Shown piece after piece: positions 1 to 58,442 of a DNA stretch of 58,442 nt. The first letter of the stretch is position 1. Each line of letters opens with the position of its first letter. The stretch is from NCBI GenBank assembly GCA_943704525.1, contig CALSCQ010002510.1, positions 1-58,442 of the forward strand, given 5' to 3'. A program made the translations under genes and the position numbers. Under the pieces are notes generated by a model. That model was not told the DNA's origin, did not search any database, and was given only the letters and a program-made list of their open reading frames with translations. The stretch comes from Pigoraptor vietnamica. Taxonomy: Eukaryota; Opisthokonta; Filasterea.

Positions 1-2011
1 GGGGGGAAGGGCGGGGGATGTTGGAGGTAAGGGGTGGGGTGCTAAGACTGCTTCCCGCACAATGGGCAACCCACCTCCATCGCTTCAACGGTGTTGGCTG
101 CCTGGGATGTGCTGCCGCTCGCGCACGTCGACGTGAAGGCGCGCGTGTCCCTTCCGTAGGGCAGATTGCTAATGAACGCCGACACGTTGACGCCTGGCAT
201 TGGGATTGGCCGCGCAGGGGATTGGCGAGGGCAGGGTTAGTGAGCAAGAGGGGCTGCGGCGGCTGCAAGCGGAGGACACACGCACACACCCTGGACGGCG
301 CGGCCATCCTCTGCGCGCACTTTCACCGCAGTCGGGTCGCAGCACACAAATTCGCGGCCATCGCCCGGTATGTGATTGTAGCAGCCGACCTCGAGCGCCC
401 GCAAGAGCGTGCTCTTGCCCTGCGTCCAAAGTGCGTGTCCCTTCAGGTGACTGCGCTCCGCGCACACGACGGCACAGCCGCACCCACGTGAAAGCCACCG
501 CCGACGATGAGCGAGATGCCCCGCCGAACTCCCATGCCCGCGACTGCGTGGCCGCTTGGCAGCGTCACCGATACGCGAAGCGACGCGGGCGACTCGAAGC
601 GAACCGCACTGCCGTCGGCGAGAGGGAGATCGCTGTCACCGCCCGCGCGTGGGAGCACGGCGCCGTCGCGGACAAAGGCCGCAAGCCCTGTGCGTTCCCA
701 CAGTAAATTCGGTGCGATGGCCTCTCCCATATGCACCCGTCATGCAGTTCAGCATTGCGAGTCGAACACACGCAAACACAACGTGCACGGGGAAGGCCGC
801 GCGGGGCGCGCACCCACCCAACCGCGGGAGGGCGGCGCGGAGGGCCTCTTGATTTTCGACGGACGCAATGTGCGCGGCAAGAGCGGTGCTGTCGAGCCTA
901 TCCACGAAGAGCGCGTTGCGGACCACGTGGGGGAGGGACTCGCCGATCACAGCCCACGCCCGGTGACCCTCCACGCTCCGTCCTGTAACACGCGCCAAAC
1001 AGTCAACGCACATCTCTGTTTGCGCCGTTTGCGCAGTGGAGCACACGGCGCACGCGCGGCGCACCAGTTGCCGGCAGTGCCACGGTGAAGCGCGCCTCGA
1101 CAAATCCGTCGCCCGCTGTGGGAGAGCGCGCAACGCCACCGGCGGCGCTCGGGGGCAGGAACTGCGGAGCACCGGGCGTGCCGCACGTTACAACCACCGA
1201 AGTTCGCTCGAGGACGTGCTGGCCCGGGCACTCGATCTGCACATCGCCGCCCTTCGGACCGCCCCAGGACGCGCGGCTTGCGTTTGCGGGGACGTCGAGA
1301 TCCCTCGCGCTCACAAGTCGCGCAAAAACGCGCGTAAGGAAGTCGCAGAGCGCAATGTTTCTGCGGTCCAAAGTGCGACACATGAAATTTCCCGCCAAGC
1401 GTGTGCCGAAGCTGCGGTGCACTCACCGCACTTTCACGCTGGCAACGTCTGCGGGGAACCCGGAGAGAGCAAAGGGCACGCGCACGCGACACCGCGACGG
1501 CGGCGCGTAAGGATCGCCCTGCACGCGGTCGATGAACAGCGCGAACTCGCCAAAGTCCCAGAGGCCCTCCAGACGCCTGTAGGCACCGTAGCCGGCGCCA
1601 TTAATTTCGCGCAATATGGCGCGCAAATCCTGCGCATTTCCGCGGGAATGCGACGACGAGTCCCCGTGCGGTGCGGCGTTCGATGCGCCGTGTGCAAAAA
1701 CGCCCACGTCTGCAGCGCATGGCATCGCGCAATTACTACTTGCAAAAACATGGCGCCTCTTTCTCCCTCGTCCACTCACCGTGGGGGTGCGCGGGCTGTT
1801 GTCCCTGAGACTCCGCGTGTGCAGGCGCAAACGACTGCGCGGGCTGTCCTTCGTGCTCGCGGGCCTCGCGCAGCCGCCGCGAGTTGCCCCCGCCGTACTT
1901 GGCCTTGTAGTAAGCGCCCCGGCCCACGCCCCTCGCCCGCCCTGCGTTGCACCCACTGCGTTACTCCCCCCTGTCTCTCTGTGGCTGTCCACGCTCAGAC
2001 CCACCGCTCAT
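1..2011 (-). CDS. ABC-class ATPase (PF09818 family), 5' part; gene continues past left edge
   Basis: Exons read on the minus strand at 2005-2011, 1780-1941, 1427-1709, 1065-1360, 818-982, 488-687, 290-419 and 75-193; phases agree at every junction and the last donor (GTGGGT at 74) sends the gene off the window. The start MSGRARGVGRGAYYKAKYGG is an RG-rich tail typical of eukaryotic members. Family landmarks follow in order: YGAYRRLEGLWDFGEFALFI, VQGDPYAPPSR, RFTVALPATGR, FVRDGAVLPR, GMGVRRGISLIVGGGFH joined across an intron to the Walker A core GKSTLLRAL, then NHIPGDGREFV and GSTSQAAN. Known members are stand-alone ABC-fold ATPases without transmembrane segments; a trypanosome relative (MRB1590) is an RNA-editing factor, but the role outside trypanosomes is unclear. 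Walker B and the C-terminus lie outside the window. The seven-base first coding exon is inferred from a good GTGGGT donor and matching phase. Confidence 0.88.
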
Positions 2012-2282
2012 TGTCGCTGCGAACGGAGATCGAGTTGCGTGCGGTATGATGCCACCGGTGTTCGTTTTGCAGTGTGTCTGGCCGGGTGCAATCGGGTGGT
2101 GGGGCAAACAAAGCGGCGTGCGCATGCGTTGGCGTTCGAGACCGGCAGCACGAGACCGGCAGCACGAGCGGACAGCGGAGTGTGCGCACTTTGCATCGCG
2201 AGGCATCGCACTGGTCGGGTGCGCTCTTGCTCCACATGCCAGTTCATAGTGTTTACTCGGTTCAATTGAGGCGGTAACAGCG

Positions 2283-3264
2283 TCACCCCTTGACGCACTT
2301 GTCAAAGTAGTCGTTGCCGACCATTCCCCCGCGCATCGAACGGTAGACGTTCTGCTCAAAGCCCTTTCGGTTGGACCGCAGCACTTCGGCGGCCTCTGCG
2401 CAAGGGAGGGATCAGCGTGCAATCATACTGCTGCAACACATCCACAGCAAAACGCGAACATGGATGCGCACCCTTGTTGAGCGGGTCGTCAGGGTTTGGT
2501 TCCTGCGGCGAGAGAGAAGAAGGGGCAGGTGAGGGGTGAGGACGAGTCGGTCGACAGCCATCGTAACAACACCCACGAGGAAGAGGTACTGCAGGCCGTA
2601 GATGACGGCGTTGATGTTCAGCACGGGCTTCCAGTCCTCGCGGAGAATGTTGAGGCACACATTGCCCTCGAGGTCGATGTTGGGGTGGTACACCTGCGCA
2701 TTCGGCGAGCGGTCGCCGGCGCCACTGTCAGCCAATGTATTGCACAAACAAAAGCACGAGCTGATACAAGCGACCCAACCAAAACAGACGTAACTGCAAC
2801 GCACCCCGCACACAACGCCCACAAGGCGCAGCGTCGCACACGGCGTGCATGCGTGCATTGCTGCTTCGCGCACAGTCACGGCGCACCTTCGTCTGACACT
2901 TGACCTTTGGCGGCTCGTGGGGATAGCCCTGGCCCACCGTAAACTGAAACACAAACGTGCCACCGCGGTAGAAACCCTCGTCCGGGGTGATTGTCAGCGT
3001 GAAATTGAGGAGGTCGTCGGGATCCGGAAAGTCAATTTTGCACGTCGACGGCACGTTCAAGTCGCTCACGTCTGCGCACCAACGCGATTTCAGTACGTTG
3101 CTACAGAACACTACATTTTCACTACATTTCTTGGAAGAGAAAGTGCGCCAACGGGCACAAAACGCACCTTTTTGAATGCGAAGCTGTGCGGCGGACGTCT
3201 TCTTCGCGCCCGGTGTTGCTGCGGCATCCTTCTTCGCCTGCTTGAGCGAAAATAGCTTGATCAT
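2283..3264 (-). CDS. UBE2M: NEDD8-conjugating enzyme E2 (UBC12/UBE2M)
   Basis: Five exons (3168-3264, 2887-3071, 2577-2693, 2472-2502, 2283-2395) give 180 residues, close to human UBE2M (183). The start [15 protein letters not shown] is the UBC12-specific N-terminal extension that docks on the NEDD8 E1 and on DCN1, followed by AAQLRIQK. The UBC fold shows [23 protein letters not shown], the HPN motif in [20 protein letters not shown] with the catalytic cysteine in NVCLNIL, and the C-terminal [18 protein letters not shown]. It transfers NEDD8 from the E1 to cullin-RING ligases. The gene lies 271 nt upstream of the ABC-class ATPase start on the same strand and is divergent from the sugar transporter. 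Start and stop are unambiguous. Confidence 0.97.
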
Positions 3265-3825
3265 TCTCACGCGCGCGAGGCCGCAGCCGCGCCCCACTCC
3301 GGCAAGCACCCAAGAATTGTGTCGCGCCCAACAGCCACCGGCGTGCACGCAGCAATGTGTGTAGGGCCGAACTGGAACAGAGCGCTTCGATTAACAGCGT
3401 TTGTGTGTGCGAGCGAATGTGTAACTCATGAAATAGCGGCGCACTCCGATAAGAGAAAACAAAAGAACGGCGCCGAAGTACAACCTGTCGGTGTGCGCGC
3501 GCAAAGAGGCCTCGACTACTTTTCTCCCGCGTTTCCCTGGCTCGCTATTAACGTCGCACGCTGAAGCGCAACACGAGTGGCGACAAAGTGAGACAACAAG
3601 TCCTAGCGCTGATTGCGCGGTGACCTGGGGGTCGCCTGGGGGTCATGCCCTGTCACCCGAGACTCACAAATTGAAAACAGCGCAAAAAGGCGCAAAAATG
3701 CAGTAAATTAGCAAATGTTCCACAAATAACATCACGTGACCCACAGACACGTGATGGTCGCCGAAAGCGGTGAAAAAGGCAGCCACAAAGCACCGATCGG
3801 CTGCTCTGCGGGTTCTTGCGTGAGA
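3265..3825. promoter_or_regulatory. Divergent promoter region between UBE2M and the sugar transporter
   Basis: These 561 bases between the two start codons hold no convincing coding sequence. The most distinctive content is a pair of E-boxes (3733-3753, listed separately) next to the transporter. The transporter frame has two in-frame ATGs, at 3754 and 3826. If 3754 is used, part of this interval is coding. Confidence 0.6.
3733..3753. promoter_or_regulatory. Paired CACGTG E-boxes upstream of the sugar transporter (ChoRE-like)
   Basis: CACGTG occurs at 3733-3738 and again at 3748-3753, with 9 bases between them. Carbohydrate response elements bound by animal Mondo/ChREBP-MLX are two E-boxes with a 5-base spacer, so this is similar but not canonical. 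A Mondo-type bHLH-zip gene lies 7 kb away in the same window. The function is inferred only. Confidence 0.4.
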
Positions 3826-5340
3826 ATGGACTTCGACGGGAAGGCGGCAGACCCTCCCCACGCGCACGGTGCGCACGTTCAGGCGCCGCCGCAGCGGACG
3901 GTGCAGAGCGTGGGCCGCCTGACGACGTGGGCGTATTCGGAGGATGCGCCGGTGGACACCTCGCGGCGCACGTTCGTCATTCTCGCGTGGTTCTCGTTGC
4001 TGGGCGGGCTCGTGTACGGATACAACCTCAGTCTCGGGGGCGTGCTCGATGCCCTCGCGGAGGACTACGACATCACGCACAGCGACGTCAAGCAGTCGCT
4101 GATCCAGTCTGCGCCGGTGGCCGGCGGGCTCATTTTCTCCCCATTCTGCGGCTGGTTTGCGGATCGACACGGACGTCTCGTGGCCACGGTTGTCTCGTGC
4201 ATTGTTGCGAGCACGTGCGCGGGGATCCAGGTGATTGGCAGCTGGCTCCCCTACATTCTTGTGGTGCGGTTCATTATGGGCATTGGCATCACGACGACCT
4301 GCTTTGTCGTCCCGCTATACGTGTGCGAGTGCGCCCCGCCGGAGAAGCGCGGCTCGCTCGTCGCCCTCTTCCAGCTCTCGATCAACATTGGGTTCTCGGT
4401 CGCGTACGGCGTGGACCTCCTCGTGCCGTGGCGCGTCGCGGTGGGCATCGGCTGCCTGCCCGGCGTCGTCCTGATCGCCGTCAACCTCCTCTACGTCCCC
4501 GAGAGCACGCGGTGGCTGCTTGACCGCGACATTCGCGGCCACTTGTCGCAGCCGAATCCCTCGACGGATGCCGTGCCGCTGTTCAATGCGGCGGGGGAGG
4601 AGGGGGCCGCCGCGCGCGACAAGTCGAAGCACTCGGTCGGATTCGTCGGGTACATGCTCGGCGTCGTGCTCGCCATCCTGAACAACGGCATCGGCGGGAT
4701 CATTCTGTACGGCCCGCAGATTGCCGAGGAGGCGGGCTTTGGGACGCACGCGGGCACGATCGCCTCGGTGGGCATTGGCGGCTTCTGCATTGTGACGGTG
4801 ATTGTCGGCGTCGTGATTGTGGACCGCGTGCGCCGCCGTCCACTGCTGCTTGCGACCGTCCTCATCATGGTGGTCACGCACGGTATTCTCGCCATTGCGC
4901 TCGCGTGGACGGGCGGGTGGCTCAAGACGGCGCTCATCGTCGTCGCGACGGTCGCCCTCGTGTCGGCGTTCCAAATTGGCCCCGGCCCGCTCTACTTTGT
5001 GATCATCGCAGAGATATACCCGCAGGCCGTGCGCGGCTGGGCGATGGGCGTCAGCATGATCACGGTCAACGCCTTCAACCTCCTCGTCTCGCTCACCTTC
5101 CTCCCCTCCATTCACCGGCTCGGCACGCCCGTCACCTTCGCCATGTACGGCGGCCTCTTCGCCCTCTGCCTCGCGGGCTGTGCGCTGTACCTGCCGGAGA
5201 CAAAGGACGTCGATTTGGACGCAGTCACCGGCGACGCCAAGGAAATTCCGCGCCGTCCCACCGACGTGCCCGTTTCCGACGCCACCGAGAAGACGGCGCT
5301 GCTCGCCTCGTCGCGCGAGTCGCTCGCAGGGGACCTCTAG
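3826..5340 (+). CDS. MFS sugar transporter (SP/SLC2-like)
   Basis: Single exon, 504 residues from the ATG at 3826 (A at -3, G at +4); an in-frame ATG at 3754 would add 24 residues. It is a plasma-membrane or vacuolar sugar carrier of the major facilitator superfamily. Family signs in order: a cytoplasmic head; first membrane helix FVILAWFSLLGGLVYGYNLS; the loop 2-3 motif GWFADRHGR; loop 6 PESTRWLL; the helix 10 region GPGPLYFVIIAEIYPQAVRG (family GP-x-P-W-...-E-x-F-P-x-x-x-R); and the end-of-core PETKD. About twelve helices are expected. The tail, after LYLPETKDVDLDAV, is hydrophilic with a DATEKTALLAS stretch resembling an acidic dileucine-like sorting signal (EKTALL). The substrate cannot be read from the sequence; glucose, trehalose or polyols are all possible. 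The gene is convergent with OGT (112 nt between stops). Confidence 0.9.
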   Translation: MDFDGKAADPPHAHGAHVQAPPQRTVQSVGRLTTWAYSEDAPVDTSRRTFVILAWFSLLGGLVYGYNLSLGGVLDALAEDYDITHSDVKQSLIQSAPVAGGLIFSPFCGWFADRHGRLVATVVSCIVASTCAGIQVIGSWLPYILVVRFIMGIGITTTCFVVPLYVCECAPPEKRGSLVALFQLSINIGFSVAYGVDLLVPWRVAVGIGCLPGVVLIAVNLLYVPESTRWLLDRDIRGHLSQPNPSTDAVPLFNAAGEEGAAARDKSKHSVGFVGYMLGVVLAILNNGIGGIILYGPQIAEEAGFGTHAGTIASVGIGGFCIVTVIVGVVIVDRVRRRPLLLATVLIMVVTHGILAIALAWTGGWLKTALIVVATVALVSAFQIGPGPLYFVIIAEIYPQAVRGWAMGVSMITVNAFNLLVSLTFLPSIHRLGTPVTFAMYGGLFALCLAGCALYLPETKDVDLDAVTGDAKEIPRRPTDVPVSDATEKTALLASSRESLAGDL

Positions 5341-5451
5341 TTCGCCGCTCTTCGCATCGCCGTCTGTGGGCACTGTGTGCATAGCGCTGCGCGTGTGTAA
5401 TGCGTCAGCCATAAAACCGGCCCGTTCACCTTAACTTGCTTTACTTGCAAA

Positions 5452-7009
5452 TCACGTGGCGAAGGGGTCGATGTCCGCCGGCGGCAGGCCGTCCCGCCGC
5501 CGTCGCGCCATTGTCTTGAACAGCAGCGCCAGATTTCGCGCGTACACGTCAACGTCGGTGAGCGGCGTGCCCTTCTTCGCCGCCTCTCTCAACGCCGCCC
5601 TCAGCCGCCCCGACATGGACGCCTCCCCGGTCCCACCAAGGCCGACCTGCACTGCGCGCTCCTCGTACTCCTGCGCGCTGCTTGCGACGAGGTCCGCGAG
5701 CGCCAGCGGCGCATTGCCGGCAACCCCAAACTCAAATGCGCCCTCCGCAGACATGGGGGCGTCGAGAGGTCGAACGGCGGCCGATGCATTGTGCGCGCCG
5801 ATCAACGTGCGGAGTATGCTGCTCGAAATCCTGCCGCAGCGGGAAGCGCCCCTCCAGACCAGCATGGGGAGCCCACGGGGCAACTGCAGACGATAATGGC
5901 CTTGTGTCAGGGAACAGCCACTTGCACTTCGCATTAGTAGTCTCGTGCGCGAAGCAACAGCACCGACCATTTCTGCGGCCGTTGTGTGCGCGTTGATGGG
6001 CTGCGTGTCGAGGTACAGGTCGCACGCGACCGGCGCCGTGGATAGGTACTTGGGACGATTCCATGCAGCTGTCACGAGGACGCGAGCGCCCACGCCGCGC
6101 CGTTCCGCCTCGCGACGGAGATTGCTCTCTGATGATGCAGACGAAGCAGTAGTGGTGAAGAGGGGTGAGGGCAAGCGCCAAGCAAGGCGAGGAGAACATA
6201 ACACCATCATTTTTCAGCACGCACCCGCGCCCGCACCGCTCGCAGTGACGGCAATCCACAGCACGCTACGGGGCACTCGCGCAAGCACGCGTGCCCACAC
6301 GTCGAATATGTCCGGCGTGAGCTTATCGACCTGCCGTGTGCAGCACAAATGCCTTGGTGTGAATGCACTGCGTGCGCGTGTGTGCAATTGCGGCGGCGCA
6401 CCTTGTTGAGGCTACAGTAGACAAAGTCGCTCTCCCCCGCGCCGATCGCCTTGCGAGCCCTCGCACGGACGCTCGCCTCGTCCTGCGGCGGGGAGAGGTC
6501 GACGGCCTCGCACGGGTGCGGACACACGTGGTACGAGTGCGGCAGATAAGCAATGCGCTCGGTCATCTCGTCGCGCGCGTCCGGCGCACAGCTGCTGTGG
6601 TCGCACACCACATAGTCCACGTAAGACGCGCCCGTCGTCCCGCAGTACCCGAGATACGATACCTACGCCACAGTGCAATCAGCCATGCTGCAGGAGGGAT
6701 CGTGACTGCACAACAAGCTGAGCCTGCACAGACAGGCGCGTGGACGCAAAGCAGACGCTGACCTGCACGGGCGCCGTGCGGGCAGCAAAGAGGCCCAGTG
6801 GCGAAAGTTTCGTGTACCCCATCATGTCCACGAGCACTTCGATGCCGTCCGACATCACAAGCGACGCGAGGCTCTGAGTCGAAAAGTGCGCGGCGCTCCG
6901 GAACGCCAAGAGGGGGACGCCCTGCGCATAAAGGTACAGAAAACGTAAACATGGACGGTCAGCAAGCGGTTTCACGGGTAAAAATCATACACACACACAC
7001 ACACAGACA

Positions 7010-7044
<35 letters not shown>

Positions 7045-7139
7045 GAAAGTGGTGGTTTGGGGGAGGGAGAGAGAGAGAGAGAGACAGAGAGAGAGATATC
7101 GGATCAGCTTAAATCATAGACGTGTGTCCATCGACTCCT

Positions 7140-7185
<46 letters not shown>

Positions 7186-8880
7186 TGTGTGTGTGTGAGG
7201 GAGATTAAGAGGAAGAGAGTGAGCACCTCCAGTTGGGACTCCGAAGACTCGGTGAGCTTTCGGAACTTCTGCGTCCAGTCGTCCTCCACAGGGCCGACGT
7301 GGTACAGGAAGGGCATGACGAACAGCGTGCCGTCGTCCTCGTCGCTTGCAAGGGCCGCGCGCGTCGACCGGACTAGCGCGCGCACAATCCGCAGCATCAT
7401 GTGACCGGTCGGGTGGTTGTTGAAATCGGCGCTCACAAACCCCACGCGCACGAGTGGGTGCCACTCGCCGTCCGCCGACTTGAAGGTGGGCTGGTGCGGC
7501 GACGACGCCACGATACGTGCAACAGGCGCCGCGGCCGCCTCCTCTCTAAGCGCATATCCGACTGCGATGCTCTTCCGCGCCTCCGGAGGGACCTTGAAGT
7601 ATTCAAATACGAAGGGCGCGTGGCACGGCGGCGCACTCTCTGTCCCCTGCTGGACCTTCTCTGCGTACGCATGCGCGGCAGTCGCCATGAGGGATTCGTC
7701 CTCTTCGCGGTGACTCCAGTCGCACACGCCGCGCCGCGTGTCGGCCAGCCGGCAGCGTGCGAGTTCGTTGTTCGGCTCAATCTCAATGGCGCGCTGGAAA
7801 GAGGCGATGGCGTCCGCAGTGCCGTTGGCCTTTTCCTTCGCTGTTGCGCGCAGAGGAGGTCAGCTGCCTCGGAGTGCGTGGCACGTGATGCTCGCACACA
7901 GTGCTCACCGGCAATCCCGCGGTTGATCCACGCAACGGCCATGTTCGGGTCGGCCTTTGTCGCAGCCACCGCGTGCTCGTGCGCCTCTGCCATCTGGCCG
8001 GCATCAATCAGCAGCTGCGCAGGCGGTGTGGACACGATAAGTGCGCGCGTGATGGTCTGGAACGTGTGTGTGTGCGTGCAAGCGCGGCCACTTAGTCCGT
8101 TACGTCGCGTACTCGACAGTTACGCGTATCCTCACCTGCGCAGCGTTGTTCTGCGCGAGGGCGTTCTGCGGATCGGCGTATATCGCCGCCATGTAAGCCG
8201 CGAGCGCGTCCTGCTTTCGTTGCGCAGCGTTGAGCACCACCCCCAAGAACGTGTTCGCCTCGGCGCTCTCCTTTGATTTTGGCCTGGCGAGCGACGCCGC
8301 CTTCTCCAGCGCACGCACGGCGCCTTGCACGTCGTTCGCGAGGTACCGCGCACGCCCAAGCGCGCTGTGCATGCTCCACGTCGCACCCGGCGCTTCGACG
8401 GCATGCTCAAACGCGGCAATGGCTTCCGCAATGCGGTTCGCAGATGCATACGCAGAGCCTGCACTCGCGCGTTGTGTGAGGGGGGGGGGGGGGGGGGCGC
8501 ATGCGCAGCAGCTTTTAATATCGACATCGCCCAAACTCACCGAGCTTGTAGTACGCAACGGCTGTCTTTCTGCTTGCCACCTCCGCGCGGAAACAGCCGA
8601 TGGCCTCGTCGAGGCGGCCCTCTCTAAAGAGCAGCGTGCCAGCATCACTGCGTGGCCATAGCGATTAGTACGCAGTGGCACATGCACGCGGGGTCAGCAC
8701 CGCGCACTCCACGCAAGCGCAGCAACGACGACGAGCAGCGAGCGACACGCACTCGTAGTTTCCCCTCACGGCCGTTGGGCATGGTGCCTTGTGCGCGGCG
8801 GTCACTCCAAGTGGCAGCCCAGCCAGCAGCGCCCACGCAAGCAGTGCGACGCCCCATCGCACACCCGCGTCCCCGCGCAT
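5452..8880 (-). CDS. OGT: TPR + GT41 O-linked GlcNAc (or O-fucose) transferase with signal-peptide-like N-terminus
   Basis: Ten exons (8753-8880, 8541-8647, 8136-8458, 7909-8014, 7227-7840, 6763-6921, 6402-6662, 6225-6330, 5968-6128, 5452-5883) encode 798 residues with all phases consistent. Several TPRs (for example REGRLDEAIGCFRAEVA, LLIDAGQMAEAHEHAV, DAIASFQRAIEIEPNN) precede a GT41 catalytic core: VRVGFVSADFNNHPTGHMM, IEVLVDMMGYTK, VSYLGYCGTTGASYVDYVVC, ERIAYLPHSYHV, DFVYCSLNKVDKLTPDIF and LDTQPINAHTTAAEM. GT41 enzymes modify Ser/Thr of nuclear and cytosolic proteins, with UDP-GlcNAc (OGT) or GDP-fucose (plant SPY) as donor; the donor cannot be decided here. The first ATG begins MRGDAGVRWGVALLAWALLA, a classical signal-peptide or signal-anchor shape, unexpected for the family. 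Intron 8648-8752 carries a TACTAAT branch point. Intron 6922-7226 holds microsatellites and one copy of the intronic repeat. Confidence 0.92.
6988..7198. repeat. CA, GA and GT microsatellites inside an OGT intron
   Basis: CA dinucleotides run from about 6988 to 7043, GA runs at about 7067-7095 and 7144-7182, and GT at 7183-7198. All lie in intron 6922-7226 and flank the intronic repeat copy at 7097-7140. Confidence 0.9.
7097..7140 (-). repeat. Dispersed intronic repeat, copy A (OGT intron)
   Basis: Read on the minus strand (sense to OGT), 40 bases (7138 down to 7099) are identical to copy B in the methyltransferase gene; the block starts GGAGTCGATGGACACACGTC and ends GCTGATCCGA. GA/CT runs flank it on both sides. 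It lies inside the intron 6922-7226, not in coding sequence. Confidence 0.85.
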
Positions 8881-9177
8881 TCTCCCGCTGCTTGCGACGA
8901 AGCCGCGTGGAGCAGCGCAACGGCGAAGGCGAAGGGAAGCAACGGTCGGCAACGCACACTGAACAGCGGTTGAGGGCAGAGTGCTCCACTTCGTTTTGAC
9001 TTGCGCGATCACGTGACGAGCGCCGAGGAATGCAGCAACACAGTGAATCGCAATTGTTTCAGAAGTTCTCCTCACGATTGCCCCTCCGACACCCCGCCCT
9101 GCGCGTGCGCTGCGGTGCGTCTGCCCTGCGATCCGGCTCCGTCCGACAGCCTTGAGCGCCGGTGGCTTGCATCTGCC
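8881..9177. promoter_or_regulatory. Divergent promoter OGT/ARL2 with E-box
   Basis: This 297-nt region separates the start codons of OGT (minus) and ARL2 (plus). A TCACGTGAC E-box sits at 9009-9017 (core CACGTG 9010-9015). No TATA box is evident. If the OGT start is further upstream than 8880, part of this would be coding, but no in-frame ATG was seen. Confidence 0.5.
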
Positions 9178-10443
9178 ATGGGTCTGCTCACGGTGCTCAA
9201 GAAGGTCAAGCAAAAGGAGCGCGAGCTGCGGCTGCTCATGCTGTATCCGCGCCCTTCGCAAGCAGCCCTCGCAACCCCTCACAACTCTTCGCAGTCCCCT
9301 GCGGATCGCATGCGCTGCGTCTGTGTTTCGTCTGTCTTTGTGGGCTGATGCGATGTAATTAGGCGACGTGATTGGACGAGGTGAATGGGCGCTTTTTCCC
9401 TGACTGTCTTTCGCTCAGTGGCCTCGACAACGCGGGCAAGACGACCATTCTGAAGCGCATCAACGGCGAAGACATTAATACGATTTCCCCGACATTGGGC
9501 TTTAATATTTCTACGATCGAACACAGAGGGTAATTTTCGCACATGATTCTTAAGTAATTGCATAGTATTACCTCAAGTTTGCGTCGTCGCACGTGTGCGT
9601 GTGCGTGTGTGCGGGTGTGCGCGTTGACCGTGTTTGTGCATGGCGTTGTGAGTGGTGCGTGTGTTGTGCGTACGCTCTCAAGTACGCGTGTTTGCGTGAG
9701 AATGTGCGTGATCGTCTGCGTCGTCATTGGTGCGTATCATTTCCCGCCACCTGCCCACAGTTTCAAGCTGAATGTGTGGGACGTGGGCGGGCAGAAGTCG
9801 TTGCGATCTTACTGGCGCAACTACTTTGAGTGCACCGACGGCCTCGTGTGGGTCGTCGACAGCGCAGACAGGAGACGCCTTGAGGACTGCCGCGCGGAGC
9901 TCCACGCTCTGCTGAAGGAGGAGGTGTGTGCTCCCTCTTCTATTGTCCGACGTTCTTCCCTTTGCGCTGCGGACGTGAGGCGGTTCAGCATATGCGCTGA
10001 AACTTGTGTGAGGGTGATGAGGGCTCGTATCTTGCGGCTCGTTAATTGCTGCTCGTCACCTGCTGCTGATAACTGTTGAAACGTGTCTGAGTATTCGCTC
10101 CCGCTCGCAGCGCCTTGCCGGTGCGTCGCTCCTCGTGCTCGCCAACAAGCAAGACATCAGCGGAGCACTCGGCCACGACCAAATACGCGAGGTGAGTGAC
10201 AACGCGCCTCGATCTGCTGTTCGTTGGGTCGTCTCTGACTCACAGACCAGAGTTTCCTATAGTGATACGCTCCCCCAACTCACTTTGTCTGCCACTGCTT
10301 CCTCGCAGATACTCGAACTCGACGCGATCAAGACGCACCACTTTCAAATTTTCCGCTGCAGCGCCGTGACTGGGGAGAACTTGCTCGAGGGCGTCGACTG
10401 GATTGTTGAGGACATTGCCTCCCGCGTTTTCATGATGGACTGA
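9178..10443 (+). CDS. ARL2: ARL2 small GTPase
   Basis: Five exons (9178-9242, 9419-9529, 9761-9923, 10111-10191, 10309-10443) give 184 residues, the same length as human ARL2. The N-terminus [20 protein letters not shown] is diagnostic. G1 is GLDNAGKTT, switch I contains [10 protein letters not shown]3 is WDVGGQ, then [21 protein letters not shown]4 ANKQD and G5 [12 protein letters not shown]2 acts with tubulin cofactors C, D and E in tubulin folding and releases lipidated cargo from PDE6D-type carriers; Gly2 is usually not myristoylated in ARL2. Two of its donors are GTA (GTATCC, GTAATT), the minority type in this window. Confidence 0.97.
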
Positions 10444-10849
10444 GACGTGCGTGCGTGCGTTGCGTTGGTGCAATTGCGTGCGTGTGCGTTGGTGCAATTG
10501 CGTGCTGAGCTCGGTTGAAAAACAAAACTTGCATTAACTGAGGCACCAAGCACGGCCTTACCCGAAGGCCGGCCGACGACCCACGCGCCCGTCCTCAAAA
10601 CGGCCACCCGCCGCACTGGCAGAGCGTCCGCCCACACACAGCCGCAACGCAAGGACTCATTAAGCCCCCAGACAAACGCATCGCACGCGCTCACCCCGGA
10701 GGATGAAGAACGAGGAAGAAAACGAAGGACGCCGCACGCAACAAATGGATAGCAAATTTCGAGAAAAGGGGTCTCGCTGTACAGCCGCCAAACGCACACG
10801 CAATACGCCGCCACGCAACCGCGTCCGCGCACTCCAGCACACTGCCACC

Positions 10850-12816
10850 CTACACCCTCGGGGGCTGCGGGAAGCCGTGGAGCCCCGCCGCCAGCGCCGC
10901 CGCCATGGCCTGCTGCTGCTGCTGCGCCTGCGCGGGCGTCAGCGGCTGGCCAAGAGCGGCAAACGGGTTCGGGTTCATCGCGAGGACGGGCGGCGACGGC
11001 ATGGGCTGAGGTTGCTGGGCGGCCTTCTGCGCGTCGGGAAGCGCCTGCGGCTGCGCGTCCGAAGGCTGTCCGGGCGCGCCCCCGACCGAGGAGCGGCGGC
11101 CACCAGCGCCGTTGAACATCGTGACGACGCTCGTGATCGTCTCGCCGATGCGCTGGACCATGGGCACGTTCATGTACTCGAGCTTGCACGACAGCGACTC
11201 GGTGCACGCAGAGAGGCCGCCCGACCACCTCTTGACGCGGTTGATCGAATCCTCGGTGAAAAAGCGCGAGCCGAGCATGCGGAGTGCCACGAGGAACGAC
11301 TCGCGGAGGGACTCCGGGCGGCAGTACTGGTCGAACCAGGCCATGAGGGACGTGCTGAAGGCCTCAGGGCTGTCCAGCGAGACCATCGAGTTGAACGACT
11401 CGAACAGATTGTCGACGACGCTGCAAAACTGCGCGCGGAACCAAGGGAAATGTGTCAGACACATCCGCACACGCACCAAACAATACAACCTCAACACACG
11501 TGGCAAGCAAATGCAGCGTGCCGAACGGCAACTCACAATGTAAAACTTGACGTTCTCCGCAAGGAAGTTCGGATTCGGCGCGGCGCTTCCAGGGGCGCCA
11601 CCTGGGCGAACGGGCGCATTCGACGCCGGCGCGAGTGGCCCAGCGCCCGCCGCGGCCGCAATCGCCTTCATGTCGGCGTCGCTGAGCTGGCCGTACTGCT
11701 GAAAGTGCTTAATGATCAGGCGCAGCTGGCACACCTCCTTGCGCAGGCGGCCGACCTCCTCCACGAGCGACGACTTTTCGCGGATCATGTGCGCAATGTA
11801 GTCCACGGCCTTGCGCAGCACCGTCGCCTTCGACACCTTCGACGACGGCGAGCGGCGACAGGCGGGGATCATGTGCTGCAGCTGGTCAAAACCCTCCTTG
11901 ATGTTGTTGCGCCGCTTCTGCTCGGCCGCAATGTGGGCGCTGCGACGAACGGCCGCCGCCTGCGAGCCGTCGCCAAACTCCGACGGGGACGGCTCCGCAG
12001 AAAAGCTGCAAAACGTACGAGTGTAAGCACACACAACTCATCTCACACAAAATTGCGCCCGAACAACCTCGCATCCGCACGCAGGCCGCACCTGTCCCGC
12101 CGGTCCGAAGACTCGGTCACATAGCCGTCGTTAGGCGACTCGCAGCTTCCATTGCGCAGAGACTGGATGCTGAGCATGAGGTCGTCGATGGACGTGTCGC
12201 CCGGGGGAGAGAGCGTGAAGTCCTCCTGCTTCACTTGCACGCCCGGGATGGGAATGGGCATCGACACGCTCGACGCTGCAGAGGAAAACAGCGGGTTGAG
12301 AACACGGCGTAACAGGACGTTTAGCGCACATTAACTACTCCGCGCGTTCGTAACCAATACCCAAATGACAGGGCGATCAAACGCCACGCACACATACACA
12401 CACGCAAACACCGCGCGCGCACCTTCGAGACCGGCGGCGGCACCCTGCGCGAGGCTCTGCAGCTGCAGCTGCTGGTTCAGCTGCATCTGCGCGTAAATGG
12501 CCTCCGGCGAGAGACCCATGCCAAGCGGCAGCGGGAGACCGACCGGCGGCACGCCACCAAAGCCGAGCGGGTTCGCAGCAGGGTTGAAAATGTCGAGATT
12601 GGGGTCCAAAAAGCCGTCGAGCAGGCCGTAAGCGGCGGCGCTCTGCATCTGCAGCTCCAGCGCAACGAGCGACGCAGGGTCGGCCATGCCGAGGGGTCCT
12701 GGGAACGCACCGCCCATGGGCGCACCGCCAGTCGACGCCGCAGCCGCTGCCAGCTGCGCGTTCGTGAGGATGCCAGAGTCCTTCGGTGCCACGGGGCGCT
12801 TGAGAGCGGCGTCCAT
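10850..12816 (-). CDS. Mondo/ChREBP/MLX-like bHLH-zip transcription factor
   Basis: Four exons (12423-12816, 12092-12275, 11537-12005, 10850-11428), 541 residues. The bHLH starts RRSAHIAAEQKRRNNIKEGF at about residue 213, with the E and RR residues that bind CACGTG half-sites, then SKVSKATVLRKAVDYIAHMI and a zipper (EKSSLVEEVGRLRKEVCQL). After it comes NLFESFNSMVS...LMAWFDQYCRPESLR, matching the dimerisation/cytoplasmic-localisation domain seen only in Mondo, ChREBP and MLX proteins. The N-terminal 190 residues are Ala/Gln/Leu/Pro-rich with a SUMO-type VKQED site; I do not see the Mondo conserved region that senses glucose-6-phosphate, so it may act more like MLX. The C-terminus is Gln/Pro/Ala-rich. 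The initiator ATG directly follows a CTGCAG, so an upstream exon cannot be excluded. Confidence 0.9.
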
Positions 12817-13560
12817 CTGCAGCACGCCTGGGCACGAGGCCCGCCCCACGCACACGCGACCGCCCCTTCAACACGCACGCAACCCGCTTCAAAGGGCGCG
12901 CAACGACACGGTCTCGGGTTTCACGCGAAATCTCCTCTCATGCCACTGGGATTGCACGTATTTGCCGCTGTTTGCGCCGTTCGAGAACGTGCCTTTCGAC
13001 GACTACAACATGATGTGTGTGTCTCACAAAAAAGCAACGAAATGTGGCACACACACACTCTCAGCCACGCACAGGGGGTGAGACACAGAGGGTACGTGCG
13101 CGGAATGGCAAGCGCCCGTGAAGGAAATCGCGTGGCGATGTGTGTCGTGTGTGTGCGTGTGCTTGCGCAGAGGAGCGCCAAAGTCATTGAGACGGTCGAG
13201 TGCAAAGTGGGCCCACTGAAATAAATCGGCGCTCACTATGGCCCCACTATGGCCGCCCAATCGCCCCGTTTTGATGACGCGCCGTGCACGCAGATTGGCA
13301 CCGTGCGTGCGATGCGCTTAATTTCAGTACCAAAAAAGTACCAGAGCGAAATTTATTACGCCGCGGACAATCACGTGTCCGCCGCCCGCAGGGTGGTTGG
13401 GCGCCCGCCCGCTCGCCGTGCCGATTGGACTGGAAATCGCGCGAATTTTGGTGGTGGATTGGGGACTCACTCCAATTTAGACGCGGGTGCCGTCTGACGC
13501 CATCAGGCTGTCACCAACCATGTAGTAACAGTGTTACTGACGCGAAAAAACTCGCGAGTT
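12817..13560. other. Gene-free interval between the Mondo-like and methyltransferase genes
   Basis: These 744 bases lie between the Mondo-like start (12816) and the methyltransferase stop (13561), both on the minus strand. They hold CA/TG-rich stretches, an AATAAA at about 13221-13226 and a CACGTG at 13372-13377. A 94-codon plus-strand ORF at 12940-13224 is not convincing (see rejected items). Confidence 0.6.
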
Positions 13561-16500
13561 TCAGCCATTTACTGGCCAGTTCGCCGGCTTGTGGAAACGG
13601 AAGAGCCTGCAAAGCCACGAGTCAGCCGCTCTCTCTCTCTCTCTCTCTCTCTCTCGAGTGGAGTCGATGGACACACGTCTATGATTTAAGCTGATCCGAC
13701 ACATCTCTCTCTCTCCGACAGACACAAGTGGCGGACAACAGTCTATGTTCAACACTGCTCTCGACGAAACAAACGCCCACACTCTGCCTCTGCGCCACCC
13801 ACTTGTACGTCTCTTTGTCTTGGTACGTCCAGTCGCGCGTGTTATAGTTGCCCATGTACTTCGCTGGCACAGGATCCCTGCAGCAAGCAAACACGGCCGT
13901 ATAAGCGTGATCGTCGAGTGAAGACAGGCGATCTTTTCGGCAGTGAAGCGCACCTCTCAACCACAAACCCAGCGTCGCCAATTTGTCGCACAAACTCGGA
14001 CACTCCCTGCAGACATTCAAAAAGTCAGTCGGCCGTCACGTGCACTTTGAATGGCGTATGCACTGGTTGCTGTCCAGCACTCATGAGTCAGCGCAAAAAT
14101 ACCCACGTCTCTGTCGTCCGAAAGCACCTCGTAAAACGTGCCGCCGGGTCGCAGGAACCGCCGCACGACGCGCACGAGCGACGCCACGCTGAGCAGCGAG
14201 TACGTCAGCTCGGCGCCAATGATGATGTCGACGGGCTCAAGGTCAATGTTGGTTCGCGACCGCCGGGAAAACTGGCAGCCCTCCGCGCCGAAACAGTCGC
14301 AGCGAAAGCGCGAGTTCTCCGCGAAGGACACTCCTGCACACGCGTGGCACATGAGAGACGCCGATGGGACAGGGATTTGACAGAATGCACACGAACCTTC
14401 GTGCCCGGCGTGACACCGCTCAGAGCACGCGCGGCAGCAGCCCTTCTCCGGGTCGTCGCCGTAACATTGACGGCAGCGAAACCAATCTTGCGCAAGAAAG
14501 GCGCGTCCGTGTTCCTTGCAAGTGCACTCTGCACTCGGTGTTGCGCCCACGCTCTCTGCGCCCGCTGTCGACCCTTCATCCACGGCGTCCCAATCCAAAA
14601 AACCGACGGATGCATTTTGCCCGTCCCACACTTCGCGCTGCTCGTCTCCCTCTCCGTCGCTGTCGGCGAGTCCGTCTGGGTCGCAGTTAATCTTGATGTT
14701 GTACTCAATATTGTCCAGAATGCCTTCGACGTAGTCCGTCATCGTGACGTGGGACGCATGGCGCGCGCACACAATGCCCGCAAGCCCACAGCCGCTGCCG
14801 AGCTCCAGAACGGTTTTTCCCCGGAATATGTCGGGGTTGTCGTAAATCCATCTGCGCGCGGAATTCGCGACTTAAACACAGCCACGCAAGCCTTTCGGGT
14901 CAGAGTTGAAACACTCAACAACACGCAAACAAACGGCACGCGAACAACACCGCACCTCGCAAGAATGACGCCCCCATCCCATAGGGCACAGCCAAGCGCG
15001 CCCGCCGCGACGGAGATCTCTCGTATGTGCACCGTGTCCCTGTGCCGCCTTCGTTTCTTGTCGTACTCTCCAAAGCCAATCGCCTTGCGCTCGTACTTCT
15101 TGCCGAGCGCAAGGGACCGCCAGTCGACCTCGACCTGCCCGATTTTGTCCCGGCCGTTGTGCATCCTCGCGTGTGAGAAGGAAAAGAGAAAAGGACAGTC
15201 TCTAATTTGTGTGTGCACTGTGAGTGGCACGTGCAACCCGAAATCATCATCACGTGCAGGCAACGAAGTGGAGCAGAAATCAATCCGGCTGTCAGGTTGG
15301 ATCGACACTCACTCTCGGCTGTATTTGGCGAGGTCTTCCACAAACGACGCGCAGAGGTCGCGCGCAATGCGAATGATGTCCATGTACGCCTCACTCTGCA
15401 CGAAATAGCGCCACATTCGCGCCACAATGCGCACGGCAAGCGTCCGCGGAAGCACGCCGTGGAAGGCCACGCCGAACCAGTCGGAAGGCGCACTCTTCTC
15501 GCCGACAGCACCCTCTCCGTGTTGGCCGTTCGTGTCCTGCATGCCCGCAGATTTCGCGCGCGAGCCCAGCCCAATATGGATGGCCGCGTGTCGCACCATG
15601 TACTGCACGATCCGCTCGATCCCGAACAGGCGCCGCAGGAAGAGCCACGCGTCGTCCACGCACCGCAGTCGCAGGACGCTCCGCCCGTGCCGCGGCGACG
15701 AAAACGTGAAGAACATGCGCGGAAGGTGCACGGACGCGAGGCCCGCCAGCAAACGCGCGCTCGTGTCGATCACAATAGACAGATCCGGCTCTTCACTGAG
15801 GTCAAACGAAAACGGGATCGGCTGCGGCGTCTCGCCCGGCGCAAGCTGCGCGGCGTCCAGCAGAAACGGCTTGTCGGGCTCCGTCGCGCACGCCCACACG
15901 AGGCGACCGTCGGAGGGCCGCAGAAGCGCGCGCACGGACAGCGCCTTTGTGTTCATATCGAAGGCCATTCGGGCGATCAGTCGGCGCGGTTCGGCCGCGC
16001 TGTGCACCGCAATCGTAATGTGCGCGAGAAAGTCGAAGAGATCGGCGATGTGCGGATAGTGCTGTCGCAGCGCGCGCATGTTGATGGGAAGACGCAGCGC
16101 AAAGCGAACGAGACCTTCCGCGGTACGACCGGGCGGGTACGCTTCGATCGCGTCCAACACAAACACACGGCCCCACATGGCCCAGCTCACGGGGAACTGC
16201 GAAGACGCGGCGGCAACGAGCTGCGCGTCCGTGTGCACGTGCGTTGTCGCAAACAGCCGGTCCATAAACGCCTTGATCGACGCAGCGGAGACGAAGTCGT
16301 CGATCCCCGCAAGGCCACCAATGTGGTTGGCCTCGGAGGGCGCGGCGCCCGCGACAAGGCGTATGTGAAACTGGTGCGCGGGGGGATCCGGTATGAGCGC
16401 CGCATCTCGCTGCGTCCCGTCCTGCGACACTTTGGAAGGGAATGCGGGTGGGGCTGCGTCCGGACCGCCGTGTCCATTGGCGCCGGCGTCTTGACTCGAC

Positions 16501-17006
16501 CGACTCACGCCGGTCTCTGTGTTCGCCGCGCTCAACGCAGCGGCCGCCGCCGCTTCTGTCGCTGCAGACACCGAATCGCGCCCGGCGGCGGAAGACGCGC
16601 TAGACCTCCGGGAAACAGTCGGCGTTGCGCCGCTCGCGTCGAGGACGGCATCCATCTCTGGACCCGCAATGGGACCCCACGACACGTGCAGCGCGGACGC
16701 ATCGCCCGCCTTGCCGCCCTCAGTCCCCGGGGCAGTGCCAACCACGCCGTCCGCAAATCCCTCGCTCATCCTGTGTACGTCCTTGCCGTCGAGGAGGTAC
16801 TCGAGCCCGCGGCGTATGTCGGCGCGTCGCTCGATCCCATACCCGAGCACCGTTTCGAGGCGCCGCAGCAGCGCGGTGAGAAACGGAAGGCCGCCGAGCA
16901 CGGCCATGAGTCCGACAAAGTCGGGCGCATTCGCATCTCCGACCGAAGCACTGGAAGGGAGCCCTTCGCCCTCGACGCCGGTGTGGGGGGCGCCCGCAGA
17001 GGCCAT
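13561..17006 (-). CDS. Methyltransferase_16-type methyltransferase with inserted UBR-box zinc finger and large novel N-terminal region
   Basis: Seven exons (15313-17006, 14956-15165, 14397-14851, 14107-14333, 13954-14006, 13803-13877, 13561-13606), 919 residues, phases consistent. Residues 1-564 form a region I do not recognise, with a Ser/Ala-rich insert. Then comes a METTL21-like domain: LARWIYDNPDIFRGKTVLEL, SAM motif ELGSGCGLAG, TDYVEGILDNI, GFLDWD and DIIIGAELTYS. Between the last two (about residues 740-810) sits a Cys/His block with CTCKEHGRAFLAQDWFRCRQ, CCRACSERCHAGHEG and RFRCDCFG, the spacing of a UBR box, which in N-recognins binds N-degrons. The C-terminus is RFHKPANWPVNG. The 15166-15312 junction uses GTGAGT and a strong pyrimidine tract, but the frame also meets a stop at 15309-15311 if unspliced, so two separate genes is the alternative. 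The last intron carries repeat copy B. Confidence 0.8.
13656..13718 (+). repeat. Dispersed intronic repeat, copy B (methyltransferase last intron)
   Basis: Bases 13660-13699 are identical over 40 nt to copy A; the copy extends to ACACATCTCTC at its right. It lies in intron 13607-13802 of a minus-strand gene, so it is antisense to its host, unlike the other three copies. A CT run of about 25 bases precedes it and another CT stretch follows. Confidence 0.85.
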
Positions 17007-17438
17007 GGCTGCGGGGCTGAGGACAAGCGGTGTCGCAAGGGCTGCGTCACAGCGGACGATCAACGACGCATATGTCTTTGAAAAAAAAAGAGAGATCGGA
17101 TGGAGGGTTGATGCACACGCTTAATGGGAGGGAGTCGCTTAAAGGCGAAGAGAATACTATGGAAGAGCAGTGAGTCGCTGTGCGTCGCGAGTTGCTGCTG
17201 CTTCACCAATAGTGAGAATGCCGACATCAGCCCGTGTGTTGACGAAATTCGCGCCGAGTGACGCACGTGACCAAAAAGTGGCTTTTTTTGTTTCACGTTG
17301 CCATTGTGCAAACGCGCCATACGCACGCGGCAGAAAAGGAGGGACAGAAGACGCGCAAACGAAAGACAGAGAGGAAATGTGGAGAGCAGTGTCTGTGCGC
17401 ACGTCGTGCACCCTCGCACGCGCACACACGCGATCACT
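17007..17438. other. Intergenic; upstream region of the methyltransferase gene
   Basis: 432 bases between the methyltransferase start (17006) and the Zn2Cys6-PAS stop (17439), both on the minus strand. It contains a CACGTG E-box at 17264-17269 in the context GCACGTGACC and an A-run near 17080. Nothing else supportable was seen. Confidence 0.6.
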
Positions 17439-19799
17439 TCAGTCGACAAGCGAGTCTCTTCGGACGACGTCTGACTTCTGGATGAATATTGTCGCGTTCT
17501 TAGGAATGCCGCGCCCAGAGTACGTGATGCTCACGCTGAGCACGGCCTCGAACGTCTCGCCGTTCTTGTTCGCGAAGAGCCCGCGGAACTGGAACTTCTC
17601 CGCTCGCGACGCAACGGCGACGCAGCAGTCCTTGGCAAATCGGTGCCATTCGCTCTCGTGAAAGGCCCTGCCGCAGAGACGCGACACAAGAAAATGAGGG
17701 GCACGTCCACAGAAAATGAAACGAGCGCTGAAGGAGCGACGCATCGGACAAGTACTCCACGCACATCCCAACAATGACAGCACAGTCTCGCACTTTACAC
17801 ACACAACGCACCGAAAGAGGAGCTCGTCGCAGAGGGGCGCTTTGATGACCTCGCCGTCGTCGTAGCCGAACATGGCAGAGGCGACCGGGTTGGCGTACGT
17901 CACGCGAATGCCAAAGTTACGCACGGAAATGCGGACGACGGCGACGGGGATCTTCTCGTACACGAGGCGCGTCACGGACTCGCTCATGTCGACGGCCGGC
18001 TGTGGGGCAGGGAGGTTCGTTAGCGCCAGCACACGTACGAACGCACGCACACTCGTACGTGCACTGCAGCAAAACAATCGCAAGCACAAGCATTGCACCG
18101 AAATTGAGAGAACGGTCCACACATAATGGCACGGCAGCGCACCTCTTCGTGGTCGTCCTCGGCCATGAGATTCTTCGAGGCTTCGTCGAGCTCAAGGCCC
18201 TCGAGAAGCTCCTTCTTCTGCTCGCTCAGCTCGGGCGGCGTGAACGCGCGGAACATGGTCGACTGCTGGAGATAGAAGCGCCTGGGAGATTTGCGGGGTC
18301 AGTTTCATCAACGCACTAGCAGACGCACGCGGTCACGATGCACGCACGTGCAGCCCACAAAAACAGACGAAAAGGTGCGTGGAAGGGCACTCACAAGTAG
18401 ACGATGAAGCACGAGCGCATCCGCTCGGGCGAGTTCTTCTGCAGCATGCGCGTCTTCCACCGCTTCAGCTCCGTAAACACGCTCGCAAAGTAGTCGCGCA
18501 CGTTGAACGGCTTCCGCTTCGGCCACTTCTTCGGCAGCGCAAGTCCCTCCGCCTCAAAGTCCACGTCGTCGTCGTCCTCCCCGCCCGCGGCACCGTCGGC
18601 GCGCTCGCCGTTCGCAGAGGAAGGAGCCCCGGCGACGCTCCCAGTCCCAGAATCCGCGGGTGTCGCGCCGCCACTGCCCGTCCCGGCGCTCGACGCAGAC
18701 ACGGCCTCGTCCGCCTGGCCCATCGCGCCGCCGAACATGGCAAACAGCGACTGCATGACGTCGGCGTTAAAGTCCTCGGGCTGCGACGACGCCGGGGCGG
18801 GCGCGGGTTCCGGGATCGACTGGAGGTCAAAGAGACACTCCCACGGGAAGTCGATTGGGTCGGGAGACGAGCCCGACGAGAACGGCGAGGCAAGGCTGAC
18901 GGGGAGCGCTTGCGCGGCTGCGGCGAAACGAGGCAACGAAAAGCAATGCGCAAAGTCAGCACCTCAACGGGAAGATGCCCTTGCATCGAGCGCGCACCCA
19001 CATCCCCTGCACGCATGCACGCACGCACACACACACACGCACGCACATACGCACGCACGCGCGCACTCACTCACACACACTCACCGTCCGTCTTGGGCTT
19101 CTTGGGCGCCGGCGCCGGGGGCTCGCCCTCCGCCTCCCGCTTGGGCCGCGCGAGAAGAAGCGCATTCTGCTGCAGCGCCTGCATTTGCTCGAAGGCCGCG
19201 GCGATGGGCGCAGACGCCATGCCCTGCAGTGTCGCCGCCGCGAGCGCCGCGCTGTCCGCAGGCACGCCGGGCACCATCGGGACTGCAGCCACTCCCATCG
19301 GCACAGACGAGGGCGGCGTCGACGCAGTGCGCCTCGCCTGCACCTTGTGGTTCACGTCGACGCACGAGTCGGTCTGACTCAATCGCACGCAGCGCGAGCA
19401 GGGGCGCTGGACGTCACAGGCCGTCTTGGCGCGCTTGCACGGCACGCACACGCGCGGGCACTTCTTCGGTTTCCCCGCCGAAGACCCGTGCGTAGGGCTC
19501 TGCCCGCGAGATGCGGACTGCGCCTGCGAGCGCCACAAGAGCTGCTGTTGCTGCAGAAAAAGAGCCGTCGCGTGCTCCTCCGGCTGGATGGGCAGCGCCG
19601 CTCCCGTCAGGTTAACGTGAGGGATGTCCATGAGCGAGGGAGTCACGAGAACACTCGGCGCGTCCGGCGCTGCGTTCAACCGCATCATCCACTGTTGGGC
19701 GGCGGCGGCCAGCGCAGCGGGCGAAGCGGCCGGCATCATGGCGGGGAGCGCCTGCTGATTCGAGGTTGGCGACGGCAAACTCACGGGCAATTTGTCCAT
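17439..19799 (-). CDS. Zn2Cys6 (fungal-type) transcription factor with PAS domain
   Basis: Five exons (19085-19799, 18395-18917, 18143-18281, 17812-17999, 17439-17667), 597 residues. Residues 118-146 form a binuclear zinc cluster CVPCKRAKTACDVQRPCSRC plus a last Cys, spacing C-x2-C-x6-C-x5-C-x2-C-x8-C. A basic stretch (PKREAEGEPPAPAPKKPK) follows, then a long Ala/Ser/Gly-rich acidic linker with EDDDDVDFEAEG. The conserved block KPFNVRDYFASVFTELKRWK...FIVYLRFYLQQ precedes a PAS fold: YEKIPVAVVRISVRNFGIRV, YANPVASAMFGYDDGEVI, then EKFQFRGLFANKNGE. The order zinc cluster to C-terminal PAS is that of fungal AcuK/ERT1/RDS2 regulators of gluconeogenesis; similar factors occur in some protists. The target genes and any PAS ligand are unknown. 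Confidence 0.9.
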
Positions 19800-20065
19800 T
19801 CGACCCTTAGATCTTATCCGACACAGTCTGGAACGTCGCTCACAGGGCGACCGTACAGCGCATGCGGGCGGTTGGTGCACGCATTCCTCGGACGTAACGC
19901 AGGGATAAAATCGAGGCACCAGACTTGAGGGTGCTGTGTCGTGCTTGTAGTTGTGCGCTGTGTGTGTGTGTGTGCTGTTTGCGCTGGGAGTTCGCGCACC
20001 GGAATGCGGAGTGGCTATTGGGTGTGGTGCGTGTCAGAGCCTCCGAGCGATGTGTTACGTGTGTG

Positions 20066-20151
<86 letters not shown>

Positions 20152-20837
20152 CTGTACAGTGAGTGTTAGTGCGCGACTCCGGTGCGTGCGCGGACAAAAT
20201 TGGCTCTTCGAAGAGGGCCCGTACTCCACCCGAGCGCATATATTCAGCGCAGTCACAAAATTTCGCTCTTTTAGTCCGCCAATTCCAATTCGAGGCCGCG
20301 TGTCCGGTCATATCACGTGACAGTGGGCGCGTCATTGCCAGTAAGGCCCTCTGGCTTGGCGCACATGCGCGTCTTTTTTTGAAATGGGCCCGTCACCCCG
20401 CGGAGGCAGCGCAAAAGGCCTTCCGTTCCCCGGCGTCCTGTCGCACGTCGTAGCAGAGTACGCACACTACGTACACTACGCATGCTGTTGCGCCCGTCGC
20501 ACTCGCTGCGGGCTTCTCCCAAATCTTTCTTTTTTTAACACATCTAATGCGCCAAAAGGCAATGTTGTCTCTTTGTGGTGCGTTGGTTCGCTTTTGTACT
20601 TGACGGTTTGTCTGCAATGGCGAGCGCGTGTCTGTGTGTGAGCGTCCGCGAGGTAATCCAATGTAGATCGAAGGCGTAGGAAGTCTGGACAGCTATTATG
20701 GGGCTATTGGCATTCAGAGAACGCGGTCGTGCTACGTGTTAGTGTGGTCGGTGAAAGTTTCAGAGCAGCACGCACCTTCAGACGCACTGCATTTTACCCG
20801 TGCTCAGCAACGAACAGCCGTGGATTCCACAGGGATA
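19800..20837. promoter_or_regulatory. Divergent upstream region with a long TG microsatellite and E-box
   Basis: 1,038 bases between the starts of the Zn2Cys6-PAS gene (minus) and the small membrane protein (plus). It holds TG repeats at about 20068-20150 and TCACGTGAC at 20313-20321 (core 20314-20319). A 12-base piece near 19808-19820 (TTATCCGACACAG) resembles one end of the intronic repeat. No gene is supported; the Cys/Val-rich frames come from the TG run. Confidence 0.6.
20068..20150. repeat. TG dinucleotide microsatellite
   Basis: An almost pure TG run of about 80 bases in the intergenic region upstream of the Zn2Cys6-PAS gene. Confidence 0.95.
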
Positions 20838-21368
20838 ATGGACTCGTCGGCGGAAGGCCGTCCTCTCTTGCCTCGGAGTGGCGCACGACCAGAACACGAA
20901 GGCGAACGGGAGGTTCCCGTTTGTGATGCGTGCCACCTCCCTATGCACCGAGAGCGCTCGCCGGCAGTCGCGCGGTACTCATCGCCGACGTCTGCGCAGC
21001 GCACAAAGGGGGATCGGGGGGATGGGCCCTATTGCGCGTACGATCCCCACAACCACAACCTGCAGGTGCAGCAGACGTCGTGGACGCTGATTGGCTTCGC
21101 GGGGACAATCGCCGCGACCTTTTCCGCCGTTAACAGCGACGAAGGCGAGGCAAAGTGCGGGTTGCCGCTGCGACTAGGAATACGCCTGGAGCTGGCCGGC
21201 GTGGGCTTCCTTCTGCTGGGGATCCTCTGCGCGCTGTTCTCTCTCCGCGCCATGTGCGGCGAAATGAAGAAGTTCCGGCGCGGCAACGCGATTGCGACGG
21301 CGATGGCCGGGTGCGGCGGCCTGTGCGTCATTGCGGGCTTCTACGTGACGGGCTGGTGCTTCACGTGA
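20838..21368 (+). CDS. Hypothetical small membrane protein with Cys-rich N-terminal segment
   Basis: Single exon, 176 residues from ATG 20838 (MDSSAEGRPLLPRSGARPEH) to TGA 21366-21368. The first 80 residues are hydrophilic and include VPVCDACHLPMH and a later PYCAYDPHNH, a Cys/His arrangement that could bind a metal. The rest holds three or four hydrophobic segments: TLIGFAGTIAATFSAV, ELAGVGFLLLGILCALFSL and MAGCGGLCVIAGFYVTGW, joined by a short basic loop (EMKKFRRGN). I do not recognise the family. The lack of internal stops, the hydrophobic periodicity and the clean start support a real gene; transcript evidence would settle it. An AGGGATAATGG context surrounds the start. Confidence 0.62.
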   Translation: MDSSAEGRPLLPRSGARPEHEGEREVPVCDACHLPMHRERSPAVARYSSPTSAQRTKGDRGDGPYCAYDPHNHNLQVQQTSWTLIGFAGTIAATFSAVNSDEGEAKCGLPLRLGIRLELAGVGFLLLGILCALFSLRAMCGEMKKFRRGNAIATAMAGCGGLCVIAGFYVTGWCFT

Positions 21369-21815
21369 CGGCGGTAGCACGCCTTCCCCTAACTGATCCT
21401 GGGGCATCGCCCGTACGTAGTGCTCGCGTGCGCGTGTTCGTACACGTCTCGGCGCTTGGTCCGCGTGGCTACACGGGCGCGGCGCCGTCTGCGCTCAAGG
21501 CTTTGCCTCTAATACAATTTGACTGCGACGCTTGACAGGATCTAGCCGTTACGGGTTCGCGTAATACCCACCGAGCATCGCACTCTATCCACGCAAAGGC
21601 ACCAAACCAAAACACACAAACTGCTTGATAGAAATCGAATCGCAACTTCGGACGCAATCGACGGCAAGACAACGTTCCGCTCGCATGCATGCGTCGAAAT
21701 GAATGGCGAGCGAGGAGGCAGGGTGAGTGCTTCACTCCTCTCGCAACTCTTGCGATTACACCCGCGATGTGCCACGCCATGCCATGCACGCAACACACGT
21801 GCGTTTGCTACAATA

Positions 21816-22105
21816 CGTACTCATGTAGACCCACAACAACCACACACGCCACGCGCATGTCTGCAATATGGCACTCATCACGTACTCATGTAGACCCATA
21901 CAGCCTACTCAAACACACGCGCCACGCGCATGTCTGCAATATGGCACTCCTCACGTACTCATGTAGACCCATACAGCCTACTCAAACACACGCGCCACGC
22001 GCATGTCTGCATTATGGCACTCCTCACTACTCATGTATACCCATACAACCTACACTCCAACGTACACGCCACGCGCATGTCTGCATTATGACGCTCATTC
22101 TTGTG
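21816..22105. repeat. Tandem minisatellite, about four units of 65-73 bp
   Basis: Four imperfect head-to-tail units, each containing ACTCATGTAGACCCA, then CACGCCACGCGCATGTCTGC and ATTATGGCACTC or a close variant. It ends only a few bases before the first recognisable coding sequence of the downstream Oca-type gene, and its last units may contribute that gene's start codon. Confidence 0.9.
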
Positions 22106-23193
22106 CACGCGCGCATAGCGTGAAACTTCTCACGCCGCCCGAGGCTTTCGGCATCGTCGAGCCGAACGTGTACCGCTCCAACTCGCCGTTTCCCGTGAAC
22201 TTCTCCTTCATAAAGACGCTCGACATTCGCACCGTCGTCGTGCTCTCCCCGGAAAAGCCGCTGCGCGCCGTTCTGGACTTCTTCGAGGAATCCAATGTCA
22301 ACATGGTGCGTGCGTGCGGCGGCTGATCTCGTTTCATCTCGTTTATGTGCGAGGACGCAATTGCGAGGCATTTCGAATGCATGTCTTTCGCGAAAGTAAG
22401 GCACTCCCCCCACTGATGGCCCTCTCGTCAGGTGCACCTCGGCCTCAAGGCGTGGAAACCGGACGTGAGTTGGAAGCCCGTGAGCGAGGAGCTCGTCAAG
22501 GAGAGCCTCGAAATTGTCCTCGACGCGACAAAGTACCCCGTCATGGTTATGTGCACGTGGGTGTGCTTGCGCGGGCTGTTTGTGCCCGTCCCATGGGGCG
22601 TTAAACGCGCGTGCGTGTGTCCGCGTGACTGGGGCGTGGGCAGTTGCCTGCGCGGATCCCTCTCATGCGACGGTCGTGTGTGAGTGTGGTGGGAGTGTGT
22701 TGGGACTCACGCGCGCTGTGGAACAGGTCGGGTGTGCATCAGACGGGCACACTTGTGGGGTGTCTCCGCAAGCTGCAGGGGTGGAATCTAACGTCGATTG
22801 TGAACGAGGTGCGGCTATAGGCAGGGGCACGCACGCACTCATGCAGACGCATACACACGCGCGCATGCACACACACACACGCACACGCACATACACGAAC
22901 GCACCGTGATGAGGCAGCCGTTCGTTAACTAAGCATCTTTCCGCCCCAGTACCGCATGTACGCCGGCACCAAGAATCGCTACGTCAACGAACAGTTTATT
23001 GAGCTCTTTGACCTGGATCTCATCACGCTCCCGCGCACACTCCCCGCGTGGTTTATCGACCAGGTCGCGATGGCGGTGAGCTGTGCACTGTGTTGCGCGT
23101 GGCGTGTACAAGTGCAACGACACGGCTGGAGTTCAACGCAATTCAATACGTCTGCAGGAGAAAGAGCGCGAAGGTCGCTCGCGTGCCCCATAG
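22003..23193 (+). CDS. Oca/Siw14-type dual-specificity phosphatase fold, probable pseudophosphatase
   Basis: Exons 22003?-22305, 22432-22556, 22727-22808, 22950-23075 and 23158-23193; 223 residues with the ATG at 22003, which lies in the tandem repeat. A better candidate may be an upstream exon (ATG near 21699 with a GTGAGT donor), so the first about 38 residues are uncertain. The domain (PF03162) is clear from AFGIVEPNVYRSNSPFPVNF, FIKTLDIRTVVVLSPEKP, LGLKAWKP, then MVMCTSGVHQTGTLVGCLRK, LQGWNLTSIVNEYRMYAG and NEQFIELFDLDLITLP. Siw14-type enzymes hydrolyse inositol pyrophosphates with a C-x5-R loop. Here the loop is CTSGVHQ, keeping Cys but with Gln for the essential Arg, so catalysis is unlikely and a scaffold role, as for several yeast Oca proteins, is more plausible. 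The loop is assembled across intron 22557-22726. Confidence 0.83.
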
Positions 23194-23509
23194 CCGCCCG
23201 GGCGCATGGCAGGATCGTGCGCGGTGCTTACGTGGATTCGTGGCACGGCGGTCGTCGCGTGTGGGTGTGAACGTGTTGCGGTGCGACTCGAATGTTGTCG
23301 CAGCCACACAACCCTCCGCGCGCTTGACGGTGGCGCTAACAATGTAACATTTCCTCGTGATCCGGCACCGCCAGCAGTGTGCGTGATGTTCACACGCTAC
23401 ACAGACAGCAAACAGTGGCAACCGCTTCCAAAATAGTACCGCACAAGCACACACAATCTGGCATGCCACCACAACAACGGCACACTTTTGCGACTCTGTA
23501 CATTGCGGC
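23194..23509. other. Convergent 3' intergenic region
   Basis: 316 bases between the stop of the Oca-type gene (plus) and the stop of ALDH8A1 (minus). No coding sequence, repeat or other feature is recognised. Confidence 0.6.
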
Positions 23510-25428
23510 TCAGTACTTGATGCAGACCGTCTTTTCCTCCGTGAAAAACTCGATCGAATACTCGCCGCCCTCGCGCCCAATGCCCGATGCCTTCATCCCG
23601 CCAAACGGCATGTTGAGGTCGCGCACCATCCAGCAGTTGCCCCACACGGTGCCGGCCTGTGCAAAGCGCAATTAAGCTGTGCTGCCAACACACACCTCTC
23701 ATGATATGTACGCGTTGCCGGCAAAAGGCCATAAGTCTCCACCCCACCCCCCACCCCTTCCATCCCTCCTCTGCGCGATCCGCGCGCAAGCACAGTCAAG
23801 AAGAGAGGTGCTTCACCTGTAGCCGCTTGGCGACGCGGTGCATCCGGCCGCTGTTCTCGGTCCACACGCAGGCGGCGAGGCCGTACTGGACGTCGTTGGC
23901 GATGCGAATGGCGTCCTCTTCCGTGTCGAACGGGACGCACACAACGACAGGCCCGAAGATCTCCTCCTTGACGCACCGCGACTCGAGTGACACGTTCGAT
24001 ATGATCGTCGGCCGCATGTAATATCCGCCCTTGTTGGCCTCGGGAACCTCCAGCGGGTCCACGCCGTCGCCGCAGTGGATGGTCGCGCCCTCTTCCCGCG
24101 CGATGGCCACGTACGACTTGACCTTAGCAAAGTGCTCCTTGCTCACCAGCGGTCCCATGCGCGTCGTTGCGTCCTCCGGGGCTCCCACTGTGATGCCGCG
24201 GGCCTGCGCCGCAAACGCCGCGACAAATTTGTCGAAAATGCCTCGCTGGATGAGAATGCGGCTGCTGCAGAGGCAGATCTCGCCCTGGTTGGTGAAGCTC
24301 GAGCGCACCGTCGTCGCGACGCACTCGTCAAAGTTGCAGTCGTCGAATATCACGGCGGCGTTCTTGCCGCCCAGCTCCAGCGACAGCTTCTTGTACATCG
24401 GCGCGCTCTGCTCGATAATGTGGCGCGCGGTCGCAGTGCCGCCCGTAAATGAGATGAGGGGCACGTGCGGGTGACGCACGAGCGCCGACCCCGCCCGCGC
24501 ACCGGTCCCAAACACGAGGTTGCAGACGCCGGGAGGCACGCCCGCGGCATTGAGCACGTCCGCGAGCATGTGCGCCGTCAGCGACGTGACTTCGCTGGGC
24601 TTTGCGACGACCGTGTTGCCCGTCGCAAGCGCCGGCGCAATCTTCCACGTGAGGAGGTACAGCGGGAGGTTCCACGGGGAGATGAGGCCCGCGACGCCCA
24701 CGGGGTGCCTGATCGTGTAGTTCACAGCGCCGACCGTGTCGTTGTGTGAGGCGCGCTCGGTCGAGTGGAGCACGGCCCCCGCAAAGAAGCGAAAGTTGTA
24801 CACGGCACTGGGGACGAGCACAAGTCAGCGAGACCATTTCGCAGGGACACGCATACATGCAGCGCAGAATGAGCGCGTGCACCCCTTCCGTCTAAGGAAC
24901 TTTATGACACCCCCCCCCCCCCCTCTCACACACACACACACTTTCTGTGCACACACCATGCACGCCATAACTCACCGGGGAATGTCCACCGTGCGCGCGA
25001 GCCACACAGGCTTGCCTTGGTCGGTGGATTCCGCCCTCGCAAACTCTTCGAGTCGCGACTCGAGAATGTCGGCGACGCGGTAGAGCACCTTTGAGCGGGC
25101 GTCCCTCGGCATGGCAGACCAACTATTGCACACGTGGGAGGGTGCGCAGTGATCAGAGTGCTGGAATTGCAGCCAAAAGGTGCACTCAAGCACAGTCGAT
25201 CGTGCAGAACATACGAGTATCAACCGACAGTCGTCCAGACGCAGGCGCAAGTACTCACGCCGGGAATGCATCCTGCGCGGCCCGCACAGCTGCCTCTATT
25301 TCGTCGGCGCCGCTGTCGGGAATGCGGCAGAGCACCTCGCCCGTCGACGGGTTGTACGAGTCAAAGTGGGACGCCGCGGGCACGGCCTTGCCGCCAATGA
25401 AATTGTGAATCACAATCGGAGTCGCCAT
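23510..25428 (-). CDS. ALDH8A1: 2-aminomuconic semialdehyde dehydrogenase (ALDH8A1)
   Basis: Four exons (25259-25428, 24976-25122, 23817-24807, 23510-23656), 484 residues against 487 in human ALDH8A1. The enzyme oxidises 2-aminomuconate semialdehyde with NAD in the tryptophan-kynurenine catabolic pathway, in the cytosol. Subfamily-specific text is strong: HNFIGGKAVPA, SYNPSTGEVLCRIPDSGADE, ESTDQGKPVWLARTVDIPRA, NFRFFAGAVLHSTE, VGVAGLISPWNLPLYLLTWK and AGVPPGVCNLVFGTG. The catalytic glutamate is in SLELGGKN and the nucleophilic cysteine in NQGEICLCSSR. EEIFGPV and NMPFGGMKASGIGREGGEYS close the domain. The poly(C)/CA tract at 24908-24945 is in intron 24808-24975. The gene is divergent from Artemis, with 356 nt between starts. 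Confidence 0.97.
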
Positions 25429-25784
25429 TCTCGGACTGTCACGCACACGCACACATACGCACACACGTCAACACTCACGCCGCACGCATTGGCCTCTTAT
25501 AAAGGCATGTCCCAAAGGCCAGTGCTCCACAACCAGTTGCGCAGTTGCGACGTCTGCGCAGTCACGTGGCCCCTCGTGCGGATCCTGATAAGGACCCTTT
25601 ACTTGTGTTACACGAATGAACAGGAACCGAGTTTTGCGCGCCAATGGCCACACATTGCGTTACTGCGCGCTTCTCAGCGTCGTCTTCAATACCAAACACA
25701 CGTGACACCTCCCGCAGTTGGCGCCCTCGCGTTCGTCTCACCCCGTGCCATGCACACAGTGTGTGCTTGCGAGACAGGCGCACC
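25429..25784. promoter_or_regulatory. Divergent promoter ALDH8A1/Artemis
   Basis: 356 bases hold two E-boxes, CACGTG at 25563-25568 and at 25699-25704 (the second as CACGTGAC). A TATA-like CTTATAAAGG lies at about 25496-25505, roughly 70 nt upstream of the ALDH8A1 ATG; read on that gene's strand it is CCTTTATAAG. Confidence 0.4.
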
Positions 25785-27894
25785 ATGTCCACTTTTGACG
25801 GAGTTATCGCCGAATACCCCGGCGTGGCCGCCGACTGCTTCTCCGGTGCCGCGCACCTCCCCGCAGCGTCCGCCTACTTCCTCTCCCACTTCCACAAGGG
25901 TATGCATCCACGGTCACAGTGAATGTGCACTGGTTGTCCATGCTCCACACGACAATTTCCACTGGAAAATGCGGAAGAAAAGATGCACGGCTTCCGATTT
26001 GCCACCGTTTGAACGCTTCCTCCATCATCCGATTTGCAGACCACACGCGCGGCCTCGAGCGCGCCACTCTGGGCAATGCGCCGATATTCTGCTCGTCGCT
26101 GACGCGCGCCTTGCTTCTTGCCGACCCCGACTATGCCCATCTCGGCGCCACGCTGCATCCACTCGAGATGGGGGAGCCCACTCAGATCCGCCTTCCCTCT
26201 GGAGACTCGCTGACGGTCACGCTCATCGACGCGGGCCACTGTCCCGGCTCCGTTATGTGGGTGTTGAGACACTGCGCGCTGGGCTGCATGGACTGCTTTG
26301 CCTCTGACGCCATTCTCGCCTGCAGGTTCCTGTTTGAGGGCTCGCGGGGGACTGTGCTCTACACGGGTGAGGCTCGTTGGTGGTTTCCATGGGATGCCGT
26401 TCGTACCGATAGCCTAAGTTGGTGGCTGTGACTTTGACGAGTGCGCATGTGTGCGTTCTGTGCTTGCGCTGCCACGCAAAGTGAGCAATGGCCCATTTCA
26501 GGCGATTTTCGGTTCGAGAACCCCGAGGCTTCTTTTCGCGACGTCGCCTGTCTCCATCAGTCCAACGGAACGCTCAAGCGCATCGATAAGGCGTACGTCG
26601 ACAACACGTTTGCACTCAAGAAATTCGCGACGTTCCCCACGAGGGTATGGCCGTTGCACCTCTCTCGCGCATGCTGACAGGCGTTGTTTTGTGTTTTGCA
26701 GTGCTTCGATTGACTCGCACACGTCACGTATTGCACGCTCACGTGCTGCGCCGTGATTCCCTCACAGCAAGAGTCAGCGCGGCATGTCGCCAACATCGTG
26801 CGTGAGAACGCGGGCCGCCACGTTTTCATGTGCTGCTCCATGCTCGGTTACGAGCCTCTTCTCAAAGCCGTTGCTGGCGCACTCGGTACAAAAGTGGGTG
26901 TCGCCTGTCGTCGTCATTCCTTCGCGCGAATTTCTCACTCATTCCGCATTCAGGTCCACTTGGATTCCGAGCGCATCGCCTCGTACCATCTCTGCCGCGA
27001 CGAGCAGGCGATTGCGTCGTTTTTGGAGTCCGTCACGTGCGATCGGGTGGCGCCGCAGTTGGGCACGTCTGCGGCAGGAGTGCACGCGTGCCTTCCGTGG
27101 TGCGAGGCCCTGCGCGACGCCGTCGCAAACCCAATAGTGGTAAAGCCGTCGGCCATGTGGTTTCTCGGGGACGGAAAGGCGCCGCCTTCCGAAGCACCGC
27201 GCGTGCGCCGCAAGGAGGTGGTGTGGGTGAGTGCACTCTGCATTAGATACTGAGCATGCTTATCTCCGTCATCGTTTGGACGTGTGGGTGCTTGTCATCA
27301 TTGGTCAGGAGAGATGGCTCACTTGACTCTGCGGGGGTGTGTGCGGCGCGCAGCACGTATTCCACTCGATGCACTCGTCCCTCGACGAATTCCGGCGCTT
27401 CGTAGAGTACATTCGCCCCGCCGACCTCTCTCCAATTGTGCGTAATATTGGCACTTCGTCTCTGTCGGAAACGCGGCGAGAACTGTTTGCTCTCATGAAC
27501 ATGCGGCTGCCGGAGGACATCGCGGTGGGTAACGCGCTCTCACTTGAGCATTGTGCAAACACAACCGACCGTTTTTGGTGAGTTGACGAAACAATGTCTG
27601 CAGATCCCACCCGCCCCGTCCCGTGCGACATCTGCCCGCACAATTCGTCCACTACTTGTTCGCCGGTCTTCGTCGCGCGTGTCGGTGGCAAGCGACGCGG
27701 ACACGGATGACTTTGGGGCGGGCCTCTTGCTTATGGAAAGTTGCCCAAAGCGCCGAAGGACCGGATCCTTCTCTGGCGGTTCACAGCAAGCCTCTGTGGC
27801 CGCAGTTGACACCCCCGCGCCCGTGGAAGACAAGGCTTGCGACGCACGGGATGTCGTCGATGTCGAGAATGTTCCCCCAAACGATAGTCTCTGA
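25785..27894 (+). CDS. DCLRE1C: Artemis/SNM1-type DNA repair nuclease (DCLRE1C-like)
   Basis: Eight exons (25785-25899, 26040-26256, 26326-26366, 26502-26644, 26768-26893, 26954-27226, 27354-27524, 27604-27894), 458 residues. Artemis belongs to the metallo-beta-lactamase/beta-CASP nucleases and opens hairpins and trims ends in non-homologous end joining. The start MSTFDGVIAEYPGVAADCFS parallels vertebrate Artemis. Metal ligands are the HxHxDH motif in FLSHFHKDH (split by intron 1), the His in AGHCPGSVM and the Asp in LYTGDFR. Beta-CASP pieces VDNTF, VKPSAMWF and FHSMHSSLDEFRRFVEYI follow. The tail is only about 100 residues, Ser/Arg-rich with a basic CPKRRRTG likely nuclear signal, much shorter than the roughly 300-residue human tail that contacts DNA-PKcs and ligase IV. 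Assignment to Artemis rather than SNM1A/B rests on the N-terminus and the KPSAMWF context. Confidence 0.92.
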
Positions 27895-28308
27895 CGGTGT
27901 GTACACTTGGCGGTCACGTGTAGCCTGTCCATTCTCTTTAGGCTGTCCATTCTCTTTAGGTTCCCCTCTCACATACCTGCCCGCCGCAGGGGCGATATCA
28001 TTTGTCGTCGTATGGACCCGCCGTATGTATGAATTGAGGCCGTACTGCTTGTAGCGGATACGCCCTCCATTGTGAATTAATGGTTTGGTTTATGTATGTT
28101 TTCATGCACGCTTCATTATTTTTTGTTGGGGACCAGCCCTCTTGCTTGCACGCACGCTGCACGCACGGGCGGCAGGGTGTTGATAACCCTTGCCATATCT
28201 CACACGATCATTGCGATGGCGGACAATAAGCGACATTTACGCGCGGGACTGCGGCGTCCTGCACCTCGTCTCCAGCAACGGACGCTTAAAATCGGCGCGA
28301 AAGCGCTC
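27895..28308. other. Convergent 3' intergenic region with an 18-bp tandem duplication
   Basis: 414 bases between the stops of Artemis (plus) and the CH-domain gene (minus). An 18-base unit (CTGTCCATTCTCTTTAGG) is repeated head to tail at 27925-27960. A CACGTG occurs near 27914. No gene was seen. Confidence 0.7.
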
Positions 28309-30024
28309 TTACTCGGCACGAGGCGTTGCGCCCTTAACCGTCTTCTCGCGCCGCTCGGACTTTGGGCTCTTGCCGCACTTTGGGCACGCGTCGTCGTCCT
28401 TCTTCTTCGTGTTCATCTCTGCGATCTCGCGAATCTTCTCTCCCATGATCGCATTGATCGACTCCATCCGGTGCATCTTGTCACGCTGCTCGCTGAGCTC
28501 CTTCTGCTGGGCGACGGCCAGCGCACAGAGGCGCGCGATGAGGCGCTCGAACGTGTCGTCCTCGTTCTCGCCGGCACACTCGCGCAGAACCGCTGCGGAG
28601 TCGCCTCCGATGGCGCCCAGGACGCCGGCCTGCATCCGCTCGACAGCTTCGTGGTGCCGAACAATGCGAGCCTCGAGCCGCGCGTGCGCGTCGGCCGCAT
28701 CGTCGTGGAGCGCAGTGAGGAGGTCGCGAAGGACGTCCTCGCACTCGCGCATCGAGTCGAACGCACTGGCCGGCGCTCCATGCGCGGCCGTGAGGTCGTT
28801 GAGTCGCTCCTCGATGCGCCGGCGCGCGTCCGCCGACACCTTGGTCGCGGCCATGAGAACGGTCGAGCGCAGCTGCATGTCGTGGGCACGAGCCTTCTCC
28901 ATTTGAGTCTTGACCGTTCCCGCGAACTCGCGGCAGGCGCTCTCGCTCTCCTTGATGCGCGTGCGCAGGTCCTCGACGTGCCTCTGCGCTTCCTCGTAGC
29001 GCGCGGTGAGATTGTGAAGCGCGGCCGCGTGCGTCTCGGACGCGGTGCTGTGCTCGCGCGCCGTTGCGATCGCCTCGTTCTCCTTGTTCTTCAGCGCGGT
29101 CCGCAGGTCGGCGACGGTCGCCTCGAGCATCTCCATGCGCTGGTACATCTCGGCAATCTCCTCCTCGCTCGGCAACCGAATGCCAATATGCGCGTTGAAG
29201 AGCGTCGCCGTGAACGCGAGATTGAGGCGCTTGTGGCCCTCCGCGATGTCCTTCGCCGTCACGAACCGCCGGCACCCGAGCTTGGCGGCCGCTTGGAGCA
29301 CGTGGTCTGCGCGCGCCTCGTTGTTCGCGCCCTCCGCGACGATTGCGGCGTGCAAGGACCCACCGATGGTCGGGTCCGACGCAATCTGGCCGAGAAGCAG
29401 ACCATAGCACTCCGAGTCGCAGATGTCGGACGAAAAATTCGAAACTGTGCGCGGGTTCCCCGAGCGCGCAAGGTGGTAATTGAACCAGCGCAGGAGGACC
29501 TTCTCCGCGCTGAGGTCGAGCAGGTCGCGAATACCCTCGCCGCGACGGAGGAGGCGCACGAGCTCGGGGTGCGAGGCAACGTTGACGTCCGCGAGCAGGT
29601 GCGCGCGGATCACCTGCCACACGAGACCGAGAAGGAGGTCGACGTTGCCGCCGAGAATGTCCTCGTTGCCGATGTTCACCACCTTGAGACCGATGCGCCG
29701 CGCGCCCTCGATGCCCATGTTGTTGTTCTCCGCGATTTCCCACGCATCCTTCGAGCCGGGCTTCTTGATGTTCTGCACGTTCGCGCCGTAGTGGATCTTG
29801 CTCTCGTCGACGGTGCCAGGCTTAATAGAATTCACGAGCTTGCAGAGCAGCACGCCGTTGCGCGCGCGATCGAAGAGGTCGTTGGGCTGTTCGATGGGTA
29901 TTACGCCAGCGAGCGTCGCGTCGTTGGCCAGCATGTTGTTGATATGTTCGACGTACGCCGCCGTTTCGCGCTGAATGGCCGCCGGGTCCTTCTCGACGGC
30001 CTTACGAATCGCGGTCGACGCCAT
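28309..30024 (-). CDS. Fimbrin-like actin-binding protein: two CH domains plus coiled coil
   Basis: Single exon, 571 residues, with ATG at 30024 and TAA at 28309-28311. Residues 1-270 form a fimbrin/plastin-type tandem calponin-homology pair: VIPIEQPNDLFDRARNGVLL, CKLVNSIKPGTVDESKIHYG, QNIKKPG, IGLKVVNIGNEDILGG, LGLVWQVIR, then second-CH elements LLRWFNYHLARSGN and IGIRLPSEEE. Residues about 285-555 are a long heptad-rich coiled coil (EMYQRMEMLEATVADLRTAL onward), and the tail has DACPKCGK and a basic end. Canonical fimbrins have EF-hands and two actin-binding domains; this protein has one domain with a coiled coil that could dimerise it, giving two actin-binding sites by assembly. It may bundle actin in the cytoplasm. 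The absence of introns in 1.7 kb is unusual here. Confidence 0.85.
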   Translation of the reverse strand: MASTAIRKAVEKDPAAIQRETAAYVEHINNMLANDATLAGVIPIEQPNDLFDRARNGVLLCKLVNSIKPGTVDESKIHYGANVQNIKKPGSKDAWEIAENNNMGIEGARRIGLKVVNIGNEDILGGNVDLLLGLVWQVIRAHLLADVNVASHPELVRLLRRGEGIRDLLDLSAEKVLLRWFNYHLARSGNPRTVSNFSSDICDSECYGLLLGQIASDPTIGGSLHAAIVAEGANNEARADHVLQAAAKLGCRRFVTAKDIAEGHKRLNLAFTATLFNAHIGIRLPSEEEIAEMYQRMEMLEATVADLRTALKNKENEAIATAREHSTASETHAAALHNLTARYEEAQRHVEDLRTRIKESESACREFAGTVKTQMEKARAHDMQLRSTVLMAATKVSADARRRIEERLNDLTAAHGAPASAFDSMRECEDVLRDLLTALHDDAADAHARLEARIVRHHEAVERMQAGVLGAIGGDSAAVLRECAGENEDDTFERLIARLCALAVAQQKELSEQRDKMHRMESINAIMGEKIREIAEMNTKKKDDDACPKCGKSPKSERREKTVKGATPRAE

Positions 30025-30208
30025 TTTCCGTTCTGTTTTCTCTCTCTCGCTCCTCGCCCTTTGTTCTGTTGGTAAAATCCACTTTGAATCCACTTGGCGC
30101 GAATGATTCACTTGAGGACAAACCAGAGAAAGTTGTACGAATGTTGAAAGTGTTGACGTGGCTTGCGGTGGCACGGGCTGTTTTTATGGGAGGGCCATCG
30201 GGGCGCAC

Positions 30209-30209
<1 letters not shown>

Positions 30210-30273
<64 letters not shown>
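30210..30273. repeat. CA dinucleotide microsatellite
   Basis: About 31 uninterrupted CA units in the 5' flank of the CH-domain gene. Confidence 0.95.
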
Positions 30274-30275
<2 letters not shown>

Positions 30276-30767
30276 GTGAAACGCGCGGAGGCGGGAAGCG
30301 AGAGCGTGTGCCCTTTTCTGCTGATGCTCACCTTTTATGGTCAATGTCCACTTTGGCGGTTACCTTCGTGGCCCTAAAAATGGCACGCGCGGTCCAATCT
30401 ATTTTTAAAACGCGCTTGTCCGGGTGACGTCAGCAACAACAGAGCTTCTGCACGCGCAGAGTGCGCGATGAAAACGACGTACCTTACTTCCACGTATTGT
30501 TTCGGATGTGCGGATCAGACACACAACGGCCGTATATATTCCCTCACGGCAAGGCAACTGGACGCGGTTCGCTGGTGAGTGGGGGCAAGGGGACGCTTGT
30601 TCAGTCTCTGGGCGAGGGGTCCGTGGCATGCGCGGAATGCCATAGCGTCAGCCGTCGGTGCACGGCGTTTGTCAATCGGCTGCTTGTTGTTCTCCATAAC
30701 AGTGTGTGACACCCCCCGCCCCATGGCCGTCCCTATGCGACGTACCCTTCCCGTGTTCTAAGTGCCG

Positions 30768-30775
30768 TATATAAA
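30768..30775 (+). promoter_or_regulatory. TATA box of the downstream coiled-coil gene
   Basis: TATATAAA followed by GG, 70 nt before the ATG at 30845; the best core-promoter match in the window. Position and orientation fit, but no transcription start is known. Confidence 0.5.
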
Positions 30776-30844
30776 GGAAGGTGCTGCAACCGAATCTTTC
30801 ATTGGGCCACACCAAGATTTCAGTGTTGTTGTAGATAGACAGAA

Positions 30845-31984
30845 ATGCCGCTGAGAGAAAGTGCGGACGCGCACTTGCTGCGTGTACATCGCGAAGTCCC
30901 CCACGCGGCCGGTCATTCCATCGCAAATCGCGTTGGCGCAGCGTATGCGAGGAGAAAGGTGGGCGTCGGCAGCAGTGTGTTGAAGCGCACGCTCTCTGAG
31001 GACCAAACAGATTCTCCTGTGTGCTTTGGACGTGTGTGTGCTTACATGCAAGTCGAACGCAGTCTGTGGAAGACGCGAGGAACGACATCGTCCACTCTCA
31101 TGATGACGTACACGCGCGTGCTCACGAGAGCGAGGGCACCGTCCACTCACACCTCCAGGCGCAAAGGAAGCGAAAGGAGGCCGCCCTTCGGAATCAGATT
31201 CGCGCATACATTGCGAAAGCGCGCGAGGCTCACATGAGGCGCAATGCTTCCGCCCTTCATGCGCTTGTGGACTCGCCGCAAATCAAACGACACTTGGGCT
31301 TCGCGCGCGCGTCGGATAGGCAACTCACTCGCCAGCGCTCTCGATCCGAAGGGAACGACGGCGCCGACTCGTTCACATCGCTCCTCGAAAGTGACGATCC
31401 CATCGAGCGCCTCCTCGCGGGTCCGTCAGGGGAGACCACGGCTATCGGCGAATGTCCGGGCGCAATCATCTGCAACGCCGTTCGACGTCCAAAGGCGCTC
31501 AAGTTCGACATCCTTTTTAGCGGATGCTTCTCTGCGGTGCCCAGCCCTCCCAAGAGTCGCCTCACTTCCGCGCCCGCAAAAACAGGCGCGTCCGCGGACA
31601 CATGCCCGAAAGGAGATGTTTGCGCACGAGTGCGCGACGCTTCCGTGAGGAGACAAGTGGGTGCAATTGGGCGCAACGGCACGAGTAACGCAACGACGTC
31701 TGACTCTGCCTTTTCTCCCGCAGTGCCTTCTTGACGCCGCCGCTGCCGCTGCACGGGCGAAAGTAGAGCACGCGCAGGCGATTGCGCACGAAATCAACAC
31801 GGCGAGGGAGCGCAAGAGGGCGCTCGAAATCGACCGCCAAGCCGCGCACCAGCAACGCGCCGACCGGGAGCGGCAGAGGCGCATGGCGCGTCGGGTCTCG
31901 TCTGCGAAAATGGACATCGCACGCGTCGAGAGCTTTGGCTCGTCAAAGAGGGAGACGGAAACAGGCATACCCGTCACTGCGTGA
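30845..31984 (+). CDS. Hypothetical coiled-coil protein
   Basis: Three exons (30845-30958, 31063-31656, 31724-31984) give 322 residues with consistent phases. It starts MPLRESADAHLLRVHREVPH. The middle includes QRKRKEAALRNQIRAYIAKA and ALHALVDSPQIKRHLGFARA, and the end is a charged helix, ARAKVEHAQAIAHEINTARE through QRADRERQRRMARR. I do not recognise the family. The coiled coil suggests a structural or adaptor role, but nothing in the sequence names one. It is convergent with HSF, with 193 nt between the stops. Support comes from the TATA box at the right distance, GTGGGC/GTGGGT donors with CAG acceptors, and helix-type amino-acid periodicity. Confidence 0.65.
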
Positions 31985-32177
31985 AGCGAAATACAGCCGT
32001 TCTGTACAGGCATTACCCGTTACTGGGTGAGAAGCGCTGCAATCGAAACACAACGCTCGCCGTCTCGCCTTAAAAATTGTAGTGTATGAAGCATTGCCGC
32101 GAGACCGCCAGAGACGCACGCGCTGCACGCACGCAACGCACCAACGCGCAGAAGTATGTACCCAGGGGCCCTCGAGT

Positions 32178-33387
32178 TTACGACGACGACGGCGTGCCGA
32201 TGTTCTGGAACATGCTGACGAACGTGTCCATGTTCCTTGCCGCAACGCCTTCCCAGGGTACCTGCACGCCGCCCGGGACGTCGCCCCCATTTGCAGACTC
32301 GAGGATCTGTTCGATCTGCATGGCATGATCCACGCTGAACGACGCCGCGACGGCGTTGTCATCGAGGCCCTGCGCCTCTGCGATCGTCTGCCACACCTGT
32401 TCGTGCGATTGCGGCTTCGGCTGCAGCGCGACGTGCGGATGCGCAGAGTGATAGAACGCGTCCACCAAGGGAACGCCAGTGGAAAGCGACGAATCGAGCT
32501 TGATGTCGGGCTTCACGTCCACTGCATTTCGCAAACAGGGCGACTGAGACACACGCATGACAAAACAACGGCGCCTCGACGCACCGTCACACAAACAAGC
32601 ACACTGAGCGAATGCATGCGAGCGCACCTTGCAACGCTTGCCGCTTGAGCTCTCCGATCTGCGCGAGCGCCACGCACAGGCCCTGGACAAGCTTGCCGTG
32701 TTCCGTGCGCATAGATGCCATCTCGCTGGACATGGATGCCACGAGGCTGTTCAGGCGCTGCACCTCGTGCCGCAGGTCCGCAATCTCTTCGTCGACTTCC
32801 GCAGAGGTCGAGTTGGGCGAGTGTCCGTTGTTGTGGCGGGACTTTGGGTCGTCGTCGTCAGCCGAAGCAAGCCTGCAAACAAACAACAACTCGTCAGGTA
32901 CCACGACACCGAGTATACGTCCATGCGTCCGATATCACACACATTTCACGAGCACGAGCATGTATGAGAGGGACGGCATGTGGGACAAAAGGGTTCGCGG
33001 CAAGCACCTCTTCTCCGGTTTTCGCCGAATGATTTTTTTCATCAAGCTTGGGTCGTCGCGTCGAAAGTTGTCGTTGCGAAACTCAAACGCCTCGGTCGAC
33101 TCGCCCACCTTCGTGAAGCCGTAGATGTGCAGCTGGCGCACGAAGCTGCAGACATTCTTGTGGTTGAAGTACAGCGGCAGCACGCGCGTCGCAAATGCGT
33201 CCTTGTCCCTCACGACGATCGAGTCGCCGTTCGCACCCCACGTGATGAGATCTTGAGTCTCCGGGTTGTTCACAATGTCGAAGAGCTTGCCGACAAACGC
33301 CGGCGGCATGGGCGAGGCCGCATCCCCGGCGCTCGTTCGCGCCCGTTGCATCTTTGGTGTGGCCACGAGTATCTTGCGCGTTACCAT
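32178..33387 (-). CDS. HSF: Heat shock transcription factor (HSF)
   Basis: Three exons (33008-33387, 32628-32872, 32178-32521), 322 residues. The HSF DNA-binding domain covers about residues 28-125: FVGKLFDIVNNPETQDLITW, DSIVVRDKDAFATRVLPLYF, then the recognition-helix signature NHKNVCSFVRQLHIYGFTKV and FRNDNFRRDDPSLMKKIIRR. It binds nGAAn arrays as a trimer. Exon 2 encodes a heptad repeat (EEIADLRHEVQRLNSLVASM) for trimerisation. Exon 3 is an acidic/hydrophobic C-terminal part with DIKLDSS and QIEQILESANGGDVPGG, a plausible activation domain. The VDVKPD segment lacks the final Glu of a SUMO site. It is compact compared with animal HSF1 (about 500 residues). It is divergent from the BCH-domain gene. 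Confidence 0.95.
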
Positions 33388-33576
33388 TTGCGGCTGTTAC
33401 TCTCGGGCAGGACTGCGTTTCAGCAGAGATCCCCCAATCTCACCTTCAGCAGCGTTGTCTTGTCAAGTGTGCAGACGACATGTCCGTGCGACGTCAGCCA
33501 CAGCAAACGCACAGCCCACGCGGCACTGGAGAGGAAGGGCGTGTGTTGGTGAGTGTGGGTGAGTGTGTGTGTCTGT

Positions 33577-33628
<52 letters not shown>

Positions 33629-33984
33629 AAACCGGAACTCTGTTGGGTGACCTGCGTGTGCTGACGCGTCTGACCACCGGGGGAATCCCCGTCGGAAAAA
33701 TAATTACTATCGTAGAGTATTTGCGTTACGATTTCGCTATTCCGTTACGACGGATTGCGAAAAGCCACAGAGAAACCGGGCCCGCAACAGTGCGCAAATT
33801 TTTTGAAATCGCTTCCAACCATTTCGAAGCATTCAAACCCCTCGTGCACTTCAGTCGTGCGTCTAATATTCTCCCGACGTCATTGTCGCATGCTGCCGGC
33901 GGTCGTTGGATCTGTCCCTTCTCGCTGTGCCCCTGAAAACTCAGTTGCGGTAGCAGGCGCACGAACAACAACACAGACAGTATC
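33388..33984. promoter_or_regulatory. Divergent promoter region HSF/BCH gene
   Basis: 597 bases without coding support. It holds a TG microsatellite at 33563-33625. No convincing nGAAn array or TATA box was recognised. Confidence 0.5.
33563..33625. repeat. TG dinucleotide microsatellite
   Basis: A TG run of about 60 bases with one or two TC interruptions in the HSF 5' flank. Confidence 0.95.
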
Positions 33985-35311
33985 ATGGCGGCGAGCGACG
34001 GCCCCACGCCGGTGTTGATTCCGGAAATGTCGTACGAAGAGGAAGTCGCCGAGGAGCGAAATGTGCGACGCTTTGAGGTCGCCGACGGCGGAATTGCGCA
34101 GTACGACCTCCGCGTCGTCGAGCCATACAAGAAGGTCATAACCCACGGCGGTGCGTGTCAGAGCACGTTTTAGCTTGCGTGAGTTGTTTTGGGATAGGGG
34201 AAGAGGCTGCGTGTTGTCGCACGTGCAGTGAAGCGGCCTAACTGCTATTCTGCGAACGGTGCACTGCGCACATCAGACATGCCCGGAAACACTGACTTTG
34301 AGTAATTCGCACTCTCTGTTAGGGTATGACGCTGAAGGGAGGGCTATAATCGTCTTCTCCGCGAACTACCTTCCCCGCGCGGGCCCTGGCGTTGACTACG
34401 AGAACGTCATGGACCACTTGTTCCTGTGGGTCGAATGCTGCTTGTGGTCATCACCGCTCACTGTACATGTCGCTGTGCTGTATTGTCCCGCTTATCACTG
34501 GCCCTTTCCGACTTTGCCCGTTCCTTTTTTTCGTCCTATTGAACTCACTGTGTCCGTACGAGTCACCCGCAGCTATTTGCTCGAGCGCATGTCCAAGATT
34601 GTCGTCAAGCAGTACGTCATTGTGTATTTCCACAGCGGCGCCGCGTCCAACGTCCTCCCCAACGTCCTCTGGATGCGCAAGTGCTACCAGCTCATCGACC
34701 GACGGTGGGTTGGTTGAAAGTGCGGGGTCTTTCAAAAATCTTTCTTCAGGAATCTAACTCTTCCCTCTGCCGTCGCAGATACAAAAAGGACATTATGCAC
34801 CTATACGTCGTGCACCCCACATTTTGGGTCAAGGCGACGTTCAACCTTCTCAGCCCTTTCATTAGGTAGCGTGCCGTTGACCCTACTCGTGGCCGACAGC
34901 ATATTTTTTTTCTTTCTTGCACACCGACTGTTCCGACCGTGTGTTACCTCAACATGTGCATCTCCTTCTTCTTCTGCAGCTCCAAGTTCGCCCGCAAACT
35001 TACGTATGTCGACGACCTCAAAGCCCTCTCTGAGTTTGTTCCGATTGACCAGTTTCAGATCCCAGAGGCCGCCCTTGCGTGGGTGTTATCGTATGTTGGG
35101 CATTGCTGCATTGGTGGCTCACTCGTTTCGCTCTCCCTTTCATAATGGAGCCGATGGACGCACGTCTATAATTTATCCATTTCTCCGTCCCTCTTTCCAA
35201 CTCGGCAGAATGGAGGCTGATCCCGCGGAAATGGCGAGGCGGCGAGAGTCGTTCTTGCGGCGGCTGTCCGCAGTGGAGATCGTCGCACCGCCCGTCACTG
35301 CCGAACAATGA
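33985..35311 (+). CDS. BCH-domain (BNIP2/caytaxin-like CRAL-TRIO_2) protein
   Basis: Six exons (33985-34150, 34323-34425, 34573-34704, 34779-34865, 34980-35078, 35209-35311), 229 residues. The BCH fold is clear from GRAIIVFSANYLPRAG, DYENVMDHLFLYLLERMSKI, VVKQYVIVYFHSGA, MRKCYQLIDRRYKKDIMHLY, VVHPTFWVKATFNLL, SPFISSKFARKLTYVDDLKA and IPEAALAMEAD. These match BNIP2, caytaxin (ATCAY) and related animal proteins that bind small GTPases or regulators and act as membrane-trafficking or cytoskeletal scaffolds. It has a 50-residue N-terminus and almost nothing after the domain, so it is a minimal BCH protein. CRAL-TRIO relatives bind lipids; whether this one does is unknown. Its last intron (35079-35208) carries copy C of the intronic repeat. 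Confidence 0.93.
35146..35190 (+). repeat. Dispersed intronic repeat, copy C (BCH gene intron)
   Basis: The copy reads TGGAGCCGATGGACGCACGT and continues CTATAATTTA, matching copies A and B except for a few substitutions; the right end diverges after ATTTA. It lies in intron 35079-35208, sense to its host gene. Confidence 0.75.
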
Positions 35312-36224
35312 CGAAAAAGGGGGGGGGCCGGCCAATTCCCGCACGTGCGTGAAAAAAGTATTGCTTACATTGGGCGTTTCATTGGGGGTGTCTGAAAGAG
35401 AAAATAAGCCAACAATAGGCTGGCGACGTCGTTAGATCGTTGCGCAACTGCCGCGATTTGGAAACTGACGTTGAAACCGACTTTTTGTTTCGGCGAAAAA
35501 AAAGTACGCAATGCAAAGAACGCACCGGACACCCCAGAAGTTGTCCGCACTTTGTCTGGGAATGACAAGCATCTCATATCTAATTTGCAATTTTATAGAA
35601 AATCCATTACGGCTTCTGATAAATTACTTGTATCGAAAACTACAATTCTAGTAGATATTTGCACATTCTGAATTTTATATTGAAAATTTCCAAAATTCTT
35701 CCAACATTTCGCCCCATTGTCAAATAAATTGCGCACGCAGTGACGGGGTATTTAGTTAATTGGGCAGGTTCGCGCACATAATAATCGCTTCGCCATACAA
35801 TTTTCATACAAAAGGGCCGAATAATAAAGCCCAAAGAGGTGCTGGCAAGAAGTGATGACCTTTTTTTTTGAATTTTTTTTTGGCCTTTGCACGCGTCTCA
35901 GCTGACAGTTGTGTGTACGGTGTGTTTTGCACTCCCTTGTGGCTCACACGTCCGCGTTCGTCCGCACACAACACGCTTCATCTTCTCGCTTCCGTTGCCG
36001 GACCAAGACATTAACGTGTGGGCCGTTTTGTTTCAGCTCACTGGTGGTTTGCGTGGTATATGTTCTCATAATTGTGTGTAATTGCCATTGATCGAAACAT
36101 TCCTCCGCGTTCGTCGCGGTGGCTCTTATAGCCATTTCGCGCGTGCGTGGACGACGTCGTTAACTGCTGCAGTTGAGAGCGATCATACGCGCGCGACTTG
36201 TGCCGACCCGCGGCGAAGGTCGGC
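35312..36224. other. AT-rich gene-free stretch in an otherwise GC-rich window
   Basis: 913 bases between the BCH stop and the TENT5 ATG. From about 35,440 to 35,890 the sequence is clearly AT-rich, with poly(T) and poly(A) runs and many AATTT words, unlike everything around it. No ORF above about 70 codons and no terminal repeats or transposase-like sequence were seen. The right end (about 35,900-36,224) returns to normal composition and should hold the TENT5 promoter. Confidence 0.7.
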
Positions 36225-38491
36225 ATGATCTCTGCTCTCCTTGCGTTGAAGGAGACTCGTTGCGCCCTCAAGTCGTTTGCGGATCGCGGCATCGCCAACC
36301 CGCATGGGCGTCTCTTGCGATCGTCGCCGATCAGCTTTCGAGCGATAGCAGTTTTCCGTCCCGAACCGCGTGCTTGCGACGAGAAGGTGGTCAAAATGGA
36401 GCCCGACGTTGCATCGTGCGCCAACGAGTGTGAGGCCGACGTTTCGGGGCTCTCGCTGGACTCTGCAGCCGATGAACCCGCAAGCCTCTTGTCTTCCGTG
36501 GCGTCGAATTCGAGCGGACGGAGCAGCGTGTCGCACGAAGGTAGCGACTACTACAGTTGCGAGGACACGACTCGAACCGCCAATGGCTCGCCAGTGGAAA
36601 AAGATGCGGGCGGCGACGCGCACTGCTTTGCGGCCGACGCCGAGGAAGATAAGGGCATTTTTGAGGAGGATACCGCGCTGAGGATATCGGACGACGATGC
36701 GGCGTTTGGCGTTTTGTCGCCGGAGCAGTTCGCTCGGCTTGACGCGGTGCTGGAGCGCATGTGCGTCGTTCACGGAGTGGACCGTTTTCCCACGATTAAG
36801 GCCAAGTGAGTGCAATGCTTTCGAGCGCAGAGTTGCGATGTCCATTGGGGTGCCTTGTCTACGTTGGCAATACCTCTGCGAGGTCTATGCGATGCATCTG
36901 TGCGTGGCTCATGCGCACCTGTTGATGGCTCTGTTGCGATTCGCTCTGCAGGTTGAAAGGCGTTATTCGCCTCCTTCGTAACGAGCTGACGCTTCGTGGC
37001 GTGTGCTTGCGGGACGTTCGCCTGTGCGGCGGCGCTGCGGCGCACGTCGTGGGGGGCGCGGCGCACGACACATACAACGACGTCGACGTCATTTTCAACG
37101 TGGACTGCGCGGACGGGTGAGTGCTTGCGCTGTACGTTGGTCGCAGGGGATATTCACGGCGGGAGATTTTTGACCACGTTGGAACGTTCTTCAGGTCTGA
37201 ATGGATGCTCTTCAGTATGACGCGCGAGGCTGTCACGTGCGTGCTTGCCAAGCTGTTTCCGGGGAATCTGAGCTCGGGTCGCATTGGGATGCACACGCTC
37301 GAGGCAGCGTACGTCGCCAAGATGTTCAAGGTGCGTGTCGTGTGCGCGTGCGCGAGGCCAGTGCTGTGTGTGTGTGAGAGAGTGTGTGTGTGTGTTTTTG
37401 ACGTGTAGGTTGTCATGGTGTGTCTGGGCGTTTCCTGTCTTGCGTTGAGTGGGCTGCAAGTGGTTCTTACACACATTTGAATTTCTTTGACGTGTGTGCA
37501 GATGCCGAGCCAGCGCGGATATGAGTCTGAGGACTGCTGGTCGCTCGTGACGCTGCGCAATCTGAACGGCCAGAGCATCGACCTCAAGTTTGTCAAGCGC
37601 ATGCGGAGACAGTGCGAGTTTTCCATCGATTCGTTTCAGATCTCCCTCTCGCCCCAGCTGCTCGAACTGCCGGAAATCCCGCCCATCGCGGCGCCCGCCC
37701 CCGTTCCTGTCGCACACGGCGTCGTCTTTCCGCACGACGGCAGCGTGGAGTTGGAACCCTACGGGGCCGCGTGGGAGCCCGTCCCCTTTGGGGCGTTCTT
37801 GCCCGTGTCGGACGACGGCTGCTTGGGGGAGTACGGCGCGCCGTTTGTTGCGCAACGCCCGGGCGTGTACTGCGATGCCGGCCGGTTTATGCCCGTGCAG
37901 GTCGAGTCGGTGTACTACAACGACTACCAGGGCGCGCTCGAGCACCTTCGCAGGCGGGAGATCTTCCACCTGAACCCCCAGGAAGTTCGCGGCGGCGGTC
38001 TGCTCAAGTACTGCCACTTGCTGTGCCGCGGCTTTTCGGTGTGTCCGCCGCCGGCGACGGAAGGAGAGGACGCGTCGGCACGCGCGGAGCAGGAGCAGCT
38101 GCAGCTGGAGAAGTACATGTTCAACCGCTTCTCGATCGACTTCAGCACGATCGCCGAGCAGCACGAGGCCATCGCGGGCTACTATTGGAATCATCTGGTG
38201 CGCGAGGGCGACGTGTGCGACGCCTGGCTCGCGACCCTCGCGACGGTCGTCCTGCGCGCGGGCGTGGAGGTGCGCTCGATCCTGCGGGTCATATGCGGAA
38301 TGCGCGCATCGATGGGCTATGCGCCGCTCGCGTTCGAGCCCGAGTGGGAGCAGCCCGCGAAGACGCCCGGCGGCGGGAAGGGGCGTCGGGGTGCGCAGGG
38401 AACGGTGACGTACACCGGCGGCAGTTATGCGCCGTACAGGAGTCGCAGCGGACGACGGAGCGGACGACACGCTGAACATGCCAACCGGTAG
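36225..38491 (+). CDS. TENT5: TENT5 (FAM46) non-canonical poly(A) polymerase
   Basis: Four exons (36225-36805, 36952-37116, 37195-37330, 37502-38491), 623 residues. TENT5 enzymes are nucleotidyltransferases that lengthen poly(A) tails of mRNAs, many of them secretory. The catalytic fold shows VRLCGGAAAHVVGG (GS-loop position), YNDVDVIF with the paired carboxylates at about residues 236-240, and a third carboxylate in SIDLKFVKRMRRQCEFSIDS. Family-specific text follows: YYNDYQGALEHLRRREIFHL, NPQEVRGGGLLKYCHLLCRG, KYMFNRFSIDFSTIAEQHEA. The GS position reads GGA rather than GS. The first 190 residues are acidic, Ser-rich and not conserved, and a Pro/Gly/acidic insert (about 330-420) separates the two halves. 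The C-terminus is Gly/Arg/Ser-rich and basic. Known members are mainly animal, which informs the lineage guess. Confidence 0.92.
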
Positions 38492-38963
38492 CGAAAACAA
38501 AATTGTGAGTGCGGGCTGGTTCCACGCTCGGCCGGCAATAATCTTGGCATAAATACAATTTTGACTTGCCCGCTTTCCTCGTGCCGTGCGCCGTGTGCGC
38601 GGACCGATGTCGAACAAGGAAGTGTCCTTTGTCAGCACGGCGTCTAACCCTCACCTTGACTCATTCTGAAGCGCCATTGGCTGGCTTGACTGCCAACGCA
38701 ATGTGATTGGTTGCGGTCGAAAACCACCAGCCAACAGCGAAAAGCCGCCAGCGCTCAAAACAGACACGTCGGCGGACCGCAAGAGTGGGACGTCCGCCCA
38801 GTGCCTCCGACTCGCGTGTGTGGCACACGCACGCATGTCGAATTCTACAGTCGCCTCCCAAAGAAAGGTTGGAATAGCGGCCAAAGACTGCGGCCCGTTA
38901 GTCAGGCGATTGAGATCCCGTCGTCGGCCGTGTTTTCGGTGGACTGACGGCAACCAATTCAAC
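38492..38963. promoter_or_regulatory. Intergenic region with inverted CCAAT boxes
   Basis: 472 bases between TENT5 and the next gene. Two ATTGG motifs (inverted CCAAT) lie at about 38,672 and 38,706 in the segments CCATTGGCTGG and GTGATTGGTTG, with a CAGCCAACAG nearby. They are 250-300 nt upstream of the ATG at 38964. The TENT5 3' end probably uses an ATAAAT at about 38,551. Confidence 0.4.
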
Positions 38964-40288
38964 ATGGCGCCAACGCTTGCTCCAAATCAACTTTTTGCGC
39001 TTGCCCCCGCAACAAAGCACCACATCATCAACGACGCCACTGCAGGCACTGGTGCGTCAAGTGGGCGCCTTAATTGTCATCATGGTGTATGCCCAGTCTT
39101 CTCTCTGAGGAAGTGGCCGGTCGCTGACACTGTCGATTCCGCTGCTGCGCAGAGTACACATGCCCAGCTGTGACAGTTCCGTCGACTCGCGAGGGCAGGG
39201 ATGCGGCCTGCACCGAGAACCAAGGTGACTTGATGTTGAATTGGCTTAGGGCCCTGCGCGTCAATCCCTGACGCCACAATCTTGCAGCGCGAAGCGACGC
39301 CTCGTCTCACACCGCGAGAACTCGCAAAGCAAGCAAGAGCAAGGCTTCTACCGTCACGAAAAGCATTCCTGTATGCGCGGCACCTGCAGACAATCTGTCG
39401 GCGGCGGTGTGCAGTGCCCTCGAGAGTGCGCGTGTGGTGGGGTCGGCGCTCTCGGCCGGACTTGCACGCGCACAGGAGTATCTGGAGACGGCCGCAAGGA
39501 CGGGCGACGAAGCGTATGAAGAGTGCATGCGCGCCATGGCTCGCACAAGGGAGGGACATGACGGTGTGGATCGCTGTGCGCCGACTGCAGAGACGCGCGA
39601 AACGCCGGTCGCATTGGTAATCCGCGGGCAGAAGATTGCGGCCGTAGAGAACGGTGAGTGTTCATTGTCGCGTACGAAGAGGTCGACAGTAGTGGGAGGC
39701 GTCACGCATGTGTGCCGCAGTCATGTGCATTACCTCTTACCGTTCAATTGTGGGCATGTATTCGCAGACAGCGTTTGGGGCCAATTCTCACTGGACGAGA
39801 TAGGCGACGCTTTCGACCGCGCGGAGAACGCGTGGCGCACTCAGCTTGACGAAGAGGTTGCCGCGTTGCGCGCCGCATGTGCGTCGTTGGTGGCACTTTC
39901 AGAGGAGCAGTCTCGATGGATTGCCGCAGCAATGGCAGCGTCCACGGCGCCGAACCCGGCAACCGAGACTGCACACACAGACGAGTTGTCTGCGGACGTA
40001 ACTCCCGCGTACGCTGCAGAGACACCCATCGAATCGCGTCCACTCAACGGCTACGAACTCTACCTGCTCGCGTGTGCGCAACTGCGGGCCATTGAGCTGA
40101 GAGGGGTGGAGGGGAGCGCGCACACGATGCTGATGGCAACAACAGCCACCGACTGCACGTTTGTCGACTTCGCGACAGTGTCGGAGACGCAGCTGACGTG
40201 CAAGACGGCCCCGCGCGAAGCTGTTGGCAAGGATGGGGCGCTGTGCAAGATCAAACGAAGCGTGCGCCGCGTGCTGCGGATGAACTGA
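38964..40288 (+). CDS. Hypothetical protein with central helical/coiled-coil region
   Basis: Exons 38964-39051, 39288-39653 and 39768-40288 give 324 residues, starting MAPTLAPNQLFALAPATKHH. Intron 39654-39767 is 114 nt, a multiple of three without a stop, so retaining it would insert 38 residues. Exon 2 is basic at first (ARTRKASKSKASTVTKS), then helical (ALESARVVGSALSAGLARAQ). Exon 3 has FDRAENAWRTQLDEEVAALR and a conserved-looking GYELYLLACAQLRAIELRGV, ending KIKRSVRRVLRMN. No known domain was recognised. Splice sites and phases are good and the composition is protein-like. Confidence 0.6.
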
Positions 40289-40612
40289 CACACGAGACGG
40301 GTGTCCGGACAATCGCGTTTCCATGCAGCAACCCGGTAACATGTCTCAGCCAATGCCAGTCGGCACCCGCGTGGTACACACTGCGAAGGCGTTGCTGCGC
40401 TTGCGAACTCTCTCTCTCTCTTTATTTCGGGCGCCCTTTTTATGAACACAGCGAGTTCAACTCAAGCAGTCCTTGAGACGCACACACAAGCACGACGGGT
40501 GATGCGTCTCCTCTCCATGTCGTTCACGGAGCAACTTCGGACTTTTTAGCCTAAAATTTTAGTGATTCCGCACCCACGTTCGACACACGGACGGAGTGCA
40601 ACAACAGCACTC
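40289..40612. other. Short intergenic region
   Basis: 324 bases upstream of the giant gene. A CT run lies near 40,410-40,420; no TATA box or other element is clear. Confidence 0.5.
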
Positions 40613-43600
40613 ATGGCTGACACCGACAAGACGGCCGCTGGCGGACGGCGGCGTCTCATGCACTTGCGCGATGCCGGCGCATCCTCGAGCCACACCGAAA
40701 GTCCGCAGCCCGAGCGTGTCGAAGTGGTACCGTTGCGCAATCCGCCCTCGCGCACGCAGCCCGTTTACGGCGCGTGGGTTCTACCACCGCAGTCGTCGGA
40801 GCGGGCGCCCTCGCGGCACTCGGACGCGTCCTCGACGCCGCGTGGGGACGCTGGCAGCAACAACGGCAGCCTTGAGTCTCTCCAGGCGAAGGCTGAAGCG
40901 ACCCCGCGCATAGCGGGCAATGACAAACATGCACACAAGACACAGGTGGGTCAACGGCGCCATCTTTTTTTTTTGTGATTTGCAGCACGCAGAACTCAAC
41001 CGCGACGTTTCTGCGCTACACGTGTGTTCGTGAGCGTGTGTTGTGACTCTTTTGCTTGCGGGCTTTCTAAACACAGCAAACATTCCTCTTCTCGGCAGAA
41101 ACACGCGGTCAAGTCGCCCGACGCACCGGACGTTGATCCCTTCTACGCCGAAGAGACGCTCAACATCGTGCGCGCCTTCTCAAAGCGGCATGGCGGCGTG
41201 CGTGGGCTGGGTCCCTCGGCGCTCTCGGCGTGGGACGAGCCCAAGTCGCCGGCGCCGCGCGGTCCCCAAAAGACGCTCACCATCGAATCCGTCTCGTCGG
41301 CGTCCGATAGCGAGCGAGAAGAAAAAGCGCACGCGACACCGCGTCCCTCTCCTTCCGTGGGCGACCGCAGCAACGGGCCCACACCCCCGACAGAGCCCCG
41401 CTCGCCCACGCTGCGCAGTCGGCCGTCGTCTTCGCGCTTCGCCCGCGCGTCCCCTTCCCACTCGTCCCGTCCCTCGTCCCCGCCTCCTCGCGACGACGTG
41501 CCGCTTGACAAGGAGATCGATGGCCTTCAAACAATCCTGTTTGAGCTCGTGTCGGGACGTAGCGGCGCGATCGACAGGCGGCAGGTCCGCATGATATCCG
41601 CACAGTGTCTGGACGTGACGAAGCAACTCCACGGCGTCAATTCGGAGGCATGGGCGCAGAAGACGGCGAAAGTGTCGCAGCTGCTGAATGAGCCGCCGCC
41701 ACCGCCCGACCCATCGTCCCCCTCCCCGCTGAGCGAGACGCTGAGGACGCTGGGCCTGGAGAATCCGCAGCCGGAAAAGCCGCCAAAGAGGCCACACATC
41801 GTCGGACGCCGCGAAAAGCGCGAGCGACGCAGCGGTTCACCCAAGCGCGCCGTTGCCGGCGGCTCTGGTGCCAGTTCGCTGGAGACGACGATGATGTCGG
41901 AGGGCGGCGCTGCGGCGACGATGATGTCGGAGGGCGGCGCTGTGCCGCAAACCCCCGAGTCCGGACACCTCGACACGGCGGTCAAGGGCACATCAGGCGG
42001 TGCGCCTGCGAAGCCTCGGTTCGTGGCGAACGTGGAGCAGGCCGCCTACGTGTCGGTGAAAGAAGAGGACGCCGCATCTGCCGTCGCAAGCGCACTGGAT
42101 CAGGGCCAACACGGCGCAATGGCCGAAGCTGCCAAGTCGGCACCCGATGCGGTAGAGGTAAAGGAGGAAACCGTGGAAGACGAGGGTGCGTCTCCGCCAA
42201 CGCCTGACGCGCCGACATCCGCGCACGCAACTGATGGGGTGCCTGTCGAAGGCGACGGCGCTGCGACGGCCACAAATGGTGAAGGCGCGACGGTTGCAAG
42301 TGGAGTAGAAGCTGGCAGCGATGGCGCTGGGACCGCTGTCGTGGAGGCAACGCCCGTTGTAAGCGACGCAACTGCGGAGGTCACGAACGAGCGTTCCAAT
42401 GCGGTAGAGGAGGGCGCCGTCGTCGCGCAGGATGGCGGGGGCCATTCGAGCGATGAAATGCACCAACGGAAAGGCCGGAGGAAGAGTGCCGTCGCCGTCG
42501 GAACAGTCAAGGATGACGCAGCTGATGAGGGCGGGACTGCAGTCGATGCAGCGACGGCTGTGCCCGCGGTACCGACCGTTGCGGACGACAGCGTCTTTAA
42601 GCCAATGGCACCGATTCTGTCCGATGACAAGGCGGTGCAGGAAGTGCGCGCGGACGCGGAGTGTGCGCGGGACCTTGCGGCTGCCACTCAGAAGAGGCGC
42701 GCCGACATGGAGGACGCCCTCCGCCGCATGAAGACGGGTCGCTTCGTGCGCGTGTTTGTCTCGTCGACGTTCAAGTGGGTGTCGATGCCTGTTAACGTGA
42801 AAAGTGGCTATTTTTCACGTACTCACACGTGTTGCTGGGCGTGCAATATCATTCGCTCACCACTCCTTCCTTTGTTACTGTGTGGCGTGTCCCGTCGCCT
42901 GCAGGGACATGGCGACAGAGCGCGACCACATCATCGGCAACGCCTTCGCGCGCCTCGCCCGTATGTGCCGGCAGAGGGGCGTCACCTTCTCCGAGATCGA
43001 CCTCCGATGGGGTGTGACGGGTGAGCGCGCACGGTGTCCCGCGAACGCAGAATGGCATCACAGACACATGTTGCATCAGTTGTATTCCCCCCCCCCCTCC
43101 CCTCTAGTACTCACTGCCTCATCGCACCCACTGCAGAGGCGCAAGCGACGGGTGGCGAAACCATTGGCATTTGCCTGCGCATGCTCGACAAGTGCCTGCC
43201 GTACTTTGTCTCCATCCTCGGCGGCCGCTACGGGTGGTACGGGCGTGAAGGGGACGAGGCCTTTACCACGGCCCTTGAGCTCGCCGCGCCTTCGTATCCG
43301 TGGGTGCGCGCCTTTGCCGACCGCTCCGTAACCGAGCTCGAAATTCGCCACGCCGCGCTGAACACGGCGTTCGTGGGGAAGGAAGTGTCGCGCGCGACGT
43401 TCTTCATCAGCGCGGCTGACACGAAGGACCCGTCCGACACGGAAGAGGCCACGCGCAAGTTGGCGGCGCTAAAGGACGAAATTCGCGCGTCCCAGCAGGA
43501 GTGGCAGACGTACGCGTCGCCGGAACAGCTGGGTGAGGCGGTTTACTCACGCCTTCACGAGATGATAACGCGGGACTTTCCCGTCGAACCCACCGACGAC

Positions 43601-46516
43601 GACGTCGTGGCCACTCAGCGCGTGCATGCTGCGTACATGCTGGGCCACTGCACGCCCATGTACCAGCCCGACGCCGCGTGCATGAAGCGACTCTCGGACG
43701 GCGCGTTTGTCGAGAAAAGCGCAGGCCCAGTTGTCGTGTCCTCGGACCCCGGCATGGGCAAGACTTCTCTCCTCGCGAACTGGATACGCGCGGAGGAAGC
43801 GGCCGGTCGCCTGCACACGTCGCTCGCCGCTCGCAACGACGCCGACACAACGCAGCCGCGCAACCTGTGCCTCTACTGGTTCGTGGGTGCGTCGCAGGCG
43901 AGCGCGTCCCCGCTCAAGATGCTCCTGTCGCTGTGCGCCATGCTCGGCCGTTGGCTCGGAATGCCCAACGCCGCGCTCCGCTCGCTCGGCCGCAACGGCG
44001 ACGTGGACCACGTGGCCCACAACTTTGTCAACATGCTGCAGCAGTGCGCCCGTCAGTGCGCGGAGGAAGTCCCCGCCGCGCGCCTCGTCTTTGTGGTGGA
44101 CGGCCTCGATGAGCTCACCGGCGCCCACGCAGAGTGGATCGGCCGCGTGGTCGACGCGCAGGCGGCAATGCCCGACAGCCTGCGGTTTGTGGCGTCGTAC
44201 GGCGCAGGGTGGGAGGAGGGCGTGCGACAGCTGCTTCAGCGCGGCGGCGGCACCGGGGCGAAGATCATCATGCTCTCGCCGTTCACAATGCGCCAGACGC
44301 AGGCGATGCTCGCTCGCTTCGAGGAGCTGTACGGGAAGACGTGGTCCGAGTCGCAGAGGGCGTCGCTCGACGGAATGGTTCCGAAGGCGCGTTCGAACCC
44401 GATGTTCCTCGCGCTCATGCTTGACACCCTTAGGGTGCACGCGAGCTTCGAGAACCTGGACAAGCTCCTCGCCACGCTCGCCGCGTGCGCCGACGTCGAG
44501 GCCCTCGTGGAGGAGCTCTTCCGTCAGCTCGAGGAGCGCATAAGTCAACGTCTTGGCGGCAACGAGGCGTCTTCTCGCGTACTTGCGCGGGAACTCGTGG
44601 GGAAGCTCGTCCGCAAGGTCGCGCTGGTGCAGGAAAGCATCGGCTACAGCGACGTCGCCGAGATGGTTACGTCCGACATGTCCGCGCTCGGCCTGCAATC
44701 GCAGTCTGCGCGCGTGCACGAAATCCTCCTCCTCTCGCAGAGCCTCATGGCGAGCGACGGCGACGACCGCGTACGATTCCCTCATGCCGTCATCCGCGCG
44801 GTTGCCCTCCACATTCACGCGCGCGGGCCACAGGGCGAGCGAGAGGCCGCCCGGGAACTCGCGACGTACATGGACGAAAAGATTAGCGCCGATCCGGACG
44901 GTGTGGAGCTCCGCCGCCTCGCGCCCGACCACCACCACGCGCTCCGTGCGGCGGGCGATGCGCGCACGCTAGACAAACTGGTGAAGACGCTGGTCGCAAC
45001 CCACATGGGGTCGCGGACGGACAGCGCCCCGAACGGCTGCGTCACCGCGCACGTGACGCTCGCCGGTATGACGGAATCGCAGCTGGCGTCCGTGTCCGAC
45101 GCGCTATCGAAGGCCGTCGCGCAAGTGCGGGAGATGGGCCAGGGCCTCGTAAAGTCTGTCGAGAGCGCGGCAGAGGCCCTGCTGCGCGTAGGACGGCCCG
45201 CGAACGGGCTCGACGTGCTCGTGGCCGTTGCCGATCGCGCGGGTGCCGCACGCGACGAGACGACGCAGATGGAGCTGTACTGCAAATTCCTTGATAAGTT
45301 GGCGCCATCGATCGCCCTTCACGAGAAACATGACGCCGAGGTGTCAGCGCGCCTGGATGCGATGACGCGCGGCATGGACGCGCTGCTCGCACGCGTCGCG
45401 CCAAGGGAGTTCCGCGCGAGGGAGCAGGAGACACCGTCCGATACGGACGACCAGCTCGCGCAGATGCGCAGCACGCTGCTCTCCATCGGAAAAAAGCTTG
45501 CGGAGGACAATCCCTCAGCACCTGCGGGAAAGGTGTCGCTCAAAATTGTCGCGCGCGCCGACTGCACGAGTGCGCTCGCCGCCGCCCGCAGTGCCGTGCG
45601 GGAGACCGCGTCGCTTTCCGGAATCGAACGCGCGGCCCGCCTGACAGAGGCCTGCAGCGTCCTCGAGGTCTGCCTACAGCGGCTGCTCGAGACGGACGAG
45701 GAGGCTCGCGACGGACGTGACGTGCTCGCGGGCGAAGCGCGCTGCCAAGCGGGCGTTTGCACGCTCCTCCGCGCACATAAGGGAGCCAGTGACACGTCAC
45801 TGAGGGGCCACGGCGCCGAGCTCGTGTCACTGGGTCGCAATACCGTGTGCCTGCATGGTCTCGGCATGCCCGATGCCATGTACCACGCCGAGTACGCTGG
45901 CGCGCTGCTCGACCGCAAGCGCGGGAACATTATCGACGCCTACAGCGGCTGTGTGCGCGCGCGCAAGTATCTCGGCGTTGGCGCGTCGGCCCCACCCGAG
46001 TTGCTCGCACTTGAGGCGAAGGTGCACCAACGGCTTCTGCGTCCGTTGCTCACCGTTTCGGTGCCGTCATCGCCAGGGCAGCAGTTCAACGCCGAGTGGA
46101 GGCCTCAGATTGCCGACAATTCGGTTGCCGAGGCGACGCACGTGCGGCTGGACGCGACGGCCCTTGTCCCCACAAAGGGACTTCCGTCGCCGGGAGTGGT
46201 GGAGCTGCTCGATGCGCCAGTGAGCGGTCCGAAGAGCGCGCAGGGATCGCACGCGTTCGATCTGATGCCGGGCGTGTGGGCAGTGACTGTCACGCTGCGC
46301 CTGTCACGCGAGGGGAAGACCGCGCTGGAGGCGTCGTGCAGCCGCATGGTATCGGCGCCACCGACTGCAGGTACGCGACACTTTCTGTTCGATTGTTTCC
46401 ACGAGTGCGTGCGATGTGCGCGTATGCGACATATGTGTGGGTTTTGACGTGCGAGTGAATAGTAATATTGTGCGTTGTGTGTGCGTGTGTGTATATATGT
46501 GTGTGCGTGTGTGTGT

Positions 46517-46594
<78 letters not shown>

Positions 46595-49500
46595 ATGTCT
46601 CGTCGTTCCTCTCCTCCTCCCCCCTCCCCCCCCTCCCCCCCACGTCGCCGAGTGGATTTGATGAACAGCCGACTGTGATTTGTGTTGATCTGACATCTCT
46701 CCCCTTTATCTCACCCCTCTATCCTAGTTGCCTGCTAACATCTCCCTGCCGCTTTTCTGTCTGCTACTCCAGCGGTGCCCCTTCCATCTGAACTTGACGC
46801 TGCGATCGCCGACGCATACTGCCGCGCCTGTTCAAAGTATTGCGCCTCAAAGGTCAGCCGCCAGGCGGCGTACGCTTGGCTTGTCGCCGCACGCAACATC
46901 ACCGGGCCCACAGCGGAGATTGAGTTGCAGCTCGGCAACCTCCTTCTCTCCGGTCGCGACAGCAGCGCAGAGGACGGTGCCATCCTGGCGCACTTGAACG
47001 CGTCCGTCTCGTTATGCATCGCGGGAAAGGGCACTCCTGACACTCTCCACGCTGCGTCCGTTGCGCTCGCGGATATGCACTTGCGGCGCGGGAAGGGACA
47101 TGACGCCCTTGCGGTCCTCACGCACGTTCCGACGGACGCGCAAGGGGTAAACGCAGACGTGTATCGATCGGCGGTCTTCGCGAGGGCCCATGCCCACCGC
47201 CTGTGCGACGAGCCCGAAAGCGCCGTGCGGGCTCTCCTGTCTCTGCGATCTCGCGCACCGCTCGAGTCGATGGCACTTGTGTGCGCTCTGCACGACTATG
47301 GCGCACTTCACGCGGCGCACGCCCTGCTGCGCCCGACGCCGACGTCGAAGCCGAGGGACAGCGCCGGATGGTGCTCTCCGAGCGCGCAGTCGCGGCATTG
47401 GGAGCCTGTGGGCGTCCACTTCCACGGGGGCCGCGCAGGCGAGGCCGCTTGGCACCTCGTGCGTGCAAGCGCGTATGCCGCGGCGGGAGACGCCGATACA
47501 GTCGCAACGCTCTTGCAGGCTGCGCGAGAGGCGACCGAGCTCGTCGATGTCTCGCATGCACGCACACGCGCCACGCTCCGCGCTTGGCACGTTCGCGTCG
47601 AGCACGTGGCGAATTCCGGGGGAGGTGCGGACGCGGCACTTAAGGCTGTGTCGGACGCAATCGACGCGATCGGCAAGTCGTCGTCGCACAACGGACTGCT
47701 CTACACCCTTCACACGTGGAGTGGCCACATGCAGCTCGAGGGAGCGCTGCGCGTGTCGCGCATTGCGGGCCGGGCAGAGCAGGTGCGGCGGGCCGTCGCA
47801 GCGTACGACCGCGCCCTTTCGCTTGGCACCTGTGAGTTTGATGCCCGCATGGGACGTGGGCGCGCGCTCTTGTTGGGTGCGGACGCGACCGGCGCTGTGG
47901 CCGAGTTTGAGCTTGCGTCGTCCGCGCGCCCCTCGAGCGCCCTGCCGCACATCGCACGCGCAGAGGCGCTCGCGTGGTCGATGGACGCCGACTTGGCGCA
48001 CACTGCGGCGACAGATGGACTGGCCATCTTGCGGGCCGACGCGGGCGCCGACGTCGAAGGCACGGAGACATTCGACGCGGTCGCCCTGTTGCGCGCGCCT
48101 GAGGCAAAGACGCGCGCCATCGCAGTGGACGTGTGGGCCAGCGTGCTCGAAGGCAATGCGCTGCGCGCGCAGTCGTCCCTCGACACGCTGTCGCCGTCGG
48201 CGCACCTCTCGTCCCTTGCCTCTCTCGCTTCCGCCTGCGTGCAGAGCGAAAACGACGGCACGAAGACGGCCGACATTGAACGCGGGTTTGAGGCGGCGAT
48301 GCAGGATGTCGTGTGGCGCCCGCACGCCCTGTGGCGCCGCGCCGAGTGGAGGCAGCGGACGGGCGACTCTGAGCGCGCGGCTAGGGATTACGCCGCGTAC
48401 GTCGACGACGCTGCCGGCGTGAGCGCACTTCCGCCGGGCATGTCCCTCGTGGAGGCGGCATACAGGTCGGCGTCTTGTTACTGGCTCTCGAAGGACTACC
48501 AGCGTGCGATTGCGATGGCGACGCGGTGCATCGCGGAGAAGGGACATCCCACGAACGCGTACCGCGTGCGGTCAAACGCGCGCCATGCGCTGGGCAAGCG
48601 CTGCGAGGGGAGCGAGCGCGAAGCGCATCTCTCCGGCGCCGTGGACGACCTTTCTCGCCTCATCGACGACAGCCCCTCCGACATGCACGCGTATCGGCTG
48701 CGCGCGCTGTGCCACAGAGCAATGGGGCGGCCCGAACTGGCACTGGACGACCACGACGCGGATGTGCGGCTGAGCCCCACAGATCCCACAGCACTCTACG
48801 AACGCGGAAAGACGCGAATGGCCGCCAAGCTGCTCCCGCAGGCTGCGACCGATGCGGATGCGGCGCTGGCGCTGGACCCCAGCTACGCGCGCGCGCGCGT
48901 GCTTCGTGCGCGTGTTGCTGCGGCGGAGGAGCAGTGGGACGAGGCCGTTGCCACGTATGCGCTCGTGGTGCGGGATGCGTTGCGAGCACCGAAGCGCGCG
49001 GTGTGCGTTTTCGAACACGCGCAGTGCCTGTATGCTCTGTCGCGTTTCGAAGAGGCCGCGAGGGAGTACACGGCGTTCTTCGCCATTCCCGAGCGTCCGG
49101 CAGCGTTAGTCGCCAGGGGGCACGTCCGACGCGCCATTTGCCGCCTCCGCAGGGACATGTTCAAGGCGGCTTTGGACGAGCTCCAGAGTGTCCCGGAGCC
49201 GCAGAGAGACGCCGAGTGGCACTGGTGCAGGGGCGCGTCCTTGTTACGCAAGGGATCGCACGGTGCGGCCGTCGACGCCCTCGAGACGGCGATTGCTTCA
49301 GACGACACGTGCTGGGAGTACTACCGAGATCTCGGCTTGGCGCATCTCGCGCTGGAAGACATAAGAGCGGCTTCCGCCTTTGGCGATGCGCTCAAGCGAC
49401 GTCCCGGACATCCGCCCACTCTGTATTGTCGGGCGCGGGCGCTCGCGGCGACTTCTGATCACGTGCGCGCCGTTCGCGATCTCACACACGCGCTCTCGTT

Positions 49501-52500
49501 CCCGGACGCTTTCGACGAGCGCTGCGCCGCACTTTTCCTGCGCGCGCGCCTTCTCGGTGGCCCGCTCCATCGCGCAGCAGCGGCCATCGAGGACCTTGAC
49601 GCGCTGTTGCAGGCGGACCCAGCGTGCGGTCCCGCGTGGCTGATGCGCGCCCGCATGTGCTGCGAACTGAAACAGTATGACGATGCCCGACAGAGTGCGA
49701 GCAACGCGCTTGCGGTAACGCGCGGGAAAGGTTGGCTCGAGTACGAGGCGAGGGGGGGGCAGGACGCCAAGTCCACCGCCGCGGCGCTCACGGGGCACGA
49801 GCTGAACTGCCGCATTGTGCGCGCCGACTGCGCCGCGCTTCAGTTGCATTGGCGGCCCGCAGTGGAGGACTATGGGCGGGCGCTCGCTCTCCTTGCGACC
49901 GGCGAGACCGCGATGGAAGCGACGCTGCGTCTTGGCCGCGGGAAGGCGTATGCTGCGCTGGGTCTGCTCGACGACGCAGAGCGTGACTTCCAGCTGTCGT
50001 ATATGAGAGCGCCGAGCGAGGCAGCGGCGTGCGCCCATGCGGGGACGTCGGCGGCCCGTGGGGATTACGAGGCGCAGGCGGTGTGGGCACGCAACGCGCT
50101 GGAAGTGGAGCCAAAGAGCGCGCTTGGCCACGAACACCTTGCAAGTGCGCTCACTGGCATGGGGAAACACGCGGAGGCCATCGATGCCGCGGACACGGCC
50201 GTGTCGCTGAACGGCCGCAGCGTCTCTGCGCACAGCACTCGCGCCGTGTGCTTTCGAGCGCTCGGCCGTTTCTCCGATGCCGTGCGCGACTTTACTCGCG
50301 CGATTGCTCTCAAGACGACTGCGGGCGTGGCGCATGCGCCCGACTTGTGCGAGCGCGCGGCTCTGTCGGCGCTGTTGGGTATGACAGGGGCGGCGCTCGA
50401 AGACTACGACACTGCACTCGCTGAATCCCCGGGCAGTGCGGTGGCCCTTCTGGGGCGCGCGGAGGTGCGCCTCCTCGTCGGTGACGTTGATGCTGCCGAG
50501 AAGGACTTTGCGGACGCGACGGAGGCTGCGACATCGCTACCGGCACCTGTTCGTGGTGCCGGTTCTGTCCCTCCAGTGGCCACGAACGCTGGGCTATTGC
50601 GTGTGCAGTGCGAGCGAGGGCTCGGCGACTGTGCCATGGCCGGCGGTCGGCTCTCCGACGCCGCCAAGGCTTACTCGGACGCGCTCTCGTGTGCCGACCG
50701 CACTGGACAGGAGGAGTCACCGCTACTGGCCGCCGACGGATGGAGCGCCGCGCCGCTTCACTTTTCGCTCGCTTCGCACCGTGTGAGGACCCTCCTGGGA
50801 CGCGCCGACGCGTTGCGACTGAGCGTGGGACAGCGAGAGGCCGCACTGTCTGATTACGAAGAGGTTCTTCGTGGCGCGGCCACGGAGACGCCCGTCGACC
50901 GAGTCGTGCGATGGTGGGCGCACTTTGGCGCGGGAAGTCTGCTCGAGTCCCTGGGTGATGTGGCGGGCGCCTGCAAGCACCTCGAAGCGGCCGCTTTGCT
51001 GTGCCAGCATGCGCAGGCCGTGAAGGGACTTCCGCACTGGCTGAGCTTCGGCGCGGCGGACGTGTGGTGTGCGTACGGGCGCTGCCTCTCTGCGTGTGGA
51101 TCCGCAGAAAAGGCGCTGCAGGCCTTTGGCGAGGCGCTCGTCGTGAACATGTCGCACGTTGCATCGCACAGTGGGAAGGGTGCGGTGTACGCGTCGCTTC
51201 AGCAGTGGGACCAGGCCGTGGGTTCGTACAGTCGCGCGCTCGAGCTCGACCCAGCACACGCAAACGCTCTACTCGGCCGCGGCGCAGCGCTGTTGGCCAT
51301 CGCTGTCGACGGGCGCTCTTCTTGGCAGAGCTCCGCCAAACGCGCGGTGGCCGATCTTAGTGAGGGCATCCGGCTGTGCTCCGAGCCACCCAAGGGCGCT
51401 CTCGCAAATCTCGGTGACGCGCAGCTATTACTCGGACTCGCTGCGGAGGCGCTGGAGACGTACACTTCCGTGGGAAGCGCTGCGCTGTCGTCAGGAGGCG
51501 ACGACGTGGGGGGAAGGGCGCTGCTGGGAAGAGCGAGCGCCCTCTCGCTGTTGGAGCAGTGGCAGGATGCGGCGCGTGCATACGCAGTCGCCGAGACTTG
51601 GATTGCGGGCGCGTCGGACGCTGCGAGTCTCTACGAGTCGTGGGGCGACGCTCTCGTGAAGCAAGGCAAGCACGCAGACGCTCACGACAAGTACGTCATG
51701 GCCGTCGACCGTCGTCGGGAGGCGGCGTTGCCCAAGTCGCAAGCGAACGAAAGCGCGGGTTCGGAACTTGCTCCCGCTGCTGTCGAAGGCTCTGCCGTCA
51801 CGATGACGTCGGATGCCTCGCGTGGGAGTCTTGCGTCGTGTCTCTTGAAGACGTCGACGAGCGGACTCGCAGCGAAAAACATGGACGTGGCGCGCGCGTG
51901 CGAAGTGCTCGCGGAGGCCGCGTCGCTAGCGCCGAACAACCGCGCGATCGCCGCTGCGCTCGGGCGGTGTCGCGTGGACGCCGGCGACATGGCGGGCGCG
52001 GAGGAGGCCCTGCAGCGTGCGATCGCAATGGATCCCAACGACGCAGCCCTTCTCTGCCTGCTCGGCGCCGTGCGTCAGCGCACGGGATCGGACGACAAGG
52101 CTCGCGATGCATTCCAGCGGGCACTGGCGGTGGACGCGGATTGCGTTCCCGCGCACGTGGGCCTCGGAACGCTCCTCGCCGCCCGGAATTCGCAGGCGTC
52201 CAGTGGCCATTTCAGCGAGGCCCTCCGCCTGGCTCCCAACGACCCCGAGGTGTACGTGCGCCGCAGCCTTGTGCGACTCGCGCTGGGCGACCTGAGCGGT
52301 GCGCGCGATGACGTCCACTCCGCTGTTCGCTACGGGTGCGAGGAGGCGGCGGCAGCATTTGTCACCGGCGAGTGCTTGCGTGCGGAGGGAGACTACGGCG
52401 CCGCCGTGTCGAGCTATTCCGTGACGGTTGCGCGCGGCGGTGCGTTTGCGTTTGATGCCCTTCTGGGGCGTGGCGAGTCGCTCCGACAGGTGGGCATGCT

Positions 52501-55500
52501 CGAAGAAGCGAGTGCGGACACGAATGCTGCGCAGCTGTTGCGACCTGACGCGACGGCCGTGCTTTCACTGCGCGCACGCATTGCGCTCTCGCTCGGAGCC
52601 GTTGGCGAAGCGAAAGCCATGGCGGAGGACGTACTCAAGGCGCTTCCCGGACATCCCGAGTCCCTCTGCGTGCTCGGTAGTGCGTGCGTGACAGCAGGGA
52701 CCACCTCGGAAGCGATCGCCCACTTTGAGCGTGCGCTGACGTCCTGTGTTCTGTGCCGCACTGCGCAATACTGGCTTGGAGTGCTCGAGGCGCCGTCAGA
52801 CGCCCACGCGGCACGGGTACATCTGAGCAGCGCCGTGCTTCCGGGTGTCGCTGCGCTGTCCCAGACGACCGCGTGCGAGGCCTACTGCCTGCTCGGTAAG
52901 CTCGCTCTCGCCGAGGGAACAACCGGCGCAGAGAAGGCGCTCGCCCACTACGACGACGCCGTACGTTGCAACGCGGCGAACGCCATAGCACACGTCGGGA
53001 GGGCGCGGGCGCTGCGTGTACTCACGCGTACGGACGGTGCCATTGATGAGTTCCGCGCCGGCCTCTCGCTTGCATCCATGGAGGCTGCGGCAGAGACAGC
53101 CGCGCGGTTGGAGTTTTCGGACTGTCTGTGCGCGGCCCGACGCTACGGGGAAGCACAGGACGAGCTGCAACGCGTGTGCGACGCGGACCCGACGGGGGCG
53201 TACGTTCGTCTCGGGGATCTCTTCATGAACACCGCCGATTTTCCGCGGGCGATCGATGCGTATGGACGGTGCATCGCGGCCGCCCCCAAGGCAACAACGT
53301 CACAGGACGCGCACGTGCTCTTGCGGAGTAACATTGGCTTGGCAACTGCTCTCCGCGAAACGGGCGATTTGAAGGCAGCGCTCGAGGTCGCTTTGCGTGC
53401 GGCGACGATGGTGAACGCCGCGCGGTCCAACGGGCGGCCGCCGGGAGGCGCAGACGGGCACGTAGAGGCGCTGGTTCTCCTCGGTCGCCTGCACAGCGAG
53501 TGCGGGAACGGCGCGGCGGCTGCAAGCGACTACACGCGCGCGATGGAATATCTGTGGGCGGACTGCGGGCGCTCGGACGGGACGCTGCTGCTTGCACGCG
53601 GCCGCTGTCGTCTGGCCATCGGCGACCACTACGGCGCGCTGTCGGATTTTGGCGAGGCGCTCGCGCTGTTTTCCGAATCAAGCTCGAGCGCGAAAGACCG
53701 CGACGCCGCGATGGTGGGCCGTGCGCGCGCGCTGTATGGCCTCGGAGACTATGGTGCGGCGTTGGAAGAGCTCCAAACGGACAGTCTCGAGCTCGGTATG
53801 GACGATTTGCTTCTGCGCAGCGAGGCGTACGAGAAAGTGGGGAGCCACGAGCAGGCGCTTGAGGACATTGAGGCGGTCCTCCGGGGTGAGAAGGGAGCGG
53901 CCCCGGATTTTCTGGGCGCCGTGTGCACGCGAAAGGCACACATTCTCATGCGGTGCGGACGCAGCGACGAGGCGTCCGGCGCGTTCGAAGCCGCCCTGTC
54001 ACGTGGCTCCCAGCACCTCACGCCGATGGCGGCTGCGCACGTGATGGTTAACTGGGCGACGCTCTTGCGCGGCAGCGGCGAAACGGCGCGCGCACTCGAG
54101 CTCTTCCACCGTGCATCCGCCTCACTGCCTACGACAGCAGGGACTGGTGCCAAGGAAGTCGTCGCGGAAGCGCACCGCGGCGCCGGAGAGTGTCTTCTGA
54201 CGCTGGAGCGCTACACCGAGGGCGCAGCGGAACTGCGGCGGGCAGTCAAGCTCACGCCGGACGACACGCACGCAATGGCTGCGTTGGCCGAGTGTCTATC
54301 GCTCTCCAAGGAACGTAGCGACGCGACAGAGGCTGTGCGCATGGCGACCGTCGTCCTCGAAAACGCCGCCGGGGCGAAGCACCATGCGCGCGCACTCGTG
54401 TCGCGGGCGTGTGCGCAGTTGCTACTGGACAACACGGATGATGCGATCGCCGACTTCCGCGCCGTACTTGAGCTGCACGACATGGCTTCGGCGTCGCGGA
54501 CATCGTCGCCGACGCCTTCCAACACACGCACACACGGCGCATCGCCCGCCATCTCCGACGAGAGTGAGTTGATTGCGAGTGCGCGGCTGGGCCTCGGCAG
54601 GGCGCTCGTATCGTGCGGGGACGCAGAGGGTGCCGCGGTGGAACTGCGCCAAGCCATCGAGGCGTCGCCAAGAGAGGGCGTGCAGACTGAAGCGCACGCA
54701 CGCCTTGCCGAGGCGCTGTGGGCGATGGGGTGTGCGGCAGAGGCAGCGGCGGAGTGCGAGTGCATCCTAAGAGCCAAGGCGAGTAAGGTGCCCCGCAATT
54801 TGCGCGCGCTCGTTCTGACGGTGCTCGGAGACATTGCGTTGGCGGAGGGTGCGCACGCGCGTGCGCTCGAACACTTCATGCAAGCGTTGCAGCTGGAGCG
54901 CACTTCTCGGGCCGCGTACGGCGCCGCTCTCAGTCAGGCGTATCTCGGACGCCCCAGCGAGGCTGTGGAGGGCTGTACCGCCATTATTGAGCGATCGGGA
55001 GCCAACGTGCAATCCATGCCGGCGCTGGCGTTGAGAAGCGAACTGCGGCTGTTCCTCGGTGACTTTGAAGGTGCGGTGGCGGACGTGCGGGAGGCGATTG
55101 CGCGCGGCTTCTCCGAACGGGCGCGTGCGCTCGAGACCAAGGGGACTGCGCTGCGGCAACTCCGACACACCGCCGACGCGCTCTCTGCGTTCGAAGAATT
55201 ATTCAGCCGCACGCGCCCTGAAGACGCTGCCGCCCAGCACACGGCGGCCGCAGTCGGCGGCTTTGGGCTGTGTCTGGCCGAGAGCGGGCGAAAGGCGGAG
55301 GCAGCGCAGTGGCTTTCCCAGGCTCTCGACATGCTCGAAATCGACGGCCCACGCGTGCCCGCGCGTGCGGTGCCGTGGCGGCGACAGCCGGACGAGCGCG
55401 AGCTGCGCCTTGCCCGCGCAGAGTGCAGCATTGTCGCGTGCGACTACGACGCGGCCATCGCGGACTTGGATCTTGTCGCTGGGTCGCGGACTGCCGGTGG

Positions 55501-57982
55501 CCTCGGATCGCTTGGGCCGCGGCTCAAGTCGCTGCGGGAGATGTGCTCGACGAGCATGTTTGAACGCGGAAAGAGCGCCATAGACGACGATCGCGCCGAC
55601 GACGCGCTCCCGCTGCTCCGGACGGCAGCCATTCTTGCGGAGTCGCCTGCGCCGCAGCTGTGCGTGGCACTTGCGCGGGCCACTGCCAACGCACGCGCGA
55701 CGACCGCCGACCTCGAAGAGGCGCTCAAGTGGTGCAAGCGCGCGTCGTCGCACTCGGCGGCCAAAGTTGCAGACCGCATTGCGGCCTTTGCGATTCGCAT
55801 CGACGCGAACGTGCGCCTCGGACGAAGGAACGTGCTCCACGACGACTGCGCCGCGATGGTGCGCGTGCTGGGCGAAGACTCGAAGAACGCACGCCATGCG
55901 ACAGCGATTGCGGAGGCGTGTCTCGACGCGGGGGAGGCCGAGCTTGCTGCACAGGCAGTGGAGTACGTGCGCGACGACGGCGGCAAGGGAACGGGACGGC
56001 GGTCGAAGTCCCTCCGCGACATCTACCGGCGCATTGCAGACGCATACTTTGCACTGGGAATGGTGTCGGATGCCGCGACGATGTACGAGAGCTCCGCCAC
56101 GCTCGAGCGGACGGCAGACGCACTCGCGGGCCTCGCTCACTGCGCGTTGCGAAAGAAGGACCGCGCGCGTGCACAGGAAGCTGCGCGGGCGGCGCTGAAG
56201 CTTAAGTCGAACTGCACGCGCGCCAAGGCCATCCTCGCGCAGGTCCACGTCGATACTGCCCGGTACAAAGACGCGCTCGTTCTGCTTCGCGAGGCGGACG
56301 CTGAGCTGTCACGTGTCCTGAGGGGATCGAGCGGTGCTGTCGGCGTCAATTCCGTCGAGGCCCAGGTACGCTTGGCGGTCTCGCGATCGCTTGCGACGGC
56401 GCTCGCCGCCACCGACGAAATGGACGAGGCCGAGTCGTGGGCCACTGAAGCCATTGCGCTCGTGGAACCCGGCGCCGGTCCCAACGCGCCCGCACCCGTG
56501 CAGATATCCCTTGGTGAGCTCGCGCGTCTGCTGCTTCAGCGCGGACGCATGCGGCTGCGTCTTCGTGACAAGGCCGAGGGCGCGCTCGCCGATTTCGTGC
56601 GGTCCATCGATCTCCTCGGCGGTGCGAATGCAGCTGGGTCTGACGATGGCAAGCGCGCGATGGGGGGCAGAGCAAAGGCGCTCGCACTGCTCGGACGCAA
56701 GCCGGAAGCGCTCGAGCAGTACGACGCGCTGCTCCAGGCGCCGAGGGGCGACGATGCCGCCCTCGCGTGGCTTGAGAATGCATACTGCGAGAGGGGCTTC
56801 TTGTTGCTGTCCGTGCGTAGGGACGCGAAGGCCGCGGCGAAGGATTTCGAGAAAGTATTGTCGATGTCGCCATCGGGGGCGAAGGGCGGCGGCTCCGCTG
56901 GGAGGTCCCGGCAGAAGGACGCGGCGGCGCCAGCGGCGAAGGCGAAGGAGAGCGCCGTTGCGACGGAGGCGCGCTTGGGTCTCGGCATGGCGCAGTCGGT
57001 GCAAGGGAACCACACGGCGGCACTGAACAACATCAAGGCCGCCCTTGCCGCGCGTCCAACCCTGCGGACGGCAGAAGTGCTTGTCGCGCAGGCCCGGAGT
57101 TGCCTTGCTCTCGGCAGGGACGTCGAGGCAATGGCGATGGCGAAGGACGCCGTGGCCATGGCGCCCGCGCTTCAGGACGCGCTCGACATCAAGGCCGAAG
57201 TGGCTCGCGTGCAGGACGCAAACGGTTGGTGCTCGTGGCAAATATGATCCGATGGGCCTGTGTCGCTCTGTCTGATTGAACAACTATGTTCTGTTTGATA
57301 GATATTCGTTGAGCACGGTGTGTTGTTGACATTTGTGCTCACGCACATTTCTATTGTACCTGGTCACGCAGACATGCTTGTCAAGGCGTCGGCGAGTCTT
57401 ATGAAGGGATTGCCTGAGGAGGCGCTTCGCATGTTCGACGACGCTCTGCGGCTCGGCGCGAGGGACAAGGGTGCCGCGCTGATGGGGCGTGCGCGGTGCC
57501 TGGGCACGTTGGGAAGGGAGGGCGTCGCTGCGGACGTGGCTGCGGCAGTCGAATTGCGACCGAATGATGCGCGCTTGCGCATGGATGCCGCACAGACGCT
57601 TCTCGATGCGAAGCGGCCCACGGAAGGCCTCGTGCACGCCGACATGGCGGTCCGCGTGACGGCGGCGAAGGAGGCAGAGCCGTTCAAGTTGCGCGCTCTG
57701 CTGTACGAGTCGATTGGAGACGTGAACGCCGCGCTTAGGGACCTTGCGACTCTTTCCCGTCTCGACCCAAAGGATGCCGATGCCCTTGTGCGGCGCGGGT
57801 CGCTTTTGTTGAGGACTGGGAATGCCAAAATGGCCGAGAAGGCGTTCCAACAGGCGCTCAAACTCGACCCCACCAACACCACGGCGAAGGAGGGACTGGC
57901 CTCGATCGTGGAGGGAAGTGCCGGCATGCGCACTGTCGTTGCTGCCGGCGCCGCAGCGGAACTGACGGCCGGACGCGCTTGA
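40613..57982 (+). CDS. Giant DUF4062-NACHT-TPR protein (STAND/NLR-like), about 5,473 residues
   Basis: Six exons (40613-40945, 41099-42774, 42905-43020, 43137-46370, 46773-57224, 57372-57982) sum to 16,422 nt with every phase consistent. Residues 1-655 are disordered: Ser/Pro-rich, then Ala/Glu/Val-rich. DUF4062 starts at about 660: RVFVSSTFKDMATERDHIIG, FSEIDLRWGVT, CLPYFVSILGGRYGWYG. A NACHT-type P-loop ATPase follows, with Walker A DPGMGKTS (G914-T918) and Walker B VFVVDGLDEL (D near 1030). From about 1,790 to the end it is almost entirely TPRs (for example DAIADFRAVLEL, AIDAYGRCIAAAPK, AEKAFQQALKLDPTN), enough room for up to about 100. DUF4062-NTPase-repeat proteins include TEP1, NWD1 and NPHP3-like relatives and many NLR-like sensors. 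Here the TPR superhelix would be the sensing or scaffolding part. I know no described protein with this size and order. Intron 46371-46772 carries repeat copy D. Confidence 0.88.
41885..41942 (+). repeat. In-frame 30-bp tandem duplication in the giant gene
   Basis: The unit encoding TMMSEGGAAA is present twice, 30 nt apart, with one or two differences, in the disordered N-terminal region. Confidence 0.9.
46478..46593. repeat. TG microsatellite in an intron of the giant gene
   Basis: About 115 bases of TG with minor interruptions in intron 46371-46772, followed by a pyrimidine-rich CCTCCCCCC tract. Confidence 0.95.
46649..46705 (+). repeat. Dispersed intronic repeat, copy D (giant gene intron)
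   Basis: Aligned to copy B it keeps GAGTGGA, GATG, ACA, TGATTT, TGATC, GACA and TCTCTC; by hand about 41 of 52 aligned positions match, with a 2-nt gap. It lies in intron 46371-46772, sense to its host. It contains TGATGA and CTGA words that resemble snoRNA boxes C and D, which the other copies do not keep exactly. Confidence 0.75.
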
Positions 57983-58134
57983 GAGTCTAATTGTCGCATC
58001 TATATGTCTGTATAATTAATTAAAAGACATATTATTTTCCAAAAAAACCAAAATATGATCGCCGACAGCCGTATTATTAGGTGCCGCGTATTTCGGCACA
58101 GGACAGGCCAGTCAATCGACAGAGTTCCTGCATG

Positions 58135-58303
58135 TTAATGAGCGGGCACAATGAGGCGCAGGTGCGACGGCAGCACAGTCACGTCCGCGGGTGTTCCGCC
58201 GGGGAACACTTCGCCATCGACGTTGATGACGCCCACGCCGCCAATGGCACGAGCGGCTGCGACTGGCGGTGTTTCGAGGCGAAAGCGGCTGACCTTGTAA
58301 TAC
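58135..58303 (-). CDS. Sphingosine kinase/DAG-kinase-family protein, last exon
   Basis: The last 55 residues and stop (TAA at 58135-58137) of a minus-strand gene that runs off the right edge. The acceptor is CAG at 58306-58304. The text YYKVSRFRLETPPVAAARAI, GGVGVINVDGEVFPG and TVLPSHLRLIVPAH matches the C-terminal strand region of sphingosine and ceramide kinases: a family FRLEP-like strand, a conserved VDGE and a final hydrophobic strand. The catalytic DAGK domain is outside the window, so the substrate (sphingosine, ceramide or another lipid) cannot be told. It is convergent with the giant gene, 152 nt between stops. Confidence 0.78.
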
Positions 58304-58361
58304 CTGGGTGGCGATTGGCCGATTGGTCAATACGATCAACCAGCCTCACACACAAAGGTAA

Positions 58362-58396
58362 AGAAGAAAAAAAAAAGAAGAAGAAAAAAAAAGAAG

Positions 58397-58428
<32 letters not shown>

Positions 58429-58440
58429 AAAAAAAAAGCC
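58362..58440. repeat. A-rich tract at right edge
   Basis: About 80 bases of A with sparse GAAG interruptions, which is a long polypyrimidine tract on the strand of the kinase-like gene, inside its last intron. It ends the window and may mark a contig or low-quality edge. Confidence 0.85.
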
Positions 58441-58442
58441 GC

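What the first reader, a model, noticed from the sequence alone, without database searches (positions are those of the whole stretch)
40613..57982. Giant DUF4062-NACHT-TPR protein with a single 10.45-kb TPR exon
The sequence shows six exons in continuous phase that join a disordered head, DUF4062 (VFVSSTFKDMATERD, LRWGVT), a complete NACHT-type ATPase (DPGMGKTS, VFVVDGLDEL) and about 3,680 residues of TPR-like helices. DUF4062 and STAND ATPases are known from signalling and innate-immune-like proteins in animals, fungi and bacteria. The size, and a sensor arm perhaps 100 TPRs long, would make this one of the largest NLR-like proteins. It may be a lineage-specific immunity or giant scaffold system; the role is inference.
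Basis: partly seen in the sequence, partly recalled or inferred. Interest (0 to 1): 0.9.

Follow-up and report, generated by a model that had tools for sequence, protein, structure and literature searches.

The report
Giant TIR-like NACHT protein, huge TPR arm
A single-celled eukaryote appears to encode a 5,473-residue protein that joins a possible NAD-cutting domain and an ATP-driven switch to an unusually long TPR-repeat arm, which would be a new giant version of a known immune-like and scaffold protein family.

Summary
Six exons (40613-57982, +) join in phase to 5,473 residues. DUF4062 spans three exons and scores 48.8 bits spliced, against 22.5-26 bits from exon 4 alone. A P-loop ATPase of the nephrocystin-3 type follows, then a 3,687-residue TPR arm, mostly one 10,452-nt exon. 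Profiles not trained on the arm find 45-59 TPRs and a self-trained one 76-77; "100" is an upper guess.

A 2026 preprint reports DUF4062 as a TIR-like NADase family (human TEP1, bacterial Swarozyc). This protein keeps the TEP1 catalytic Glu and one of two Arg tested there, so I read it as a TIR-like/NACHT/TPR signal switch. NADase activity is inferred; human NPHP3, nearest by layout, was inactive.

The arm differs from NPHP3's: no TPR_NPHP3 or TPR_10 match, and only 1 of 300 chunk pairs still looks alike, which speaks against recent repeat amplification. The genome has seven other DUF4062 loci, one of them below the cut-off: among them are a TEP1-like gene and a probable DUF4062-NACHT-LRR-myosin gene. 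It also has vault protein repeats.

New variant of a known kind. The exon 4/5 join, an immune role and any size record are unproven.

The parts
40613..40945 (+). exon 1, residues 1-111, disordered-looking head with the first ATG of its frame
   Evidence: splice model; weak codon support; not scanned against Pfam
41099..42774 (+). exon 2, residues 112-669, low-complexity head ending in the first strand of DUF4062 (RVFVSSTF)
   Evidence: no Pfam family at 0.001 in the ORF
42905..43020 (+). exon 3, middle of DUF4062 (DMATERD...DLRWGVT)
   Evidence: the spliced domain scores 48.8 bits
42749..43252 (+). DUF4062 (TIR-like) profile match, residues 662-747, interrupted by introns 2 and 3
   Evidence: coordinates
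43340..43342 (+). codon of Glu777 in SVTELE, aligned to the TEP1 catalytic E1008
43137..46370 (+). exon 4: end of DUF4062, P-loop ATPase, helical region, and a last stretch (residues about 1679-1786) that looks beta-rich by eye only
43730..44128 (+). NPHP3_N / NACHT-type ATPase; Walker A SSDPGMGKTS 43739-43768, Walker B LVFVVDGLDEL 44084-44116
   Evidence: motif names recalled
46371..46772 (+). intron 4, 402 nt, with (GT)n tract; none of AATAAA, ATTAAA, TGTAA
46773..57224 (+). exon 5, 10,452 nt, residues 1787-5270: TPR arm
57218..57466 (+). TPR motif (residues 5269-5302) that begins at the last codons of exon 5 and lies almost wholly in exon 6
57372..57982 (+). exon 6, last TPRs and stop
58019..58024 (+). 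ATTAAA polyA-like signal in an AT-rich stretch after the stop

Best explanation
One gene encodes a 5,473-residue STAND-type signal switch of the DUF4062-NACHT class. Shown by sequence: low-complexity head, TIR-like DUF4062 with the catalytic Glu kept, P-loop ATPase with Walker A and B, and a 3,687-residue TPR arm. Inferred: the TPR superhelix holds the protein inactive and binds a large or multi-part ligand. Binding lets the ATPase load ATP and oligomerise, which brings DUF4062 domains together, and they then hydrolyse NAD(P)+ as a signal or cell-death output. That is the route the TEP1 authors speculate on for TEP1 with its WD40 arm; bacterial Swarozyc shows ligand-triggered DUF4062 NADase action without a NACHT.
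For: In-phase GT-AG model. The DUF4062 profile is completed only by splicing. TPR motif over intron 5. No ATG that reads into exon 5 before 47075. Solved TEP1 TIR domain (11gz_A) matches at 1e-15. E1008 and R976 equivalents kept, R908 is Lys. DUF4062 reported as TIR-like NADase, TEP1 activity rising with concentration (PMC13174449). DUF4062-ATPase-repeat layouts recur in single own-genome ORFs with TPR (C346a, C346b) and WD40 (C1089) arms, and with LRR after one intron (C97).
Against: Of human NWD1, NWD2, NPHP3 and TEP1 only TEP1 was active, and this DUF4062 is closer to the NPHP3-like paralogues (107-109 bits) than to the own TEP1-like gene (87) or human TEP1 (59-60). The Glu is kept in 7 of 7 own-genome domains aligned, so it does not single out active ones. 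TEP1 R954 aligns with Glu here. PF05729 is below cut-off. The codon score was made from exon 5 itself, so its result there is not independent. No RNA, no structure model, no orthologue.
Confidence: 0.45

Rival explanations
1. One giant gene, but a scaffold rather than an enzyme: like human NPHP3, the DUF4062 is catalytically silent and the NACHT/TPR protein organises a ciliary, cytoskeletal or trafficking complex along its very long TPR arm.
For: Closest own-genome DUF4062 relatives are the NPHP3-like tandem genes with TPR_NPHP3 and NPHP3_hel over cut-off; human NPHP3 had no NADase activity; the genome has IFT46 (252.9 bits, 0 of 14 control genomes ring), so cilia are likely; the arm's repeats are individually diverged (1 of 300 chunk pairs similar), as expected of a fixed multi-partner scaffold.
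Against: Catalytic Glu and one Arg kept; NPHP3_hel and TPR_NPHP3 not listed and no MG- start for this protein; nothing ties it to cilia.
Confidence: 0.33
2. Two neighbouring genes: a DUF4062-NACHT gene ending in or near intron 4 and a separate giant TPR gene starting in or before exon 5.
For: The exon 4/5 join crosses a linker with no shared domain; intron 4 is the longest of the five (402 nt) and carries a GT repeat.
Against: In phase with a pyrimidine-rich acceptor; the first ATG that reads into exon 5 is at 47075, about 100 codons inside the exon; no polyA-like word of the three tested in intron 4 but ATTAAA 37 nt after the final stop. None of this is proof.
Confidence: 0.14
3. Decayed or mis-assembled locus: an old gene no longer working, or two loci joined in assembly.
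For: 1,395-contig assembly; no second copy to check against in three searches.
Against: A 3,502-codon open frame is not what decay leaves; the five introns have GT-AG ends.
Confidence: 0.05

Closest known systems
Nephrocystin-3 (NPHP3) and NPHP3-like DUF4062-NACHT-TPR proteins
   Same: Order DUF4062, P-loop ATPase (PF24883 over cut-off), TPR arm; the own-genome NPHP3-like pair C346a/b is nearest by DUF4062; TPR_12 matches both arms
   Different: NPHP3_hel, TPR_NPHP3 and TPR_10 not listed, no MG- start; arm led by TPR_1, TPR_2 and TPR_16; about four times longer than human NPHP3 (1,330 aa, recalled)
TEP1 (vault protein, active TIR-like NADase)
   Same: DUF4062 with catalytic Glu and R976 equivalent; adjacent P-loop ATPase
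   Different: No TROVE or WD40 listed; the genome has a separate TEP1-like gene (C1089: DUF4062, ATPase and WD40 in one ORF, TROVE in the adjoining ORF)
Swarozyc (bacterial DUF4062 antiphage defence, KpSwz)
   Same: DUF4062 TIR-like domain (weak PDB match, E 0.25)
   Different: Winged-helix type auxiliary domain instead of NACHT/TPR (paper); that domain was not looked for here
NACHT-TPR / NB-ARC-TPR proteins of fungi, algae and others
   Same: STAND ATPase with TPR arm (18 papers hold such terms, 12 listed, listing only); a receptor role is recalled, not read
   Different: N-terminal parts and sequences not compared here

Membership tests
DUF4062 (PF13271, TIR-like) | Profile match over curated cut-off | tested here: met
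   48.8 bits vs 24.7, spliced protein; exon 4 part alone 22.5, 23.4 and 26 bits
DUF4062 (PF13271, TIR-like) | Catalytic Glu (TEP1 E1008) | tested here: met
   Glu777; alignment; chain numbering inferred by offset
DUF4062 (PF13271, TIR-like) | Active-site Arg of TEP1: R908 and R976 (alanine lowers activity), R954 (points into the site) | tested here: inconclusive
   R976 kept; R908 is Lys; R954 aligns with Glu
DUF4062 (PF13271, TIR-like) | NAD(P)+ hydrolysis | not testable with these tools
   needs enzyme assay
STAND / NACHT ATPase | NACHT model PF05729 over cut-off | tested here: not met
   19.3 bits vs 26.7; not among the 10 genome matches at 0.001
STAND / NACHT ATPase | Walker A, Walker B (hhhhDGLDE) and a related P-loop model over cut-off | tested here: met
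   PF24883 27.4-29.2 bits vs 24.8; motifs; motif meaning recalled
NPHP3 orthologue | NPHP3_hel and TPR_NPHP3 domains | tested here: not met
   not listed; over cut-off in C346a/b
NPHP3 orthologue | N-terminal MG- (myristoylation, recalled) | tested here: not met
   starts MADTDK in the model
TEP1 orthologue | TROVE and WD40 domains | tested here: not met
   none listed for exon 2 ORF, exon 4 or exon 5; exon 1 (111 aa) not scanned
TPR protein | Arrays of TPR motifs over cut-off | tested here: met
   PF07719 1.7e-47, PF00515 1e-31; 45-77 motifs by profile
NLR immune receptor | Ligand-triggered oligomerisation and immune output | not testable with these tools
   needs experiment
Known prokaryotic defence proteins (PADLOC) | Profile match at 0.01 | tested here: not met
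   0 families for DUF4062-NACHT (525 aa) and the first 1,000 aa of the arm; rest of the protein not scanned

The most novel reading that the evidence does not exclude
A true TIR-like NADase receptor of a protist whose sensor is the longest TPR superhelix known (my estimate some 75-95 repeats, of the order of 60-80 nm if it follows usual TPR geometry, which is recalled), built from individually specialised repeats rather than copied ones, so that one molecule reads a very large or multi-part assembly and answers by cutting NAD+. It would stand beside a TEP1-like vault gene and LRR- and myosin-bearing DUF4062-NACHT relatives in the same cell.
Probability: 0.25. Interest if true: 0.85.

Novelty: new variant of a known kind. 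Interest (0 to 1): 0.56.

Why it matters
DUF4062 has only just been reported as a TIR-like NADase; of the four human proteins tested in that preprint only TEP1 was active. A protist genome with eight DUF4062 loci (seven over the cut-off) on TPR, WD40 and LRR arms, one with a TPR arm of 3,687 residues, is a test bed for which members kept the enzyme and what the repeat arms sense. A yardstick: a review of TPR proteins speaks of 2 to 20 repeats per protein (PMC7279152, start of abstract).

Tried and rejected
HMM iteration from a single TPR consensus (one search failed on an option) gave 32 hits, many partial, and was replaced by a gapless profile with shuffle controls. Self-BLAST of the arm printed no off-diagonal hits even for C346b, which has plain repeats, so I treat it as uninformative; replaced by chunk comparison. 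IFT57 as a cilium marker was uninformative (below cut-off, three archaeal controls ring too); IFT46 was clear. No tRNA or Rfam match in the window. Rejected: NPHP3 or TEP1 orthology (defining domains not found); chance open frame.

Full report
What was checked. The window is contig C1037 of an unnamed 32.5-Mb genome in 1,395 contigs, eukaryotic by its introns, vault and IFT46 genes. Joining the six exons, with the intron 1 acceptor at 41098, gives one frame of 5,473 residues from the ATG at 40613 to the stop at 57980-57982. The five introns are GT-AG, 116 to 402 nt. Exon 5 is 10,452 nt and its open frame holds 3,502 codons; 200 first-order Markov sequences of the same composition never exceeded 637. 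By a synonymous-codon score the model's frame is the best of six for exons 1-5, only narrowly for exons 1 and 2. The score was made from exon 5, so exon 5 is no independent test. For exon 6 another frame is slightly better (0.248 vs 0.233), yet exon 6 has strong TPR matches.

Do the exons belong together? Introns 2 and 3 cut through DUF4062. The exon 4 part alone gives 22.5 and 23.4 bits by hmmscan and 26 bits in the genome search, around the cut-off of 24.7; the spliced protein gives 48.8 bits over profile positions 1-69. A TPR motif starts at the end of exon 5 and runs through exon 6 (residues 5269-5302). The exon 4/5 join has no such support. It is in phase, and the first ATG that reads into exon 5 is at 47075, about 100 codons inside it. 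Intron 4 has none of the three polyA-like words tested, while ATTAAA lies 37 nt after the last stop in an AT-rich stretch. I put the two-gene rival at 0.14.

Domains. The ATPase passes the NPHP3_N model (27.4-29.2 vs 24.8 bits) but not the NACHT model (19.3 vs 26.7); Walker A (SSDPGMGKTS) and Walker B (LVFVVDGLDEL) are plain. The 290-residue end of exon 4 has no Pfam match at 0.1; I call its last hundred residues beta-rich by eye only.

The arm. From residue 1787 it has 3,687 residues. Counting TPRs depends on the profile. An untrained consensus finds 45-53 (shuffled arm 2-6). A profile trained on another TPR gene of the genome (C1189) finds 48-59 (shuffled 1.5-5.5). A profile trained on the arm finds 76-77 (the same profile on shuffled arms 3-19; shuffled arms trained the same way 18-28). 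Of the 76 spacings between the 77 listed hits 18 are exactly 34, 32 are 35-45, 10 are 46-60 and 16 are 61 or more, so some degenerate repeats are probably missed; 75-95 is my estimate. Leading families are TPR_1, TPR_2 and TPR_16; TPR_12 also matches (6.4e-31). A 712-residue piece matches engineered TPR proteins and SPINDLY in the PDB. Mean identity between the 77 repeats is 18%. Of 300 pairs of 150-residue chunks only 1 is detectably similar, against 6 of 6 in the NPHP3-like gene C346b, 2 of 3 in C346a, 9 of 21 in C1189 and 0 of 15 in C1208. So the arm was not built by recent copying, a trait it shares with C1208. TPR_NPHP3 and TPR_10, which are strong in C346a/b, are not listed for it.

What DUF4062 does. 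A 2026 preprint (PMC13174449; text parts 1-3 of 6 read, plus passages) reports DUF4062 as a TIR-like NADase family: bacterial Swarozyc defence, and human TEP1 in the vault, with catalytic E1008. Alanine at R908 or R976 lowers activity, and R954 of the BB loop points into the site. Of human NWD1, NWD2, NPHP3 and TEP1 only TEP1 was active. The solved TEP1 domain (11gz_A) matches this protein at 1e-15. I infer the chain's numbering from an offset that puts all four named residues on the right letter. Here E1008 is Glu777, R976 is kept, R908 is Lys and R954 aligns with Glu. The Glu is kept in 7 of 7 own-genome domains aligned (C1203, only partly covered, was not aligned), so it is not telling by itself. 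By pairwise score this domain is nearest to the NPHP3-like pair (107-109 bits), then the own TEP1-like gene (87), C1208 (70) and human TEP1 (59-60).

Relatives in the same genome. Eight DUF4062 places ring at 0.001, this gene included; seven are over the cut-off, C97 is just below (24.3 bits). C346a and C346b are tandem NPHP3-like genes. C1208 and C922 have TPR_NPHP3-type repeats, below that model's cut-off, downstream on the same strand, and C1203 has WD40 repeats; these exon links were not worked out. C1089 is TEP1-like: DUF4062, ATPase and WD40 with the TEP1 second propeller over cut-off in one ORF, TROVE (4.9e-95) in the adjoining ORF on the same strand, junction not worked out. C97 has NACHT, then LRR and myosin. 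Vault protein repeats are present at C909. No second copy of the giant was found with exon 4 or with two arm pieces that cover 2,413 of its 3,687 residues, apart from a 79-bp scrap.

How it most likely works. Shown: the parts and their order. From known families: STAND ATPases switch by nucleotide exchange and oligomerisation under control of a repeat arm (recalled; APAF-1 in the preprint's discussion), and TIR-type NADases need oligomerisation (PMC13174449). Inferred: the TPR arm binds the ligand, and Glu777 cuts NAD(P)+. The scaffold reading, with a silent DUF4062 as in NPHP3, is nearly as likely.

Novelty. DUF4062-NACHT-TPR is a known layout; the size and make-up of the arm are the new part. 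In the library 9 papers hold 'DUF4062' and 7 of these 'NACHT' too (titles and starts of abstracts seen, one paper read in part); none of those titles and abstract starts describes such a giant. A search for giant or largest NLR/STAND/TPR proteins (10 of 1,559 listed, most of them unrelated) returned one relevant paper, a 27.7-kb 'giant NLR' gene of soybean (PMC8571336, start of abstract), whose protein size I did not look up. Searches on NACHT/TPR terms and TPR length showed no equal in their listings. Subscription journals and protein databases were not searched, so I claim no record.

Noticed in passing
L021:3422-9914 (own genome C97:9421-15913): Probable DUF4062-NACHT-LRR-myosin gene: ORF whose first Met begins MGCGAS, with a divergent DUF4062 (20.9-24.3 bits, below cut-off; Glu kept, R976 equivalent Lys) and NACHT (3.5e-8), joinable in phase (donor 5873, acceptor 6102; other in-phase pairs exist) to one ORF with LRR_6 (5.5e-18) and then a myosin head (1.8e-55), no stop between. 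An NLR-like protein fused to a motor domain would be very unusual.
   Followed up: partly
L017 (own genome C1089) and C909: TEP1-like gene (DUF4062, ATPase, WD40; TROVE in the adjoining ORF) plus major vault protein repeats in this genome; a second TROVE gene lies on C820.
   Followed up: partly
L045 (C420:25352-25471) vs window 54871-54949: A 79-bp piece of exon 5 sits on another contig at 97.5% identity, with no other DNA match to the window in the 3,120 bases around it: a recently copied exon scrap or an assembly matter.
   Followed up: partly
C408 and C1233: Two IFT46 loci, one unbroken over 188 codons and one in three pieces (one with a TGA): paralogues, or two organisms in the assembly.
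   Followed up: no
C416, C622, C314, C718, C697, C503: Six further contigs with NACHT matches and no DUF4062 match, three of them in open frames of 1,594-2,104 codons; C503 is below the cut-off, and 11 of 14 prokaryote controls ring too (3 over the cut-off), so the weaker ones may be other P-loop proteins.
   Followed up: no
window 37121-38488 (+): Nucleotidyltransferase family NTP_transf_7 (2.8e-42; TENT5/FAM46 kind, recalled) upstream of the giant gene.
   Followed up: no
window 7107-8693 (-): TPRs (TPR_16 5.8e-8) and a weak Glyco_transf_41 match (23.5 bits, cut-off 25) in neighbouring ORFs: a possible O-GlcNAc-transferase-like gene.
   Followed up: no
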